DNA of 63,050 bases from a bacterium (GTDB taxonomy: Bacteria; Zhuqueibacterota; Zhuqueibacteria; Zhuqueibacterales; Geothermadaptataceae): NCBI GenBank assembly GCA_024275575.1, contig JAJRYV010000079.1:1-63050 (forward strand), read 5' to 3'. The number at the start of each line of letters is the position of its first letter. Within the stretch, counting starts at the first letter, position 1. Below the pieces are notes generated by a model. It saw nothing but the letters and a program-made list of their open reading frames with translations, did not search any database and was not told where the DNA came from. Made by a program: the position numbers and the translations under genes. Of the stretch, positions 1 through 63,050 are shown one piece after another.

Positions 1-69
1 AGCAAACGCATCTTTTTTATTCAGGCGCTGCCGGCTGCAGCAGCATTGGTGCTTCTTTGGTTGTCTTAA
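1..69 (+). CDS. C-terminal end of an upstream membrane protein (partial)
   Basis: Frame 1 is open from the window edge to a TAA at 67-69. It encodes 22 residues, including a hydrophobic run rich in Ala, Leu and Val that reads like the last transmembrane helix of a protein. No start codon lies in the visible part, so this is the tail of a gene that begins outside the window. The next gene starts 37 bases later on the same strand, so an operon with the decarboxylase is possible. A transporter would fit, but the family cannot be told from 22 residues, and a chance open frame is not excluded. Confidence 0.45.
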   Translation, partial: SKRIFFIQALPAAAALVLLWLS

Positions 70-106
70 AATTTCGATTACCCGGAAACCTAAATAAGGC
101 TTGAAA

Positions 107-1525
107 ATGGATAACACTGATTTTCGCAAATACGCGCATAAAATCGTCGACTGGATGGCGGATTATCTGGCGAATATTGAAGATTATCCGGTGAAATCGC
201 AAGTTGCCCCCAAAGAGATCATCGAACAATTGCCCGCATCACCACCGCAAAATGGTGAGGAAATGGAGCGAATTCTGCAGGATTTTCAGCGCATTATTTT
301 GCCCGGCATGACCCACTGGCAAAGCCCCAGTTTTTTTGCCTATTTCACCGCAAATTCCAGCTTTCCCTCAATTTTGGCAGAGATGTTGACCGCCACACTG
401 GCGGCACAGTGCATGGTTTGGGAAACCTCGCCGGCTGCCGCTGAACTTGAGCAGCTGGTGATGAACTGGTTGCGTGAAATGCTCGCATTGCCGGAAGATT
501 TCACCGGCGTCATTCAGGATACGGCCTCCTCAGCGACGCTGTGCGCTATTATTTCAGCACGTGAAAGAAATTCTGCGTTCAGCATCAATCGGGAGGGATT
601 TTCTCACAATAAATACCGCGTTTATTGCTCGGAACAAACGCACTCATCGATCGACAAAGCTGTACGTATCGCTGGAATCGGGCAGAACAATTTGATCAAA
701 ATTGCCACCGATGAAAAGCTGGCATTGCGCCCGGATGAACTGAAGCAAGCGATCACTGCCGATATTGCCAGCGGCAAAAAACCGCTCTGTGTCGTCGCGA
801 CCCTGGGAACGACGGGTACCACAGCCGTCGATCCCTTGCCGGAGATTGCAGCAATCTGCCGCGAATTCAATATTTGGCTTCACATCGATGCGGCTTTTGC
901 CGGAACCGCTTTGATCCTGCCCGAGTTTCGCTGGATGAGCAGCGGTTTGTCGCAGGCCGACAGCTTCGTTTTCAACCCCCACAAATGGATGTTTACCAAC
1001 TTTGATTGCTCGGCATATTTTGTCAAAGATGAAGATTTGCTGATTCGAACTTTTACTATTTTGCCGGAATATTTGAAAACACAAACGCACGGGCAGGTCA
1101 ATGATTACCGCGACTGGGGTATCGCGCTGGGGCGGCGCTTTCGCGCGCTGAAAGTGTGGTTTGTCATCCGTGAATTTGGCGTTGAGGGCATGCAAAAAAA
1201 GGTGCGGCAGCATATCGCCCTGGTACAAAACTTAACTGCCGAGATCGAAAAACATGCTGATTTCGAATTGATGGCGCCAACAGTTTTCAATGCACTCTTC
1301 TTCCGCTTCCATCCTGCATCATGTGATCCCGCCGATTTGAATAAATTGAATGAAAATCTCCTGCAAGAGCTGAATGCCAGTGGATCGATCTACCTGACTC
1401 ATACGAAAATCGCTGGAGAATACATCATTCGCATGGTTATCGGCCAGACTTCTGTCACGGATGAGCATGTGCAGCGCGCCTGGCGGCTAATTCAAAAAAC
1501 AGCCGCAGAACTCACTGCACATTAG
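107..1525 (+). CDS. Aromatic-L-amino-acid decarboxylase family (PLP-dependent)
   Basis: A 472-residue group II PLP decarboxylase, which removes CO2 from an aromatic amino acid such as tyrosine, tryptophan or DOPA to give the amine. The PLP lysine lies in the motif NPHKW (K293). H179 (QTHSSID) stacks on the cofactor and D261 (HIDAAFAG) pairs with the pyridine nitrogen. The length matches the animal and bacterial DDC family (about 480). The frame opens at a TTG at 101, but AAGG at 96-99 sits 7 bases before the ATG at 107, so 107 is chosen. The exact substrate cannot be read from sequence. It runs convergently into the symporter gene with only 12 bases between stop codons. Confidence 0.92.
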   Translation: MDNTDFRKYAHKIVDWMADYLANIEDYPVKSQVAPKEIIEQLPASPPQNGEEMERILQDFQRIILPGMTHWQSPSFFAYFTANSSFPSILAEMLTATLAAQCMVWETSPAAAELEQLVMNWLREMLALPEDFTGVIQDTASSATLCAIISARERNSAFSINREGFSHNKYRVYCSEQTHSSIDKAVRIAGIGQNNLIKIATDEKLALRPDELKQAITADIASGKKPLCVVATLGTTGTTAVDPLPEIAAICREFNIWLHIDAAFAGTALILPEFRWMSSGLSQADSFVFNPHKWMFTNFDCSAYFVKDEDLLIRTFTILPEYLKTQTHGQVNDYRDWGIALGRRFRALKVWFVIREFGVEGMQKKVRQHIALVQNLTAEIEKHADFELMAPTVFNALFFRFHPASCDPADLNKLNENLLQELNASGSIYLTHTKIAGEYIIRMVIGQTSVTDEHVQRAWRLIQKTAAELTAH

Positions 1526-1537
1526 GGCTTTTTCAGG

Positions 1538-2431
1538 TTATGAAGCAACAGCAGCTTTTTGAGCGCTCAACGCTGGATATTTATTAAAAATTGCAACAGC
1601 GGCAAAACCCACGGCAAACATGATCAGGCTATAAAACATGGCCGCAAGCGTCAATTCGGCGATACCGAGAATGGTGGCCGCGATGTAGAGCGCCAGTGTG
1701 CCGTTCTGGATGCCGACACTGATGGAAATCGCCCGGATCTGGGCTGATGTCGTGGAAAATAAACGCGCTACCAGCAGGCCCATAGCAAATGCGAGTATGA
1801 CCAGCAGCAGAGAAGCCGGAGCTACAGTTGAAAAATTGTCTCTCAAAACATCAAAATGTTTGATGACCAGCGCAACGATCACCAGCACGAGAAAAACCGA
1901 GGAGAGTGTCTTTACCTGTTTTTGCATGCGCTTCGCCAGCGCCTCATTTTTATATTTGATGAACATGCCGATGGCAATGGGAATGATGGTTATCGCAAAT
2001 AATTCGATAATTGTTTTCAAGATATCCAGCTGGATGGAGTCGGCACCTTTGATGGAACTTAAAATCAACGCTGCTGCGACAGGAAACCAGAATGGCGTAA
2101 TGATGCTGACGATGACAGTGAGAGTCACGGCGAGAGCGAGATCGCCTTTTGCGAGAAGTGTAAACAGGTTTGAGGTAACGCCGCCCGGACTGAGAGCGAT
2201 GATCACAAAACCTGCACCGATATAGGGTGAGGTGAAGTCAAAGAGATAAAATCCGATCAGGATACCCAGGAACGGCAACAGCAACATTTGAGCGACAAGT
2301 CCTGCGATGACCGGTTTTGGTTTTAGCAACAACAGTTGGAAATCAGCTTTTTTCAGTTCAAGACCGATGCCGATCATGATCGTCGCCAGTGCGAGCGGTA
2401 AAATTACTGCGCTTAAAAATGAACTTTCCAC
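1538..2431 (-). CDS. Bile acid:sodium symporter (SBF/BASS) family transporter
   Basis: A 297-residue integral membrane protein of about nine or ten hydrophobic segments with almost no soluble part. The N-terminal half has an acidic and lysine pair after the first helix (GLELKKADF), and the middle has the conserved small-residue stretch SPGGVTSNLF typical of the SBF fold, where sodium is bound. Family members carry organic anions such as bile acids, pantoate, pyruvate or 2-keto acids together with sodium; the substrate here is unknown. The start is a GTG at 2431 preceded by a strong GGAGGAAGG Shine-Dalgarno. Its convergent neighbour is an amino acid decarboxylase, and no shared regulation is visible. 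Confidence 0.88.
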   Translation of the reverse strand: MESSFLSAVILPLALATIMIGIGLELKKADFQLLLLKPKPVIAGLVAQMLLLPFLGILIGFYLFDFTSPYIGAGFVIIALSPGGVTSNLFTLLAKGDLALAVTLTVIVSIITPFWFPVAAALILSSIKGADSIQLDILKTIIELFAITIIPIAIGMFIKYKNEALAKRMQKQVKTLSSVFLVLVIVALVIKHFDVLRDNFSTVAPASLLLVILAFAMGLLVARLFSTTSAQIRAISISVGIQNGTLALYIAATILGIAELTLAAMFYSLIMFAVGFAAVAIFNKYPALSAQKAAVAS

Positions 2432-2591
2432 TAATCCTTCCTCCAGATTTGTAAAAATAACAATAAAGAATTCCTAAGAATCTAATGCAGATTACTGCCG
2501 AAATCAAATGTTTTCTACCTGAAGAGTTTTGTAATGTGTGTTTTGGAGGGTTTTTTAAAAAAATGTGAGGAATGATGCTGATTCAGGGTCA

Positions 2592-2625
2592 TAAAAAAAA
2601 CCCCGATTTCATTAAAATCGGGGTT
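2592..2625 (-). terminator. Intrinsic terminator of the cold-shock gene
   Basis: An 11-bp perfect stem (2599-2609 with 2615-2625) with a 5-base loop. On the minus strand it is followed by a run of T residues. It lies about 20 bases past the csp stop codon. Confidence 0.9.
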
Positions 2626-2644
2626 TTGCTTCGTTACTTAAGTT

Positions 2645-2845
2645 TTAAAGCTTGGTGACGTTCGAGGCTTGCAGGCCTTTGGGGCTTTCTTCTACTTCGA
2701 ACTCAACGCGATCACCTTCATCCAGTGATTTGTAGCCATCGCCCTGAATAGCTTTGAAATGAACGAATACATCATCACCTTCTTCACGGGTGATAAAACC
2801 GTAGCCTTTAGAGCTGTTGAACCATTTAACAGTTCCAGTTTCCAT
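2645..2845 (-). CDS. csp: Cold-shock domain protein (CspA family)
   Basis: A 66-residue single-domain nucleic-acid chaperone of the OB fold that melts RNA secondary structure. Both RNA-binding motifs are present: RNP1 (KGYGFI) and RNP2 (VFVHF), along with the N-terminal GTVKWFN strand and the C-terminal GLQASNV strand. The length is normal for the family. The start ATG at 2845 follows AAGGAT about eight bases upstream. The gene stands alone, with its own terminator and a leader of some 400 bases holding a terminator-like hairpin (see 2919-2956), as expected for a gene controlled after transcription. Whether it responds to cold or is constitutive cannot be told. Confidence 0.97.
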
Positions 2846-2918
2846 TGATTTGATCCTTACTTTGTAAATTTGTCAAACTGTACATCTGTGTTCTCTGCCT
2901 ATTCCGGGCAAAAAAAAC

Positions 2919-2956
2919 CGCAAAAAACAGCTAAAAGAAGTTTTAGTGTTTTTGCG
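2919..2956 (-). promoter_or_regulatory. Terminator-like hairpin in the csp leader (possible attenuator)
   Basis: On the minus strand 2956-2941 pairs with 2936-2919 over about 16 bp, with two single-base bulges and a 4-base loop. A T-rich run (2918-2911) follows, so the unit looks like an intrinsic terminator 73 bases before the csp start codon. The stem is mostly A:T. It could attenuate csp transcription, or stop read-through from the FAD gene, which already has its own terminator. Confidence 0.45.
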
Positions 2957-3256
2957 AGATTCTTTTTTTTGAAGGTCATCAATAAAGCCGTGATCATACA
3001 TCGAAGAAGGCGTAAAACAAGTACAATGATTTGTGTATAAGTTAAAAGCTGTTCGTTAAAAAACAACATCTAATTTTATCTTTTTAAATATTTCGGCCGG
3101 AAATCATCGATTTTTTCCTGTACGGGATAAAAAATCCGTTAAAATTTAGTAATCTGATTCCAAGCTAAGATGTTTTTTGCTGCTTTCTCGCCGCAGGATT
3201 TACCTTGCGTCGGATTATTCGACTTGCTCTTTCGTGTTTGATGATGAATTCTGTCC
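2957..3256. other. Intergenic stretch upstream of csp
   Basis: About 300 AT-rich bases between the csp leader hairpin and the terminator of the FAD monooxygenase gene. The csp promoter should lie here. I see no convincing -35/-10 pair and no coding frame with a ribosome-binding site. Confidence 0.6.
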
Positions 3257-3286
3257 TGAAAAAAAAGCGGAGAATAAAACTCCGCT
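3257..3286 (-). terminator. Intrinsic terminator of the FAD monooxygenase gene
   Basis: A 7-bp perfect G+C-rich stem (3266-3272 with 3280-3286) with a 7-base loop, followed on the minus strand by eight T residues, just past the stop codon at 3293. Confidence 0.88.
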
Positions 3287-3292
3287 CATCAT

Positions 3293-4549
3293 TTAAATCT
3301 TCAGACCAATCTGGTTCATCAGCACAGCGAGGTCTTCTCCGAGCGCCGGCAAGCAGGACAGCAATGTTTTTCGATGTTCGGCAATCCACGGATCGGTGGA
3401 AGACTTTGCTTTCGGGCCGCCATCAATTCCCAGCAAAAACCGCCATTCCGGGAGCCATTTACTGTCGTAGTCGTTGAGCAATTGCCGGGCCCCGTTTTCT
3501 TTTAGGATTTTTGTGAGTGCGGTGGTGAGTTGCTGTGTTTCGAGAAACGCGCCGTTCATGCCCTGGATGCCGACAGGGCTCGTCATGTGTGTGGCATCTC
3601 CTGTAAGCCAGCAATTGAATTTGCCATAAGAATCAGCCAGCCGCCGTTCGAAACGAACCATGTGGCGCCAGCGGATATTTTCGATGCTGCCTTTAAACCA
3701 GGGCACGCGTTTATTAAGCAGCTTTTCCAGATAATTTTGCGTCAGTTCGGGATTGTCTCCCACGCCGATTTGAACTTCGTAACGTTCTTTGATGCGGCTC
3801 TCGAGGGATGCTTCCGTATCGAGGATTTGAAAGCTCCAGCGGCAGTATCCATCGCGCAAAGGCCAGAGGGCATTGGCCGTTCCATCGGCGAGAGCGATGC
3901 TCATTTCATGGTCGAGGTCAGCATCGGTTTTGAACTCAAATACAGCGAAATGCTGGGTTTCGCCAACGCTGTCGAAATTGATATCAAGCGAACGTCGGAC
4001 AAAGGAGTAGTGACCGTCTGCACCGATGATAAAAGGAATTTCTTCGCGGATCGATTTGGTGACGACCTGCTCGGTGCGGGAGATGATGTAACCCAGGGTA
4101 TCTGTCATCAATTTATCGATAATGACGTCGGTGTGTTTTTCAGATGGGTCCATATGCGCCAGCCGGTGATGCCACATGACTTTGACGCCGCGTTCGAGCA
4201 GGGCATCCTCCAAAACTTTCTCTAACAGGTTTTGCTGAATCACGGTGACAAAAGCGTAATCATCTTCCAAGTCAGAGATTTTTAACCGGGCTTTCTGCTC
4301 TTTCTCATCGTAAATCCCGATGGTTCGAACCTTGTAGCTGTGTTCGAAAACCTTGTCGAGCAGTCCCAGATGTTCGAATAATTTCAGCGATTTGGCATGC
4401 AGCGCCAGTGCGTAGCTGTGTCCGGCGCGTTGCCATTCCTTGTCGATTATCTGCACATCAACATTGTTTTTTGTCAATTCGAGAGCAGATAATAATCCTA
4501 CGGGCCCAGCCCCAACGATGAGGACTTCAGGTTTCTTTTTGCCTAACAT
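3293..4549 (-). CDS. FAD-dependent monooxygenase (PF01494 type)
   Basis: A 418-residue flavoprotein of the aromatic-ring hydroxylase class (UbiH/PheA type), which uses NAD(P)H and O2 to hydroxylate an aromatic or polyketide-like substrate. The N-terminus carries the dinucleotide fold (VGAGPVG), the middle holds the conserved GADG motif, and the C-terminal part has GDATHMTSPVGIQGMN, the GD motif that binds the FAD ribitol. The longest frame begins at 4615, but the ATG at 4549 has GGAGG six bases upstream and starts directly at the FAD fold, so it is preferred. The gene is monocistronic. No pathway neighbour reveals the substrate; quinone biosynthesis or aromatic degradation are both possible. 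Confidence 0.85.
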   Translation of the reverse strand: MLGKKKPEVLIVGAGPVGLLSALELTKNNVDVQIIDKEWQRAGHSYALALHAKSLKLFEHLGLLDKVFEHSYKVRTIGIYDEKEQKARLKISDLEDDYAFVTVIQQNLLEKVLEDALLERGVKVMWHHRLAHMDPSEKHTDVIIDKLMTDTLGYIISRTEQVVTKSIREEIPFIIGADGHYSFVRRSLDINFDSVGETQHFAVFEFKTDADLDHEMSIALADGTANALWPLRDGYCRWSFQILDTEASLESRIKERYEVQIGVGDNPELTQNYLEKLLNKRVPWFKGSIENIRWRHMVRFERRLADSYGKFNCWLTGDATHMTSPVGIQGMNGAFLETQQLTTALTKILKENGARQLLNDYDSKWLPEWRFLLGIDGGPKAKSSTDPWIAEHRKTLLSCLPALGEDLAVLMNQIGLKI

Positions 4550-4718
4550 AGTCAGCCTCCGCAAAATCGGGTTGATTTGAAAAAATATAAATTGCTTATT
4601 GCTTTCCGGTGGCACTGAGCAGGATGTTTAACGCCGTTTTCTTCCGGTGGCAACCCCTGAAAATAGTGATTTTATAACATGAAATCAAACAACAATTTAC
4701 AAATTTATTCACATCATC

Positions 4719-4751
4719 ATCCGGCCCCGAAATACAGGTTTAGGGCCGGAT
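4719..4751. terminator. Inverted repeat downstream of citrate synthase
   Basis: A 9-bp perfect G+C-rich stem (4719-4727 with 4743-4751) with a 15-base loop lies 41 bases past the citrate synthase stop. No good T run follows on either strand, so it is either a weak terminator or an RNA-stabilising 3' hairpin. Confidence 0.5.
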
Positions 4752-4791
4752 AAAATTTGAGTGTTATATTCAGGTCTGTGGCGACAAAAGA

Positions 4792-6078
4792 TTACCTTTT
4801 AGAGATGGGAACGTAAGTTCTCTTTTCATCACCGAGGAAAAGTTGCCGCGGCCTGGCGATTGCCTGTTCCTTATCCAGCAAACCTTCTTCCCACTGTGCC
4901 AGCCAACCCGCCATACGACCGATGGCGAAGAGCACCGGAAACATCTCCACCGGCAAGTTGAGGGCCTCATAGATAATGCCGGAATAGAAATCGACATTGG
5001 GGTAGAGTTTTTTGTTGATAAAATATTCATCGTTGAGCGCGATGCGTTCCAGTTCGAGCGCGATATCGAGCAGTGGATTGCGTCCGGTGACTTCGAAAAC
5101 CTGATCGGCGATATTTTTGATGATTTTTGCCCGCGGATCATAATTTTTATAAACACGATGGCCAAAACCCATCAAGCGAATTTCACCGCTTTTTACTCGT
5201 TTGATGTGATTGGCGATATTTTTCACTGAGCCGATTTCACGCAGCATACGCAAGACCATTTCGTTAGCGCCGCCATGCAATGGGCCGTACAACCCTGCAG
5301 CGGCAGAGGCCGCGGCGACATAGGGGTCTGCGTTTGAGCTGCCAACGACGCGCATCGTGGTCGTGCTGCAGTTTTGCTCGTGGTCGGCGTGCAAAATAAA
5401 CAGCACGTCAAGTGCGCGTTCGAGAATGGGATTGACCTCATATTTCTTTTCAGTCATGCGAAACATCATTTGCAGAAAATTTCCAGTGTAGCTGTATTCG
5501 TTATCCGGGTAATTGAAGGGCATGCCCAGGGTGTGGCGAAAAGCATACGCCGCGATTGTCGGCATTTTGCCCAACAGGCGTATCATTTGTAATTTACGCT
5601 TCTCCGGATCGTGAATATTCTTTGCCTTTGGATAGAAAGTTGACAGGGAAGCCAGCGTGCTCACGAGCATGCCCATCGAATGTGCGTCGTAGCGGAAGCC
5701 TTCCATAAACTTTTTCGTATTTTCATGCAGCATCGTGTGGTGCTTTACGTCATGTACAAATTGTTTCAACTCAGCTTCGTTGGGTAATTTGTTGAAAAGC
5801 AGAAGATAGGCAGTTTCAAGGAATGTCGAGTTTGCTGCGAGTTCCTCAATCGGATAACCACGGTAGCGTAAAATCCCTTTGCCTCCATCGAGAAATGTAA
5901 TCGTACTTTTCGTTGAAGCTGTGTTTTTAAAACCCGGATCGTAGGACATCAGGCCGAAATCATTTTCATCAACCTTGATTTCACGAAGCCGCATGGCATT
6001 AATCGCCCCGTTTTCGATGGGGATTTCATACTGCTGACCTGTGCGCTGGTCGGTAATGGATAACACATTTTTACTCAT
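4792..6078 (-). CDS. gltA: Citrate synthase
   Basis: A 428-residue enzyme that condenses oxaloacetate with acetyl-CoA, the entry step of the TCA cycle. The three catalytic residues are visible: H268 (PLHGGANE), H307 (GFGHRVY) and D363 (NVDFYSG). Length and the approximately 50-residue N-terminal beta-rich extension fit the hexameric bacterial GltA type. The longest frame starts at 6117, but the ATG at 6078 has AAGGAG seven bases upstream and is used here. It stands alone with no other TCA gene beside it. A 2-methylcitrate synthase is possible in principle, but the N-terminal domain favours a true citrate synthase. Confidence 0.96.
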   Translation of the reverse strand: MSKNVLSITDQRTGQQYEIPIENGAINAMRLREIKVDENDFGLMSYDPGFKNTASTKSTITFLDGGKGILRYRGYPIEELAANSTFLETAYLLLFNKLPNEAELKQFVHDVKHHTMLHENTKKFMEGFRYDAHSMGMLVSTLASLSTFYPKAKNIHDPEKRKLQMIRLLGKMPTIAAYAFRHTLGMPFNYPDNEYSYTGNFLQMMFRMTEKKYEVNPILERALDVLFILHADHEQNCSTTTMRVVGSSNADPYVAAASAAAGLYGPLHGGANEMVLRMLREIGSVKNIANHIKRVKSGEIRLMGFGHRVYKNYDPRAKIIKNIADQVFEVTGRNPLLDIALELERIALNDEYFINKKLYPNVDFYSGIIYEALNLPVEMFPVLFAIGRMAGWLAQWEEGLLDKEQAIARPRQLFLGDEKRTYVPISKR

Positions 6079-7153
6079 GATTTTCTCCTTGGAATAGTGC
6101 ATACAATTATCCGGCAATCTTGTTTTTTATACGTTTTCAACACCTACCTGTTGTTTTAGATTTTTTATCTTTACACTTTTTGCCGGTTCTGGATTTTTTA
6201 TTGGATTACATTTATAGCCATTTTTACGATTACAAAAAAGGTTCACCCATCCTGCGGCTTGCCTGCACTTGCAGCCAGCAACTGTATTTTCCTGTTTTAT
6301 GCTGCCGGGTTTGTTTATTAAAATGATGTTGAGGGATTGTTTTTTGGGTAGACTAATCGATCTGGCGCCGTGCTGTAAATTTACACTCATCGTGACATGT
6401 TGTTTTTGTTAAAAATATCTGGATGAATAGCGCTCTGCAATGGTGTAGTATTCGATGGTGAAGTGGGCAAGCGGATTTTCTCGCGCCATTTTCGCACAGC
6501 TTGGTTTCAACTCAACCTGTGCTTTCGTGTTCTTTGAATTATGCTCATGTGCGCTGAATAGGACGCAGGCTCCATGGTTGCGACCCGGCCGAAATAACGC
6601 ATGGCGATCATTCAATCTTTTATACGGTCATCACATGCATCACCTTAGTTTGTTAAGAAAGTGCATGGCGATGACAATAAAGTATAAGGATTTAAATAAA
6701 ACTCTACAACTATTAATTGTGTTAATGAAAAAAACTGCCGAATATAAAGGCGATTTAACATGATCGGCAAGATCGGGGAAGGATGAAATAGATGATGATT
6801 TGTCTGTTTTTATAGAAGTTAAGTGTCTTTTATCCGCAGTGGATTTTTTTTATGTATTTCTGCGTTTAAGAATGGATGAATAATGTTCATTTTTTATAAA
6901 AGTGCTGATAATATGGCAATTATTTCAATTTATAATTTTCATTAATTAAAGTCGTGTCGTTTATCCATTGTTTTCAATTCAGATACGTCGGTTTGTATTT
7001 CATTCCATTGATGTCTCTTGTATGCATTACTCTGGTTATACTGCCGAAAAGAAAACCCATCCCACACTGCGGAACAGGTTTTTAGAATATGAAAATCGAC
7101 AGATAAATCAGCAATAATATCAGCAAAGGTCGCTGATTGATTTCATCACCGAT
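6079..7153. other. Gene-poor stretch of about 1 kb
   Basis: No frame here has both a ribosome-binding site and a recognisable protein. The best short candidate is 6666-6763 on the plus strand (MAMTIKYKDLNKTL..., 32 codons), which has protein-like composition but only a poor Shine-Dalgarno sequence. Opposed frames at 6409-6615 (minus) and 6455-6763 (plus) overlap each other and match nothing I know. The right half is AT-rich. The stretch may be the remains of decayed genes. Confidence 0.5.
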
Positions 7154-9652
7154 CTATCGAACCAGCAACATGCGTCTCGCCGTGCTGAATTTACCTGCCT
7201 TGAGAACATAAAAATAGACGCCGCTGGGCGCTTGCCGGCCGGCCTGATTCTTGCCATTCCAGACAATTTTATGTGACCCTGCAGCAAAATTTCCCTGTGC
7301 CAGGCGACGAATTTCCTTCCCGGTGATATCATAAATAATGAGTAAAACTGTTGATTGAGCTGCCGGCAAAGTAAATGAAATCGTCGTTTCCGGATTGAAT
7401 GGATTGGGATAGTTTTGCAATAGAATGGCTGACTGTGGCAGGCCAATTTCTGCATTATCAATGCTCAATGGCAGGCGATTTGCCAGGCGTAAGTCATCGA
7501 CGATGATGGCACCGAAATCTTTGGCATCAGTAAATTTCGTCAATTGAAAGCTGTCAAATCGCAATACGCCGTCGAGTTTTCCATCGCCGATCCAGTTTCC
7601 GACGCCATCGTTTTTCAGATCCCACGAAATCAGTTTCCAGCCGCGCCAGTCGATTGTATACCACGGGCTGACTTCATGACCGCTACTTGCACCCTTGATA
7701 TTGTCATCTATGGCGAAGCGGAATCCGTTGCCACTGCCATCGCCGAAAACATAAACCTGTAAAATTTGATTATCATCGAATTCAAGCGCACGCGGTACGC
7801 CGGTGGAAAGATAAACCCGGATGAGATGTGAGCCGACGCTGTTATCCCAGCCATAGCTTATTTTCATGGCGTTGCGGCTGCCGGTGAGTAAATTCACATT
7901 CCCACGCTCCAGCGATCGTGTTGTCGAATCATCGATGATGCCCATTGTCGATCCGCTGTTCTGCGGCGGCCACCAGTTATCTAAAATACCGGCTTCAAAA
8001 TCATCAATCGAAGTCGAATTAAAATAGCTGTCGCCGGTTTTAAAAGAAAAATTGCGAATGATGTGCGTTGCATTACCCACCAGATCGCTCACCCCTCTGT
8101 CGATTCTTGATTTGTACAAGGTTGACGGCTCGAGTTGAACAGCCGGAAAAAAATTGACACTGGTTCGGCCGTCGACATTAAAAAATCGCCATTCGCCGGG
8201 TACAAGCTCACCGGAAGTGTTTTTGAAAACTGTAAAAAAACCGGCATCCTGTGTTGCTGAGTTGAGCAATTCGTTAAAAGTTATATTAACAAGCGGATTC
8301 AATTCGACCCGTTGCGCACCATTCAACGGATAGACCGATGTAATGGAAGGCGGATGTTCATCGATCCCGGTGGTGAAAATCAATTCAAATGGATCACCTG
8401 CGATGCCGTCGCCATCGCCATCGATGGAGACGCCGCGATTGTCATGCGCCGTCGTATCGATAATGATGTGATATTCGGTCCGTGATTGCAAACTTTGCGG
8501 TTTGATGATCAACCGCTTATCACCATTTTGCCAGATGTATTCCCGCCCTGTTTCCGGCTGTATTTGTAAGGCATTTTCAACCGTCCGGCGATTCATGGGC
8601 CGGTTAAAATTGAGCTGAATCAGCGCCAGAATGGAAACGCCGGTATCGGCTTCTGCCGGGTGTGTGCTGATGATTTGCGGCGGCGTGCTCGAAAGCATTT
8701 CCACATCGACAAAAGTGAAGAAATCATTCTGCAATGTCACCTGCATGGAATCGGGATAATAACCATCTTTTTGCACGCGCAGGGTAAAATTTGTGTCGGG
8801 CAAATCTTCAAAAAAGTAGAAACCATTGTGCAACAGATCAGGGTTTGTGCTGTAATTTTTAAACAGCGAATCAAAGGTATCGGTAACGACGACGCTGTCA
8901 CCGAGCTGAATTTGTACCCCGTTGAGCGGAGCTCCGGTCTCTTTGTCCGTCACATAACCTGTAACGATGCCGACTCGTGGAATTTCGATGCCGTGCAGTT
9001 GCAGAATCGACCAGAAAAGCGTATAGGCTTCGAGACGTTTCCAATCGGCATTCATGTTGCGCGTGTTTTGTGTCGGGTTGGTGTGAAATCCTCCCTCACT
9101 CAATTCCGACGGCATCGTTGTTCGACGGTTGACTGAAAGATAGGGGCCACCATTACAACCGCCATAAAAGCTGCAATCACCACGGGAGCCGATCGACGGG
9201 ATTCGATAACCGGCGCTCATTTTTTGCACCATGATATCACTCATGGCTTTGCCGCCGTTAGGCACTTTTTCGTTACCATTGGAATACTGTCCCCATAAAA
9301 GAAGAATATTATTCGCTGTAGCAGAGCCAGCGTTGCTGTGAATGGAGTGATACCAGTCTGCGCCGAGTTGATTGGCCTCGTCGCTGCGATCGCTCAGGCC
9401 GACACTCACCTGATCATTTTCGCGCGAAATATAGACGTCTTCGATATCGGTACGGTCGAGCAGCAATTGTCGCAGAGCCAACCCGACACGCAAAACTTTC
9501 CGGGCCTCGGCATAATTATAAATTCCCATATTTTCGTTGCGACTATGGCCGGGGTCCAGATAGATCGTCCAGCCGGCAAGCCCGGTTATTTCTTGTGCTG
9601 GTAAATTCGCAGGCAGTAGCAATAGCAAAATCAGCAAAATCAGCTTTTTCAT
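7154..9652 (-). CDS. Secreted N-acetylmuramoyl-L-alanine amidase with Ig-like domains and a FlgD-type tail
   Basis: An 832-residue exported protein. A signal peptide (1-19) is followed by an Amidase_3 zinc domain (about 27-222) with the metal and catalytic motifs DPGH, SIHSN and SELSEGGF. Then come a carboxypeptidase-regulatory-like beta-sandwich (about 228-320), two Big_5-type Ig domains (about 324-435 and 435-545), a CBM-like or CIA30-like beta-sandwich (about 553-722) and a FlgD-like C-terminal domain (about 745-832) opening with NYPNPFNPET and ending in VR. The amidase domain cuts the peptide stem off peptidoglycan. The long accessory part suggests surface attachment or action on foreign cell walls rather than simple cell division. 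ATG at 9652 follows a purine-rich GAGAG. Confidence 0.9.
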   Translation of the reverse strand: MKKLILLILLLLLPANLPAQEITGLAGWTIYLDPGHSRNENMGIYNYAEARKVLRVGLALRQLLLDRTDIEDVYISRENDQVSVGLSDRSDEANQLGADWYHSIHSNAGSATANNILLLWGQYSNGNEKVPNGGKAMSDIMVQKMSAGYRIPSIGSRGDCSFYGGCNGGPYLSVNRRTTMPSELSEGGFHTNPTQNTRNMNADWKRLEAYTLFWSILQLHGIEIPRVGIVTGYVTDKETGAPLNGVQIQLGDSVVVTDTFDSLFKNYSTNPDLLHNGFYFFEDLPDTNFTLRVQKDGYYPDSMQVTLQNDFFTFVDVEMLSSTPPQIISTHPAEADTGVSILALIQLNFNRPMNRRTVENALQIQPETGREYIWQNGDKRLIIKPQSLQSRTEYHIIIDTTAHDNRGVSIDGDGDGIAGDPFELIFTTGIDEHPPSITSVYPLNGAQRVELNPLVNITFNELLNSATQDAGFFTVFKNTSGELVPGEWRFFNVDGRTSVNFFPAVQLEPSTLYKSRIDRGVSDLVGNATHIIRNFSFKTGDSYFNSTSIDDFEAGILDNWWPPQNSGSTMGIIDDSTTRSLERGNVNLLTGSRNAMKISYGWDNSVGSHLIRVYLSTGVPRALEFDDNQILQVYVFGDGSGNGFRFAIDDNIKGASSGHEVSPWYTIDWRGWKLISWDLKNDGVGNWIGDGKLDGVLRFDSFQLTKFTDAKDFGAIIVDDLRLANRLPLSIDNAEIGLPQSAILLQNYPNPFNPETTISFTLPAAQSTVLLIIYDITGKEIRRLAQGNFAAGSHKIVWNGKNQAGRQAPSGVYFYVLKAGKFSTARRMLLVR

Positions 9653-9817
9653 CAGGGTCTCTCAGCAGTTAAATTCTTCAGTCAGATAGGTAAAATTCCG
9701 GGATTTAGTTTAGAACGCATTTTCAATTTAAAATCGATTTCCAACAAGCACTTTACACTGGCGCCCGTGCCGATTTCCGGCCTTTATCGAATTAAAACGG
9801 TATTAACCGGCAGGTGA

Positions 9818-10780
9818 TTATTCTGCGATCTGCGAGACGGCAATGGAATAAATCACCCCCTGCCCGGGAACGTCGTAGACCAGGCTTTTACCCGCCGGTC
9901 CCCATGCGGGATTCATTTCCAGCACATCATCGGTATGCGTAATGCGGCTGCGGCCGCTGCCGTCGGCATTAATGATGAAAATATCCGAGGCAGTAAAATG
10001 ATGACCGTTATCGGTGCTCACCATGAATGTGATCGCCTGGCTATCGGGCGACCAGCCTGGTCGATCGCCAGGGCCGAGATCGACGATATCTTCACCATCG
10101 GCTGTCATGATAAACATGTTGCCGCCCACGGCTTCGAAAACGATTTTTGTAAAATCCGGCGACCATGAAAGATTGATGATGCGTTTGCCGGCAAATTTTT
10201 CCACCTGCGAGATATTGCCGTTCACACCGGACTGTTTCGCCAGCGCGCGTCTTTGAATCACGAACAAAGTATGCGCACGACTGGCGGCTGTCTGTGGCCC
10301 TTTTCGCCTGCTGACGGCAACTTCACGCACCGCTTTCCTGTCAGCATAGTAAACATTGCCCTGTGCCGTCCAGCGCGGCAGATCGGGCAGTGATTTTTGA
10401 AACGGCACGACAGTCAGCGTTTTGTTTTCCGTGAGATTAAAAATTCTGACGGCTGAATAACGGCGAAAGCCGCGGTATTGAGCGACTCGTGCCAGCAGTT
10501 GCGTCCCGTTTTTCCCCCAACTCATGCCAAAACCGGCGCCGATTTCATCGTTAATTTCCCGGATTTCGCCGCCCGCCGCATCCCAGATGAGAATGCCGCG
10601 ATAATTGGCTGATGTAAAAGCGAGAAATTTTCCGTCGGGTGACCACAGGGGGTTCATACAGACCTCATTATCATGGCGAATGAGTTCTACCGGTTCGGCA
10701 GTTGCTTTCCATTCACCGGCAAAGATGATTTGCCCGGCAAAAAAGATCATTCCAACAAACCACATTTTCCTGTTTTTCAT
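9818..10780 (-). CDS. Exported TolB/PD40-type beta-propeller protein
   Basis: A 320-residue protein with an N-terminal signal peptide (about 1-21) and repeated PD40 blades, seen as NPLWSPDGKFLAF, LSWSPDFTKIVF, PGWSPDSQAITF and NPAWGPAGKSLVY. These fold into a beta-propeller like the C-terminal part of TolB. Such proteins usually bind partners or peptides in the periplasm; no catalytic motif is seen. The start ATG at 10780 has GGGAG about eight bases upstream. It sits just upstream of the amidase gene on the same strand with a gap of 165 bases, so the two may share a transcript. It lacks the N-terminal TolB domain, so it is not TolB itself. Confidence 0.8.
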   Translation of the reverse strand: MKNRKMWFVGMIFFAGQIIFAGEWKATAEPVELIRHDNEVCMNPLWSPDGKFLAFTSANYRGILIWDAAGGEIREINDEIGAGFGMSWGKNGTQLLARVAQYRGFRRYSAVRIFNLTENKTLTVVPFQKSLPDLPRWTAQGNVYYADRKAVREVAVSRRKGPQTAASRAHTLFVIQRRALAKQSGVNGNISQVEKFAGKRIINLSWSPDFTKIVFEAVGGNMFIMTADGEDIVDLGPGDRPGWSPDSQAITFMVSTDNGHHFTASDIFIINADGSGRSRITHTDDVLEMNPAWGPAGKSLVYDVPGQGVIYSIAVSQIAE

Positions 10781-11102
10781 TCAATTCTCCCGCTCAAAAT
10801 CATTCGGTTATTGTGATAAATAAATTCAAGAGAAAACACCTGTATTGTTGTCAATTTAAAGACACCAATTTGTTTTTTTAAAAGTGATGTATCAATGTAT
10901 TATCCAGGTTAAAGGTCGATTTAGACACGCTTTTTAATTAATCAAATTAACTAGCATGGGTTTGAAAAACAACCAATTTAATAAACACATATCATTTCGC
11001 TGGATTGACAGAGAGAAGTTTTTTATTTTATCGACGTAAAACAGGTGAATTGTTTAAATTTAACTGTAAATAGCAGGAAAAAATTTAGAGTATGAGGCCC
11101 CT
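10781..11102. other. Divergent intergenic region
   Basis: About 320 AT-rich bases between the divergent propeller and aminotransferase genes. A TTGACA at 11005-11010 could be a -35 element for the aminotransferase, but the bases 17 further on (TTATCG) are a poor -10. No coding frame is credible. Confidence 0.5.
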
Positions 11103-12239
11103 ATGATTTCAAAACTGCCCCATGTCGGAACGACGATATTTACGACCATGAGCGCTCTGGCGCAACAGGAAAATGCCCTCAATTTATCGCAGGGATTCCC
11201 CGATTTCAACTGTGATCCCGAACTTATCGAATACGTCAACAAACACATGAAAGCCGGGCATAACCAGTATGCACCGATGCAGGGTTTACCATTGCTGCGC
11301 CGGCGCATCGCTGAAAAAACAGCAAAAATATACGGTTGCAAATATGATCCGGCGACTGAAATCACCCTGACTTCAGGCGCTTCCGAAGGGCTTTTTTGTG
11401 CCATCACCGCGATGGTGCATCCGGGAGATGAAGTCATCGTTTTTGACCCGGCTTACGATTTGTACATCCCGGTCATCGAACTCAACGGCGGCAAAGCAGT
11501 GCAGATCAAGTTGCAATTCCGCGATTACTGCATCGACTGGGCTCAGGTTGCAAAGGCAGTTTCGCCGAAAACAAAACTTATCGTTCTCAATTCGCCGCAC
11601 AATCCGACCGGTGCCGTGCTTTCCGGCGATGATCTGCGGCAACTCGCAGCTATCGTCCGCAACAAAGAGATTTTTATCCTGAGTGACGAGGTTTACGAGC
11701 ATATAATTTTTGATGATTTACAGCACCACAGCGTCATCACAGAACCGGAGCTGGCGAAACGCGCTATTGTTATGAGTTCCTTCGGTAAAACTTACCACGC
11801 CACCGGCTGGAAAATCGGCTATGCTGTAGCGCCGCGCGAAATCACAGCAGAACTGCAGAAAATTCACCAATTTAATGCTTTTACTATCAACACGCCGATT
11901 CAGCATGCTTTGGCAGAATATATTTTAAAGGAAGAGAAATATCGCGATCTCGGATCATTTTACCAGCAAAAGCGGGATAAATTCCGGCAAGTGACGGCTG
12001 GATCGCGCTTTAAACCGCTTACATGCAAGGGCACATATTTTCAGATGATGGATTATTCGGCAATCAGTGATCTGCCGGATACGGAATTTGCCGTTGAATT
12101 GACCCAAAAATTCAAAATCGCTGCAATTCCAATTTCTGTTTTCTATCATGATCGTGAAGACAATAAAGTGATTCGCTTCTGTTTTGCCAAGGCAGATGAA
12201 ACACTCGAGGAAGCCGGGAAAGTGTTATCCGCAATTTGA
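11103..12239 (+). CDS. Class I/II PLP aminotransferase, methionine/kynurenine aminotransferase type
   Basis: A 378-residue fold-type I aminotransferase. PLP-binding signatures are in order: SGASEGLF (phosphate), NSPHNPTGAV (the NPTG loop), SDEVYEH (Asp and Tyr at the pyridine ring), SSFGKTYHATGWKIGY with the Schiff-base lysine, and a C-terminal RFCFAK where the arginine holds the substrate carboxylate. The N-terminal LSQGFPDF and the motif order are like YbdL (methionine aminotransferase) and kynurenine aminotransferases, so a transaminase for methionine or aromatic residues is the best guess. The ATG at 11103 follows GAGG. The next gene, mgsA, is 158 bases away and need not be functionally linked. 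Confidence 0.88.
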   Translation: MISKLPHVGTTIFTTMSALAQQENALNLSQGFPDFNCDPELIEYVNKHMKAGHNQYAPMQGLPLLRRRIAEKTAKIYGCKYDPATEITLTSGASEGLFCAITAMVHPGDEVIVFDPAYDLYIPVIELNGGKAVQIKLQFRDYCIDWAQVAKAVSPKTKLIVLNSPHNPTGAVLSGDDLRQLAAIVRNKEIFILSDEVYEHIIFDDLQHHSVITEPELAKRAIVMSSFGKTYHATGWKIGYAVAPREITAELQKIHQFNAFTINTPIQHALAEYILKEEKYRDLGSFYQQKRDKFRQVTAGSRFKPLTCKGTYFQMMDYSAISDLPDTEFAVELTQKFKIAAIPISVFYHDREDNKVIRFCFAKADETLEEAGKVLSAI

Positions 12240-12397
12240 TCCTGCGAGCAAACTTCACCGTTTGATAACGATTGAGAAATCTTCCCTTAACATTGCCGCA
12301 TTAGTTTATGGCCGGACACCGTTTGACAGTATTTTGGTTTTATGATTCACTGCCGAACTGATATAACGCGAAACATTCAACTTTGGAGAGCAATAAA

Positions 12398-12856
12398 ATG
12401 GCCATAAAAAATATCGCACTCGTGGCGCACGATAACCGCAAAAAAGACCTCATCGAATGGGTGGAATGGAACTGGGAAGTGCTGATCGGGCATAATCTGA
12501 TCTGCACCGGTACGACCGGGGAAATCGTGCAAAATACGCTTGCGAAAAAAATCGGCGGGCATAAACATCTTTCATTGCAAAGATTAAAATCCGGCCCCCT
12601 CGGCGGCGATCAGCAACTTGGCGCAAAAATCGTCGATGGCGATGTTGATTGCATTATCTTTTTCTGGGATCCGATGCAGCCCCACCCCCACGACGTCGAT
12701 GTAAAAGCCTTGCTGCGCATTGCGGTGCTTTACAATTTGCCCATCGCCTGCAACCGTTCAACTGCGGATTTTATCATATCATCGCCCTTGTTGCATGAAA
12801 AATACACACCGGTATTGAAGGATTACAGCGCTTATATCAACCGCTATGCTGAATGA
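12398..12856 (+). CDS. mgsA: Methylglyoxal synthase
   Basis: A 152-residue enzyme, the same length as the E. coli protein, that converts dihydroxyacetone phosphate to methylglyoxal and phosphate, a bypass that relieves sugar-phosphate build-up. The catalytic Asp is D71 in GGDQQLGAKI. H98 and D101 lie in FFWDPMQPHPHDVD, and the phosphate-binding TGTTG is at 37-41. The frame is open from a TTG at 12383, but that codon lies next to the Shine-Dalgarno TTGGAGAG itself, which is 7 to 10 bases before the ATG at 12398, so 12398 is the start. No partner for methylglyoxal detoxification is nearby. Confidence 0.96.
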   Translation: MAIKNIALVAHDNRKKDLIEWVEWNWEVLIGHNLICTGTTGEIVQNTLAKKIGGHKHLSLQRLKSGPLGGDQQLGAKIVDGDVDCIIFFWDPMQPHPHDVDVKALLRIAVLYNLPIACNRSTADFIISSPLLHEKYTPVLKDYSAYINRYAE

Positions 12857-13153
12857 GCAGATTTTAAACCGATATGTTCCGTAGCAGCACACACAGCGCG
12901 ATAACGTAAATTCCCCGGGATAGCGGCAACAGTTTTTCTGGGGGTTAGTGATGGTGTGCCGACCCGGTATTTTTATTCAAGATGCAAGACACAACAGAAA
13001 AATTCTTTCGCATCCTCTCTTCATTTCACTTCGCAGATTGCCGATGACTAATTCAAAACAATTCATCATCACTTTCAACGTTACAGATACATAATTCAGA
13101 ACAGGAGATATCGAATTAGCAGTCTGCTCAACATCTTTGATGAACCCTTTGAT
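12857..13153. other. Intergenic region before the HDOD gene
   Basis: About 300 bases. The last 50 hold a clear AGGAG at 13103-13107, with the HDOD frame open just behind it but with no standard start codon there (see the finding on a possible ATT start). Nothing else is recognised. Confidence 0.5.
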
Positions 13154-14584
13154 GTGCATCATCTGCCGGCAACACCTGAAATATTTCTTGAACTGCAGTC
13201 ATTGCTCGATGAAAACATGCCACCGATCAAGCGCATCATCCGTACGATTTTATCGGACCCGGCGTTGACTTTGCGGGTCCTGTCACTGGTGACGCTAACG
13301 AGTCATTTTAATCCCGGCAATTCGACTATTACCATTGCCAAGGTGATCAATTTCATCGGCTTGAATCCAATTCGTGAACTGTTGGAAAACCAGAATATTT
13401 TTCATGATGAACTGGCGCTGAAAAACGAGACACTTTTCGATATCCACGCTTTTTGGAAACACAGTCTTTTTTCCGCTTTTGCAGCAGAACGCATGGCCAT
13501 CGAAATGCACTATTCGAACCCGGAGGAAGCCTATATCGCGGCGCTGCTGCACGATGTCGGCAAGCTCGCCATTTCCAAGTTTTCACCGGAAAAAAGTTAC
13601 CGCATCAACAAGATTCACCGCAGTCACACAGATTATTCCAAAGCTGAGGAAAAGATATTGCGGGCAAAACATCCGGAGATCGGCGCAGAGCTGGCCGAGG
13701 AACTGCGGCTGCCGATCAATATAGTCAACGCCATTTTTCGGCACCATGACGACCAGACATTATTACGCTATAAAAATTTTGACAAGTCCACCGACCGTAT
13801 CGTTTATGTCGCCAATTCGATCTCAAAAATATTTTGCAATCGTAACCATGCCAATCACTATTTTTATGAAGGCCAGGAAAATGCCAGCCTGTTTCTCGAT
13901 TTTTCCCATACACAATTTCGCCGAATTGTCCGGCAGGTGGGCGATAAAATCTACAGTTTGATCGATGAGTTACACACGCGTTCGGAAGGTCTGCGCCATT
14001 ATTGTATCACATTGGAAAACAGTTGCAAATCAGTCAATGTGCAGGCGGTTAAACTTAAAGAGATTCAGCTCAAACTGCATCAAAAAGAGATGGAGCTGAA
14101 GGTGCTGGAAGAACTGTTGCCACGTTTGAGCAACGGGCGCGATGTCGAAGCGTTAATTCTATCGCTGGCGCAAAGTATTTCAACATACGCCGACATGAAA
14201 TATACGGCGATATTTCTCTATGAAAAAAGAACCAACAGCCTGATCAACAAAGTTCATTTCGGCCTGCCGCAGGACGATCCCATGCGCTGGGCGACTTTCG
14301 ATCAGAACAGCTCTAAAGGCACGATTATCAGTACGTTCAAGGAATTCCGCTGCTACAACATCGAAGCCTACAACGAATCGCTGGGTGATGCCTGTTATTC
14401 ACTCGAAGAATTCCGTTACGTGAAAAACTATCCATTCGCAACCATTCCCATCATGAAAAACGGTAAAGCAATCGCAGTTTTATATGTGAGCCATGCGACA
14501 CTCGGCAAGCCGGTATCCAAGTATGAATTTGAAATTTTTCAAAAATTTTGCCGTTACATTAACAATGCCATCAGCCAGAAATAA
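13154..14584 (+). CDS. HDOD-GAF domain signalling protein
   Basis: At least 476 residues. An HDOD domain (about 1-215; LSDPALTLRVL, then AALLHDVGKLAISKF) is followed by a helical linker (about 275-320) and a GAF-like domain (about 325-470). HDOD proteins act in bacterial signalling, often in motility, biofilm or stress control, and usually lack full HD-GYP phosphodiesterase activity; the GAF part probably senses a small ligand. The GTG at 13154 is the first ordinary start, but it has no Shine-Dalgarno. The frame stays open upstream and a perfect AGGAG lies seven bases before an in-frame ATT at 13115, which would add 13 residues that complete the HDOD start. Confidence 0.85.
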   Translation: MHHLPATPEIFLELQSLLDENMPPIKRIIRTILSDPALTLRVLSLVTLTSHFNPGNSTITIAKVINFIGLNPIRELLENQNIFHDELALKNETLFDIHAFWKHSLFSAFAAERMAIEMHYSNPEEAYIAALLHDVGKLAISKFSPEKSYRINKIHRSHTDYSKAEEKILRAKHPEIGAELAEELRLPINIVNAIFRHHDDQTLLRYKNFDKSTDRIVYVANSISKIFCNRNHANHYFYEGQENASLFLDFSHTQFRRIVRQVGDKIYSLIDELHTRSEGLRHYCITLENSCKSVNVQAVKLKEIQLKLHQKEMELKVLEELLPRLSNGRDVEALILSLAQSISTYADMKYTAIFLYEKRTNSLINKVHFGLPQDDPMRWATFDQNSSKGTIISTFKEFRCYNIEAYNESLGDACYSLEEFRYVKNYPFATIPIMKNGKAIAVLYVSHATLGKPVSKYEFEIFQKFCRYINNAISQK

Positions 14585-14607
14585 AAATGGGCTGACGGAT
14601 CAGCCCA
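14582..14607 (-). terminator. Intrinsic terminator between convergent genes
   Basis: An 8-bp perfect stem (14588-14595 with 14600-14607) with a 4-base loop, 3 bases after the HDOD stop codon. The T-rich run follows on the minus strand (14587-14582), so it best stops transcripts from the beta-helix gene. The stem may also mark the end of the HDOD transcript. Confidence 0.7.
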
Positions 14608-14728
14608 TACCGGAAACAAAGTAAAACCAGCCCAGGATTAATAACTCATTCAGAGGCAGATCAGAGAAATACTCCCGCAGGCTCAGTGCCCGCCTGACGG
14701 AGTTGCTAAACAAAGGCGCTTTAACCAC

Positions 14729-16360
14729 TTATCGCAAAATTATCAGGCTCTTAACGGTTTTTTGCTGGGCTGAACGCACTTCGTAAAAATAGACGCCGGG
14801 GCTGGCCAGACGGCCGGAATGATCGCGACCATTCCAGCTAATTTCCTGCTGTCCCTGCGGTATTATGCCGTTAAACAATGTGATGATTTCCTGTCCCAAT
14901 ACATTGAAAACAGTGATGTTTATTTCACTTTGACGAAAAACCTGCAGCGGGATGCGTGTTTCTTTTGCCAGGCTGGTGGAAAAAGGGTTGGGCCAGTTTT
15001 GCGCCAACTCAAAACTGGCCGGAACAGTAGCAACGAAAGGGCCGGGGGCTTCAACTGCTGCGACCAGGCCGTACTCAAAAGCACCCAGGTCCGGTGCCAT
15101 GCCGGCAAAGTTCAACCCGACATCCTGCCCCCGGTCGATTGCCGTGCTATTGGGCTGGAGCGTGAAATCAAATGGTTCTGCAGCGGTAAATCCGGGATTA
15201 TCTCCGCTGACATCACCGGCTGCTGCAAACCCGCCGGCGGCCGCCAGGAACCAGCCGTTATTGCTCACATCGACCTCGAATGTTCCGGCAATCTTGGGCT
15301 CTTCCGCCTGAAAAATGAGATTATTTTTGATGATCGAATTGGTCAGTCCCTCTTCCTCGATGCGAAACGAACGGGCATTGATGAAAGCGATGGTATTATT
15401 GACAAAAGAAACACTATCGACCCAGTCAAATTTGACCGCATAATATTTACTGATGTTGTAAATGAGGTTATTACGCACCCGCATATTTTTCTGCGATTTG
15501 CCGTTTTCGCCACGAAACTCCATACCGCGTTCACTATCGCGAATGGTATTGAATTCAAACAACAAATTGCGGCAACCTTTCTGTACGACCACGGCTTTAT
15601 CGTCAAAGCCGTACATTTCATTGCCGGCGATTCTGCCGCCATCAACGCCTTTGAAATCGAGGGCATTTTCCGAGCGACTGCCGAGTGTGGTATAGAGGAT
15701 ATTGTTCAAAATATTGATATTACGGGAATAAGAGGAAACAGGATCGGAGCCGCTGGCATAAAGCTGGATACAATCTCCGCCGCAATTGTAGATCGTATTT
15801 CCGGTGATGAGTAAATCCTGTACGCCGGGATCGGTGACGATGCCGTGCGCGTCTTTGCCGGCCTTCCAGACAAAATCGTGGATGATATTGTTTTCGATGC
15901 GGTTGCCGATGCCGCTGTTAATTTCAATAGCGTCACGGCGACCGTTGCGTATTTCACAATTTCGAATGACGTTATAATTTCCGCGGATGCGGATTGCGTC
16001 TTCGGCAGCACCGTTTTGATCGAGAATTATGCCATCCATAACCCAATAATCTTCCCCGAAAACAAGAGGTTGTGTACCTGTAGAGCGCAAGACCGGCTTT
16101 TCACCGGGCAGAGCGCTCAAAACGATTGGGTTTGCAGCCGTACCGCTGCGTGGAAACCTCAGGTTTTCAAGATATTCTCCGGCGCCGATGAACAGCGTAT
16201 CACCAGGCTGCAGGGCGGCGATACGATTTTGGATGGACTGACCGGCTGTGACCGTCAGGTTTGTCGCAGAAAGCATGAAGACCTGGCCGAAGAGAAAACC
16301 ACTGATGACAGCAGCGCTTTTCACAATGTATTTTTGATTAAATTTGAGCCCGAATATCAT
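14729..16360 (-). CDS. Secreted right-handed beta-helix protein with a FlgD-type tail
   Basis: A 543-residue exported protein with a signal peptide at the N-terminus, then many parallel beta-helix coils marked by N-N-I/T-I ladders (for example NRIENNIIHDF, ITGNTIYNC, ILNNILYTT, FEFNTIRDS). The order AGEYLENLRFPRSGTAANPIVLSAL near the start resembles the first coils of PL6-type and chondroitinase-B-like polysaccharide lyases. The C-terminus is a FlgD-like domain beginning NWPNPFS and ending GVYFYEV...LR. A role in binding or cutting acidic polysaccharide is likely but not shown. The ATG at 16360 has AGGAG seven bases upstream; the longer frame to 16417 lacks one. Confidence 0.85.
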   Translation of the reverse strand: MIFGLKFNQKYIVKSAAVISGFLFGQVFMLSATNLTVTAGQSIQNRIAALQPGDTLFIGAGEYLENLRFPRSGTAANPIVLSALPGEKPVLRSTGTQPLVFGEDYWVMDGIILDQNGAAEDAIRIRGNYNVIRNCEIRNGRRDAIEINSGIGNRIENNIIHDFVWKAGKDAHGIVTDPGVQDLLITGNTIYNCGGDCIQLYASGSDPVSSYSRNINILNNILYTTLGSRSENALDFKGVDGGRIAGNEMYGFDDKAVVVQKGCRNLLFEFNTIRDSERGMEFRGENGKSQKNMRVRNNLIYNISKYYAVKFDWVDSVSFVNNTIAFINARSFRIEEEGLTNSIIKNNLIFQAEEPKIAGTFEVDVSNNGWFLAAAGGFAAAGDVSGDNPGFTAAEPFDFTLQPNSTAIDRGQDVGLNFAGMAPDLGAFEYGLVAAVEAPGPFVATVPASFELAQNWPNPFSTSLAKETRIPLQVFRQSEINITVFNVLGQEIITLFNGIIPQGQQEISWNGRDHSGRLASPGVYFYEVRSAQQKTVKSLIILR

Positions 16361-16723
16361 TCTCAGTCTCCTAAAAAATGCAAATGCGAAGTTGTTGATC
16401 TCGCTGGTTCTGTTCAAAGACTATACCGAAAAATAAATCTTGCCGGCGGGTGGGTAGAAGCGGGCATAGCGAATAAATGTGACAGGAAGAACCAAATTGT
16501 AAGAAGCTTGTGAAATCAATTACAATATGGAAAACACAACTCCTGCAAAAACAAAAATGTAATACTGATTTCCAGGAGTTTTCTCCCGGTGAAAACAAAT
16601 TCAGGTTCAAAAAAAGAATTATGCCGCAGTAGCGAGGATATTACACCATTGGCACAAAACTTGATGATTTACATGCAGGAATTCAACTGAGGACATTCAC
16701 CAATTGCAGAACGCGGAGGAACC
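16361..16723. other. Divergent intergenic region with an inverted repeat
   Basis: About 360 bases between the divergent beta-helix and lipoprotein genes. An 8-bp inverted repeat (16538-16545 with 16573-16580) separated by 27 bases could be a hairpin or a paired operator. No gene is seen. Confidence 0.45.
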
Positions 16724-17095
16724 ATGAGGTATTTCGTTACACTTTTAATCGGCTTCCTATTTATCGGGTGTGCCGCTTCCAGCCAAAAAGCGCCGCTTGC
16801 GAAAGCGAAAAAAGCGAACAAAACCTACATCAGAATCAACAACACACTGGACACCAGTATCCACGTACATCTAAAACAGCCGAAACAAAAACCTGTTTAT
16901 CTCGGTCGCGTCTTTTCACACGAAAACAAAAGTTTTCAGATTAAAGGTCCGTTTAAGTCTTCCCGTTTTACCTTGATCGCCAGGCCGATCATCGGCCAGA
17001 CCTTTGCCAAAACAATGCAATCGCCAAAAGGCCCGGGAAAATTGCTGGCGTGGGATGTGGGCAAAAGAAGGTTGCGCAATACGATGGCTGAATAA
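16724..17095 (+). CDS. Small lipoprotein of unknown function
   Basis: A 123-residue protein. A short signal peptide ends in the lipobox LFIGC, so Cys16 would be acylated. The mature part begins with a Ser/Lys/Ala-rich linker and then a compact, probably beta-rich domain with no motif I recognise. GGAGG sits about five bases before the ATG. It is a single-gene unit, closed by a strong terminator. Confidence 0.75.
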   Translation: MRYFVTLLIGFLFIGCAASSQKAPLAKAKKANKTYIRINNTLDTSIHVHLKQPKQKPVYLGRVFSHENKSFQIKGPFKSSRFTLIARPIIGQTFAKTMQSPKGPGKLLAWDVGKRRLRNTMAE

Positions 17096-17148
17096 AACTT
17101 GCAGATATTTATCCCGATTTAACAATAAAACTCCCCTATCTTGAAGAG

Positions 17149-17180
17149 AAAGGGCTAATCTAATGATTAGCCCTTTTTTT
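17149..17180 (+). terminator. Intrinsic terminator of the lipoprotein gene
   Basis: A 12-bp perfect stem (17149-17160 with 17165-17176) with a TAAT loop and a 7-base T run. Confidence 0.93.
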
Positions 17181-17260
17181 GTGCTCTCGCATTCAGCCCG
17201 ATTCACCTATGCGTCAAATTTAAATTGTATAGGGCGGAGAAGTGGTTTTAACCTGCAAAA

Positions 17261-17710
17261 TTACTGATTATTAAATTCCTGCATCTTCTGCCCCCACTGG
17301 ATGAAGACATCAGCGATGGAGTTTTTATCCAGCTTGCCGCTTTCAAGTGAGCGCATCTGTATTTCAAACTGGTCTTTCAAACTCTGCACCATGGTGCGCA
17401 GGTCATCGTTTTCCTGCTCAACTTCGAGAAGATTGGTTTCGAGTTCTTCTTTGAGTTCCTGGTCGAGCATTGTGAAACGCTCTTCCAGTTCCTGCAGTTT
17501 GGCTTCAGTGTGGCTGATGAGTTCCTGCACACCGCGCTCCATTTGGGAAATTTTTGCTTCCCAGATTGAAAATATATCACCAAAAAGAATTCTCTGAATC
17601 TGGTCAAGACCGTCACCGGTTGTACCATTGACCATCGTTCCCGCCGTATTCAGAGTATTGCTTTCCTGATTTTTCATCGTTGCCTCATATTGCATAGTTT
17701 TCGAGCTCAT
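17261..17710 (-). CDS. Coiled-coil protein of unknown function
   Basis: A 149-residue soluble protein. The N-terminal 35 residues are polar and probably disordered. A short amphipathic motif (LDQIQRILFGDIF) is followed by a long heptad-patterned coiled coil rich in Glu, Leu and Gln (about 50-130), ending with ADVFIQWGQKM. No enzyme motif is seen; it probably oligomerises or bridges other proteins. The longest frame starts with a TTG at 17737, but the ATG at 17710 has AGGTGG about eight bases before it. It stands alone. Confidence 0.7.
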   Translation of the reverse strand: MSSKTMQYEATMKNQESNTLNTAGTMVNGTTGDGLDQIQRILFGDIFSIWEAKISQMERGVQELISHTEAKLQELEERFTMLDQELKEELETNLLEVEQENDDLRTMVQSLKDQFEIQMRSLESGKLDKNSIADVFIQWGQKMQEFNNQ

Positions 17711-18174
17711 TTCGACCCACCTGTTAACTTGACTCAAAGTTTATCGCTTCACTGGAAATGCAGAACTGTTTCAGTTTGTTCTGAACTAAAACCGGATATT
17801 ATCTATTCGTATTGATTTTTGTTGAGCGCAGAAGTGACCCATAATTCAGTTGGATACCCGTTCTTCCAGGGCGGCGATAGGAATCTAATTTAGAATACTA
17901 TACGCTGCAAGCCGCTTCCCTGCATGCTCACAATTCCAGTATTTCAATGTGAAGGAATTTGAGATTTTTATATTTCCTACTTAATTACCCTCATCCGTTA
18001 ATTTGCGCGTAAAATTCGTTGCGAATTCAAATCTGCGGATGTGACAACCGGGGCTGCCGGCGAAGATGCGAAAAAATTATTGCATAAAAAAAATCGCTTG
18101 CTACTTTGTTGATTTGTCTCTATAGTTACATGCAAATCATGGGAAAACAACGAGTAAATAGAATTCTTTAAACA
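17711..18174. other. Divergent intergenic region
   Basis: About 460 bases between the divergent coiled-coil and rhomboid genes, presumably holding both promoters. I see no gene, no terminator and no clear repeat. Confidence 0.5.
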
Positions 18175-19017
18175 ATGCAAAACAAAACCCATGCAATTTT
18201 ATGTCCAAGCTGCGGCAAACTGGTCAGCCGAAATTCCGAAGAATGTTACAGCTGCGGCTATAAAAAACCCGGCCGGGTCTATGCCAATCCTGCTTTTTTA
18301 AAATTCTTTACCGGTCAGATCAGTTATGTTCAGGGTATCCTCACTGTCTGTATCGCGCTTTATATCATCGCGATGATACTCAACCCCGCTGCTTTGCTCA
18401 ATTTTAACCGTGGTGGGTTATTCAACATATTAGCCCCGGATTTTGGTGTGCTCATCAAACTCGGCATGACCGGGCACCTGTCGTACACCTCCGGCGCAGT
18501 CGTCAAATTGCCTCTCTGGACCAATATTACAGCAATTTATCTGCACGGCAGCTTGCTGCACATTCTCTTTAATATGTTATGGCTGCGACAGCTCGGCCCG
18601 GCTGTGGAACAGTTGTACGGCTCCTCCCGTTTTTTCCTGATTTTCACCATCGCCGGGATTGCCGGATTTTTGCTTTCAAGCCTCTTCAGCAGTATCCCGA
18701 CGCTGGGTGCTTCAGGTTCTGTTTTCGGATTGCTGGGAGCGATCGTTTATTATGGTCGCGATCGCGGCGGTCTGTTCGGGCAAGCGCTTTACAAGCAATA
18801 CCTGCAATGGGCGGCTGTACTCTTTCTCATCGGTTTCATAATGTCAGGCGTCAACAACTGGGCGCACGGCGGCGGATTTATCGGTGGCTACGGCAGCGCC
18901 ATGCTCCTGAGCTATCAGGAAAAAAAGAAGGAAAGCCTCACCTGCCGTTACCTGGCCATCGGTGCACTGATTCTGACAATTCTTGCTTTTTTACTCAATC
19001 TGCCGAACTTTTTTTAA
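18175..19017 (+). CDS. Rhomboid intramembrane serine protease with an N-terminal zinc ribbon
   Basis: A 280-residue protein. Residues 10-27 form a zinc ribbon (CPSC...CYSCG). The rest is the six or seven-helix rhomboid core with catalytic S180 in LGASGSVFG and H231 in WAHGGGFIGG. The HGSLLHILFNMLWL segment (about 124-137) is the usual rhomboid His/Asn helix. Rhomboids cut transmembrane helices within the membrane; the target here is unknown. No good Shine-Dalgarno precedes the ATG at 18175. A second small zinc-ribbon gene follows 85 bases later, possibly on the same transcript. Confidence 0.92.
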   Translation: MQNKTHAILCPSCGKLVSRNSEECYSCGYKKPGRVYANPAFLKFFTGQISYVQGILTVCIALYIIAMILNPAALLNFNRGGLFNILAPDFGVLIKLGMTGHLSYTSGAVVKLPLWTNITAIYLHGSLLHILFNMLWLRQLGPAVEQLYGSSRFFLIFTIAGIAGFLLSSLFSSIPTLGASGSVFGLLGAIVYYGRDRGGLFGQALYKQYLQWAAVLFLIGFIMSGVNNWAHGGGFIGGYGSAMLLSYQEKKKESLTCRYLAIGALILTILAFLLNLPNFF

Positions 19018-19102
19018 AACAAAATATTTTTGGAAATTTTAGCGAAACATTCTGTTTTTTCGCTTCAAATCTGAATAATATCAATCAACGAAAGGAATTC
19101 AA

Positions 19103-19297
19103 ATGGCAACCTACGAATGTCCAAAATGCGGCATGTCTGTCAACGCAACCTGTGCCAAATGCGATGCACCCTTAGTCAATGATACATTAAAACTGGATGA
19201 CGGCAGTGAAGTGCAAATCTCCAAATGCCCCAGCGGCCACGGCAAGATCAAATCACCGATGTGCTGTGGTGAAGACATGAGCTGCTCAATCGCCTGA
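19103..19297 (+). CDS. Small zinc-ribbon protein
   Basis: A 64-residue protein with eight cysteines: CPKC and CAKC form one likely zinc site, and SKCPSGHGKIKSPMCCGEDMSC a second. AAAGGAAT lies about five bases upstream of the ATG. The sequence looks highly constrained and I recall close relatives in many marine and anaerobic bacteria, but no function is known to me. A role in metal handling or as an adaptor is a guess. Confidence 0.85.
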   Translation: MATYECPKCGMSVNATCAKCDAPLVNDTLKLDDGSEVQISKCPSGHGKIKSPMCCGEDMSCSIA

Positions 19298-19529
19298 TAA
19301 ATAATTTCCTGCCCCCAATATCAGCTTTGCCTGTGGCGGCTGTAATTTCTTGTATCTGTTCAGTCATATCCGCCTGGCGGGATTTTCTTCCTGCTTGTCA
19401 ACGTAGATATCCCGCCGTCGGATTCCATCGGGAATTCCTTGATGGGGCAGCGCGTGGGCTTAAATCCCCGACGAGCATAGCACCGCCGCTTATCATGCCT
19501 GTAAATACCGAAAATCTGCCGGACGAGAT

Positions 19530-20681
19530 TTATCGCCTCACGGTGATTGCGATCCATACAAGTGACGGTAACAGCGTAACATTCCGGCAAGTCATCGACA
19601 ATACCGGGTCTGGTACAACGTCGGTAATTGCTGAAAACAGTCCGGGCAATATCAGGTATGGCGCTTCTTTCAGAGTTATCAAATCGATGCCCTGAACCGC
19701 ACGATGATGGAGCGATGTGCGGAAGGTGAGAAACTTGCGATCGAAGGAAGGTTGCAGATCACGCATATCCTGTCGTCCTGTGAGCAGCGTATCGACTGTG
19801 CCGGTTACGAAATCATATCGTAACAGATCGAAGATGGATTCACCTTTATCGATCTGCAGAATGATGTGACTGTCGTCCGGGAAATGCTGAAAATATGCGA
19901 GCATGTTTTTATAAATGATGGAGAATTCATCTTCTGTTTTACTGGACGGGTTCAACCGTTTGATATGGAGTGTGCGTGTCGGGCCACCATTGAATTCAAC
20001 GGTTGTTGTAAAAAGATAGTCGGCGCTGGCGCAAAGATAAAAATTCGAATTATCGAGCTCGCGAACAAACTCGGTTTCGCCACCGGAAATTGCGACGCGA
20101 TTGACGGTATATTTAGTGGATTGTTCATCATATAAAACGAAATAGACCCATTGATCGTCAAAGCTGAGCTAGGGGTAGAGTCCGGCGGCGAGTTGGCGGC
20201 TATTGCTCCGTGGCACGATGGGAAAATCACCCTGCTCGACCGGACGAGTTACGTTGAGTGCCAGTTGCCCGGCGTCTTGGTTGCTTGAGCGGATGGTGAT
20301 ATTACAGACCACAGGGTCTCCGACGTTGGCAATCGCTTTGCCCCAGCGCACCTGGTGAAAATCAAAAAGCGTCCAGACATCAGGGGCGGCATTGGCATCG
20401 CATTCATGCAATATGCCCATTGTAACATCATTGCTTTCAACCTTAAACCAGTCGACGACACCGTCGGTTGTACGGCGGGCTGATATTTTTACAGCGTAAC
20501 GCAGCGCCGGCTGCAAAAAACCGGGGGTATTATCATAATAAACATGCACCTCAATTTCATCAGCAACGATTTTGCTTTCCGTTGTGTCATTTTGTTCGGG
20601 TGGTGATTTTTCCCCACAACTAAAAGAAACAAGCAAGGCCAGGAACACGATCAACAAACGGCTGGAAGTTACGGTTTTCAT
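19530..20681 (-). pseudogene. PD40/TolB-like lipoprotein gene interrupted by an in-frame TAG
   Basis: Two adjacent open frames in the same phase form one gene. The first (20169-20681) has a lipoprotein signal (LLVSFSC) and a beta-rich domain, and stops at a TAG at 20169-20171. The same phase continues without another stop to 19530 and encodes PD40 propeller blades (LSFDDQWVYFV, QPSFDRKFLTF). The stop falls inside a blade: YP-stop-LSFDDQ, where PD40 repeats usually have a polar residue, so a CAG-to-TAG change explains it. It may be a recent pseudogene, a sequencing error or a read-through case. The 3' end (about 19530-19625) is less PD40-like, and a second lesion there is possible. Confidence 0.8.
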
Positions 20682-20847
20682 CTTTTCCTCCAGATTTTTT
20701 TCTCACGCAGGCCGAGTTTGAAATTTGATTATGGATTTTGATTGAATTTATGCTTCATTTTTTTTCAACACAACTTGTTTTTTCGAGTTCCGCATGTGGG
20801 AATATTTATCCTTGAGAAGTGGGGGGTAAGAAGGAGAAACAGGCGTG

Positions 20848-23235
20848 CTATTTTTCCTGTTTGTGGCACCATTTATCGAGCATGTCGGAAATTTGCTGAA
20901 TGCTGACCGGTTTGGAAAGATAATCGTTCATTCCGTAGTCCAGACATTTATCACGTTCCCGCTGCAGATCGTTTGCCGTCATCGCGACGATGGGAATACT
21001 GTGGTTGCGCACCGGGGAATCAGGTTGACGAATTACCCGTGTAGCTTCGTAACCATCCATTTGCGGCATCTGACAATCCATGAAAACGATATCGAAATCG
21101 GTGTTTTGCAAGTCTTCGATCGCCTCAACGCCGTTTTCGGCCAGCTTCACCCGGCATCCGAGTTTTTGCAGCATTGATGTGGCTATTTTCTGGTTGAGAC
21201 GATTGTCTTCAACCAGTAAAACCGGGATATTCTGCATCCACTCCGTCGTCGCATGCTGTGCTTGCCTGCTTTTTGCGCCGGGCCCGGTTCTGTTTTTCCG
21301 GCTACGGTGGTTTTTGAGAACATTTTGGATGATCTGATCGAGCAATTCAGGTTCTATCGGGTTGTGGAAATAAGCGCTGAATCCAGCTTGCCGGTAACTT
21401 TTGACATCACACTCCACACCAGCAGAAGCCATAAAAATGAACGCAGTTTCAGTTTCACCCGGTGCTTGCTCCGCTTTTATTTTATTTCCTAGCGATAGCG
21501 TTTCCGAGTGTCCCTGAATTCCCGCCGTATCGAGAATGGCAATATGGAAAGGGCTATCCTTCTTTTTTGCCTCATTTAAAGTCGGGAAGACTTGTTCACG
21601 ATTTGTCACACAGACCGTTTCGTAATTCAGGTCGTTGAGCACATTTTGCAGCTTTTTTCTTTCAGTTTTGTCGGGCTCAAAAACCAGAACGCGAATGATT
21701 TTGCCTGTAATGGGGGTTGTTGATTTTTTTGATTTATTTCTTTTTTCTTTTTTAAAAGGAATGATGAACCAAAAAGTGGAACCCTCACCGGGGACACTTT
21801 CCATGCCGGTTTCACCATTCATTGCGTTGACGATATTCTTTGCCAGGACCAGACCGAGCCCGGCACCGCTATATTCTTTGGAACTCGTATTGTCACCCTG
21901 CACGAACGCACAGAACAGTTTTTTCTGAATTTCCGGGGTAATGCCGATGCCGGTGTCTAGCACTGAGAACTTCAGTTTGATCTGCAAATCCGTTTCGCGA
22001 ACCACTTCCACATTCAAATTGATTTCCCCCTGATGGGTGAATTTAAGTGCATTTGAACAGATATTGTGCAACACTTGTTGCAGGCGACCGGTATCACCTG
22101 TCAATTCATCTGGTACTTTTGCAGCACTTTTAATATTAAATTTCAGTCCTTTGTTTTTTGCCTGCAAATGAAAATAATTATCGATTTGTGCAAGAAGCTC
22201 AGAAAGGGAAAAGGTCTGCCGTGAAAGTTCGAAATCATCAGTCTCAAACTGGGAAAAGTCGAAAATATCATCGATCAATCTGGTCAGTGTAAAGTTGCTT
22301 TCTTCGATGTGGCTCAAATATTCTTGCTGTTCCGGGGATAGCTCGGTACTTCGTAACAAGCTGCAAAATCCGGCAATGCCGTTTAATGGTGTGCGGATTT
22401 CATGGGACATGTTGGCAAGAAATTCAGATTTTACAGCGCTGGCACGTTCAGCAGTGATTTTGGCTTCCTTGAGTTTTTGCTCCGTCTCATGCAGCCGGGT
22501 AATATCGATGAGTGTGCTTTGCAGGCCGATAACTTTGTTCTGTTGATCTTTTATTGGGATGGAATTGTTGAGCACAGTGACAAGGCGCCCGTCTTTTCTC
22601 CTGAGTTGATGAATGTAGTTGACCAGGCCGCCGCCTTTTCGCAGGTTTTCATGCGCTGGTTTGGTTGCATCGGGGTCGGCATCGACATCGGGAATGTGCA
22701 TATTCAACAGTTCTTCTTTGCTGTAACCGAGCAATTCGACACCAGCTTTATTCGCATCGATAAACTTTTTTTTCATATCAAAAACGAAGATCGCGACCAC
22801 TGAATCATTAAAAATCCCGCGATATTTTTGTTCGCTTTTGGCCAGTTCCGCCCGGGTCTCGTTTTGTTGGGTCATATCACGAACAGCAGTTACGCGGTAG
22901 ATTTCACCTTCGCATTCGAGCATTTTCCCCTGAATTTCCACAGGAAATATGGTGCCGTTTTTGCGCTGTGCAAGCGCTTCATAGGGTTCTTCATATCCTG
23001 CGAGCATGTTTTTTCGCACTAGCTCACGGCTTGCCGGCGCTGCGAGGTCCGAACCGAATATGCCCTCAATCTCACCGGGGGCATATCCCAGCATTTTGTA
23101 AGCTGAAGCATTCGCTTTTATGCAGATTCCCTTTTGGGTTAAAAAAATAGCCTCAAAAGTGGCGTCGGCGAGAAGTTTATACCACTTCGAGCCGGATAAG
23201 GGGCTGTTGTGCGTTATCTCGATTTTATCTGGCAT
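20848..23235 (-). CDS. Hybrid sensor histidine kinase (PAS-PAS-HisKA-HATPase-REC-REC)
   Basis: A 795-residue soluble kinase without a transmembrane segment. Two PAS domains (about 15-125 and 135-250) sense a cytoplasmic signal. The HisKA box is ANMSHEIRTPLNG with phospho-acceptor H278. The HATPase has an N box (NICSNALKFT), G1 (DTGIGI) and G2 (GAGLGLVLAKN). Two receiver domains follow: a weak one (about 515-635; AILDTA keeps an Asp but the acidic pair is changed) and a canonical one (about 675-795; VLLVEDN, FMDCQMPQMDG, LSKP). No response regulator or output gene is adjacent, so its partner lies elsewhere. The ATG at 23235 is the only good start. Confidence 0.94.
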   Translation of the reverse strand: MPDKIEITHNSPLSGSKWYKLLADATFEAIFLTQKGICIKANASAYKMLGYAPGEIEGIFGSDLAAPASRELVRKNMLAGYEEPYEALAQRKNGTIFPVEIQGKMLECEGEIYRVTAVRDMTQQNETRAELAKSEQKYRGIFNDSVVAIFVFDMKKKFIDANKAGVELLGYSKEELLNMHIPDVDADPDATKPAHENLRKGGGLVNYIHQLRRKDGRLVTVLNNSIPIKDQQNKVIGLQSTLIDITRLHETEQKLKEAKITAERASAVKSEFLANMSHEIRTPLNGIAGFCSLLRSTELSPEQQEYLSHIEESNFTLTRLIDDIFDFSQFETDDFELSRQTFSLSELLAQIDNYFHLQAKNKGLKFNIKSAAKVPDELTGDTGRLQQVLHNICSNALKFTHQGEINLNVEVVRETDLQIKLKFSVLDTGIGITPEIQKKLFCAFVQGDNTSSKEYSGAGLGLVLAKNIVNAMNGETGMESVPGEGSTFWFIIPFKKEKRNKSKKSTTPITGKIIRVLVFEPDKTERKKLQNVLNDLNYETVCVTNREQVFPTLNEAKKKDSPFHIAILDTAGIQGHSETLSLGNKIKAEQAPGETETAFIFMASAGVECDVKSYRQAGFSAYFHNPIEPELLDQIIQNVLKNHRSRKNRTGPGAKSRQAQHATTEWMQNIPVLLVEDNRLNQKIATSMLQKLGCRVKLAENGVEAIEDLQNTDFDIVFMDCQMPQMDGYEATRVIRQPDSPVRNHSIPIVAMTANDLQRERDKCLDYGMNDYLSKPVSIQQISDMLDKWCHKQEK

Positions 23236-23418
23236 TGCCGCTTGATCACAGAATGATTATCGATTTTCCTGATTTCGATGGTGATCAGGATTTTATCTCT
23301 ATTTACGGCAAAAAACAGCAATCTTACACTAAAGTTAGAATATCATAAAATCTTTCGGTCAACGCTTGCATCCGGTGGTGATAGCAGATTTGCCCGGTTG
23401 TCGTTTTCCGGAAATGGA

Positions 23419-24411
23419 TTAGTGTAAAACGAGCCATACTGGAACATGGTCGGAAGCGAAATCACCGCGCCGGGTATAAATCAGCCTGCTGTTTTGAAAC
23501 TTTATTTTGGAACTCTGACCGCGTACAGCAACCGATTTGTTGAAAATACCGCATTTTCCAACCCTGTCTTTCAAGTTTTGTGAGACTAAAATCTGATCAT
23601 ACAGGATCGATTTTGTTCGGACATCACGGAAATAATCGAAATTTTTCTGACCGCGCCATTTGTTGTTTTCCCGCGCCGCGCCGAGAACGGTTAAGGCGAA
23701 AGTGTCCTCTTCGGCTTTTTTGTAGAGGTAATTATAACCCCAGGAGCAATAGTCGAGATCGAGAAATTTTTCGCTGGTGTTGAATAAAAACGGATCGTCC
23801 CCAAGATCGATGCCGCCGGAGGTGTTGGCATCACCATATTCGAGAATATTCATCGAACGGTCGTCGGGATTATCGTTGAAATCACCAAGAACGATCACTT
23901 TCTTGCCGGTCAGATTTTCTTGAATGTGCTTGACGATGAGAGCTGCTGCACGTTGCCGGCGCATATCGGTTTTAGCGCGCCCACCCCGCCGTGATTTGGC
24001 GTGGCAAACGAGAAAATAATAAATTCCGCCGATGCCTTCGACCTCAACTTGCAAAAGGTTGCGGCTGCGGGGAAAAGCATCGTCATATTCTTTGCTCGGA
24101 TAAATAAATTTTGAAGAATGAATGAGCATCGGCCGGCGAACGGCCAGAGCTACTTCCTGAATTTCGTTTGCATCATCGATCATCGCGATGTCGTAGCTCG
24201 CCGGCAGAATATTTTCCAATGCGGCTTTGTCAGCGATCTCCTGAAAAGCGATAACATCGGCATCAAGTTCGGTGATAACGGCTTGCAGGTTAGCCTTGCG
24301 CGCAGCGGATATCCCGTCATCGAGGAAATAAATATTGTAGGTGGCGATTTTCATCGTTTGCCCGGAAGCAGCGCCGCAAAACAGTAAAAAAAATAATATT
24401 TGCCTGATCAT
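23419..24411 (-). CDS. Exported endonuclease/exonuclease/phosphatase-fold protein
   Basis: A 330-residue protein with a cleavable signal peptide and the EEP fold. Motifs in order are IATYNIYFL (the Asn of the metal site), IAFQEI (catalytic Glu), CHAKSR (His), VLGDFNDNP (Asp and Asn) and, at the end, FASDHVPV (Asp-His). These are the residues that hold Mg2+ and attack a phosphodiester. Substrates across the family range from DNA to phospholipids and inositol phosphates, so the target is open; a secreted DNase is plausible. The frame extends to 24642, but the ATG at 24411 follows AAGGAG and starts at the signal peptide. Confidence 0.85.
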   Translation of the reverse strand: MIRQILFFLLFCGAASGQTMKIATYNIYFLDDGISAARKANLQAVITELDADVIAFQEIADKAALENILPASYDIAMIDDANEIQEVALAVRRPMLIHSSKFIYPSKEYDDAFPRSRNLLQVEVEGIGGIYYFLVCHAKSRRGGRAKTDMRRQRAAALIVKHIQENLTGKKVIVLGDFNDNPDDRSMNILEYGDANTSGGIDLGDDPFLFNTSEKFLDLDYCSWGYNYLYKKAEEDTFALTVLGAARENNKWRGQKNFDYFRDVRTKSILYDQILVSQNLKDRVGKCGIFNKSVAVRGQSSKIKFQNSRLIYTRRGDFASDHVPVWLVLH

Positions 24412-24908
24412 TTTCGTTTCTTCTCCTTGTAGAGAGCATAAATTTCTTAGATTATTATTTTCACAGAAGATAACAAGAATTGCCGCGCCGAACAATAAGA
24501 TTTCGGTTAAAAATCTGGCATCGCCTGTGAAAAATAAATCAGTAGCGAGCACAAATATCGCTGAAACCCCCATGGATGCAGATGTTTTTGTGCTTGAAAG
24601 ATCATTTTTTTCGATACCCGGAGCACTTCTCTTGACTTTCAAAGATTATGTTTTTATCTTTTTTCTGATTCCGGAGAAAAATTAAATGACCACTTTTATC
24701 ATTCTGAAAATCCTGCGTAAAACCTACCGTTGTTTGTTCAACTGTATGTTGTTCTATAATTGACCTGCCATTTTTTATCTGTTCTGTGTTGATTTTCCAC
24801 GTTTTTATCCCATATTTATCATCATATTTACCGGCTTTTCATCCATCGGTTCGGCTGGATTAGTTTTTCGTTTTAGCGGATGAACTGCACTAATCATGGA
24901 GAAAAATC
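24412..24908. other. Divergent intergenic region
   Basis: About 500 bases between the EEP and glycyl radical enzyme genes. The frame upstream of the EEP start stays open to 24642 but has no ribosome-binding site and encodes an unlikely N-terminal extension, so I read it as non-coding. No repeat or terminator is seen. Confidence 0.5.
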
Positions 24909-27371
24909 ATGTTTGAACAAATAAAACCCGGCAATGTGAATCCTGAGCGTGAAGCCGTGGCTGAGGGTTATCTTTACAAACCATTAGAAAACAAAATTGG
25001 CCCCGGAATGAACCCGCGCATTCAGCGTTTACGCAAACTGAGCTTTGAGGCAGAACCGACGATTTCCATCGAGCGGGCATTGCATGAAACGGCTTTTTAC
25101 AAAGAAAACTACGGCAAATATTCCATACCGGTTTTGCGGGCGCTGACCTTTCTCGATCATTGTGAGAAAAAGACCATCTACCTCGGCGACGATGAACTGA
25201 TCGTCGGCGAACGCGGCCCGAAACCCAAAGCGATCCCCACTTTTCCCGAGCTCACCTGCCATTCGGTGGAGGATTTCCACGTGCTCAATACCCGTGACAT
25301 GCAACGCTACATCACGACGCCGGAGGATATCGAAACATACGCCAGCGAGGTGATTCCTTACTGGCAAGGCAAAACCCAGCGTGAACGCATTTTTAACCAT
25401 GTGCCTGAGGCATGGAAAAGAGCTTACGAAGCCGGTTTGTTCACCGAATTCATGGAGCAGCGCGCTCCCGGACACACCGCTCTTGACGGCAAAATATACC
25501 AGAAAGGTATGCTCGATTTTAAGCGCGAAATCGAGGAAAATATAGCCACGCTGGATTACCTCAACGACCCGCAGGCAACCGATAAAGCCGAGCAGTGGAA
25601 AGCCATGTCCATCTCCTGCGATGCGGTGATCGTTTTTGCGGAACGCCATGCTGATCTGGCGGAGAAAATGGCGACGCTGGAAACGAAGCCACAGCGGGTC
25701 GCCGAACTCGAAAAAATCGCTCAAATATGCCGCCGGGTTCCAGCGCACGCACCACGCACATTTTGGCAAGCCATCCAGATGTACTGGTTCGTGCATCTCG
25801 GCGCCATCACTGAACTCAACGGCTGGGATGCCATGAACCCTGGGCATTTCGATCAGCATTTGACGCCGTTTTATGAAAGAGAGCTCGCGGCAGGCACGCT
25901 GACGCGCGAGCAGGCAAAAGAGCTGCTCTCCTGTTTCTGGATCAAAGTCAACAACCACCCGGCGCCGCCGAAAGTGGGCATCACGGCGAGGGAAAGCGGC
26001 ACCTACAACGATTTTACTAATATCAACATCGGCGGCATCAAAAGTGACGGTAGTGATGGCAGCAGCGAGGTTTCTTATATCATGCTGGAAGTGATTGAAG
26101 AGCTGCATATTTTACAGCCGGGCAGCTCGGTGCACATCAGCTCGAAAACGCCGGACAAGTTCCTGCATGCCGCCGTGCGTGTTATCCGCCGGGGGCATGG
26201 TTACCCCTCTATTTTTAATCCTGATATTTACATTTCCGAAATGCTGCGTCAGGGCAAGTCATTAGACGATGCGCGCGAGGGTGGCTGCAGTGGCTGCATC
26301 GAGGTCGGCGCTTTTGGCAAAGAGGCCTATCTGCTCACCGGTTATCTCAATGTCCCGAAAATTCTTGAGGTCACCCTCAATAACGGCATCGACCCGGTCA
26401 CCGGTAAAATCGTCGGCATTCATACGGGTGATCCGCTAACATTGCAATCATTTGAGGAATTATACAGCGCTTTTCAAAAACAACTTGATTTCGTCATCGA
26501 TGAGAAAATCCGTGTGAGCAATTACATCGACCGCATGTTTGCCAAATATGCCCCGGCGCCTTTTCTTTCTGTGGTGATCGAAGATTGCCTCGGCAAAGGC
26601 CGGGATTATTATGACGGCGGTCCACGCTACAACACCAGTTATATCCAGTGTTGCGGTCTCGGCACCATCACAGATAGCCTTGCTGCGCTGAAAAAACATG
26701 TCTATGAAGATAAAACTTTCAGTATGGAACAGGTGTTAAAAGCATTGGCGGAAAATTTTGCAGGTGAGGAATTCATGCGGCAGACGATCATCAACAAGAC
26801 ACCGTTTTTCGGCAATGATAACGACTATGCTGATGACATCGCTGTGCGTGTCTACAACGATCTTTTTGCTGCGATCGACGGCAAACCGAATATTAAAAAA
26901 GGCGGTAAATACCATTTGAACATGCTTTCCACGACCTGCCATGTTTATTTCGGCAAAGTGCTGGGTGCAACGCCCAATGGCCGTCTTGCCGGAAAATCAA
27001 TCTCCGACGGTACTTCGCCCTCGCACGGTGCTGATACGCACGGCCCCTCGGCAGTGATCAAATCGCTGACGAAAATCGATCACGTGAAATCCGGCGGCAC
27101 CTTGCTCAATCAGCGTTTCATGCCCGGTTTGCTGAAACGGGAGGAGGACATCAAAAAGCTGGGGCAGCTCATCCGCAGCTATTTTATCCTCGGCGGGCAT
27201 CATATCCAGTTCAATATCGTCGATACGGCGACATTGCTGGCAGCGCAAAAATCTCCCGATGATTACAGGGATCTGCTGGTGCGCATGGCGGGTTACAGTG
27301 ATTATTTCAATGACATGAACGCCGATTTGCAGCAGGAAGTGATCGAACGCACGGAGAATGAAGCATTTTAG
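24909..27371 (+). CDS. Glycyl radical enzyme, trans-4-hydroxyproline dehydratase (HypD)-like
   Basis: An 820-residue oxygen-sensitive radical enzyme. The C-terminal loop RMAGYSDYF carries the radical glycine G795. The thiyl cysteine is C463 in GCSGCIEVG, with the base glutamate E465 two residues on. The CxE pattern excludes pyruvate formate-lyase (Cys-Cys) and marks a dehydratase or lyase. Long stretches, such as IPVLRAL, ELIVGE, FTEFMEQRAPGHT and QAIQMYWFVH, match the HypD family as I remember it. HypD removes water from hydroxyproline to give pyrroline-5-carboxylate. Here the residues after the base differ from the HypD pattern I recall, so the substrate may differ. GGAG lies before the ATG. 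Its activase follows. Confidence 0.82.
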   Translation: MFEQIKPGNVNPEREAVAEGYLYKPLENKIGPGMNPRIQRLRKLSFEAEPTISIERALHETAFYKENYGKYSIPVLRALTFLDHCEKKTIYLGDDELIVGERGPKPKAIPTFPELTCHSVEDFHVLNTRDMQRYITTPEDIETYASEVIPYWQGKTQRERIFNHVPEAWKRAYEAGLFTEFMEQRAPGHTALDGKIYQKGMLDFKREIEENIATLDYLNDPQATDKAEQWKAMSISCDAVIVFAERHADLAEKMATLETKPQRVAELEKIAQICRRVPAHAPRTFWQAIQMYWFVHLGAITELNGWDAMNPGHFDQHLTPFYERELAAGTLTREQAKELLSCFWIKVNNHPAPPKVGITARESGTYNDFTNINIGGIKSDGSDGSSEVSYIMLEVIEELHILQPGSSVHISSKTPDKFLHAAVRVIRRGHGYPSIFNPDIYISEMLRQGKSLDDAREGGCSGCIEVGAFGKEAYLLTGYLNVPKILEVTLNNGIDPVTGKIVGIHTGDPLTLQSFEELYSAFQKQLDFVIDEKIRVSNYIDRMFAKYAPAPFLSVVIEDCLGKGRDYYDGGPRYNTSYIQCCGLGTITDSLAALKKHVYEDKTFSMEQVLKALAENFAGEEFMRQTIINKTPFFGNDNDYADDIAVRVYNDLFAAIDGKPNIKKGGKYHLNMLSTTCHVYFGKVLGATPNGRLAGKSISDGTSPSHGADTHGPSAVIKSLTKIDHVKSGGTLLNQRFMPGLLKREEDIKKLGQLIRSYFILGGHHIQFNIVDTATLLAAQKSPDDYRDLLVRMAGYSDYFNDMNADLQQEVIERTENEAF

Positions 27372-27858
27372 ACAATTATTCTTTCGCCACGGATGAAATT
27401 CGGATTTATGTGAACGATTACTGTCAAGCTGCTGTGATTTATAATAAAATCCATCACTTATTAGCCTCGGTATTTATTGGGTTCCCAATAAAATCATTCG
27501 GGAATGACAAAGAAAGCAGCTTTCCCGGATGGGCAATAATTATAAAATCTGTGAAATTTCGTGCAGCTCCGAGGCTTATTCACCAGAATTAAGCAATGGC
27601 CACAAAGACTCCGGGATGGTAGAGTAAAAAAACATAAGGATAGGTTTTTAAGCTGAATTATTATTAGATTTTTACTGACTAAAAATATCTGTGTTCAATC
27701 AGTGTAAATCCGTGGCTAACATCCGGACGTGGTCAGATTTTAATTATGGAAGTTACCTTTTTCTCTGTGAGAAATATTATTTAAATTTGCTCTTCTTTGT
27801 TCTTGATGACTCTGTTGCTAAATTTATCGATAGAGCATGTAAATAAAGAAAAAACACC
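27372..27858. repeat. Intergenic stretch with degenerate 'ATCTGTGTT...AAATCCGTGG' repeats
   Basis: The nearly 490 bases between enzyme and activase hold no credible gene. Three spots resemble a widespread family of short intergenic repeats: 27386-27410 (CCACGGATG...CGGATTTAT), 27594-27608 (ATGGCCACAAAGAC) and 27686-27719 (ATCTGTGTTC...AAATCCGTGGC). The match is to a pattern I recall from many environmental genomes, not to a named element. Confidence 0.45.
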
Positions 27859-28767
27859 ATGAACTCAGGATTAATATTCGATGTCAAACGCTATGCGATA
27901 AACGACGGGCCGGGTATCCGCATTACGATTTTTCTCAAAGGCTGTTATTTGAACTGTGCATGGTGCCATAACCCGGAAAGCATTTCAAGCAAAGTGCAAA
28001 AAATGTACAGCGCAGACAAGTGTATGCACTGCGGCGCCTGTGTTGAAAACTGCCCGGAAAACGCCTGCACGCTGACATCCGAGGGGATAATCACCGATGC
28101 GGCATTGTGCAAACTTTGCGGCATCTGCGCTGACGTCTGTCCGGCGAAAGCCACGCAGATGTCCGGGCAGCAGGCTTCCGTGGATGAAATTATGGCGATG
28201 ATAGAAAAAGAGCGCGTATTTTTCGATCAATCCAGCGGTGGTGTGACCTTCTCCGGCGGTGAACCGTTGATGCATGCGAAGTTTCTCATCCGGCTTCTCG
28301 ATGCCTGCGGCGCCCGCGGTATTCACCGGACGGTGGATACCACCGGTTTTGCCAAAACGGAAACTTTGCTCGAAGTGGCACAACGAACCGATCATTTTTT
28401 GTACGACCTCAAAATGATGGATGCCACAGGCCACAAAAAATGGACTAATGTCGGCAATGAAGCGATTCTTACCAATTTAAAAATTCTCGCAGAAACCGGC
28501 GCCAGCATCAATATCCGTATCCCGTTGATCAAAGGTGTCAACGATGACGCGGAAAATATTGGTGCGACTGCGAAGTTTGTCGCCGGGCTGGCGGGTGAAA
28601 AAAAGCGCGTCAATCTGCTGCCGTATCATAATATCATGCTGAAAAAATATGAAAAACTGGGCGCAGTTTTCAAGCCCGGTGATATGGCGGAGCCCGACCG
28701 GCAAAAGCAGGAGACGATCATTGCGCAATTCGCCGGCTATGGCGTGCAGGCCGTACTTGGCGGGTGA
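27859..28767 (+). CDS. Glycyl radical enzyme activating enzyme (radical SAM)
   Basis: A 302-residue activase that uses S-adenosylmethionine to make the glycyl radical on its partner, here almost certainly the enzyme at 24909. The radical SAM cluster is C29-x3-C33-x2-C36. An inserted ferredoxin domain has two [4Fe-4S] sets: C55, C58, C61, C65 and C84, C87, C90, C94, as in activases of dehydratase-type glycyl radical enzymes. SGGEPL is the SAM-binding GGE motif. No Shine-Dalgarno is seen before the ATG at 27859, and nearly 490 bases separate it from the enzyme gene, so it may have its own promoter. Confidence 0.93.
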   Translation: MNSGLIFDVKRYAINDGPGIRITIFLKGCYLNCAWCHNPESISSKVQKMYSADKCMHCGACVENCPENACTLTSEGIITDAALCKLCGICADVCPAKATQMSGQQASVDEIMAMIEKERVFFDQSSGGVTFSGGEPLMHAKFLIRLLDACGARGIHRTVDTTGFAKTETLLEVAQRTDHFLYDLKMMDATGHKKWTNVGNEAILTNLKILAETGASINIRIPLIKGVNDDAENIGATAKFVAGLAGEKKRVNLLPYHNIMLKKYEKLGAVFKPGDMAEPDRQKQETIIAQFAGYGVQAVLGG

Positions 28768-28809
28768 ATTGAGCCGGTTAGTTGTAAAGCGCATCAACGG
28801 CATCTTACA

Positions 28810-28845
28810 AAAAAAAGCCGTGGGAATATAATTTTTCCCACGGCT
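28810..28845 (-). terminator. Intrinsic terminator facing the minus strand
   Basis: An 11-bp perfect stem (28816-28826 with 28835-28845) with an 8-base loop. Eight T residues follow on the minus strand, none on the plus strand. No minus-strand gene lies to the right, so its client is unknown (see findings). Confidence 0.7.
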
Positions 28846-29162
28846 CTGATGAGGAGGAGTGTGTATACGGAAAAGTCCATTGGTCATACGTGCATGGTAC
28901 CATTGAATCCTGTTACCATTGGCAACAGCCCGGCGCTGTATCTTATTCCCGGTGACTGAAAAAAATCATAAATTTACCGGCAAAAGCGGGATAAAATCCT
29001 GCCGCCATCCATGTGGCTTGAAAGCAGATGGTTTTTTGAGTTCATGAAGTTATTTTTTTGCAGCTTGATATTGCATTTTATATATTTTTATTTTATAGTT
29101 AATGCTTCATACCGTTTTGGTGACCGTTTAGTTTCAAGTTGCAAAATCATGGAGAGTTCGCC
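28846..29162. other. Intergenic region before clpS
   Basis: About 320 bases. A GAGGAGGAG at 28851-28859 precedes a 32-codon plus-strand frame from a GTG at 28861 to a TGA at 28957-28959, but the spacing is short and the peptide is unlike anything I know. Short minus-strand frames have no ribosome-binding site. I call none of them a gene. Confidence 0.45.
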
Positions 29163-29504
29163 ATGAAACCCGAATTGCCCGATGCCGGTTTTGAGGCAAA
29201 AAAGAAGACAAAAGTGATTCATATTCCGCAGTACAACGTCATCCTCTGGGATGATAATGATCACAGTTATGATTATGTTATCGAAATGCTTGTGGCTATT
29301 TTTCGCCATTCCATCGACATGGCATTTCGCATGGCTGTGGAAGTGGATAGCCGCGGCCGGGTCATCGTTGAAACCACCAGCAAGGAACGGGCGGAGTTCA
29401 AAAGGGATCAGATTCATGCCTACGGCGGGGACTGGCGAATTGAGCGTTGCAGAGGCTCAATGAGCGCGACGATCGAACCCGCTGAAAAAGGCAGCGATGA
29501 TTAA
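29163..29504 (+). CDS. clpS: ClpS-type adaptor for the Clp protease
   Basis: A 113-residue protein of the ClpS fold, which hands N-degron substrates to ClpAP. The core is WDDNDHSYDYVIEMLVAIF followed by DMAFRMAVEVDSRGR and ETTSKERAEFKRDQI. The DDND-H-Y-V start and the A/E helix match the family, while the usual xHxxG after the second helix is changed to VDSRG, as in ClpS-like proteins of several environmental phyla. Binding of N-end-rule residues is therefore likely but not certain. GGAGAG lies six bases before the ATG at 29163. glgB follows 87 bases on. Confidence 0.82.
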   Translation: MKPELPDAGFEAKKKTKVIHIPQYNVILWDDNDHSYDYVIEMLVAIFRHSIDMAFRMAVEVDSRGRVIVETTSKERAEFKRDQIHAYGGDWRIERCRGSMSATIEPAEKGSDD

Positions 29505-29591
29505 TTCCAGTAATGCATTCTGCATCATTTCCCTATTCATTTTAATCCCCAGACCAATCATTATAATTTTTAAATAGAAAGCCGAAAACCG

Positions 29592-31805
29592 GTGACGAAA
29601 TTTTTAAAAAAAGAAGATGTCCTGAAAATCGTTCATGGCGAACATCACGATCCCTTCAGTATTCTCGGATTACATCAGTTCGCCAGTGGAAACGATAAAA
29701 GATATTCCATCCGCGCTTTTGTGCCCACGGCTGCAAGCATGGCTGTCATCAGCGAAAATAAAAAAAACAGCGCACGCCCAATGAAGAAGCTGCATGATGA
29801 CGGTTTTTTTGAACTGCAATTTGCCAAAAATAAACGCCCGGAATCCTATAAACTGCAAGCAACCGATTTTCAGGGCAATTCATGGGAATTCCACGATCCT
29901 TATAATTTTCCCGTATTGTTGAGCGAATTCGATATCTATCTTTACGGCGAGGGCAATTTTTATCAGATGTACGAGAAATTTGGCGCCCATCTCGTCGAAA
30001 TAAACGGTATTCGCGGTGTTCAGTTTGTCGTCTGGGCGCCCAATGCAAAACGCGTCGCTGTGGTCGGTGATTTTAACGGATGGGATGGCCGGCGGCATGC
30101 CATGCGACAGCACCCGGGCATTGGCGTCTGGGAAATATTTCTGCCCGGAATCGAAGAGGGCGCTATCTATAAATATGAAATCAAAACCCATGACGGCCAT
30201 CTGCGCATAAAAACCGATCCCCTCGGTTTTCGCTCGGAACTGCGCCCGGCCAACGCTTCCATCGTTTATGATATAAGCCGCTACCGCTGGCATGATGAGC
30301 AATGGCTGCAAAAGCGCAGAAACAGCGATATCCTGCACAGCCCAATTTCCGTTTATGAAGTCCATTTGGGAAGCTGGAAACGGGTGACCGGGGAAAATAA
30401 TCGCTGGCTGACCTATCGCGAGCTGGCACACGATCTCGCGGAATATGTCAAAGGGCTCGGGCATACACACATCGAACTCATGCCGGTTACCGAGCACCCT
30501 TTCGATGGCTCGTGGGGCTACCAAACGACGGGATATTTCGCCCCAACCAGCCGCTACGGCACACCCGATGATTTTAAATATTTCGTTGATCACATGCATC
30601 AGCAGGGCATCGGTATTATTCTCGACTGGGTGCCGGCTCATTTTCCCAAAGATGATTTCGGGTTGCGGCTTTTTGACGGTACAGCATTGTATGAACACGC
30701 CGACCCACGCCTGGGCGAACATCCGGACTGGGGTACGCTTATATTCAATTACGGCCGCAATGAGGTGCGCAATTTTCTTATTTCCAATGCGCTTTTCTGG
30801 CTCGACGAATACCATATCGACGGCCTGCGGGTCGATGCCGTTGCCTCGATGCTCTATCTCGATTATTCCCGTGAAGAGGGCGATTGGATCCCCAACAAAT
30901 TCGGTGGCCGGGAAAATCTCGAAGCCATCGATTTTCTCAAGAAATTGAACGAGGAAGTTTATGCCGGCCATCCCAACGTGCTGATGATCGCCGAAGAATC
31001 CACCTCCTGGCCCGGTGTTTCGCGGCCGACTTATCTTGGCGGCCTCGGTTTCGGGCTGAAATGGAACATGGGCTGGATGAATGACTTCCTCGAATATATC
31101 GAAAAAGATGCCATCCACCGCCGCTATCATCACGACAATCTGACTTTCGGCCTAGTCTACGCGTTCACGGAGAATTTCCAGCTTGTGCTGTCGCATGATG
31201 AGGTCGTGCACGGCAAAAAAGCCCTGCTCGATAAAATGCCCGGTGACTTGTGGCAAAAATTTGCCAACCTGCGCCTTTCCTATGGCTTCATGTTCGGGCA
31301 TCCCGGCAAAAAGCTGCTTTTTATGGGTGCGGAAATCGGGCAGTGGGAAGAGTGGACGCACACCAAAAGCCTCGACTGGCATCTCTTTGACTTCGAGCTG
31401 CACCGCGGGCTGCAATTATTTGTCAAAGATTTGAACCATTTGTACAAATCTACCCCGGCATTGTGGGAGGATGATTTCACCCACGAAGGTTTTCAGTGGA
31501 TCGATTTTCAGGACAGCGACAACAGCGTCTTGTCTTTTATCCGCAAGGCCAAATCAAGCAATGAATTCGTTGTGGTCGTGTGCAATTTCACTCCGGTGCC
31601 GCGCAACGGATACAGAATCGGCGTGCCGGAGGCAGGATACTATCATGAAATTCTCAACAGTGATTCAGAGTTTTATGGCGGCAGCAACACCGGCAACAAC
31701 GGTGGCGAACACGCGCAGAGCCACCCCCATCACGGCTTCGCACATTCACTCAGCCTGGTTTTGCCGCCGTTGGCGACGCTTATATTAAAGCGGATTGGTG
31801 AGTAG
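29592..31805 (+). CDS. glgB: 1,4-alpha-glucan (glycogen) branching enzyme
   Basis: A 737-residue GH13 enzyme that moves an oligoglucan to make alpha-1,6 branches in glycogen. An N-terminal GlgB domain (about 13-105) and CBM48 (about 130-215, VGDFNGWDG) precede the (beta/alpha)8 barrel, which has nucleophile D415 (GLRVDAVA), acid/base E468 (MIAEES) and D536 ([10 protein letters not shown]). The C-terminal beta domain has a His/Gly/Asn-rich loop ([11 protein letters not shown]...SHPHHG), which is unusual. The start is a GTG at 29592 with a weak purine stretch upstream. No other glycogen gene is adjacent. Confidence 0.96.
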
Positions 31806-31836
31806 GGAATAGGGGGCTCGATAAAGGAGTCTACCC

Positions 31837-33021
31837 ATGTTGACCAATGAAGAAATAAAACGGCTTCTGAACGATATGGAAGCCGACAATATTGAGCGGA
31901 CTGTTTCCAAAAATAAAACAGATAAATTTTGCCAGGCCATCTGTGCCTTTGCCAACGACATGCCGGGGCATGGAAAACCAGGCTATCTGATCATTGGCGC
32001 TGATGACAAAACCGGGAAGATTACGGGGATTGAAATCACGGATCAACTGCTGCAAAACCTAGCCGGCTCCCGCGACTCCGGCCAGATTGTGCCTTTGCCC
32101 TCTCTCACGGTGCAAAAACACTCTTTTCCCGAAGGAGATATCGCGGTGGTGCAAGTGCAACCATCAGACATGCCGCCGGTCCGCTACCGGGGTCGTGTTT
32201 GGATTCGGGTTGGCCCACGCCGAGCTGTCGCAGCTGAACACGAAGAGCGGATACTTACTGAACGCCGGGTGTATAACGCCAGGACATTCGACATGCAACC
32301 CTGCCTTGGCTGCGGCCAGGATCAAATCGTCTTTTCTCTCTTCGATGATTACCGCACCGCCGCCATCGCCCCGGAAATCATCGAAGAGAATGATCGTGAT
32401 ATGTTTCAGCAGATGGCCGCACTGGGGTTATGGGACATGCAAAATCAGTGTGTTACCAATGCCGGCGCCCTGTTGTTTTCAGAAGCGCCACAAAATTGGT
32501 TACCCGGCACTTATCTCCAGTATGTTCGGTTCGAAGGGGACGGCCTGGAATCCGATACTCTGGACGAGCGCAAGTTTACCGGTGATTTGCCAACAATCCT
32601 TCGGGAACTGGATGCATTCATAAAAACGCTGTTTCCTTCCCGCCCTGTCCCGGTTTCTGCACTAAGGGAAAAACAGATAACTCCTTATCCGCAATGGGCC
32701 ATTCGCGAACTGCTCATGAACGCAGTCATGCACCGTGACTATCAGTCTAATGCACCGGTTCGTTTTTACTGGTTTTTCGATAGAATCGAAATTCAGAACC
32801 CGGGCGGATTATATGGCGCCGCCACTGATTTCCCCAATCAAAACGATTACCGAAACCCTAAAATTGCAGAAGCGATGAAAAACCTTGCTTATATCAATCA
32901 GTTCGGTCGAGGAATAGCCACTGCCCAAACAGTTTTACAAAAAAACGGCAATCCACCGGCTGAATTCACCATCGACAAACCCAATTATTTTCTCGCAACT
33001 GTGCCGGGTGCTGAATTATGA
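31837..33021 (+). CDS. Schlafen AlbA_2 / HATPase_c_4 protein
   Basis: A 394-residue protein. The N-terminal AlbA_2 (Schlafen core) domain (about 15-145) has the conserved acidic start (NIERTVSKNKTDKFC), AFANDMPG, IIGADD and the IRVGPR strand. The C-terminal half holds a GHKL-type ATP-binding part, with the N box RELLMNAVMHRDY, NPGG and FGRGI. The family is annotated as an ATP-binding or transcriptional regulator and occurs in defence and mobile loci; some Schlafen domains cut RNA. AAAGGAG lies seven bases before the ATG. Its last four bases overlap the start of the ParA-like gene (ATGA), so the two are translationally coupled. Confidence 0.86.
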   Translation: MLTNEEIKRLLNDMEADNIERTVSKNKTDKFCQAICAFANDMPGHGKPGYLIIGADDKTGKITGIEITDQLLQNLAGSRDSGQIVPLPSLTVQKHSFPEGDIAVVQVQPSDMPPVRYRGRVWIRVGPRRAVAAEHEERILTERRVYNARTFDMQPCLGCGQDQIVFSLFDDYRTAAIAPEIIEENDRDMFQQMAALGLWDMQNQCVTNAGALLFSEAPQNWLPGTYLQYVRFEGDGLESDTLDERKFTGDLPTILRELDAFIKTLFPSRPVPVSALREKQITPYPQWAIRELLMNAVMHRDYQSNAPVRFYWFFDRIEIQNPGGLYGAATDFPNQNDYRNPKIAEAMKNLAYINQFGRGIATAQTVLQKNGNPPAEFTIDKPNYFLATVPGAEL

Positions 33022-34001
33022 AAACCATAGCTTTTTTTAATAATAAAGGTGGCGTTGGCAAAACCACGCTGGTCTACCACATTGCCTGGATGATGGCGGA
33101 ACAGGGGCATAACGTGCTGGCAGCCGACCTGGACCCGCAAGCGAATCTCTCAAGCATGTTTCTTGAAGATGAGCGCCTGGAAGAGTTGTGGCCGGAAAAT
33201 GGAGACCATCTAAGCTTTTTGCCGTGTATTTCGCCAATTCTGGAAGGGACCGGTGATATTGCGCCTGCGTACACTGAGAAAATCCTGGATAACCTGCACC
33301 TGATTCCCGGTGATCTTGGATTGTCCAATTTTGAGGATAAACTCTCGGACAGTTGGCCTCGTTGCCTGGATAATGATGCGGCAGCGTTTCGCGCCATTAC
33401 GGCTTTTTATCGTATCATTTATGCCGCCGCCGGGAATATATCCGCGGATATTGTGCTGATTGACGTCGGCCCCAATCTGGGCGCTATCAATCGCTCTGCG
33501 TTGATTGCAGCAGATTATGTCATTTCACCGCTGGCACCTGACCTTTATTCTCTGCAGGGCCTAAAAAATCTTGGGCCGACATTAAACCAATGGCGACTTG
33601 GGTGGAAAAAAAGACTGGAACAGAAGCCGGAAAAATTAGAGATTTCTTTCCCCTCCGGCAGTATGACACCGGTGGGTTATATCATTATGCAACATGTTGA
33701 GCGAAAAAGCCGCCCGGTTAAATCCTATCAAAAATGGGTGGAGAGAATACCTGCCACTTACCGGGAATATATTCTCAAGCAAGCAGGCGATTCGCCGTCT
33801 GAAGGTGACGACCCCAACCGCATCGGACTGGTTCGTCATTATCAAAGCTTAATGCCCATGGCGCAGGAAGCAAGAAAAGCTGTTTTTTTTCTCAAACCGG
33901 CAGAGGGTGCTATCGGCGCTCACGCCCAAAGCGTGCGAAAATGCTACATGGATTTTAAGCAGATTACAGAAACTATACTGCAAAAAACGAAATTGGGGTA
34001 G
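33018..34001 (+). CDS. ParA/MinD-family ATPase
   Basis: A 327-residue P-loop ATPase with the deviant Walker A KGGVGKTT (residues 10-17), AADLDPQANLS (A' motif) and VLIDVGPNLG (Walker B). The order fits ParA-type enzymes, which dimerise on ATP and bind DNA non-specifically. It is longer than minimal ParA, with an extra C-terminal region (about 200-327) rich in basic residues. No parB or centromere-like repeat is nearby, so plasmid-type partition is unlikely. It overlaps the AlbA_2 gene by ATGA, and the SRPBCC gene starts 11 bases after its stop. It probably works with the AlbA_2 protein. Confidence 0.88.
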   Translation: MKTIAFFNNKGGVGKTTLVYHIAWMMAEQGHNVLAADLDPQANLSSMFLEDERLEELWPENGDHLSFLPCISPILEGTGDIAPAYTEKILDNLHLIPGDLGLSNFEDKLSDSWPRCLDNDAAAFRAITAFYRIIYAAAGNISADIVLIDVGPNLGAINRSALIAADYVISPLAPDLYSLQGLKNLGPTLNQWRLGWKKRLEQKPEKLEISFPSGSMTPVGYIIMQHVERKSRPVKSYQKWVERIPATYREYILKQAGDSPSEGDDPNRIGLVRHYQSLMPMAQEARKAVFFLKPAEGAIGAHAQSVRKCYMDFKQITETILQKTKLG

Positions 34002-34011
34002 ATGTGGATAA

Positions 34012-34422
34012 ATGACTGCAATCAGGCAAAACATCCAAATCGAGGCCCCTGTGTCTCGGGTGTGGCCGTTGTTCGATATTCGCAAGTGGCCGGAAATATC
34101 TAAAATCTATACCGCTGTTTCGATTAATACGAAAATTGTGCGACTCAAAACCACGGCAGAAATCATCTCCCGCTTCAGCCTGATGAAAATTCATTACGCC
34201 GTCATGATTTCAGCATGGTTGGAAAATGAAAAACTCGCATACAACCGTTTTGACGGCCCTCTGCCCGGTCATAGCGAATGGATTTTGTCAAAGATAGAAA
34301 ACGGGACTCGAATAGATTTTCGCAATGATTTTTTACATAATCTTGGGTCTGGACTGCAGCAGGAAATCGCTGAAAATATGCAGAATTTTCTGCAGGATCT
34401 GAAGCGATTTGCGGAAGAATAA
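34012..34422 (+). CDS. SRPBCC (polyketide cyclase/START-like) family protein
   Basis: A 136-residue protein with the helix-grip signature: TAIRQNIQIEAPVSRVWPLFDIRKWPEIS at the start, a beta-rich middle (DGPLPGHSEWIL) and a long C-terminal helix (LQQEIAENMQNFLQDLKRFAEE). Members bind hydrophobic ligands in a deep pocket. No catalytic residue can be named. It starts 11 bases after the ParA-like gene and may be co-transcribed, though such proteins are common and the link could be chance. It converges on the esterase gene. Confidence 0.75.
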   Translation: MTAIRQNIQIEAPVSRVWPLFDIRKWPEISKIYTAVSINTKIVRLKTTAEIISRFSLMKIHYAVMISAWLENEKLAYNRFDGPLPGHSEWILSKIENGTRIDFRNDFLHNLGSGLQQEIAENMQNFLQDLKRFAEE

Positions 34423-34451
34423 TCCCCCCCTTTTCCCTTCGATAAAAATAG

Positions 34452-35225
34452 TTAGAAAAGTTTTTCGAGAAAAGCACGAATTTCAGCGACCATCGCCGGG
34501 AGATTATCGTAATGCACCCAGTGACCGGCTTCAGGAATTGTCGTTATTTTCGCCTGTGGAAAATGATGATGGATGTGTGTTTCATCTTGCTCACGAATAT
34601 ACTCCGAGCGTTCCCCGCGAATAAAAAGCGCTGGTCCGTTATAACGGGCCATGGGTGCCGGGCGATAGGTTTGCATTTCGATTAAATAGTGCCGCAGTGC
34701 CGGTAAATTGGCCCGCCAGCGGAAGGGAAGTGTCGTTTTCAGGTTGGTTAAAATAAACTGTCGAACCAATGGATCGGGAATCAATAACGCCAGATGGTCA
34801 TCGATTTCATGCCTGCTTTTAAACGAGCTTAAATCGATATTTCCCATGGTGGCGAGAATATCCATCACCGGACTACGCTGGGCGCGTGGCACGATATCCA
34901 CTACAATCAGTGCCTGAACAGAAGTACTCGAATGAAACGCCGCTTCACAGGCAATCAACCCTCCCAGGGAATGCCCCAGCACGATACACGGGGCAGAATT
35001 TGTATCCTGCTGCAATGCATAAAAATCATCGACCAAACCGGCGGTATGATGCAGCTCATCATGCGGCGAATGGCCATGATTGCGTAAATCCGGAACGATC
35101 ACCCGGTGATGCTCAGCAAAGATTTTGGCTGCGGTATGCCAGTTGCGTCCGGAACCGAGAATACCGTGCAAAATGATGATCGCCGGTTCTTTTTCGCCAT
35201 AATGCCGTTGAAATAATTTCATCAT
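34452..35225 (-). CDS. Alpha/beta hydrolase (YbfF-like esterase)
   Basis: A 257-residue serine hydrolase. The nucleophile elbow is GHSLGG, the oxyanion loop is LHGILGSGRNW, and the C-terminal catalytic His is in AGHWVHYD. PDLRNHGHSPH and the overall order are those of YbfF/ABHD11-type esterases that act on acyl esters or thioesters. Two adjacent ATG codons (35225 and 35222) are possible starts; neither has a clear Shine-Dalgarno. It is not in an obvious operon. Confidence 0.88.
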   Translation of the reverse strand: MMKLFQRHYGEKEPAIIILHGILGSGRNWHTAAKIFAEHHRVIVPDLRNHGHSPHDELHHTAGLVDDFYALQQDTNSAPCIVLGHSLGGLIACEAAFHSSTSVQALIVVDIVPRAQRSPVMDILATMGNIDLSSFKSRHEIDDHLALLIPDPLVRQFILTNLKTTLPFRWRANLPALRHYLIEMQTYRPAPMARYNGPALFIRGERSEYIREQDETHIHHHFPQAKITTIPEAGHWVHYDNLPAMVAEIRAFLEKLF

Positions 35226-35350
35226 GCAAAAGTGTACTTTTCACGTCAGTATTAAAGTCTTACCGAGACAGTTTTGATAAAACAAGTTGCCTTCGAAGGC
35301 TGGATTGATATTTTAGCAGGCAGTAATGTACGGGGTGGTCGCACGTAGTA

Positions 35351-36814
35351 TCAATCGTTCAGATCGGCGTAGTATGATAGCAACCATTCGGCATAGACCC
35401 GCAATCCTGCGATGTGGTCGATTTCAATTTTTGTAAATTCCACTTTGGGCGTGATATCGGGTTCCGCTGCCCAGAAGTGATGCACAGCCATCGCAGCGCC
35501 TGTTGCGCCGGCCTCAGTAAGGTTCGATGAATAGAGTTCATTGGGCTGCAACAGCATGGCTAATATTTTCACAAACCAGGGGTTCTGATTGAATTTTCCA
35601 TCGATAAAATAACGCTGAATCTGATTTTGATTGACGTTTTCCAGGCAGAATGAAGTTAGCACGGCCAGATCGAGGCACAGGCGTGCGTAGGCTTCTTCGG
35701 CGCACTCGAAAACGCTCAGGTCCCATTCGGTTTTTGCGATGTTGGGAAACGGTCCGGTGCCGGCTGTGGCCTGCGCCACAAGCATGCCCTGTGAGGGGGT
35801 GGCAAAAAATTTCTGCAGATATGCCTGCAACGGTTTTTCCGGAGTAACGGGCTGTGCCCCAAAATGTTCGTCAATACGTTGCAGTTGGAACTCATGTTCC
35901 CGTCCGGCAAAATTGCGTGAGGCGCGTACTTTTTGCAAATGGGGCGTTAAATAGTAGCGGGTTCCCATGGCCAGGTCCCGTTCCGTTAGGGAAAAATCAG
36001 CAAAAGGATTGAGTGCAATATTCCAGCTTCCCGTCTCAAGGAGCACGAATTCCTCATCCGTCGCCTGCCAATAGGCTGAAAGCGCGGCAGCCGCATCATG
36101 CACGCCTGCCCCAACCGTCAGGGATTTTGTTATACGGATGAGTTTTTTATACTCGTTGTTTAGTTGACAGAGATTAAGCGGATTATTCAGCTTGGGCATT
36201 TTCTCAAGCCAGTCCAGACTTTTGAGAACATCATAACTCGGAGCCATCATGTTAAAATCCCAGAGCAAGGTGTGGGTGCCATAGCAACTGGCTTCACTAA
36301 TGACCGCGCCTGTCAGGCGATAGATGACATATTGGGGCAGAAAAAGTGAATAGCGGATTTTATCGGCGATTTCCGGACGTTTGTGGCGAAAATAATATAA
36401 TTGTTTTGCGACATTCAAAAACCGTGACAAAACCGGGGTGCCCAGGCGTTTGCAGCCGCCGGGAACTGTGCTGAGCCAGGTTTTGAATTCTTCGTCAAAA
36501 CCTTCCGGCACAGCCGAGGTGTAAGCCAGTAATGGATGCAGCAATTCACCTTTCTCGTCGATATGCGCCACCGTTGCGCCGAAAGAACAGACATTGAGTG
36601 CGCGAATACAAAACTGACGATCATCACCGATTAATTTGAGCTGCCGCAGAAACCATGAAAACATCGAATCAAAATCATCAAACAGGAAACCGTTCTCGCC
36701 CTGCAGCAGGGGAAAACTGGAGCGGGTTTCGTGTATAATATTCAATTCTTCATCGAACAGAAACAGGCGTGTATTCGATTTGCCAATATCAAGGATTAGC
36801 GAAACATCCCGCAT
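35351..36814 (-). CDS. FGGY-family carbohydrate kinase
   Basis: A 487-residue sugar kinase of the FGGY fold, with two actin-like ATPase domains. The first opens with LILDIGKSNTRLFLFD (phosphate loop 1). The catalytic base is D240 in VGAGVHDAAAAL. The C-terminal domain has LLETGSWNIALNP and AGATGAAMAVHHF for adenine binding. The order is like L-fuculose and L-rhamnulose kinases, so a deoxy-sugar ketose is a fair guess, but isomerase and aldolase partners are missing. GAGGAG lies six bases before the ATG. A sugar-type regulator and a symporter gene lie within 4.5 kb on the other strand. Confidence 0.86.
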   Translation of the reverse strand: MRDVSLILDIGKSNTRLFLFDEELNIIHETRSSFPLLQGENGFLFDDFDSMFSWFLRQLKLIGDDRQFCIRALNVCSFGATVAHIDEKGELLHPLLAYTSAVPEGFDEEFKTWLSTVPGGCKRLGTPVLSRFLNVAKQLYYFRHKRPEIADKIRYSLFLPQYVIYRLTGAVISEASCYGTHTLLWDFNMMAPSYDVLKSLDWLEKMPKLNNPLNLCQLNNEYKKLIRITKSLTVGAGVHDAAAALSAYWQATDEEFVLLETGSWNIALNPFADFSLTERDLAMGTRYYLTPHLQKVRASRNFAGREHEFQLQRIDEHFGAQPVTPEKPLQAYLQKFFATPSQGMLVAQATAGTGPFPNIAKTEWDLSVFECAEEAYARLCLDLAVLTSFCLENVNQNQIQRYFIDGKFNQNPWFVKILAMLLQPNELYSSNLTEAGATGAAMAVHHFWAAEPDITPKVEFTKIEIDHIAGLRVYAEWLLSYYADLND

Positions 36815-37265
36815 TCATTGCTCCTCACCCATGGGCGTTTAAATGGCTGCTACATTTTATCCTGATTTTATCGTAAAAAAACAAATTGCATGCGATACAA
36901 TTCCAACAAAAATTAAATGTTTATTATAGTTAAAAAAAAGAGTAAAAACAAGCACGCAATGTTGGATTTAATTGCCCTGCCCCGGTTTTCTTTGGCGCTT
37001 CACCTGTTGTGTATTCCGGGTCTCCACTTACCCGACAAATAGAATTTTAGCTTGCCCTGTTCAGGCATTTAGACCTCTATTCTATGAGAACCTGTTTAAA
37101 CACAAAAAGGTAAACCTGACTCCCCTATTCCAGGATATGCAGTGTAATCTTTCGGTGGAGTGACGCGCTGGGCAGCGTCCAATTCAGTGGAAACAATTTT
37201 ACCAGATATTGCGATATAACAGGACTGCAAGAAAACCGGTGCATTCAAAAATATGTGGAGGAGCG
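36815..37265. other. Divergent intergenic region
   Basis: About 450 bases between the divergent kinase and lipoprotein genes. No gene, terminator or strong operator palindrome is seen. The open frames here lack ribosome-binding sites and have unlikely composition. Confidence 0.5.
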
Positions 37266-37916
37266 ATGTTTAAAAAAATTGCAGAAATCATCTTTTTTTC
37301 AATTCCGGCGTTCATGTTGTGTAGCTGTGAATTTTCGGTGAATGAATCTTATCACCTGAGCGATGGTGAAAAGATGAACAGCGGCATAAACACGATCAAC
37401 GGTGTGATTGAAATCGGCGCTAATTGTGTTGTCAGAGGTACTTGTCGCACTGTAAATGGAAATATTACGGTCGGGCGCAATTCCATTATCAAGGGGATCC
37501 AGACAGTAAACGGGGCTGTTGAAATCGGTGAAAACGTGACTGTAAAACGGGATATTAAAACGGTGACCAGCAAGATGTTCTGTGATAAAGGCAGCCATAT
37601 TTCCGGTGATATATTCGCCATTAACGCGAATATTAAACTTAGAGGGTGCCGGATCAAAGGCGATGTTGAGGTGAAAGTCGGTAAAATTGTTTTGCAGGAC
37701 AAGACTGAAGTTCATGGCAGTATCATCATTGGAGAAACCGGCAACACCTACGAATTCGGCGAACCGGCAAGTGTAGAAATTTACATCTTGGGCGGCTCGA
37801 TTATCGAGGGAGATATCGATATTCGCCAAAATGGGGTGGATACACGGGTTCACCTCGCTTCGGGCGGGTCGGTTCGTGGAGAAATTAATGCTGCACTGGT
37901 CATCCGTGACCCGTAA
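37266..37916 (+). CDS. Lipoprotein with 'TVNG' beta-solenoid repeats (polymer-forming family)
   Basis: A 216-residue lipoprotein with signal peptide and lipobox (MLCSC). The mature part is built of short repeats of the form T-V/I-N-G-x-I-x-I-G, at INTINGVIEIG, CRTVNGNITVG and IQTVNGAVEIG, then less regular coils to the C-terminus. This pattern forms a beta-solenoid like that of bactofilin-type or 'polymer-forming' proteins. It may assemble on the inner face of the outer membrane. GGAGGAG lies four bases before the ATG at 37266; the longer frame to 37209 would hide the signal peptide. Confidence 0.82.
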   Translation: MFKKIAEIIFFSIPAFMLCSCEFSVNESYHLSDGEKMNSGINTINGVIEIGANCVVRGTCRTVNGNITVGRNSIIKGIQTVNGAVEIGENVTVKRDIKTVTSKMFCDKGSHISGDIFAINANIKLRGCRIKGDVEVKVGKIVLQDKTEVHGSIIIGETGNTYEFGEPASVEIYILGGSIIEGDIDIRQNGVDTRVHLASGGSVRGEINAALVIRDP

Positions 37917-37990
37917 TTTGCATACATCAGCGGTCAAAAATATGTGCCCAGCTTGCTGCCTATCGGATTTTCTGATTCACAAAACTATTG

Positions 37991-38032
37991 CAAATCGTTG
38001 ATGAATTGTTTATCGTAAACGCAAACGATTGC
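37991..38032 (+). promoter_or_regulatory. Pair of LacI-type operator-like sites
   Basis: Two CAA-N4-TTG boxes, at 37991-38000 and 38022-38031, lie 31 bp apart, about three helical turns. The second expands to GCAAACGATTGC (38021-38032), which has the central CG and flanking dyad of LacI/PurR-family operators with one mismatch. They are 26 to 67 bases before the LacI start, so autoregulation is likely. Confidence 0.6.
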
Positions 38033-38057
38033 CTCTTAACTCATAAAATTTTCAATA

Positions 38058-39086
38058 ATGGCCGTTACGTTACGCGATATCGCCCGCAAAGCCCGGGTTC
38101 ATCCTTCGACAGTTTCGCGGATTTTGCAGAACAATCGCACCGTAAAAATTTCCGAGGAAACCCGCAAACGCATTCTCGCTATCGCACGCGAGCTGGATTA
38201 TCAGCCTAACGAACTGGCGCGTGCTTTCCGCCTGCGCAAAACACAAACGATCGGTCTTATCATCCCCGATATTTCCAACTCGTTTTTCTCCGGTATTTCC
38301 CACAGTATTGAAAAGCAAATTTACGATGCCGGTTATAACCTCGTGGTTTGCAATACCAATGAGAATCTTGAAAAAGAACGCAAATACGTACGCAATCTGA
38401 TGAACCGCGGCATCGATGGAATGATCATCGCAACCTGCCAGAACGATGAAAAATATTTTAGCGATTTAAAAAAAAAGAGCCTCCCTTTTGTGCTTATCGA
38501 TCGTTTTTTCGCCAACCTCGCTACCAATTGTGTGTTCAGCGATAACAAAAACTCAGCATTTGCCGCCGTTGAAAAATTGAAAAATTTAGGACACCGGCGC
38601 ATCGGTTTTCTGCGCGGCAGAGCGCAGCTTTCAACCATCAGATTACGCCTGCAGGGCTATCTCGAGGCAATCAGACAATTCAATCTCGATGATGAAAACG
38701 AACTTATCGCTGGTGATGGCTTTACCGTTGAAGAAGGGTATGCTGCGACAAAATCGCTACTTACTCTGCAAAATCCACCAACAGCCTTGCTCACCTCCGG
38801 CAACCGGTTGGTTATCGGGGCGATGCAGGCGATCAAAGAATTGCAGTTGAAATTGCCGGATGATTTATCACTCATTGCATACACAGATAATTTATTTACG
38901 CCGTATCTGGCTTGCCCGTTAACGACGATTTCACATCCTCTTGCAGAAATGGGAGAATCTGCTGTCAATCTTTTAATGCAAAAAATCTCCAGGCCGGAGG
39001 ATAAAACTGTGGTTCAAATTGAAGTGAAAACGATTTTTTCAGTGCGTGAATCCATTTCCGCCTGCCGTCCGCGCATGGATGAATAG
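38058..39086 (+). CDS. LacI-family transcriptional regulator
   Basis: A 342-residue regulator. The N-terminal helix-turn-helix (TLRDIARKARVHPSTVSRIL) with hinge helix (NELARAFRLRKT) binds operator DNA, and the rest is a periplasmic-binding-protein-like sugar sensor (about 60-330). The effector is unknown but is usually a sugar or sugar phosphate. Two operator-like boxes sit just upstream. The symporter gene follows 96 bases downstream on the same strand and is its likely target. No clear Shine-Dalgarno precedes the ATG. Confidence 0.95.
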   Translation: MAVTLRDIARKARVHPSTVSRILQNNRTVKISEETRKRILAIARELDYQPNELARAFRLRKTQTIGLIIPDISNSFFSGISHSIEKQIYDAGYNLVVCNTNENLEKERKYVRNLMNRGIDGMIIATCQNDEKYFSDLKKKSLPFVLIDRFFANLATNCVFSDNKNSAFAAVEKLKNLGHRRIGFLRGRAQLSTIRLRLQGYLEAIRQFNLDDENELIAGDGFTVEEGYAATKSLLTLQNPPTALLTSGNRLVIGAMQAIKELQLKLPDDLSLIAYTDNLFTPYLACPLTTISHPLAEMGESAVNLLMQKISRPEDKTVVQIEVKTIFSVRESISACRPRMDE

Positions 39087-39182
39087 ATCAAAAATTTTAC
39101 CGGCTCCTGCCAGCTGCAAATCAGGCGTATCACCCGGGATAATAGTCTTAACAAACAAAACCAGCATTGAAGGAGAGGAAAA

Positions 39183-40694
39183 GTGCTTCACGGAATCGAT
39201 TATTTTATCGTCATTGCCTACATGGCCGGTATGTTGGGGCTTGGCTACTATTTCCGCAATTTTGTCAACAGCTCACATGATTATTTTCTCGGCGGGCGCA
39301 GCATGCCCTTCTGGGCGATCGCCATGTCCATCGTTGTTTCCGATATTGGTGCTTTGGATTTTGTCGGCGTTTCCGGGCAGGCTTATCGTTTCGGCATTTC
39401 ACCGGCAAATTTCGACTGGCTTGGCTCCGTACCAGCGATGCTGCTCGCTGCTTTTATCTTCGTTCCTTATTTCTGGAAAGCCGGTATTTACACGATCCCC
39501 GAATATCTCGGGCGGCGTTACAACAATAAAGTGCGCACATTAGCATCGCTGACCTGGATCATTTTCTTTGCTTTTAATCTCGGCGTCTTGTTTTGGGCCA
39601 GCGCCGTCTTCCTCGAAGCGATCATGGGCTGGCCGATTTGGCTGTCCATCTTCCTCACCGCAGGCATTGTGGGACTTTATACTTATTTTGGCGGTATCAC
39701 CGCTGTGGTGATGACGGATGTGGTGCAAATGATCATCATGTTTGTCGGTGGTTTCACCCTGGTATTTCTCGCTTTTCATCACATTGGCGGCTGGGACGCC
39801 ATGGTGCAAAAAATCACCGCAATGGGGCCGCAATATCAGAATCATTTCGAACTGGTCTTACCGACCGACACACCGACGCCGTTCCCCTGGACCGGTATTT
39901 TATTCGGCCTGACCTTTGTTATGGCTAATGCCTACATGATCGGCAACCAGACCGTGGTGCAACGCTGCCTAACCGCGAAAAATGAATGGCATGCAAAAAT
40001 GAGCATGATCATGGCCGCCTTTTTAAAAATGTTTATTCCCGTGCTCGTCCTGTTTCCCGGGCTTATCGCCATCGTCATGCTGCCGGGGCTCGATGACGGC
40101 GATAAAGCGTTGCCGTTGATGATCAAAAAGATTTTGCCCCCGGGTCTCATCGGGCTGATGTTTTCCGCGTTTTTTGCCGGTCTCATGTCCAGCCTCGACT
40201 CCATGCTCAATTCTACCGCAACTTTGTGGACAAAAGATATTTATCAACCCTACATAAAAAAAGATGCACCGGATCAGCACTATTTAAAAGTGGGCAAAAT
40301 TGTTACCGCCGTCATCCTGCTCTTCGGTATTGCCACAGCACCGGTGAGCAGCTCGTTTCCCGGCATTTACGTCGCTATCCAAACATTCCTCTCATTTTTT
40401 CAGGGACCGATTTTTGCGTTATTGTTCCTCGGTATATTCTGGAAACGAGCCACGCAATGGGGCGGCCTGGCAGGTTTGGTCATCGGCATTGCTTCTTCCG
40501 CAACGCTGCATATATTCAGCGACCAGTTTTTCACCATTCAGGACCCGTTTCTTTATGTCTCCTGGTGGTCTTTCGTCGTCGGAGTTGTCGTTACCGTGAG
40601 CGTCAGTTTATTTACTGCCCCGCATGACGATCAACATTTATCCGGCTTGGTTTATAGACTGGCAGAAAATTTAACAGAAAAAGGAGGCCAGTAA
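39183..40694 (+). CDS. Sodium:solute symporter (SSS/SGLT family)
   Basis: A 503-residue membrane protein with about 13 or 14 helices of the LeuT-like SSS fold. The early DYFLGGRSMPFWAIAMSIVVSDIGA and the later MFSAFFAGLMSSLDSMLNS are family signatures; the latter carries the Ser/Ser-Asp residues of the Na2 site. The substrate is probably a sugar, as suggested by the LacI gene upstream and a sugar kinase nearby. The start is a GTG at 39183 after AAGGAGAGG. Its TAA shares a base with the ATG of the next small gene (TAATG), so the two are coupled. Confidence 0.93.
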   Translation: MLHGIDYFIVIAYMAGMLGLGYYFRNFVNSSHDYFLGGRSMPFWAIAMSIVVSDIGALDFVGVSGQAYRFGISPANFDWLGSVPAMLLAAFIFVPYFWKAGIYTIPEYLGRRYNNKVRTLASLTWIIFFAFNLGVLFWASAVFLEAIMGWPIWLSIFLTAGIVGLYTYFGGITAVVMTDVVQMIIMFVGGFTLVFLAFHHIGGWDAMVQKITAMGPQYQNHFELVLPTDTPTPFPWTGILFGLTFVMANAYMIGNQTVVQRCLTAKNEWHAKMSMIMAAFLKMFIPVLVLFPGLIAIVMLPGLDDGDKALPLMIKKILPPGLIGLMFSAFFAGLMSSLDSMLNSTATLWTKDIYQPYIKKDAPDQHYLKVGKIVTAVILLFGIATAPVSSSFPGIYVAIQTFLSFFQGPIFALLFLGIFWKRATQWGGLAGLVIGIASSATLHIFSDQFFTIQDPFLYVSWWSFVVGVVVTVSVSLFTAPHDDQHLSGLVYRLAENLTEKGGQ

Positions 40695-40903
40695 TGCTGA
40701 ATTTCGAATGGCTATCCGGCGTTCCGATGAACGTTGCCAACAGCATGTTTCTCATCCTTTTTGTGCTCATTGGAATTGCTATTCTATTCGTGCCAAAGGA
40801 TTATATCTACGAGGGTTTAAAAGAAATCAAGTGGTATCATAATTTAAAAATCTGGGCGCTCGGAGATTTGCTCTTTATCGCCTGGGTCTACTATATTTTT
40901 TAA
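40694..40903 (+). CDS. Small membrane protein coupled to the symporter
   Basis: A 69-residue protein with two likely transmembrane helices (about 15-34 and 52-69) and a charged loop (DYIYEGLKEIKWYHNLK) between them. It starts inside the symporter stop codon (TAATG), and AAGGAGG lies just before it within the symporter gene. Strict coupling to a transporter suggests an accessory subunit for stability or regulation. I do not recognise the family. Confidence 0.8.
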   Translation: MLNFEWLSGVPMNVANSMFLILFVLIGIAILFVPKDYIYEGLKEIKWYHNLKIWALGDLLFIAWVYYIF

Positions 40904-40933
40904 CCTGGCGAATAAAAAAAGGAATGTGGATAA

Positions 40934-41143
40934 ATGGAAGAATATGCAGAAAAACTGAAGAACGCCAAAATCAATAACGTGCTCGGGATGTTCGTTTTAT
41001 TTTTTGGTATCGTCATTCTGATCGCGGTAATTTTTACCGAAACGACGCTCGGAAAACAGACTAATATCATCGCCGGTCTGATCCTCAGCGGTATCGGCGG
41101 AGCAATGATGTTAAAAGCACGACAGGTTTTGCGACAGAAGTAA
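40934..41143 (+). CDS. Small two-helix membrane protein
   Basis: A 69-residue protein with two hydrophobic helices (about 16-35 and 44-60) and a basic C-terminus (KARQVLRQK). It follows the previous small gene by 30 bases, with AAAGGA before the ATG, and closes the symporter operon ahead of a strong terminator. Function unknown. Confidence 0.78.
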   Translation: MEEYAEKLKNAKINNVLGMFVLFFGIVILIAVIFTETTLGKQTNIIAGLILSGIGGAMMLKARQVLRQK

Positions 41144-41184
41144 TCTTTCCCCCGGCGAGATACTTTTAGAAATTATTGAGTTAA

Positions 41185-41220
41185 GCCACTGAAACGCACG
41201 GATTAAACACTGATTTTAAT
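41185..41220. repeat. Degenerate intergenic repeat copy
   Basis: The bases GCCACTGAAACGCACGGATT and those that follow to 41220 resemble the same short intergenic repeat family as in 27372-27858. A weak match, recognised by eye. Confidence 0.35.
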
Positions 41221-41237
41221 TTATCTGTTTATATTTT

Positions 41238-41288
41238 CAAATTAAAGAAGCCTCAGGAGTAATTTTCTGCTGAGGCTTCTTTAATTTG
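41238..41288. terminator. Bidirectional intrinsic terminator
   Basis: A 19-bp perfect stem (41238-41256 with 41270-41288) with a 13-base loop between convergent genes. T-rich arms on both strands suit termination in both directions. Confidence 0.92.
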
Positions 41289-41310
41289 AAATCGCAGCGG
41301 GGAACGTCGG

Positions 41311-43518
41311 TTACGGAATTTCAGGCTGCAAATATTCGATAAAATATTCTACGATCGCTTCGCCATATCTTTTAAAACGAATCCCGTGTTTCTGCTCGGG
41401 ATAGAGCATGAAATCGAATTTTTTGTTCTTTTGCAGCAAAGCCTGCAGCAGTTGTACTGAGTTGCCGGGATGCACGTTGTCATCGACGGCACCGTGGTGA
41501 ATCGATAATTTGCCCTTGAGCCCATCGACGAAATTCATCGCAGAATTTTTTTCGTAGCCATCGGGATTATCTTTCGGCCGCCGCATGTAGCGCTCGGTAT
41601 AAATAGTATCGTAATTTCGCCAGTCGGTAACCGGTGCACCGGCAACACCGACGTGGTAAACATCCGGTTTTTTCAACATCGACATCACCGTGAGATATCC
41701 ACCATAGGAATGGCCATAGATGCCCACCCGTGTTGAGTCGATATAAGGCCACTGGGATATCCATTTCACTGCGGCTGCATGGTCATCGACTTCGATTTGC
41801 CCCAGTTTCATGTACATTTGTGTTTCAAAAGCTTTGCCGCGCCGGGAAACACCGCGGTGATCGATGCTCATCACGACAAAACCGAGTTGTGCCAGCGCCT
41901 GGGAACGGCCGTGCATCACGTATCGATTGGTGATCATGCGTGCACCAGGGCCGCCGTAAACAGCCATGATGAGCGGATACTTTTTGTTCGCATCAAAATG
42001 CGCGGGTTTGTAAATCAATGCATCAAGATCGGTTTTGCCGTCGGCTGCTTTAATCACCACGTGCTCCGGGGCGATGAGTTTTAAATTCTTAAACTCATCG
42101 GTAACAGTGGTCTCACCGATCGTGCGGATAAATTTGCCGTCACCGCGATAGATGGCGGTTTTTGCCGGTGTGTAAAATGAAGAATAGCTGTCGGTGAAAT
42201 ACTTGCCGCCCGGGGAGAGATTGATTCTGTGCGTACCGGCGCCTTTGGTCAGCTTTTTGAAACCCTTGCCATTCAGTTTGACCCGGTACAGGTGTGTCTC
42301 CAGTCCACGATTTTCGTAGCCGCTGAAATAGATAAAACCATTTTCTTCGTCAACAGCAAGAATGCTGCCGACAGGTAATTTTTGTTTCGTCAATTGTTTG
42401 ATCAGCTTGCCGGAAGCCGTGTAGAGGTAAATCTCCTTAAAACCGCTGCGTTCGGAAGTCCATAAAAACCGGGCGCCGTTTTTGATAAAACGCATGTCAT
42501 AATCGAGATTGATGTAGCATTCTTCGGTTTCGGTGAAAATCAGCCTGGATTTGCCGCTGTTGGGGTCGGCGGCGAACAGCTCCAGTTTGTTTTGCAGGCG
42601 ATTTAGGCGCTGATAATAAAACTCCTTGCCGTCGCTTGACCATTGGCCGCGCATCAAATAGACATCGAGCAAGTCGCCGGTATCCACTTCGATGGTTTTT
42701 CCAGTTTTGATATCGACGATGAAAAATTTGATAATCGGATTGTTTTCGCCGGCTTTGGGATAGCTTTCCAGTTCGAGGCGCGGTTTTGGTGTCACGTCGT
42801 GAACGATGGGATATTTAAAAACAGGATTTTCATCGAACTGCATATAGGCGATTTTATCTGAATTCGGCGACCACCAGAAAGCATCATACTGGTCCAGTTC
42901 TTCGGGATAAACCCAGTCCGGAAATCCTTTGCGCAGGTCTTCGTTTCCACCCGTTGTCAGGGCATGTTCACGGTCGCGGGAATCTTTATAATAGAGATTG
43001 TAATCCCGTGTAAAGGCGCGATATTTCAAATCGTCGGAATATTCTTCGTAATAAATCCGTCCGCGCACGCCTTCGATAGGCCGTTCCCGCAGAAAAGATA
43101 ACATCTCTTTGCTGGTCAAGTCATAAAAAAAGGCGCGATTGCCACTGGTGAATTTAATTTTGCTGTCATTGTGCACAAATGAAAACCGTCTGAAAGGCAG
43201 GTTTGTTTTTTCCTCTCCGGTTATTTTATTGTATTGTACAATAATCGATTCATCATCGAAAAAAGGTGATTTTTCACCACTTACCGCATCGACTCGTTTA
43301 CAGGTTTTATCTTCAAAGACGATATACGAAGCGCCGTCCGGAGCCCACCAAACGTAGCGTGTGCCGTCATATTTGAGCAATTCTCCCATCTTCTTGCGGT
43401 CTTTGAGCAGCTCATATAATCTCTGCCCGCGAACTTGGCCAACAACAGACGAATTAAATGCAAAAACAAGCAACAGAAACAGGCTTGCGATCAATTTGCA
43501 GTTTCGTTTTCCAACCAT
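41311..43518 (-). CDS. Exported dipeptidyl-peptidase IV-type S9 peptidase
   Basis: A 735-residue exported peptidase. A signal peptide is followed by an eight-bladed DPP-IV propeller with the double-Glu motif WVYPEELDQYDAFWWSP, which anchors the free N-terminus of the substrate. The C-terminal hydrolase has the nucleophile in GIYGHSYGGY, Asp in GAVDDNVH and His in EQKHGIR. It cuts dipeptides, typically X-Pro, from peptide ends in the periplasm. The frame extends to 43656, but AAGGAGGAG lies eight bases before the ATG at 43518, which begins the signal peptide. A proline-rich diet would link it to the HypD-like enzyme; that is only an inference. Confidence 0.93.
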   Translation of the reverse strand: MVGKRNCKLIASLFLLLVFAFNSSVVGQVRGQRLYELLKDRKKMGELLKYDGTRYVWWAPDGASYIVFEDKTCKRVDAVSGEKSPFFDDESIIVQYNKITGEEKTNLPFRRFSFVHNDSKIKFTSGNRAFFYDLTSKEMLSFLRERPIEGVRGRIYYEEYSDDLKYRAFTRDYNLYYKDSRDREHALTTGGNEDLRKGFPDWVYPEELDQYDAFWWSPNSDKIAYMQFDENPVFKYPIVHDVTPKPRLELESYPKAGENNPIIKFFIVDIKTGKTIEVDTGDLLDVYLMRGQWSSDGKEFYYQRLNRLQNKLELFAADPNSGKSRLIFTETEECYINLDYDMRFIKNGARFLWTSERSGFKEIYLYTASGKLIKQLTKQKLPVGSILAVDEENGFIYFSGYENRGLETHLYRVKLNGKGFKKLTKGAGTHRINLSPGGKYFTDSYSSFYTPAKTAIYRGDGKFIRTIGETTVTDEFKNLKLIAPEHVVIKAADGKTDLDALIYKPAHFDANKKYPLIMAVYGGPGARMITNRYVMHGRSQALAQLGFVVMSIDHRGVSRRGKAFETQMYMKLGQIEVDDHAAAVKWISQWPYIDSTRVGIYGHSYGGYLTVMSMLKKPDVYHVGVAGAPVTDWRNYDTIYTERYMRRPKDNPDGYEKNSAMNFVDGLKGKLSIHHGAVDDNVHPGNSVQLLQALLQKNKKFDFMLYPEQKHGIRFKRYGEAIVEYFIEYLQPEIP

Positions 43519-43811
43519 CAGTTTTCTCCTCCTTTGCCGTGAAATTAGCATCAAGCCGATTCGATAATTTGATAATGTATTTAATTTGTTAATTAATTGA
43601 CAGGAAAATGTGGCAGCGCGTTTACTGGAAGTGTAACTGCTAAACAACCGCCCCATCCGATGTTGGTGGGGCCTGATTTAAAGTAACTGGAAATGCAGGG
43701 CAGCGCTTTTTTTGCTTCGCCCGGTCAGGATTTCTTTCAGGAAATGATTGGAATTGTCTGTATATAAATATTTTGGATGCGTTGCTCTTCATTTAAAATC
43801 AGGGAAATGTC

Positions 43812-46800
43812 ATGCGGTTGGATCATATGGCTTTGCCGTGGAAAAAAATTGTTTCCGGGTTGGCGGTGCTCTTTATTTTTTGGAGTATCTGGCTGGTGGT
43901 TTCTACCCAGTCATTACAACGACAGGCAGCCGATATTACCCGCCTGGGCGATGCCCTGCTATCCCTGGATTCCTGGTTACGTACCTGGGATGACCATCTG
44001 TTGGATTCACCTGCCGCCGCTGACAGCCTTTTTAAACGATGGACGCCGCTGCGCCGGCACTTGCAAAATAAAAATGAAATTTTCCTGCAAGCCGGTACAA
44101 AAAGAGCACTTTATCAGAAATCGATTAGCCGCACGGATTCAACAATTCTCAAGGTTTATTTCCGCGCTCTCGAGGAAAGAGACAGGATTGTCGGCGGCAA
44201 TCCTGTCCCGGTGATCGCTACAGCATCACGCTCGGATATTTACACTCTTTTACTGGAAATCCGTGTCCTGGAAAAGTTGCTGCGTCATCAGCTTAATCAG
44301 ACACTGATAAAAATTTCACATAAATGGAAACAGCTCAATGTCCTGGTACTCATCTCGACCTGCCTCGTGCTGTTTGCAGCTATTTTGCTGGTTTTTTATT
44401 CCCGTAATATTACCCGGTTAGAAAAATTGCGCGAATCTCTCAGTTATAAAACCAGCGTTCTCGAATGTTTGGCAAACGCCGCTGATGACGGCATTCTCGT
44501 GGTGCTGAATGAGGATGAAGTTTTTACTTACAACCATAAACTTTTGAAATTATGGCACCTTAGCGAGCGGGAAATGCAGTATTCAGACGCTAAAACCATT
44601 CTCGGTATTTTAGCGAGCAAACTGACGCAGCCGGATAAATTTCATGCAGAAGTGCGGCATTTATATGAACATAAATTTGAAAAATCCCAGAACGTGCTCA
44701 TGCTGCTGGAAGATAAAATCTTTGAGAGTTTCAGTGCACCGGTGTTGAGCGAACGTGGCATATACTACGGTCGGGTATGGTATTTTCGCGATGTGACCTC
44801 ACATACGCAGGCAAAACAGGCGTTGCAGCGCAGTGAACAGCATTTCCGTTCCCTGGTGCGCAACGCCTCTGATATCATTTCCATTCACGATGTGCATGGC
44901 CGCATGCGCTTTGAGAACCCCGCTTTGAGCAAAATTCTGGGTTATCCTTCCGGCACGCTGACCGGCAAAAATATTTTCAAATATGTGCACCAAGCGGATG
45001 TGAGACGAATACAGCAGCAATTGCGTGATATGATCAACCGCCCTGGTACCGAAAAAACACTCAACCTGCGCTTTCGCCATCAAAACGGCGGCTGGCGAAT
45101 TTTGGAGGCGATCAGCAAAGCGATTAAAAATCATACCGGTGATACGACCATTCTTGTCACTTCCCGCGATAAAACTGAACGCATGCGTATTCAAAATCTG
45201 CAGAATATACAATTCGCGATCACCAGAATCATTTCCACGGCACGCTCCATTGAAAATGCGGTGCCCGATTTGCTGAAAGAGATCGGCCGCAAGTTACACT
45301 GTGCTTACGGGGAAATATGGCTCAACGGCGGAGATGATAATCGTTTAAAATTTCGCCAAAACTGGCAGTCGGGCAAAAATGCATTTCGGGTCCAAAGGGA
45401 GCGGCTGATTCAAGATCAACAATATTTTCGTGAAGCGTTATTGCAGCCTGCCAGTACTAAAGCAAAAGTCATCCGCTTTTCCGCTATTTTACAAGATTCC
45501 GATTGGCAGCGCTGTTTGGCGTTCGATTATGAAAATTATGCCGAAGCGCTGATTTTTCCGATTCTGATCGGTCGGCAGATCATTGGCCTGGCTTTTTTTC
45601 TGAGCAAAAATGAAATCGAAATATCCCATCCCTTGCCGCAATTGATGCTGGATATCGGCAGTCAGATCGGCCAGTTTCTCGAACGCATCGAAGCGGAAAA
45701 GGCGCTATCGCAGGAGCGCGCCTTGCTTTCCCGCAGGGTAAAAGAGCGCACCGCGGATTTGTTGATCGCCAATAAAGAGCTCGCATTCGCCGCAAAATCG
45801 AAAGATGAATTTCTCGCCAATATGAGCCATGAATTTCGCACACCATTGAATATCATCATCGGCCTGTGCGAGGCATTGAGCGAGGACCTCTTCGGGGATT
45901 TGAGTGGTGAACAAAAAGAAGCGATCAGCAATATCGACGAAAGCGGTCGCCATCTGCTGACGCTTATCAACGATATTCTCGATCTATCACGCATCGAATC
46001 AGGAAAATTTCAACTCGATATTGCACCAACATCGATTGAAAGTGTCGTCGAAACCAGCATTCGCATCGTTTCCGAAATGGCGATGCAGAAGCGCATTGCA
46101 ATCGAGAATGAGTTTGATCCCCAACTGCTTATCGTCGAAGCCGATGCCCGGCGGCTGAAACAGATTTTGGTCAATTTATTGAGCAATGCGATTAAATTTA
46201 CCGATGAAGGCGGCGCCATCGGTCTGGATATTTCCGGAGGTCAAACAGCTTCGGCCGTCCATTTTACAGTCTGGGATAAAGGAGTTGGCATCGAAGCTCG
46301 CAATCTAAAACGTTTGTTCAATCCATTCGTGCAACTGGACGCCGGTTTATCGCGCACACATTCGGGCACGGGAATGGGGCTGGTCCTGGTCAAACGTCTG
46401 GTTGAATTGCACGGCGGCGGTGTCAGTTTGCAGAGTGAGCCGGGAAAGGGCAGTCGCTTTACAGTCTCATTGCCCTGGCGTAATCCCGCATCTATCCACA
46501 CTTCCGACGATGATGCTGAAACTGATACGTTATTGAGCAAGCAAAAAAAACAGCTTGCTGGTGTATTCGCCGGGCGGGAAAAAACGGTATTAATCGTTGA
46601 AAACAATAAAATCAGCATCGAATTGTATAAACGCTACTTAAATAATCTGAATTTACGGTCGGAATTTCTGCGCAGTGCCCATGAATTGCCGGCAATCACC
46701 GGCAAGAAACGACCATCTTTAATTCTCATCGATCTGGCGCCGGATGAAAAAAACACCCTCGATATGGTGCGCAAATTGTGTTCACTCAATACCTTGCAGC

Positions 46801-46955
46801 ACACGGCCATTTTTGCCTCCGCCGCCCTGAGTCTTCCCGGCGACCGCCGCCGCTGCCTGCAAGCCGGTTTCCACGCTTATTTTCAAAAACCGGTTGCTGA
46901 ACACGATTTTTATACAGCACTTACGCAACTGTTCACAAAGCAGGTGAAAGCTTGA
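43812..46955 (+). CDS. Membrane hybrid histidine kinase (PAS-PAS-GAF-HisKA-HATPase-REC)
   Basis: A 1047-residue sensor. Two transmembrane helices (about 13-33 and 176-197) enclose a periplasmic domain. Then follow PAS domains (about 215-340 and 345-465), a GAF domain (about 470-625), a coiled linker, HisKA (ANMSHEFRTPLN, H673), HATPase (NLLSNAIKFT; DKGVGI; GTGMGLVLVKR) and a receiver domain (about 920-1045) that keeps LIDLAP and the C-terminal KP but has a changed acidic pair (VENN). A STAS protein follows 191 bases later. AGGGAA lies before the ATG. No response regulator is adjacent. Confidence 0.94.
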   Translation: MRLDHMALPWKKIVSGLAVLFIFWSIWLVVSTQSLQRQAADITRLGDALLSLDSWLRTWDDHLLDSPAAADSLFKRWTPLRRHLQNKNEIFLQAGTKRALYQKSISRTDSTILKVYFRALEERDRIVGGNPVPVIATASRSDIYTLLLEIRVLEKLLRHQLNQTLIKISHKWKQLNVLVLISTCLVLFAAILLVFYSRNITRLEKLRESLSYKTSVLECLANAADDGILVVLNEDEVFTYNHKLLKLWHLSEREMQYSDAKTILGILASKLTQPDKFHAEVRHLYEHKFEKSQNVLMLLEDKIFESFSAPVLSERGIYYGRVWYFRDVTSHTQAKQALQRSEQHFRSLVRNASDIISIHDVHGRMRFENPALSKILGYPSGTLTGKNIFKYVHQADVRRIQQQLRDMINRPGTEKTLNLRFRHQNGGWRILEAISKAIKNHTGDTTILVTSRDKTERMRIQNLQNIQFAITRIISTARSIENAVPDLLKEIGRKLHCAYGEIWLNGGDDNRLKFRQNWQSGKNAFRVQRERLIQDQQYFREALLQPASTKAKVIRFSAILQDSDWQRCLAFDYENYAEALIFPILIGRQIIGLAFFLSKNEIEISHPLPQLMLDIGSQIGQFLERIEAEKALSQERALLSRRVKERTADLLIANKELAFAAKSKDEFLANMSHEFRTPLNIIIGLCEALSEDLFGDLSGEQKEAISNIDESGRHLLTLINDILDLSRIESGKFQLDIAPTSIESVVETSIRIVSEMAMQKRIAIENEFDPQLLIVEADARRLKQILVNLLSNAIKFTDEGGAIGLDISGGQTASAVHFTVWDKGVGIEARNLKRLFNPFVQLDAGLSRTHSGTGMGLVLVKRLVELHGGGVSLQSEPGKGSRFTVSLPWRNPASIHTSDDDAETDTLLSKQKKQLAGVFAGREKTVLIVENNKISIELYKRYLNNLNLRSEFLRSAHELPAITGKKRPSLILIDLAPDEKNTLDMVRKLCSLNTLQHTAIFASAALSLPGDRRRCLQAGFHAYFQKPVAEHDFYTALTQLFTKQVKA

Positions 46956-47146
46956 TTTCCTCTTCAATCATTCCGGGTTATAGATGTTACTTTTTAAACA
47001 GTGTCTCACCTGAATTACCCGATAGTTTTAAAAATCCACAAAATCAGTGAGTTTTACAGGAAAAATGCCGATGATAAATTCAGATTTTTAACAGAAAAAT
47101 ACAGGGGTTGAAATGATTATTAGAGAACAGAACTGCAAGGGCACTG

Positions 47147-47452
47147 ATGGAAGTAACGTATGAAGTAAAAGATAATGTACTGAACGCCAAGTTTATTGGT
47201 CAAATTGCCGGAACGGAAGGCGTTCACTTTGCTGAAGAGTGCAATAAAATCATGAAGATGAAACATCCTAAAAACGCCATCGATTTATCATTCGTCCCCT
47301 CGATGAACAGCTCGGCAATTGGGCAACTGATCAAATTACATAAATCGTTGATGCGTGATCGGCGCATGCTGATTATCTCGGGAATTCATGATAATTTGTA
47401 TCAGGCGTTCTATTCAATTCATTTGGATAAAATGCTGAAAATAAAAAAGTAA
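47147..47452 (+). CDS. STAS-domain protein (anti-anti-sigma type)
   Basis: A 101-residue single-domain protein of the SpoIIAA fold. The key stretch is AIDLSFVPSMNSSAIGQLIKLH, where S55 or S56 is the usual phosphorylation site. Such proteins free a sigma factor or another partner when unphosphorylated. It lies just after the hybrid kinase gene, which may be its regulator, though kinases of STAS proteins are usually of the small anti-sigma type. A purine-rich AAGGGC precedes the ATG. Confidence 0.82.
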   Translation: MEVTYEVKDNVLNAKFIGQIAGTEGVHFAEECNKIMKMKHPKNAIDLSFVPSMNSSAIGQLIKLHKSLMRDRRMLIISGIHDNLYQAFYSIHLDKMLKIKK

Positions 47453-47729
47453 AATTTACTCATCTGTCAATGTTCTGCCAATCCCCACGGCAAAATTTTC
47501 TTCCTGCCTGCCATACGTCGAATCAAGCTCTGCTTCCGCTTTGTGACTAAACAAAATGTCTCAGCCCCGTCAGAATGCTGACAAATTTCGCTACTGAAAT
47601 AATTCGTTACCGGGAATGTTTTGCGTCTTTATAAATATTTGCGGTTGTTTCAGGTTCTCCTTGCAGGGGTTCAATTTTTTCAGTTATTTATAATCTGATG
47701 CATCGCTGTCTTAATTCAGGAGAGAAAAA

Positions 47730-48506
47730 GTGGCAGGTTCGAGCAGCTCAGGCGGTTTCGCTAACCGCTCCAACAAAACCGACATGTTTGTGAGCGTAGT
47801 GCAGGAGAATATTCTCACTACGGAACGCTATTTTCATATCCCTACCGGGATCGAACACCGGTTTGGGGAGAATGCCGCACTGATTCATGACATTCTTTAC
47901 CGTTCGATGGGTCCGACGACCGACCTTTTACGCTATTTCCCTGACAGCCTGTATCTCGACAAATGGCGACAGTTGCCCACGTGGGATACGCAGCGGCTTG
48001 TGCCAAAAGTTTTGCCGCAAGCCGCCACAATGAAAAGCACGGGTTTATTTTCATTCTATATTGAATACAAATTTTCAGATTCCCGGCGGCGGGCGCCGTT
48101 GCACGGTGTACCGACAGAATATATCGGCATTGTTGAGCGTGAGGCCTGGCTGACTTATAAACGCTTGTGCAGTGACAATCCGAAAATCGGCACCTATCTC
48201 GACGGTATGAAAACGCGCATAGCGTTGTTTTATGCAGCGACTTATGCACCAGCGGTTTTATATGGCTGCTGGGAGGACGAATTGCAACCGATTGATGATG
48301 AGCGGGCAATTCGCAAAGATATCGCCCGGCCGAACGAGAAGTCGGTTGGTTTTTCCACTGGTTCGGGCACACCATGGATCAATTTTGATATTCGAAGAAT
48401 GAAACCGCTTGAAGATTTTTTAAGTGAAGAACTTTTCTGGGAAAAAACAATAGCGCAACAGGCGCTTGAAGATGCGAAAAATGATTTACGGGCAAAATTG
48501 CAATAG
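47730..48506 (+). CDS. Conserved-looking protein of unknown function
   Basis: A 258-residue soluble protein with no signal peptide or membrane segment. After a Gly/Ser-rich N-terminus it has many aromatic and charged residues (RYFHIPTGIEHRFGENAALIHDIL, then TWDTQRLVPKVLP and GTPWINFDIRRM). I recognise no family and name no function. The start is a GTG at 47730 with CAGGAGAG about six bases upstream. It stands between the STAS gene and the convergent M23 peptidase. Confidence 0.72.
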   Translation: MAGSSSSGGFANRSNKTDMFVSVVQENILTTERYFHIPTGIEHRFGENAALIHDILYRSMGPTTDLLRYFPDSLYLDKWRQLPTWDTQRLVPKVLPQAATMKSTGLFSFYIEYKFSDSRRRAPLHGVPTEYIGIVEREAWLTYKRLCSDNPKIGTYLDGMKTRIALFYAATYAPAVLYGCWEDELQPIDDERAIRKDIARPNEKSVGFSTGSGTPWINFDIRRMKPLEDFLSEELFWEKTIAQQALEDAKNDLRAKLQ

Positions 48507-48511
48507 ACTGC

Positions 48512-48547
48512 AAAAAAAACGGTGCGGCAAAAGAGCCGGACACCGTG
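48512..48547 (-). terminator. Intrinsic terminator of the M23 peptidase gene
   Basis: A stem of about 10 bp with one bulge (ACGGTG arm at 48519-48524 with 48541-48546, plus an inner CGGC/GCCG pair) followed on the minus strand by eight T residues. Confidence 0.82.
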
Positions 48548-48574
48548 TTTGATCAGTTAAAATGTTGGCCGGAT

Positions 48575-49483
48575 TTAATCGAGCAAATAATAGTACGGGT
48601 TTCGCGGTTTATTGTATTTGATCACTTCGTAATGCAGATGTGATCCCGTCGAACGGCCTGAATTGCCGACTTCGCCGATAACTTGATGGCGTTTAACCCG
48701 CTGCCCCTTTTTTACTAAAACTTTGTTTAAATGCCCGTAGCGCGTCTTGATACCGGAACCGTGGTTTAGCACGATAAATTTGCCGAAAGTCTGGTTTTGT
48801 GTATATTGTATTCGTGCCAGCTCAACGACACCGTCTGCCGGCGCCTGCACTTTGGTCCCGGGTTTGGCATAAAAATCGAGCCCGTTGTGGTGTTTCTTCT
48901 CACCGGTGAACGGATCATTGCGCATACCGAAACCACTGGTCAGGATGCCGTTGGGTACTGGGCGAATCGAGGGAAAATGAACGCGCAGGTTTTTATCTTT
49001 TTCAAATTTTTTTTCAACGGCTTTGAGTTCGCTGTATAACCAGCTTATCTGTTTGGAGAATTTATCCAAATCCTGTTCAGAGCTTAAGAGTTGACTGCGC
49101 AGTTGTTTTTCGGGAACATAGTTTTCTATCCCCAGAGCATATTCAGAACCACCGGAGCCGATTTCCCATTTTTCTGATTCCAGGAAGGGTAACTGGGCAA
49201 ATTCGCTCAATCTCGCTGCCTGAGTTCGAACCTGGGCGATCTGTTTCTGGATGGTCGAATTTTTTTTCTGAAGATGATTCACGATACCGGTGAGGTATCG
49301 CGTCTGCCGTCTCAACGATTTAACTTGTTGATTCTCCTGGTATTTAAAATAGAACGCTGAAAAGCCGAGCGTAAAAACCAGCAGCACACCGATGGCCACG
49401 ATCGGTAGAACCACGAGTTTAAAACGGTCTAGTGAATAGGACTTGACGGTATCTTCATCGGGATTGTAATGGATGATTCTCAT
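48575..49483 (-). CDS. Membrane-anchored M23 (LytM-type) peptidase
   Basis: A 302-residue protein. A basic N-terminal cytoplasmic part, one transmembrane helix (about 23-45) and a coiled coil (about 50-160) lead to a C-terminal M23 domain with the zinc motifs HHNGLDF and HLHYEV and the SGFGMRNDPF strand. It cuts peptidoglycan cross-links or activates other hydrolases from the periplasmic face. All expected metal residues are present, so it should be active rather than an EnvC-like degenerate factor. ATG at 49483. Confidence 0.93.
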   Translation of the reverse strand: MRIIHYNPDEDTVKSYSLDRFKLVVLPIVAIGVLLVFTLGFSAFYFKYQENQQVKSLRRQTRYLTGIVNHLQKKNSTIQKQIAQVRTQAARLSEFAQLPFLESEKWEIGSGGSEYALGIENYVPEKQLRSQLLSSEQDLDKFSKQISWLYSELKAVEKKFEKDKNLRVHFPSIRPVPNGILTSGFGMRNDPFTGEKKHHNGLDFYAKPGTKVQAPADGVVELARIQYTQNQTFGKFIVLNHGSGIKTRYGHLNKVLVKKGQRVKRHQVIGEVGNSGRSTGSHLHYEVIKYNKPRNPYYYLLD

Positions 49484-50063
49484 AGGCTGAATTTTTGGTC
49501 TTCTATTTGTGTGAAGGATCTGTGAATGTTATTCCGAAGTCAGTAAATTTATCGGTTTTTTTCAAACAGAATTTACGTTGTTTCTTTTAATTAAACTAAA
49601 ATTCGAAAATCGCAGGACAGGCAATTGACGTGGTGGGGATGCGGTGGTGATATTGCAAGTCTATTTTCTTACTGTTTGTCCATCTTTAGCATATTCAAAC
49701 TGAACTTGAAATTATTGACAATTAATTTTATAAGTTCATCTGATTTTTCTGCTGTCGTTGTATTTTAAAAACAAAAGCACTAAAGATGATAATTTTTATT
49801 TTAAAAGCAACGAGTTCTGATGAAAACTTTAAATATGTTTCCCGGATTTAATTTACCATCGTATGCTGTTTGTACAAAAAAATACATATTTTCATTTTTT
49901 ATGAATTGCGCGTAAGATGATTTCAATAGTTTTGATCGAATCAGTGGCATAAAAAATAAAAACACTGACTTCAGCGAGCAGGGTCTGAAGTCAGTGTTTC
50001 AATTTTTGGCCGGTATTGCAATCGTTCAAATGCAATTTTTGGGCAGGATGAAATCCGGCCAAC
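49484..50063. other. Long AT-rich intergenic region, left part
   Basis: Nearly 600 bases upstream of the divergent M23 gene. I see no gene apart from the terminator at 49951-49999. Confidence 0.5.
49951..49999 (-). terminator. Intrinsic terminator after the 30-codon gene
   Basis: A 14-bp perfect stem (49960-49973 with 49986-49999) with a 12-base loop. A T-rich run follows on the minus strand (49959-49951). No annotated gene needs it except the small frame at 50064-50156. Confidence 0.88.
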
Positions 50064-50156
50064 TTATAGACCGCTAAATGAACAGACAAGTTTACCGTCG
50101 ATTCCTCCCGTTATTTTTTTAGGAATAATAGCAGCGGTTCGTTTTTTTGTTGGCAA
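50064..50156 (-). CDS. Small peptide of 30 residues (unannotated sORF)
   Basis: A 30-codon frame with a TTG start at 50156 and TAA at 50064-50066. AGGAGG (50171-50166) lies nine bases upstream and a strong terminator follows 64 bases after the stop, so the unit has every mark of a transcribed and translated gene. The peptide is basic at the N-terminus (MPTKKRTAAIIPKKITGG) and has one Cys near the end (LVCSFSGL). I know no family. It could be a regulator, an antimicrobial or modified peptide, or a leader. It runs divergently from the UbiA-type gene. Confidence 0.6.
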   Translation of the reverse strand: MPTKKRTAAIIPKKITGGIDGKLVCSFSGL

Positions 50157-50415
50157 GTTTTACATCCTCCTGTTATTTTATAAACCAACGCAAATAATTC
50201 GGTTTTATCGGTGTGTAAATTTATTTTCTATCTGTCCGGTGTAGCGATGAAAAAAAATGACAGGGTTGATTATTTTGACTTTAAGCTTGAAGATTAGTTA
50301 GCTTTAGTATCCATTTCTGATTGGGATAAACCTGTACAAAGGTTAAGGTCGCTCCATCGCTGAATGATATACATAATGATAATGGACATGGCACGAGCAT
50401 TGGATTGGTTGGAGA
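50157..50415. promoter_or_regulatory. Divergent promoter region of the sORF and the UbiA-type gene
   Basis: About 260 AT-rich bases that should hold two divergent promoters. I cannot assign -35 and -10 elements with confidence. Confidence 0.3.
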
Positions 50416-51249
50416 ATGAGGATTCTATTTGCACTGTTCCGGATCATCCGGCCGCATAATTGTCTGATCGGTGGCCTGAGCGTACTCATCGCCGCGTTGG
50501 TTGCCGGCGTGATGGCGCCCTGGCAGCACGTCTTTTATGCGATCTTCTCCAGCATGCTGATCACTGCCGGAGCGAACACGATAAATGATTGGTATGACTT
50601 CGAAATTGATCGCATCAACAGGCCTGGCCGGGTTTTGCCGGCAGGTTTGCTCCCCAGGCGACTGGCGTTGGCATTGGCGGCAATTTTATTTGTTTGCGGC
50701 ATCATATTTAGTATATTTATCAATTTCTATGCGGTAATGATCACCTCTTTCAGCAGCATAATTCTCGTTTTATACAGCGCCGTGCTGAAAGGCAGGGTTT
50801 TATGGGGCAACCTTGCCGTTAGTTTTATATCCGGTCTGGCATTTATTTTTGGTGCTCTCGCTGCCGGCAGTATCTCTAACGGGGTCGTTCCTGCACTGCT
50901 GGCGTTCCAGTTTCATCTTGGCCGGGAAATTATTAAAGATATGGAAGATGTGGTTGGCGATGCCGGGTTAGGTGCCCGAACATTAGCCGTCGTTTATGGT
51001 GATCAGGTGGCAAAATATACAGCCATCGCTGTATTTTGTTTTCTCGTGGCTTTTACCTTTGTGCCCTATTTTTTACAAATCTATAGTGCTCTCTATTTGA
51101 TAGCCGTTGTTATTGGTGTCGATTTTGTTATACTAAGTATAATTTTTATGCTCTGGCGCGACAGTTCTCAACCCAGGTTGAAAATGTACAGCATCATCTT
51201 AAAATTTGATATGCTCGCCGGCCTGCTGGCGATTTATATCGGCAAATAG
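50416..51249 (+). CDS. UbiA-family prenyltransferase, DGGGP synthase-like
   Basis: A 277-residue membrane enzyme with about nine helices. Two Asp-rich motifs bind Mg and prenyl diphosphate: N57-D-W-Y-D61-F-E-I-D65 and KDMEDVVGD (174-182). The first is followed by RINRPGRVLPAG, the pattern of archaeal digeranylgeranylglyceryl phosphate synthases, which add a second prenyl chain to make the archaeal ether lipid core. FCB bacteria are known to carry such genes. A quinone prenyltransferase is the alternative. GGAG lies next to the ATG. It heads a run of four close genes (dtd, maf, rodZ). Confidence 0.82.
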   Translation: MRILFALFRIIRPHNCLIGGLSVLIAALVAGVMAPWQHVFYAIFSSMLITAGANTINDWYDFEIDRINRPGRVLPAGLLPRRLALALAAILFVCGIIFSIFINFYAVMITSFSSIILVLYSAVLKGRVLWGNLAVSFISGLAFIFGALAAGSISNGVVPALLAFQFHLGREIIKDMEDVVGDAGLGARTLAVVYGDQVAKYTAIAVFCFLVAFTFVPYFLQIYSALYLIAVVIGVDFVILSIIFMLWRDSSQPRLKMYSIILKFDMLAGLLAIYIGK

Positions 51250-51257
51250 GGAGGACC

Positions 51258-51707
51258 GTGCGAGCGATTTTGCAGCGAGTTACGAAAGGAGCCGTCAGCA
51301 TCGATGAGCAAATAGTGAGTGAGATCGGGCGGGGGCTGGTTCTGCTTCTCGGTATAAAAAAAGACGATTCCCTCGAAGATGTGAAATTTGTAGCGAATAA
51401 GTGCATAAATTTACGCATTTTTGACGATGAAAATGGCAACCTCAATAAATCACTGCTTGATATTGCCGGTGAAATGCTTATTATTTCACAGTTTACCCTT
51501 TATGGTGAAACACGCAAAGGCCGGCGTCCCGGCTTCTCCGACGCTGCACCACCGGCAATCGCCGAACCGTTTTATGAAGCATTTATTGAGCAAGTAAAAA
51601 GCAGCGGCATCCAGGTGGCAACGGGGAAATTTGGCGCCATGATGCAGGTGTTTATTCAAAATGATGGCCCTGTTACATTAATTGTTGAAAGCAAAAACTC
51701 TATCTGA
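51258..51707 (+). CDS. dtd: D-aminoacyl-tRNA deacylase
   Basis: A 149-residue enzyme of the DTD fold that frees D-amino acids wrongly attached to tRNA. The active-site motifs SQFTLYG (the SQxT loop) and NDGPVT (the GP loop) are both present. The length is normal. The start is a GTG at 51258 preceded by GGGAGG, 8 bases after the UbiA-type stop codon, so it is part of the same operon. Confidence 0.95.
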   Translation: MRAILQRVTKGAVSIDEQIVSEIGRGLVLLLGIKKDDSLEDVKFVANKCINLRIFDDENGNLNKSLLDIAGEMLIISQFTLYGETRKGRRPGFSDAAPPAIAEPFYEAFIEQVKSSGIQVATGKFGAMMQVFIQNDGPVTLIVESKNSI

Positions 51708-51712
51708 ACTCT

Positions 51713-52318
51713 ATGCGAATAAACAATATTTTTCACGATAAAAAGTTTGTTCTTGCCTCAGGATCGCCACGGCGAAAAGCGCTTTTTGCCATGCTTGGTC
51801 TGAATTTCACCATCGATCCACCGGATATCGATGAACAGATCGATACCGCTTTGTCCCCCGTCGAACTGGCTAAATCGCTGGCACGGCAGAAAGGTGAAAA
51901 GATCGGGCGAAGCTACCAAAATGCGGTCATCGTCGCTGCCGACACCATCGTTGTCGTCGAAAACCGGGTGCTGGGAAAACCGCGTGACGAGCAAGATGCT
52001 TTCTCTTTGCTGAAACAACTCTCAGGACGGAAACACGAAGTTATCACCGGTGTTAATTTAACAGATTCAAATCAACAGAAAATGCGCCTTTTTGCAGAGA
52101 CGACCCAGGTTACGTTTAAAAAACTTTTCGATGAAGAAATTGCAAATTATATTGCCACAGGTTGTGCGGCAGATAAGGCCGGCGCATATGGGATACAGGA
52201 TATCAGCGCCGTTTTTGTCACTGGAATTAAGGGTTGCTTTTATAATGTCGTCGGTTTTCCCGTCGCAGCTTTTTATCAACAATGCATGCATTTATTTGAC
52301 GCAAAACAAGGTAGCTGA
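51713..52318 (+). CDS. maf: Maf-like nucleoside triphosphate pyrophosphatase
   Basis: A 201-residue enzyme that hydrolyses non-canonical or excess nucleotides (dTTP/UTP type in YhdE). Motifs are ASGSPRRKAL, then IVAADTIVVVENRVLGKP with the catalytic Asp, and AGAYGIQD. It follows dtd by 5 bases, and its TGA shares a base with the rodZ ATG (TGATG), so translation is coupled. Confidence 0.94.
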   Translation: MRINNIFHDKKFVLASGSPRRKALFAMLGLNFTIDPPDIDEQIDTALSPVELAKSLARQKGEKIGRSYQNAVIVAADTIVVVENRVLGKPRDEQDAFSLLKQLSGRKHEVITGVNLTDSNQQKMRLFAETTQVTFKKLFDEEIANYIATGCAADKAGAYGIQDISAVFVTGIKGCFYNVVGFPVAAFYQQCMHLFDAKQGS

Positions 52319-53235
52319 TGGAAAGTAAAAAAAACACTTTGCGGTCAATTGGAAAAAAAATTCAGAAAGCACGGCGTGAGCAGAAATTGTCGATCAACGA
52401 CGTTTCGAAGAAGTTGCGAATCAATCCGCAGTTTTTGAAAAATATTGAAGCGGGTAATATGACTTTTCTGCCGGCGCCTTATGTGCGGGCTTTTGTAAAA
52501 AATTTTGCAGATTTTCTCAAACTCGACGGGCAGGCTGTTTTGGATGAATGGCCGCAGGATGCAACTGAAAAAGAATTACCGGAAGCGCCGCCAAAAGGCA
52601 AAGCTGAAGCAAGTCCTGTTAGCCGCGATGCAGCGGAAGCTCAGAAAACTGATGATCCAAAAACTGGCCCTGCCAAGACCTATCGCAATGAAATTATTGT
52701 CGGTGTGAGCCTGGCAGTTCTCATTATTCTGATCATTTTTTTCAGCACCATGTCCGACAAGACAATCGCCCCGCCCGTCGCTGACTACGGCAAAACTGAG
52801 CTTATCCCCGAAGTGCCTTTTGAAAAGGTTTTGCAGGAGGTCAACCAAAAACAAGCGGAAAAACGACCTGTATTCGAGGCTGTTAGCAAGCCGCAGGCTG
52901 AGGCGCTGAATTTGCGGGTGGAAGCGAATGACAGTGTCTGGGTACGCATTATTATCGATGAAATCGATGAAACTGAGGCTATTTTTGCGCCAGGTGATAT
53001 CCGCAGTTTTCAGGCTGTGAAACAATTTCAACTACAAATCGGCAATGCCGCCGGTATTAAGCTTTATCTAAATGAAAAAGAATTGCCACCGGTTGGCCGG
53101 GCCGGGCAAGTGCGATATATCCGCATCGACCAGGAAGGTGTGCATCCATTTCGCCGGAATACGAAGAAACCCGCCGGGGTCAATCCTGTTCCAGAGACGG
53201 CGCCGGTCCGTTCCGATACAGCCGCCGGGACTTGA
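52318..53235 (+). CDS. rodZ: RodZ-like cell-shape protein
   Basis: A 305-residue protein with the RodZ layout: N-terminal helix-turn-helix (about 10-75; IQKARREQKLSINDVSKKL) that binds MreB in homologues, a linker rich in Glu, Ala and Lys, one transmembrane helix (about 122-145) and a periplasmic DUF4115 beta domain (about 198-265). The C-terminus is basic and proline-rich. It is coupled to maf by a TGATG overlap. It probably links MreB to the elongation machinery, and mpl follows 243 bases on. Confidence 0.88.
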   Translation: MESKKNTLRSIGKKIQKARREQKLSINDVSKKLRINPQFLKNIEAGNMTFLPAPYVRAFVKNFADFLKLDGQAVLDEWPQDATEKELPEAPPKGKAEASPVSRDAAEAQKTDDPKTGPAKTYRNEIIVGVSLAVLIILIIFFSTMSDKTIAPPVADYGKTELIPEVPFEKVLQEVNQKQAEKRPVFEAVSKPQAEALNLRVEANDSVWVRIIIDEIDETEAIFAPGDIRSFQAVKQFQLQIGNAAGIKLYLNEKELPPVGRAGQVRYIRIDQEGVHPFRRNTKKPAGVNPVPETAPVRSDTAAGT

Positions 53236-53478
53236 CATGTGTCATTGTACTCACCGGATTTTTGTATTTTTCACAGACGGTTCGTTTTGGCTGCAATTTA
53301 TCCCACAATGAAAATTGGTAAATTTTGAATTGCTTGCAAAGTCCTTGACTTTGATAAAAATTATTGCAGTTTTTTATGCAAGGGAACTTGACAAGCGATT
53401 GCATATTTCGCTGTTTTTTTCTATATTTATCTCGATCACCCGCGGCAGAGCAGCCTTTTTTATCAAAATTGTAAATTT

Positions 53479-54879
53479 ATGAAAAAAATATATTTAATTG
53501 CTATTTGTGGCACCGGCATGGCATCTTTGGCAGCGATGCTGAAAGCAAAGGGCTATGAAATCTCCGGTGTGGATGAAAATGTTTATCCACCCATGAGTAC
53601 GTTTTTGCAGGAACAGGGCATCCCCGTATTTCAGGGCTTCAATATCGAACATCTGGCCGCGAGGCCGGACTTGGTTATCATCGGTAATGCCATGTCTCGC
53701 GGCAATCCCGAGGTGGAATTTGTTCTCAACGAAAAAATTCCTTATCAGTCGCTTCCACAAGCGCTCAACCGCTATTTTATTCGTGATAAATATTCTTGCG
53801 TTGTCACCGGCACACACGGCAAAACGACGACGAGTTCGATGCTCGCTTGGATTTTGCAGTTTGCTCAGGAGCGTCCCAGCTTTTTTATTGGCGGCATGCC
53901 GGAAAATTTCTCCGGCGGATTTCAGCTCGGCGCTGGAAAATACATCGTGCTGGAAGGTGATGAATACGACAGCGCTTTTTTTGATAAAGGCGCAAAATTT
54001 CTTCACTATCAGCCCGATCTGCTCATCATCAACAATATCGAGTTTGATCATGCTGATATTTACAATTCGCTCGAGGAAGTTAAAACCGCTTTTCGCCGTT
54101 TGATCAATATCGTTCCCGGGCGGGGGGAAATCATCGCAAATGTGGATGATCCTGTGGTTACTGAATTAATTCAAAATGCATTTTCGAATGTGCGCACTAT
54201 CGGGTTTTGCGAGCAGGCGCAATGGCGGGCTGTAAATTGTTATTTTGATACCGAAACAACCCAATTTGAAATTGAAAACGATGGACAGGGTATCGCTTCC
54301 GTGGAGATCCGGCAGCCAGGCGACTATAATATCCGTAATGCACTCGCAGCATTTGTTGCTGCCAGTCAATTGGGAATTCCGACCACCACGATTACTGCGG
54401 CGCTCGGTGCATTCCGGGGAGTGAGAAGGCGCCTGACGTTAAAAAACAAAATAAACGGCATGCTCGTTTATGATGATTTTGCCCACCATGCTACTGCGGT
54501 ACAGAATACGCTGTACGCCCTAAAAAAACGCTACCCCGGTAAAAAATTGTGGGCAATTTTTGAACCCCGCAGCGCCTCGGCAAAAAGAAAAGTATTCGAG
54601 CGCCAATATTTCAACGCTTTTGATCCGGCTGATGAAGTGATTATCGCACCGCTGCACCGGCCGGACAAGGTCGAAGAATCCGAGCGTCTTTCAGTTGAAA
54701 ATATCATCGAAAATTTAAATATAAAAAATATACCCGCCCGTATCTTGCCTCCCGGCAATGACATGTTGGATTATCTGTTAAAAAACAAAACCAGGAACGA
54801 TGTCTTCCTGTTTATGAGCAATGGGGAATTCGCAGATATGCCCAACAGCCTCGCCGAGAGATTAAAAATAGATCAGTGA
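53479..54879 (+). CDS. mpl: UDP-MurNAc:L-Ala-gamma-D-Glu-meso-DAP ligase
   Basis: A 466-residue Mur ligase used to recycle murein peptide. It has the MurC-like N-terminal fold (ICGTGMASLAAMLKAKG), the ATP loop GTHGKTTTSS, LEGDEYDSAFFDKG and the C-terminal DDFAHHATAVQNTL. The order and the DEYDSAFFDKG motif are those of Mpl rather than MurC. No Shine-Dalgarno is seen before the ATG, which lies in a T-rich context. Recycling fits the presence of the amidase and M23 peptidase genes in the window. Confidence 0.93.
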   Translation: MKKIYLIAICGTGMASLAAMLKAKGYEISGVDENVYPPMSTFLQEQGIPVFQGFNIEHLAARPDLVIIGNAMSRGNPEVEFVLNEKIPYQSLPQALNRYFIRDKYSCVVTGTHGKTTTSSMLAWILQFAQERPSFFIGGMPENFSGGFQLGAGKYIVLEGDEYDSAFFDKGAKFLHYQPDLLIINNIEFDHADIYNSLEEVKTAFRRLINIVPGRGEIIANVDDPVVTELIQNAFSNVRTIGFCEQAQWRAVNCYFDTETTQFEIENDGQGIASVEIRQPGDYNIRNALAAFVAASQLGIPTTTITAALGAFRGVRRRLTLKNKINGMLVYDDFAHHATAVQNTLYALKKRYPGKKLWAIFEPRSASAKRKVFERQYFNAFDPADEVIIAPLHRPDKVEESERLSVENIIENLNIKNIPARILPPGNDMLDYLLKNKTRNDVFLFMSNGEFADMPNSLAERLKIDQ

Positions 54880-54903
54880 AGAAAGGATGAGTGAAGTAAG
54901 TTG

Positions 54904-55434
54904 ATGAATCAGAACAGGAGAAGACCGCCTCGCAACACAGACCGAGGTGGCCCAAGAAAAGGCTCTTATCAGGGAAGGGGCCAGCAACATGGCAGAAATC
55001 GCCAGGATGATGAAAAAATTCAAAAAACAATTCGCAATGCGCAAAATATGCTGCAGGATTCGATTCACGCCGTATGTTTGGAAGAATTAAATGCTTACGA
55101 ACGCATGCGCGTGCATCAGTTTTTTGATAACAAAGCTGACTTTGAAACCAAAACCTATCGCAATGGGGAAGAGTATCTTTTGTGGATTTTTCCAGTGGGA
55201 AATATTCGTGAATTTGCTGTTGAAAAAGCGCGTGAAGCAGTAGCGAACAGTGAAGAATTCGATTTTCATCCCATGAGCAATTATGAGCGATTTCTCGTCC
55301 ATGATGTCCTCAAAGACGACGAAAGTGTTGAAACGACTTCCGTTGGTGAAGGTGATGAGCGATATGTCAAGATCGTTCCTGTACGATTTGGCCGGAAACT
55401 GCGAAAAATGGCCCGTAAATTAAAACTGTTCTAA
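54904..55434 (+). CDS. Tandem R3H-domain RNA-binding protein
   Basis: A 176-residue protein. A disordered, Arg/Gly/Gln-rich N-terminus (about 1-35; NRRRPPRNTDRGG) precedes two R3H-like repeats: LNAYERMRVHQFFDNKAD (about 60-77) and MSNYERFLVHDVLKDDES (about 122-139), each with the R-x3-H core. R3H domains bind single-stranded nucleic acid. The architecture is like the C-terminal part of Jag/KhpB, but without a KH domain. The frame opens with TTG at 54901; the ATG at 54904 is preferred. A strong terminator follows. Confidence 0.78.
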   Translation: MNQNRRRPPRNTDRGGPRKGSYQGRGQQHGRNRQDDEKIQKTIRNAQNMLQDSIHAVCLEELNAYERMRVHQFFDNKADFETKTYRNGEEYLLWIFPVGNIREFAVEKAREAVANSEEFDFHPMSNYERFLVHDVLKDDESVETTSVGEGDERYVKIVPVRFGRKLRKMARKLKLF

Positions 55435-55436
55435 GC

Positions 55437-55466
55437 AAAAGCCACCTTTTATGGTGGCTTTTTTTT
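55437..55466 (+). terminator. Intrinsic terminator of the R3H gene
   Basis: A 10-bp perfect stem (55437-55446 with 55453-55462), a 6-base loop and eight T residues, directly after the stop codon. Confidence 0.94.
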
Positions 55467-55570
55467 GGTTTTTATTAAATATAACCCACGAATTCTCTAT
55501 ACTTTTCCAAATCATAATCCCCCTGCATCCGGTTTGTGAAAAAGCGTCAGATATTCCGGCGAGAAAATAT

Positions 55571-56656
55571 ATGAAAATAGCATTCATTGAAAGTTTTTAT
55601 GGTGGATCACATAAGAGCTTCCTCGATGGTTTGAAAAAATTCAGCAGTCATGAAATCGATGCTTTTACTTTGCCTGCCCGTTTCTGGAAATGGCGCCTGC
55701 GTACCTCGGCTTTATATTTTGCTGAACAGATTGCGGGAGACTTACCGCAATATGACCTGCTGATCACCACCGATATGATCAACCTGGCGGAATTCAAAGG
55801 CATTACCGGTTACCGCGGGCCGATCATCATGTTTTTTCATGAAAATCAATTGACCTACCCACGGGTCGGCGACCAGAGCGCTGATTTTCATTTTGTTGTC
55901 GCTAATCTTGCATCGGCGTTGGCAGCAGATTTGAACCTTTTTAATTCCCGGTATCAGTTTGACAAATTCAATACGGAATTGCGCAATTTTCAAAACCACA
56001 TTCCGGAGTTTATCCCCACACTCAGTCACGATCAAATTTTGAAAAAAAGCCAGGTAGTTTATATGGGCTGTGATTTTTCACCGTTCCTGAACAAAAAACT
56101 GGTACAGAACGAAATCCCACATATCTTGTGGAATCACCGTTGGGCTTTTGATAAACAGCCGGGTGTCTTTTTTAAGGCGCTCTACACCCTCGCCGAGGAA
56201 AATGTTCCGTTCAAGCTGATTATTCTCGGTGAAAATCATCAAGTGCATCCCGGAGAGTTTTTCGAAGCTCGTGAGCGACTGCGTGAACAAATCATCCATT
56301 TCGGTTACGTCGAAACAGAAGAAGATTATGCCCGTTATCTCAATTTGGCCGATGTCGTCGTCTCAACAGCAATTCAGGAGAATTTTGGTTTTGCCGTCGT
56401 CGAAGCTATTTTTAGCGGCAGCCTGCCCTTGTTGCCCCACCGGCTCTGCTACCCGGAAGTGTTGGATGAGAAATATCACTCTTATTTTTTATATGATAAC
56501 GATGATGATCTGGTCGATAAATTACGCCATTTGTTGCTCAACCTCGATCGGTATGCTGATTTTCAGCCGGATCTACACCTGTCGGTTGCCAGATTCGACT
56601 GGAGTAAGCGCATCTCTGAATTTGATCGCATTTTCACAGAAATTATCTCTTCCTGA
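55571..56656 (+). CDS. DUF3524-type glycosyltransferase, tRNA-queuosine mannosyltransferase-like
   Basis: A 361-residue GT-B glycosyltransferase. The N-terminal half has the DUF3524 signatures GGSHKSFLDGL, LPARFWKWRLRTSALYFA, TTDMINLAEF and FFHENQLTYP. The C-terminal half (GT4-like) has WNHRWAFDKQP and the ENFGFAVVEAIFSG donor site. This family includes the animal enzyme GTDC1/QTMAN, which puts mannose on queuosine of tRNA-Asp. That a bacterial member does the same is inference. The longest frame starts at 55451, but the family begins at the ATG at 55571. The gene stands alone. Confidence 0.85.
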   Translation: MKIAFIESFYGGSHKSFLDGLKKFSSHEIDAFTLPARFWKWRLRTSALYFAEQIAGDLPQYDLLITTDMINLAEFKGITGYRGPIIMFFHENQLTYPRVGDQSADFHFVVANLASALAADLNLFNSRYQFDKFNTELRNFQNHIPEFIPTLSHDQILKKSQVVYMGCDFSPFLNKKLVQNEIPHILWNHRWAFDKQPGVFFKALYTLAEENVPFKLIILGENHQVHPGEFFEARERLREQIIHFGYVETEEDYARYLNLADVVVSTAIQENFGFAVVEAIFSGSLPLLPHRLCYPEVLDEKYHSYFLYDNDDDLVDKLRHLLLNLDRYADFQPDLHLSVARFDWSKRISEFDRIFTEIISS

Positions 56657-56695
56657 ATGTCTCCCGGGATTATCGCTGTTTGGGCCTGCTGAGAG

Positions 56696-56750
56696 AAACA
56701 CTTCCTGAGCTTGTCTACTGCAACAATGCAGGCAGACAAGCTGAGTGTTT
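56696..56750. terminator. Large hairpin between convergent genes
   Basis: Arms 56696-56702 plus 56708-56716 pair with 56744-56750 plus 56734-56742, 16 bp in all with a small internal loop. No strong T run follows, so it may block transcription from both sides or only stabilise 3' ends. Confidence 0.6.
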
Positions 56751-56782
56751 GCTCTGGCCTGAACAGAGTTGCCGCTTATAGC

Positions 56783-58210
56783 TTATCTCAATAAAATACA
56801 GCGTTTTGTCGTGCTGAAGTTTTGTGCGGACAGCCGGTAAAAATATACGCCGGAAGTGACCGCCAGACCGGCCGCGTTGCGACCATCCCAACGAATTTGG
56901 TGTGTCCCTGCTGCAACGGCCTGGTTTTGCAGTAATTTTTGAATGATTTTGCCCTGCACATCAAAGATGATCAGGGAGACTATGGCCGCCTGTGGTGTGG
57001 AATAAGAAATCGTCGTCTCAGGATTGAACGGGTTCGGGTAGTTACCCAGAGTGAACTCTTCGGGTATAACTCCGCCCTCTGCCACGGCAGTTGGGGATTC
57101 CGTCAGCAAATCACGAGTGTCGTTTTCCCAGACGCCGTTGAGCCAGAATTGCGTCAGGATTTCAACAAGCATATCGTTATTCCAGGTATAGGTATCGCGT
57201 CCATCGTTCTCCCAGGCGGCGCCGCTCCAGATCAGATTGAGCACTTCCATCATCCTTCCAGCCGTGTAGGAAGTGAGCACTTGCCAGGCTTTGACCCAAG
57301 CGGCGCCGTCCCACTCTTCGTATAGTTCTCCCGTTGGTAATGATGCGCTATTATATGTATTCGTGGTTCGGGAACTGTTGATCCAGGCTACCGTGGCGAT
57401 ATCATAATATTGGGAGATCAACGTAGCAATGAGGCCGCTTGCAGTATAAGTGAACAATGTTCTTTCGGAGAGAAAAGTCATCCCGCCGCTTATCAATTCG
57501 TAGACCAGTTCAACCGGAAATCCCTGGGTATTGTTGATGTAGGTCGATTTCGATATCGGCGTCCAATCCGTACCTGTCCAACTGTAATTCATCTCCATGC
57601 TCAGAAAGGAATTGTTATCGTAGCTGAACTCTGTTTTTGATAAGTTGGCCAGGGTGCCGGTGCCGAGATTATCAATTTTTGTAAAAGTGCGTATGAGAAA
57701 GTTGCCGTTAAATTCATTGGTTATTTGCATGAATTGGCGCCAAACGCCGTTTTCCCAAATGCTCATGAGCATGTTCGTGATAAATCCGTTGACAATTGTT
57801 ATTATGGTTTTGCTGTCATTTTCCCAGGCACCATTCACCCATTCATAAGATTCAAAAGCGGTTGGAATTGAATAGCTCCCGTCGGTAAAGGTCGTAATGA
57901 GCCGGTAAGAATTGACCCAGGCGCCGTTTTCCCATATTTGGCTAATTATCTCGACAATAACGCCGCCTGTTGCCGTGTCGCTTTTTTTTGACAGCACCCG
58001 TTGCTTGCCATTTGAATCTTCCTCCAATAAATGTACATCGAGCCTTTGCACTGCAGCGGGTATGGCAATATTATTGCCTTCCGCACGTTCAATCCCGGAT
58101 TTGAGCATTTTGGTCGCATCTTGGTGATCCGTTGAACGCGCGTTTGCGCTATAAGCACAAAACCCTGACATGATTAACGATAACATGAGTTTGTATCCCA
58201 ATTTTTTCAT
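56783..58210 (-). CDS. Secreted repeat protein with a FlgD-type tail
   Basis: A 475-residue exported protein. After a signal peptide come about eight imperfect repeats of some 40 residues built around W-x-N/G-G-A-W-x-N (for example IWENGAWVN, YEWVNGAWEND, IWENGVWRQF, LIWSGAAWEND, FWLNGVWEND). The tail is a FlgD-like domain (NYPNPFNPETTISY ... SGVYFYRL ... LLR). Such repeats look like surface adhesion or carbohydrate-binding units, but none is characterised to my knowledge. GGAGG lies eight bases before the ATG at 58210; the ATG at 58225 lies upstream of it and is rejected. Confidence 0.82.
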   Translation of the reverse strand: MKKLGYKLMLSLIMSGFCAYSANARSTDHQDATKMLKSGIERAEGNNIAIPAAVQRLDVHLLEEDSNGKQRVLSKKSDTATGGVIVEIISQIWENGAWVNSYRLITTFTDGSYSIPTAFESYEWVNGAWENDSKTIITIVNGFITNMLMSIWENGVWRQFMQITNEFNGNFLIRTFTKIDNLGTGTLANLSKTEFSYDNNSFLSMEMNYSWTGTDWTPISKSTYINNTQGFPVELVYELISGGMTFLSERTLFTYTASGLIATLISQYYDIATVAWINSSRTTNTYNSASLPTGELYEEWDGAAWVKAWQVLTSYTAGRMMEVLNLIWSGAAWENDGRDTYTWNNDMLVEILTQFWLNGVWENDTRDLLTESPTAVAEGGVIPEEFTLGNYPNPFNPETTISYSTPQAAIVSLIIFDVQGKIIQKLLQNQAVAAGTHQIRWDGRNAAGLAVTSGVYFYRLSAQNFSTTKRCILLR

Positions 58211-58559
58211 GTTCGTGTCCTCCATTCATTTTGTGATTATTTAGTTGCTTCCTGTCCTGATTAAACCTGTTCGGCAGGCAACTTGCTAAACAGGCTCTGT
58301 AAGCTTAAATTATAAAGAGGCGGAATTGCCAATAGTAAATTTCCATACTGAGCAGAGGGGTAATACCCGTCAGGACAGCCAGGTGCGTATGGTGTTTGTT
58401 TCCATGAATTTGTAAAATTTCGCGAATAATTTCCCTCGGATAGCGCCGGATGGACAGCCGGGAATCGAGACGCATCGAATGGGTCATATACGCTTTTCCC
58501 CACATGAACGGCTTGTTTGTAAACCCGGGGCGCCAGGCACTGCCCCGGGAAATGATTGA
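58211..58559. other. Intergenic region
   Basis: About 350 bases between two minus-strand genes. It holds an 8-bp G+C-rich inverted repeat at 58524-58549 (listed separately). Frames here lack ribosome-binding sites and look non-coding. Confidence 0.5.
58524..58549 (-). terminator. Possible terminator of the Rho-N-like gene
   Basis: An 8-bp perfect stem of only G and C (58524-58531 with 58542-58549) and a 10-base loop, 11 bases after the stop. The following minus-strand bases are only weakly T-rich. Confidence 0.5.
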
Positions 58560-58883
58560 TTAAACTGTCGCCCGGCGCAGTTGTTTTTTAAGATCGCGTA
58601 TTTCGTGACGGGCCGTACGATAAGCATCTTTTTCTTTTTTCTCCAGCGCCGCGTCCCGTTGCTTTTTAAGTTCCCGGATACGTTTTTTAATTTTCCCCTT
58701 TTCAACGCCGACAACTTTATGCTGCACGCGCATCTCAAGATTAAATGCTTTACACAGGGCTTCCAGCAAATGTTCTTTATTGAGCTGCGTATAACCCTTT
58801 ACAGCTTCATGATCGGTTTCTTTGGCGATTGCTCGCAATTGAGCGACGGTTTTTTTCTTGAGTTCTTCGAATGTGTAGGCCAT
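58560..58883 (-). CDS. Rho-N/SAP-like domain protein
   Basis: A 107-residue protein. The N-terminus (TFEELKKKTVAQLRAIAKETDHEAVKGYTQLNKEHLLEALCKA) is a Rho N-terminal or SAP-type helical fold that can bind nucleic acid. The rest is a basic helix with repeated K/R-E/D pairs, probably coiled coil. AAGGAG lies nine bases before the ATG. It follows the HIT gene by 27 bases on the same strand. The role may be RNA or DNA binding; no specific function is known to me. Confidence 0.8.
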   Translation of the reverse strand: MAYTFEELKKKTVAQLRAIAKETDHEAVKGYTQLNKEHLLEALCKAFNLEMRVQHKVVGVEKGKIKKRIRELKKQRDAALEKKEKDAYRTARHEIRDLKKQLRRATV

Positions 58884-58910
58884 GGTAATGACTCCTTAAT
58901 TTGGTACGAT

Positions 58911-59258
58911 TTAAACAACCATTCTTCCAAGACGCTGCCCACCGAGCAGGTGAATATGCAGGTGGTAAACTTCCTGCCCGCCGTGTTCATTGCAATTAAC
59001 GATGAGCCGGTAGCCCTTTTCTGCAATACCTTCCTGTTCGGCAATTTTTGCTGCTACGACAAAAATATGACCGATTACAGCTTCATCTTTCTCCGTCACC
59101 TCATTGACGGTTGGGATGTTATAGTTGGGGATGATGAGAATATGGGTCGGCGCCTTTGGATTGATATCACGGAATGCGGTGACCCGGTCATCTTCATAAA
59201 CAATATCAGCGGGAATTTCCTTTCGCAGGATTTTAGAAAAGATTGTCTCTTCAGCCAT
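58911..59258 (-). CDS. HIT-family (HINT-type) nucleotide hydrolase
   Basis: A 115-residue protein with the histidine triad [10 protein letters not shown] at its C-terminus, the start [18 protein letters not shown] and NEHGGQEV, as in HINT phosphoramidases that cleave AMP-lysine and similar compounds. Two starts are possible, 59264 and 59258. GAGG touches the first, with no spacer, but is six bases from the second, so 59258 is chosen. It is probably co-transcribed with the Rho-N-like gene. Confidence 0.94.
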
Positions 59259-59444
59259 ATTCATCCTCTTTTTCCGGTTAAAAATTATCGCTATCGGGGT
59301 TGAGCCGAGCGGGATGGAACAGATCGTTTGTTATATTTTCCCCAGGATTATTTTGAAGTTCTTTAGCGGATAAAAACATATAAAATCTCAACAGACCAGG
59401 GATATTCTGATTATTTTCAGATACCATCATATGTGATGCTAAAA

Positions 59445-59933
59445 TCAGGTTAAGCGATTGACGAGATCGACAGCGAGACGCCACCGGCCGGCAGCATCCT
59501 TTCGATAAATATGTAAATAACTGTATTTCCCTTCAAAATTACTTTCGGAAATGAAACCACAGGCACAACCCATATCATTGGATGCCGATATTACGGTGTG
59601 AATAGGATTAAGCTGCCATTTCCGCTCTTCTCTGTTCAAGTTTTCCAGCAGCACGGTGATACCGGTAACAGGTGGTGTCTGCTGCCGATAAAATTGCGTC
59701 GTTTCAATAGCATAAACTTTTAGTGCTCGATATCCGACTTCGTTTGAAAGATGATGGCATCTTCACTGAGGTCGGTGAGAAAGGCTTGCCGCATGCCGGA
59801 AGTTGTGCTGAGATTGGCAAATGCCCGTTCTGCTGATGCCAGGCCCTGCAATTCCTGCTGATAATTGGTTATCTCGCCACATCACAAAGGAAGAATGAGA
59901 AAAAGGATGATGCCGATCGCCTTTTTTTATCAT
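59445..59933 (-). pseudogene. Decayed DUF4440 (NTF2-like) lipoprotein gene
   Basis: A gene that reads as one protein only after repairs. An ATG at 59933 follows GGAAGG. A 7-A run then shifts the frame; with one A less it encodes a lipoprotein signal (KKAIGIILFLILPL), broken by a TGA at 59882-59884 just before the lipobox Cys. The frame then reads EITNYQQELQGLASAERAFANLS...DAIIF, shifts near 59735-59750, and continues YRALKVYAIETTQF ... WQLNPIHTVISASNDMGCACGF ... WRLAVDLVN to 59445. These are typical DUF4440 segments. With at least two frameshifts and one stop it is clearly dead. Confidence 0.8.
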
Positions 59934-60309
59934 CAACCTTCCAGAAGTTCATGTTTTACAGACAGTACGTGCAGAGAAGATTGTATATGAAAAGAGTAAA
60001 TGCCGGATTAAAATATGGATTTTGCATGAAATTAGCTAAAAATGTTTGTTTATTATAAATAAAAATTCAATTTATTCAAATCAATAGTTTACGAATATTG
60101 AAAATATTGGATTATTTTAACAAAAAATAAACAGGTCTGTTATTGCTTTTGCGATATCGATACGTTATTTTTGTCCCGATTAAAAATCAGCAAAGATGGT
60201 AAATTAATAATTCTGCATAATAATCTTACAGTCTCCATAGATATGAGACCGAAATTAGTTCCGGGTAAATAGCAGAAGTCGTTATGTTTAAAAAAAACTC
60301 AGGGAATTT
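59934..60309. other. AT-rich region upstream of topA
   Basis: About 375 bases, strikingly A+T-rich between about 60000 and 60200. It should hold the topA promoter. topA in other bacteria is controlled by supercoiling, and an AT-rich leader would suit that. No gene is seen. Confidence 0.45.
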
Positions 60310-62619
60310 ATGAGCAAAAATTTAGTTATAGTCGAATCTCCGGCAAAAGCACGCACCATCAACAAATACCTGGGTCCCGATTTCCAGGTTCTGGCATCCT
60401 ACGGCCATGTCCGTGATCTGGTCCCCAAAGACGGCGCAGTCGATCTTGATGATTTCTCTATGAATTACACCTTGATCGAGAAGAACAAAAAATATGTCAA
60501 CGAGATCATCAAAGCATTTAAAAAAGCGGATGCCCTTTATCTTGCGACTGACCCCGACCGGGAAGGTGAGGCGATTTCCTGGCATCTGACGGAAATTCTT
60601 GCGGAGAAAAATCTGCTCAAAAAGAAACCCGTAAAACGCATCGCATTTAATGAAATCACACGGACAGCCATCAACGAGGCCCTGGCACATCCGCGCCAGG
60701 TTTCCATGGATTTGGTCAATGCGCAACAAGCCCGGCGCGCGCTGGATTATCTCGTGGGATTCAATCTGTCACCACTGTTGTGGAAAAAAATAAAATATGG
60801 TCTTTCCGCCGGCCGCGTTCAAAGCCCGGCATTGCGCATGATCGTCGAACGTGAGCTCGAAATTGAGGCGTTTAAAGAAGAAGAATACTGGACGATCGAA
60901 GCCGATTGTCAGAAAGAGAAACAGCCTTTCTCCGGCAAGCTGACGACATTTAACAATAAAAGAATACAACAATTTTCAGTAACTGATGAACAACGCGCCA
61001 CAGAGATTCGCACCGCTTTGCTGCAGGCGGCCGAAGGCAAGTTGCAAGTCATTGAAGTGGAAAAGAAACAGCGAAAAAGACGTCCTGCAGCGCCGTTTAT
61101 TACCTCAACACTGCAGCAGGAAGCATCTCGCAAGTTGGGTTTCTCTGCCTCGCGCACAATGCGCATCGCGCAGCAGCTCTATGAAGGGGTCGATGTCGGC
61201 GGTGGTGCTGTCGGGCTCATCACGTATATGCGTACGGATTCCGTCAATGTTGCCAAAGAAGCAATCGTTGAAATTCGCAACTATATCCAAAAACGCTATG
61301 GCGCAGACCAGGCTCCGGCACAGCCGAATACTTACAAAACAAGACAGAAAAATGCCCAGGAAGCACACGAGGCAATCCGCCCCACCTCGGTCAATCGTGT
61401 CCCTGATGAAATCCGCAACGCCTTGACCGATGATCAGTTCAAACTCTATAATATGATCTGGAAGCGCGCCGTCGCCTCGCAGATGGTGGATGCGATCATC
61501 GATACCGTGGCCGTGGATTTGGCATGCGGCAAAAACAATATTTTCCGCGCAACCGGCTCCGCTATTCGCAAGCCCGGTTTCATGGCTGTCTACCTCGAAA
61601 GCACTGATGATGCCGGCAACGGCGCTGGCGATAAAATATTGCCTCAACTGGCCAGGGGCGATTCTGTGCAACTGATCGGCATTCGCACGGAACAGCATTT
61701 TACCAAACCGCCGGCACGTTTCACCGAAGCCAGTTTGATTAAAAATCTGGAAGAATTCGGCATCGGGCGGCCATCTACCTATGCGCAGATTATCTCGACG
61801 CTGCTTTCCCGCGAGTATGTGATTCTTGAAAATAAACGCTTTCACCCGACGGATGTCGGTCGCGTGGTGCACCGCTTTTTAAAAGCGCATTTCGAGAAAT
61901 ATGTGGATTATGATTTTACTGCGGAGCTTGAAGATGAGCTCGACGCCGTCTCCCGCGGCGAGGATGACTGGATTCGCCTGTTGCGCAGTTTCTGGAATCC
62001 ATTTTCGGCACAGGTGAACGAAAAAGCACAGATGGCGAAGGATGAATTGCTGGAAAACCGCATTTTGGGAACCGACTCCAAATCGGGGCGGCCGGTGAGT
62101 GTGCGCATGGCACGCTATGGCCCGGTCGTGCAAATCGGCACCCGTGATGACGAGGAAAAACCTTTATTTGCCGGCCTGTTGCCAAACCAGAGCATGGAAA
62201 CGATTTCTCTCGAAGAAGCATTGGCACTGTTTAAATTGCCGCGCGAATTGGGCGAAACACCCGAGGGCGAGCCGGTTTCGGCGAATATCGGCCGCTATGG
62301 GCCGTATGTACGTTTCGGCAGTAAATTTGCGTCGATCAAAGATGACGACCCCTATTCCATCACCCTGGATCGGGCGCTGGAAATTATCGCAGAAAAGAAA
62401 AAAGAAGATGCCAACAGGATCATTCAGCAGTTCGACGGCACCAATGTTCAGGTCTTGAACGGCCGCTACGGTCCCTACATCACCGATGGGACAAAAAATG
62501 CACGCATCCCCAAAAGCATGGCCCCTGAAAGCCTGCGACTGGAAGAATGCCTTGAAATGCTGGAAAAAGCACCGACGAAAAAAGGCCGTGGACGCGGCCG
62601 CAGAACGACGAAAAAATAA
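60310..62619 (+). CDS. topA: DNA topoisomerase I
   Basis: A 769-residue type IA topoisomerase that relaxes negative supercoils. The TOPRIM domain (about 3-120) has E9 and the DPDRE acid pair (D81, D83). The catalytic tyrosine is Y306 in ITYMRTDS. The GRPSTYAQII motif is present. Instead of the zinc fingers of E. coli TopA, the C-terminus has repeated short units (RYGPVVQIG, RYGPYVRFG, RYGPYITDG) and a basic tail KKGRGRGRRTTKK. This is the topo-C-associated repeat form found in many phyla. AGGGAA lies before the ATG. Confidence 0.97.
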   Translation: MSKNLVIVESPAKARTINKYLGPDFQVLASYGHVRDLVPKDGAVDLDDFSMNYTLIEKNKKYVNEIIKAFKKADALYLATDPDREGEAISWHLTEILAEKNLLKKKPVKRIAFNEITRTAINEALAHPRQVSMDLVNAQQARRALDYLVGFNLSPLLWKKIKYGLSAGRVQSPALRMIVERELEIEAFKEEEYWTIEADCQKEKQPFSGKLTTFNNKRIQQFSVTDEQRATEIRTALLQAAEGKLQVIEVEKKQRKRRPAAPFITSTLQQEASRKLGFSASRTMRIAQQLYEGVDVGGGAVGLITYMRTDSVNVAKEAIVEIRNYIQKRYGADQAPAQPNTYKTRQKNAQEAHEAIRPTSVNRVPDEIRNALTDDQFKLYNMIWKRAVASQMVDAIIDTVAVDLACGKNNIFRATGSAIRKPGFMAVYLESTDDAGNGAGDKILPQLARGDSVQLIGIRTEQHFTKPPARFTEASLIKNLEEFGIGRPSTYAQIISTLLSREYVILENKRFHPTDVGRVVHRFLKAHFEKYVDYDFTAELEDELDAVSRGEDDWIRLLRSFWNPFSAQVNEKAQMAKDELLENRILGTDSKSGRPVSVRMARYGPVVQIGTRDDEEKPLFAGLLPNQSMETISLEEALALFKLPRELGETPEGEPVSANIGRYGPYVRFGSKFASIKDDDPYSITLDRALEIIAEKKKEDANRIIQQFDGTNVQVLNGRYGPYITDGTKNARIPKSMAPESLRLEECLEMLEKAPTKKGRGRGRRTTKK

Positions 62620-63050
62620 GTGGTTTTGGGGACGTTTCAATTTATGATTTCACCTTGGGCAGAGGCAGATGCACCTGATATTGCAACCAGCCGTCGAGCG
62701 AGTGCACGGTCACGGCATCTGCCTTGCTTATGTTGTTTCCTTATTCTCTTAAAATCAATCGTTCCACTTGACGCCAATGCCATTCTGTTGTCGGAGAAAT
62801 ATATCCCAGCCTGTGCGCCTGGCAGTTTAAATGAGTTTTTCCGCTTCATCCAGGATGTTTGTAATTTCCCTTGAACATTATCCGAATATGATTCCTCCAT
62901 TTATAATTCTTAACCCAAGTTCACCACACTAAAAACAAATCTACCAATATAAACAACAACTTACGCCTGATAGCCAAATGCCGATGGTCACTGCGGATTT
63001 TCAACTGACTGCATGGGTCGGGCCGCGGGGAGTTTATGCGACACCCAGGG
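62620..63050. other. Region after topA without a confident gene
   Basis: About 430 bases. A minus-strand frame at 62637-62900 has no ribosome-binding site and odd composition. In another minus frame the last 20 residues or so (DAVTVHSLDGWLQYQVHLPLP) look protein-like but end after frame breaks. It may be a decayed gene. Confidence 0.4.

What the first reader, a model, noticed from the sequence alone, without database searches (positions are those of the whole stretch)
31837..34422. Schlafen/AlbA_2 - ParA-like ATPase - SRPBCC cassette, a candidate undescribed system
The sequence shows an ATP-binding Schlafen-core protein and a ParA-type ATPase fused by a 4-base ATGA overlap, with an SRPBCC gene 11 bases on. 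Schlafen domains include RNA-cutting proteins, and ParA ATPases act as dynamic DNA-bound switches. No ParB or partition site is near, so a plasmid role is unlikely. I know of no named system with this pair. A defence or regulatory function is inference. The cassette is inserted between glgB and an esterase gene, with no link to either.
Basis: partly seen in the sequence, partly recalled or inferred. Interest (0 to 1): 0.72.

Follow-up and report, generated by a model that had tools for sequence, protein, structure and literature searches.

The report
Schlafen–ParA toxin-switch gene pair
Two overlapping genes, one for a likely RNA-cutting Schlafen enzyme and one for a ParA-like ATPase, travel together as a mobile pair in at least 17 bacterial phyla and sometimes sit inside known anti-phage operons, which points to a little-described, modular immune or toxin system whose ParA part also pairs with other cell-damaging enzymes.

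Summary
In detail: AlbA_2/Schlafen–HATPase (31837–33021) and a ParA-like ATPase (33018–34001) overlap by ATGA. The pair is a real, conserved two-gene unit. In a genome scan most close ParA relatives (about 40–63% identical) were directly preceded by this Schlafen gene; 44 of 52 intact pairs keep the 4-base overlap, and the pairs span at least 17 phyla. The SRPBCC gene is not part of it: a same-genus genome has glgB–SRPBCC–esterase without the pair, an empty site. No ParB relative was found in the flanks. Schlafen RNase residues E15, E20 and D57, GHKL residues and ParA ATPase residues are conserved. In three phyla the pair lies inside Hma defence operons, and in one locus between BREX brxC and pglX. 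More distant members of the same ParA family sit next to SIR2, RelA/SpoT or HEPN enzymes, also overlapping, on plasmids and (pro)phages. Best reading: an abortive-infection or toxin–antitoxin-like module with a constant ParA-type switch and exchangeable toxic effectors. Prior art: a HEPN–ParA pair was predicted in 2013, and a 2025 preprint (not readable here) reports bacterial Schlafens in phage defence. Function and the direction of control are inferred, not shown.

The parts
31823..31829 (+). Shine-Dalgarno-like AAAGGAG, 7 bases before the ATG of the Schlafen gene
   Evidence: read directly from the sequence
31837..33021 (+). Effector gene: Schlafen/AlbA_2 core (residues 15-128) plus C-terminal GHKL HATPase_c_4 domain, 394 aa, no wHTH
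   Evidence: Pfam; conserved E15, E20, D57 and GHKL N295/G323; AlphaFold pLDDT 93; Foldseek to DIP2311 3lmm and mammalian Schlafen cores
33018..33021 (+). ATGA overlap of the effector stop and ParA start
   Evidence: sequence; 4-base overlap in 44 of 52 intact homologous pairs
33018..34001 (+). Switch gene: ParA/Soj-like deviant Walker ATPase with family-specific C-terminal third (about residues 198-327), 327 aa
   Evidence: Pfam; K10, K15, D39, D149 conserved; only 3pg5/DIP2308 among PDB sequences matches full length, other ParA/Soj match the N-terminal part only
34012..34422 (+). SRPBCC-like gene; NOT part of the cassette (resident chromosomal gene)
   Evidence: same-genus G001 has glgB-SRPBCC-esterase with no AlbA_2/ParA pair; no homolog near any other pair examined
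31806..34001 (.). Inferred extent of the inserted cassette between glgB and the SRPBCC gene; exact ends not determined, no flanking repeat seen
   Evidence: empty-site comparison; repeats

Best explanation
A mobile two-gene abortive-infection / toxin-antitoxin-like module. The Schlafen-GHKL protein is the toxic effector, most likely an RNase that cuts tRNA or other RNA with the E15/E20/D57 carboxylates. The ParA-like SIMIBI ATPase is the switch: through its ATP cycle and its family-specific C-terminal third it binds the effector, holds it inactive or sets when it fires, and senses infection. When triggered, translation stops and the infected cell dies or goes dormant. Shown here by computation: the conserved unit, the overlap, the intact active-site residues, the cross-phylum spread, the empty site, the placement inside Hma and BREX operons, and the swap of the effector for SIR2, RelA/SpoT or HEPN enzymes in other branches of the same ParA family. 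Inferred: RNase activity, binding of the two proteins, ParA as the restraining and sensing part, and a phage-derived trigger.
For: Pair conservation with 4-base overlap. Pairs spread over 17 named phyla and mixed on the ParA tree; the two gene trees agree (r 0.69; maximum of 2000 permutations 0.23). Patchy: 5 of 82 genomes of the own phylum, 29 of 398 Pseudomonadota genomes. Empty site in the same genus. Schlafen residues E15 57/57, E20 57/57, D57 54/58, with spacing 5 and 37; rat SLFN13 E205/E210/D248, where mutating any of the three diminished cleavage, has 5 and 38 (PMC5862951). Structure match to Schlafen cores. Pair inside Hma operons (L030, L045, L058) and between BrxC and PglX (L087). 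Same ParA family next to SIR2_2, RelA_SpoT and HEPN_RiboL-PSP genes with intact catalytic motifs. Many members on plasmids and viral contigs. Schlafen gene broken, truncated or missing beside an intact ParA in about a dozen loci, the reverse in two.
Against: No activity was tested. The window copy sits alone among housekeeping genes with no defence neighbour. One relative (G046) keeps an intact Schlafen gene beside a broken ParA, which is awkward if ParA is an essential antitoxin; a draft-assembly error is possible. The near-versus-far PADLOC comparison is suggestive only. Binding of the two proteins was not modelled.
Confidence: 0.6

Rival explanations
1. ParA is an activator or DNA-bound assembly platform, not an antitoxin: ATP-bound ParA gathers on foreign DNA, recruits the effector and switches it on; the effector is harmless alone.
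For: ParA/Soj relatives bind non-specific DNA as ATP dimers (established for ParA/Soj); ATPase residues conserved; solo ParA-family genes exist in phages; an intact Schlafen gene beside a broken ParA in G046.
Against: About a dozen loci have a broken, truncated or missing Schlafen gene beside an intact ParA against two of the reverse, which fits a toxic effector better; HEPN-ParA was independently argued to be toxin-antitoxin (PMC3710099).
Confidence: 0.25
2. A partition or plasmid-maintenance remnant: ParA segregates DNA and the Schlafen protein is its DNA-binding partner in place of ParB.
For: ParA fold; some family members on plasmids.
Against: No ParB relative in the loci; the pair is chromosomal in the window and in complete chromosomes among the loci; the other partners are enzymes (SIR2, RelA_SpoT, HEPN), not DNA-binding adaptors; pair inside Hma and BREX operons.
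Confidence: 0.05
3. A transcriptional-regulator pair of the COG2865 type (ATP-binding Schlafen-like regulator) with ParA as cofactor, controlling neighbouring genes.
For: AlbA_2-HATPase proteins are often annotated as regulators (established annotation practice, from memory).
Against: These proteins are about 395 aa and end after the HATPase domain, without the wHTH reported for the BREX-linked Schlafens (PMC12839542); no conserved target gene nearby; the RNase carboxylates are conserved.
Confidence: 0.1

Closest known systems
HEPN (MAE_18760)-ParA/Soj dyad, predicted toxin-antitoxin (Anantharaman et al. 2013, PMC3710099)
   Same: ParA/Soj-like ATPase next to a toxic nuclease gene; HEPN loci found here fall in the same ParA family
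   Different: Effector here is Schlafen-GHKL and is encoded upstream; the 2013 paper names HEPN genes as the partner of ParA, and mentions Schlafen only as a domain fused to some of these HEPNs
Bacterial Schlafens in anti-phage defence (Taboada et al., bioRxiv 10.1101/2025.07.24.666596, cited in PMC12839542) and Schlafen-histidine kinase-wHTH proteins of BREX/BR loci (PMC12839542)
   Same: Schlafen core plus GHKL-type domain; association with Hma/BR and BREX operons
   Different: No wHTH here; paired with ParA; the words ParA, Soj and SIMIBI do not occur in PMC12839542. The preprint could not be read, so overlap with this finding is possible
Mammalian SLFN11/12/13/14 RNases
   Same: E-x4-E plus D carboxylate triad and core fold
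   Different: Single bacterial core, joined to a GHKL domain, operon with ParA; activity untested
DIP2311 (3lmm) and DIP2308 (3pg5), Corynebacterium diphtheriae structural-genomics orphans
   Same: Best structural matches of the Schlafen-GHKL and ParA proteins respectively, with locus tags three apart
   Different: Distant (about 18-26% identity); their own operon layout was not examined

Membership tests
Schlafen RNase family | SLFN/AlbA_2 core domain | tested here: met
   PF04326 E 8e-16; Foldseek to SLFN14/11/12/13/5 cores
Schlafen RNase family | three-carboxylate active site | tested here: met
   E15 and E20 57/57, D57 54/58; rSLFN13 reference
Schlafen RNase family | RNA cleavage | not testable with these tools
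   needs biochemistry
ParA/SIMIBI deviant Walker ATPase | signature Lys, Walker A Lys, catalytic Asp, Walker B Asp | tested here: met
   K10 64/64, K15 62/64, D39 64/64, D149 65/65
ParABS partition system | adjacent ParB | tested here: not met
   no ParB hit in the loci (one ParB query)
ParABS partition system | parS centromere site | not tested
   no search for parS sites was made
HEPN-ParA/Soj dyad (2013) | MAE_18760 HEPN gene next to ParA | tested here: not met
   window partner is Schlafen-GHKL; the ParA belongs to the same wider family
Type II-like toxin-antitoxin | small overlapping two-gene operon with a potentially toxic enzyme | tested here: met
   toxicity itself untested
Type II-like toxin-antitoxin | toxin lethal alone, neutralised by partner | not testable with these tools
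   indirect only: broken-gene asymmetry
Hma / DUF499 BREX-related or BREX system | helicase, methyltransferase and ATPase core | tested here: not met
   absent in the window; pair embedded in such operons at L030, L045, L058, L087
Any PADLOC 2023 system | specific full-length model match to both proteins | tested here: not met
   only partial matches, e.g. Schlafen region of a long pAgo model and Walker region of PDC-M28B

The most novel reading that the evidence does not exclude
One ParA-like ATPase family, defined by a C-terminal third without a match in partition ParAs, is a general immune switch that has repeatedly taken different effectors (Schlafen, SIR2 NADase, RelA/SpoT-type enzyme, HEPN RNase, possibly a nucleotidyl cyclase), forming a new modular class of bacterial defence / toxin-antitoxin systems.
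Probability: 0.55. Interest if true: 0.86.

Novelty: new variant of a known kind. Interest (0 to 1): 0.73.

Why it matters
It would turn a ParA-type DNA-segregation ATPase fold into an immune switch, join several unexplained gene pairs (ParA–Schlafen, ParA–SIR2, ParA–RelA/SpoT, ParA–HEPN) under one mechanism, give a possible role to the structural-genomics orphans 3lmm and 3pg5, and offer a compact, testable bacterial relative of antiviral Schlafens.

Tried and rejected
SRPBCC as third component: rejected by the empty site and its absence elsewhere. Partition role: no ParB. Conserved third gene: none in 64 loci. Insertion repeats at the cassette ends: nothing convincing; exact junctions not recoverable because spacers have diverged. 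Promoter and terminator scans: promoters at chance level, terminator-like sites 7 against 3.6 expected but none at a useful position. Composition: no marked GC anomaly. PADLOC near/far flanks: 55 versus 14 model families among 139 proteins each, but many models hit one helicase, so only suggestive. Viral fold library: no informative match. Preprint 10.1101/2025.07.24.666596 is not held. Literature searches found no ParA–Schlafen, ParA–SIR2 or ParA–RelA system, within an open-access library only.

Full report
What is there. The window (a whole contig, C55, of an unnamed 4.96 Mb genome) carries at 31837–33021 a 394-aa protein with a Schlafen/AlbA_2 core and a C-terminal GHKL HATPase_c_4 domain, and at 33018–34001 a 327-aa ParA/Soj-like ATPase; stop and start overlap as ATGA. 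A 136-aa gene at 34012 resembles SRPBCC proteins only below the Pfam cut-off.

A conserved unit. A scan of one genome per species with the ParA alignment returned 80 loci. Most of those with close ParA (about 40–63% identical) have the Schlafen gene directly upstream; the exceptions are L077, L083 and L085, and several carry broken or partial Schlafen genes. The search started from ParA, so the converse (how often this Schlafen subfamily occurs without ParA) was not measured. Of 52 intact pairs, 44 keep a 4-base overlap. The 55 pairs used for trees cover 17 named phyla that are mixed on the ParA tree, and the distances on the two gene trees correlate (r 0.69, maximum 0.23 in 2000 permutations; no species-tree background was subtracted). 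In the window's own phylum 5 of 82 genomes carry a family member, four with the Schlafen partner (the window's genome included), in scattered genera. In 398 evenly drawn Pseudomonadota genomes 29 carry one; of 30 loci, 19 have the Schlafen partner, 4 SIR2, 3 HEPN, 2 RelA/SpoT and 2 none of these.

The SRPBCC gene is a bystander. In same-genus genome G001 glgB is followed by the SRPBCC homolog (50% identical) and the convergent esterase, with no Schlafen or ParA gene. The pair was therefore gained between glgB and the SRPBCC gene in this lineage, or lost in the other; its patchy distribution favours gain. No SRPBCC homolog lies near any other pair examined.

Working parts. Schlafen positions E15 and E20 are kept in 57 of 57 and D57 in 54 of 58 sequences (N in four, among them the class-mate L005); spacing matches rat SLFN13 E205/E210/D248, where mutating any of the three diminished cleavage (PMC5862951). 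The GHKL N-box asparagine is invariant (58/58). The proteins are about 395 aa long and lack room for the C-terminal wHTH reported for BREX-linked Schlafens (PMC12839542). ParA keeps its ATPase residues, and its C-terminal third is shared across this family but has no match in partition ParA or Soj sequences in the PDB; only 3pg5 (DIP2308) matches full length. The Schlafen model (pLDDT 93) is closest to 3lmm (DIP2311), from the same bacterium as 3pg5, then to mammalian Schlafen cores. The ParA model has pLDDT 94.

A modular family. More distant ParA family members (27–37% identical) sit directly before a SIR2_2 gene, a RelA_SpoT-domain gene or an HEPN_RiboL-PSP gene, often overlapping by a few bases. 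On a tree of 116 ParA proteins the partner types sort largely by clade (Schlafen 77 rows in 3 changes, SIR2 13 in 2, HEPN 7 in 1, RelA/SpoT 6 in 2), so switch and effector have specialised together. Catalytic motifs of the SIR2, RelA/SpoT and HEPN partners are near-invariant. On viral contigs SIR2 (20) and RelA/SpoT (19) pairs dominate among the best 80 loci, with 2 Schlafen and 2 HEPN pairs; 37 show none of the four partners.

Defence context. In L030 (Pseudomonadota), L045 (WOR-3) and L058 (Elusimicrobiota) the pair lies inside an Hma operon: HmaA helicase, Schlafen, ParA, HmaB (DUF1156 methyltransferase), HmaC (DUF499), with an AbiL/AriA-like ATPase also present in L030. In L087 it lies between brxC (4-base overlap with the Schlafen gene) and a PglX gene, followed by an HEC-03B-like ATPase. 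Elsewhere, as in the window, it stands among housekeeping genes. The near/far PADLOC comparison leans the same way but is not a formal test.

Mechanism. The most economical reading is a toxic RNase effector controlled by a ParA-type ATPase switch. The broken-gene pattern (Schlafen broken, truncated or missing with intact ParA in about a dozen loci; the reverse in two) leans towards ParA restraining a toxin, but draft assemblies can create frameshifts. Whether ParA restrains or activates, and what it senses, is open.

Known or new. Anantharaman et al. 2013 predicted HEPN–ParA/Soj as a toxin–antitoxin dyad. A 2026 BREX survey reports Schlafen–kinase–wHTH proteins in BREX and BR loci without mentioning ParA, and cites a 2025 preprint on bacterial Schlafens in phage defence that could not be read. 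PADLOC 2023 has no specific model. The Schlafen–ParA pair and the unifying view of one ParA family with exchangeable effectors were not found in the searched literature, so this is filed as a new variant of a known kind.

Noticed in passing
L021:4019-4546 (phage Pf1, AY324828): Unannotated HEPN gene directly after the ParA-like 'putative regulatory protein' Orf317: Pf1 appears to carry a ParA-HEPN pair.
   Followed up: partly
L162:2539-3273: The gene directly after this ParA family member looks by eye like a class III nucleotidyl cyclase; no Pfam or PADLOC match was found at the thresholds used.
   Followed up: partly
PDB 3lmm (DIP2311) and 3pg5 (DIP2308): Two structural-genomics orphans from C. 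diphtheriae, three locus tags apart, are the best structural matches to the two proteins of this pair.
   Followed up: partly
L013:3962-5068 (Salmonella phage ST160): Solo ParA-family gene in the immunity region of P22-like phages, near the c2 repressor; no partner enzyme found.
   Followed up: partly
L007:906-1367: A small DUF4231-like protein (sub-threshold Pfam match) lies just upstream of a ParA-HEPN pair in class-mate G019.
   Followed up: no
window:24909-28767: A glycyl-radical (pyruvate formate-lyase-like) enzyme with its radical SAM activase upstream of the glgB region, and a ClpS gene at 29139-29504 between the activase and glgB.
   Followed up: no
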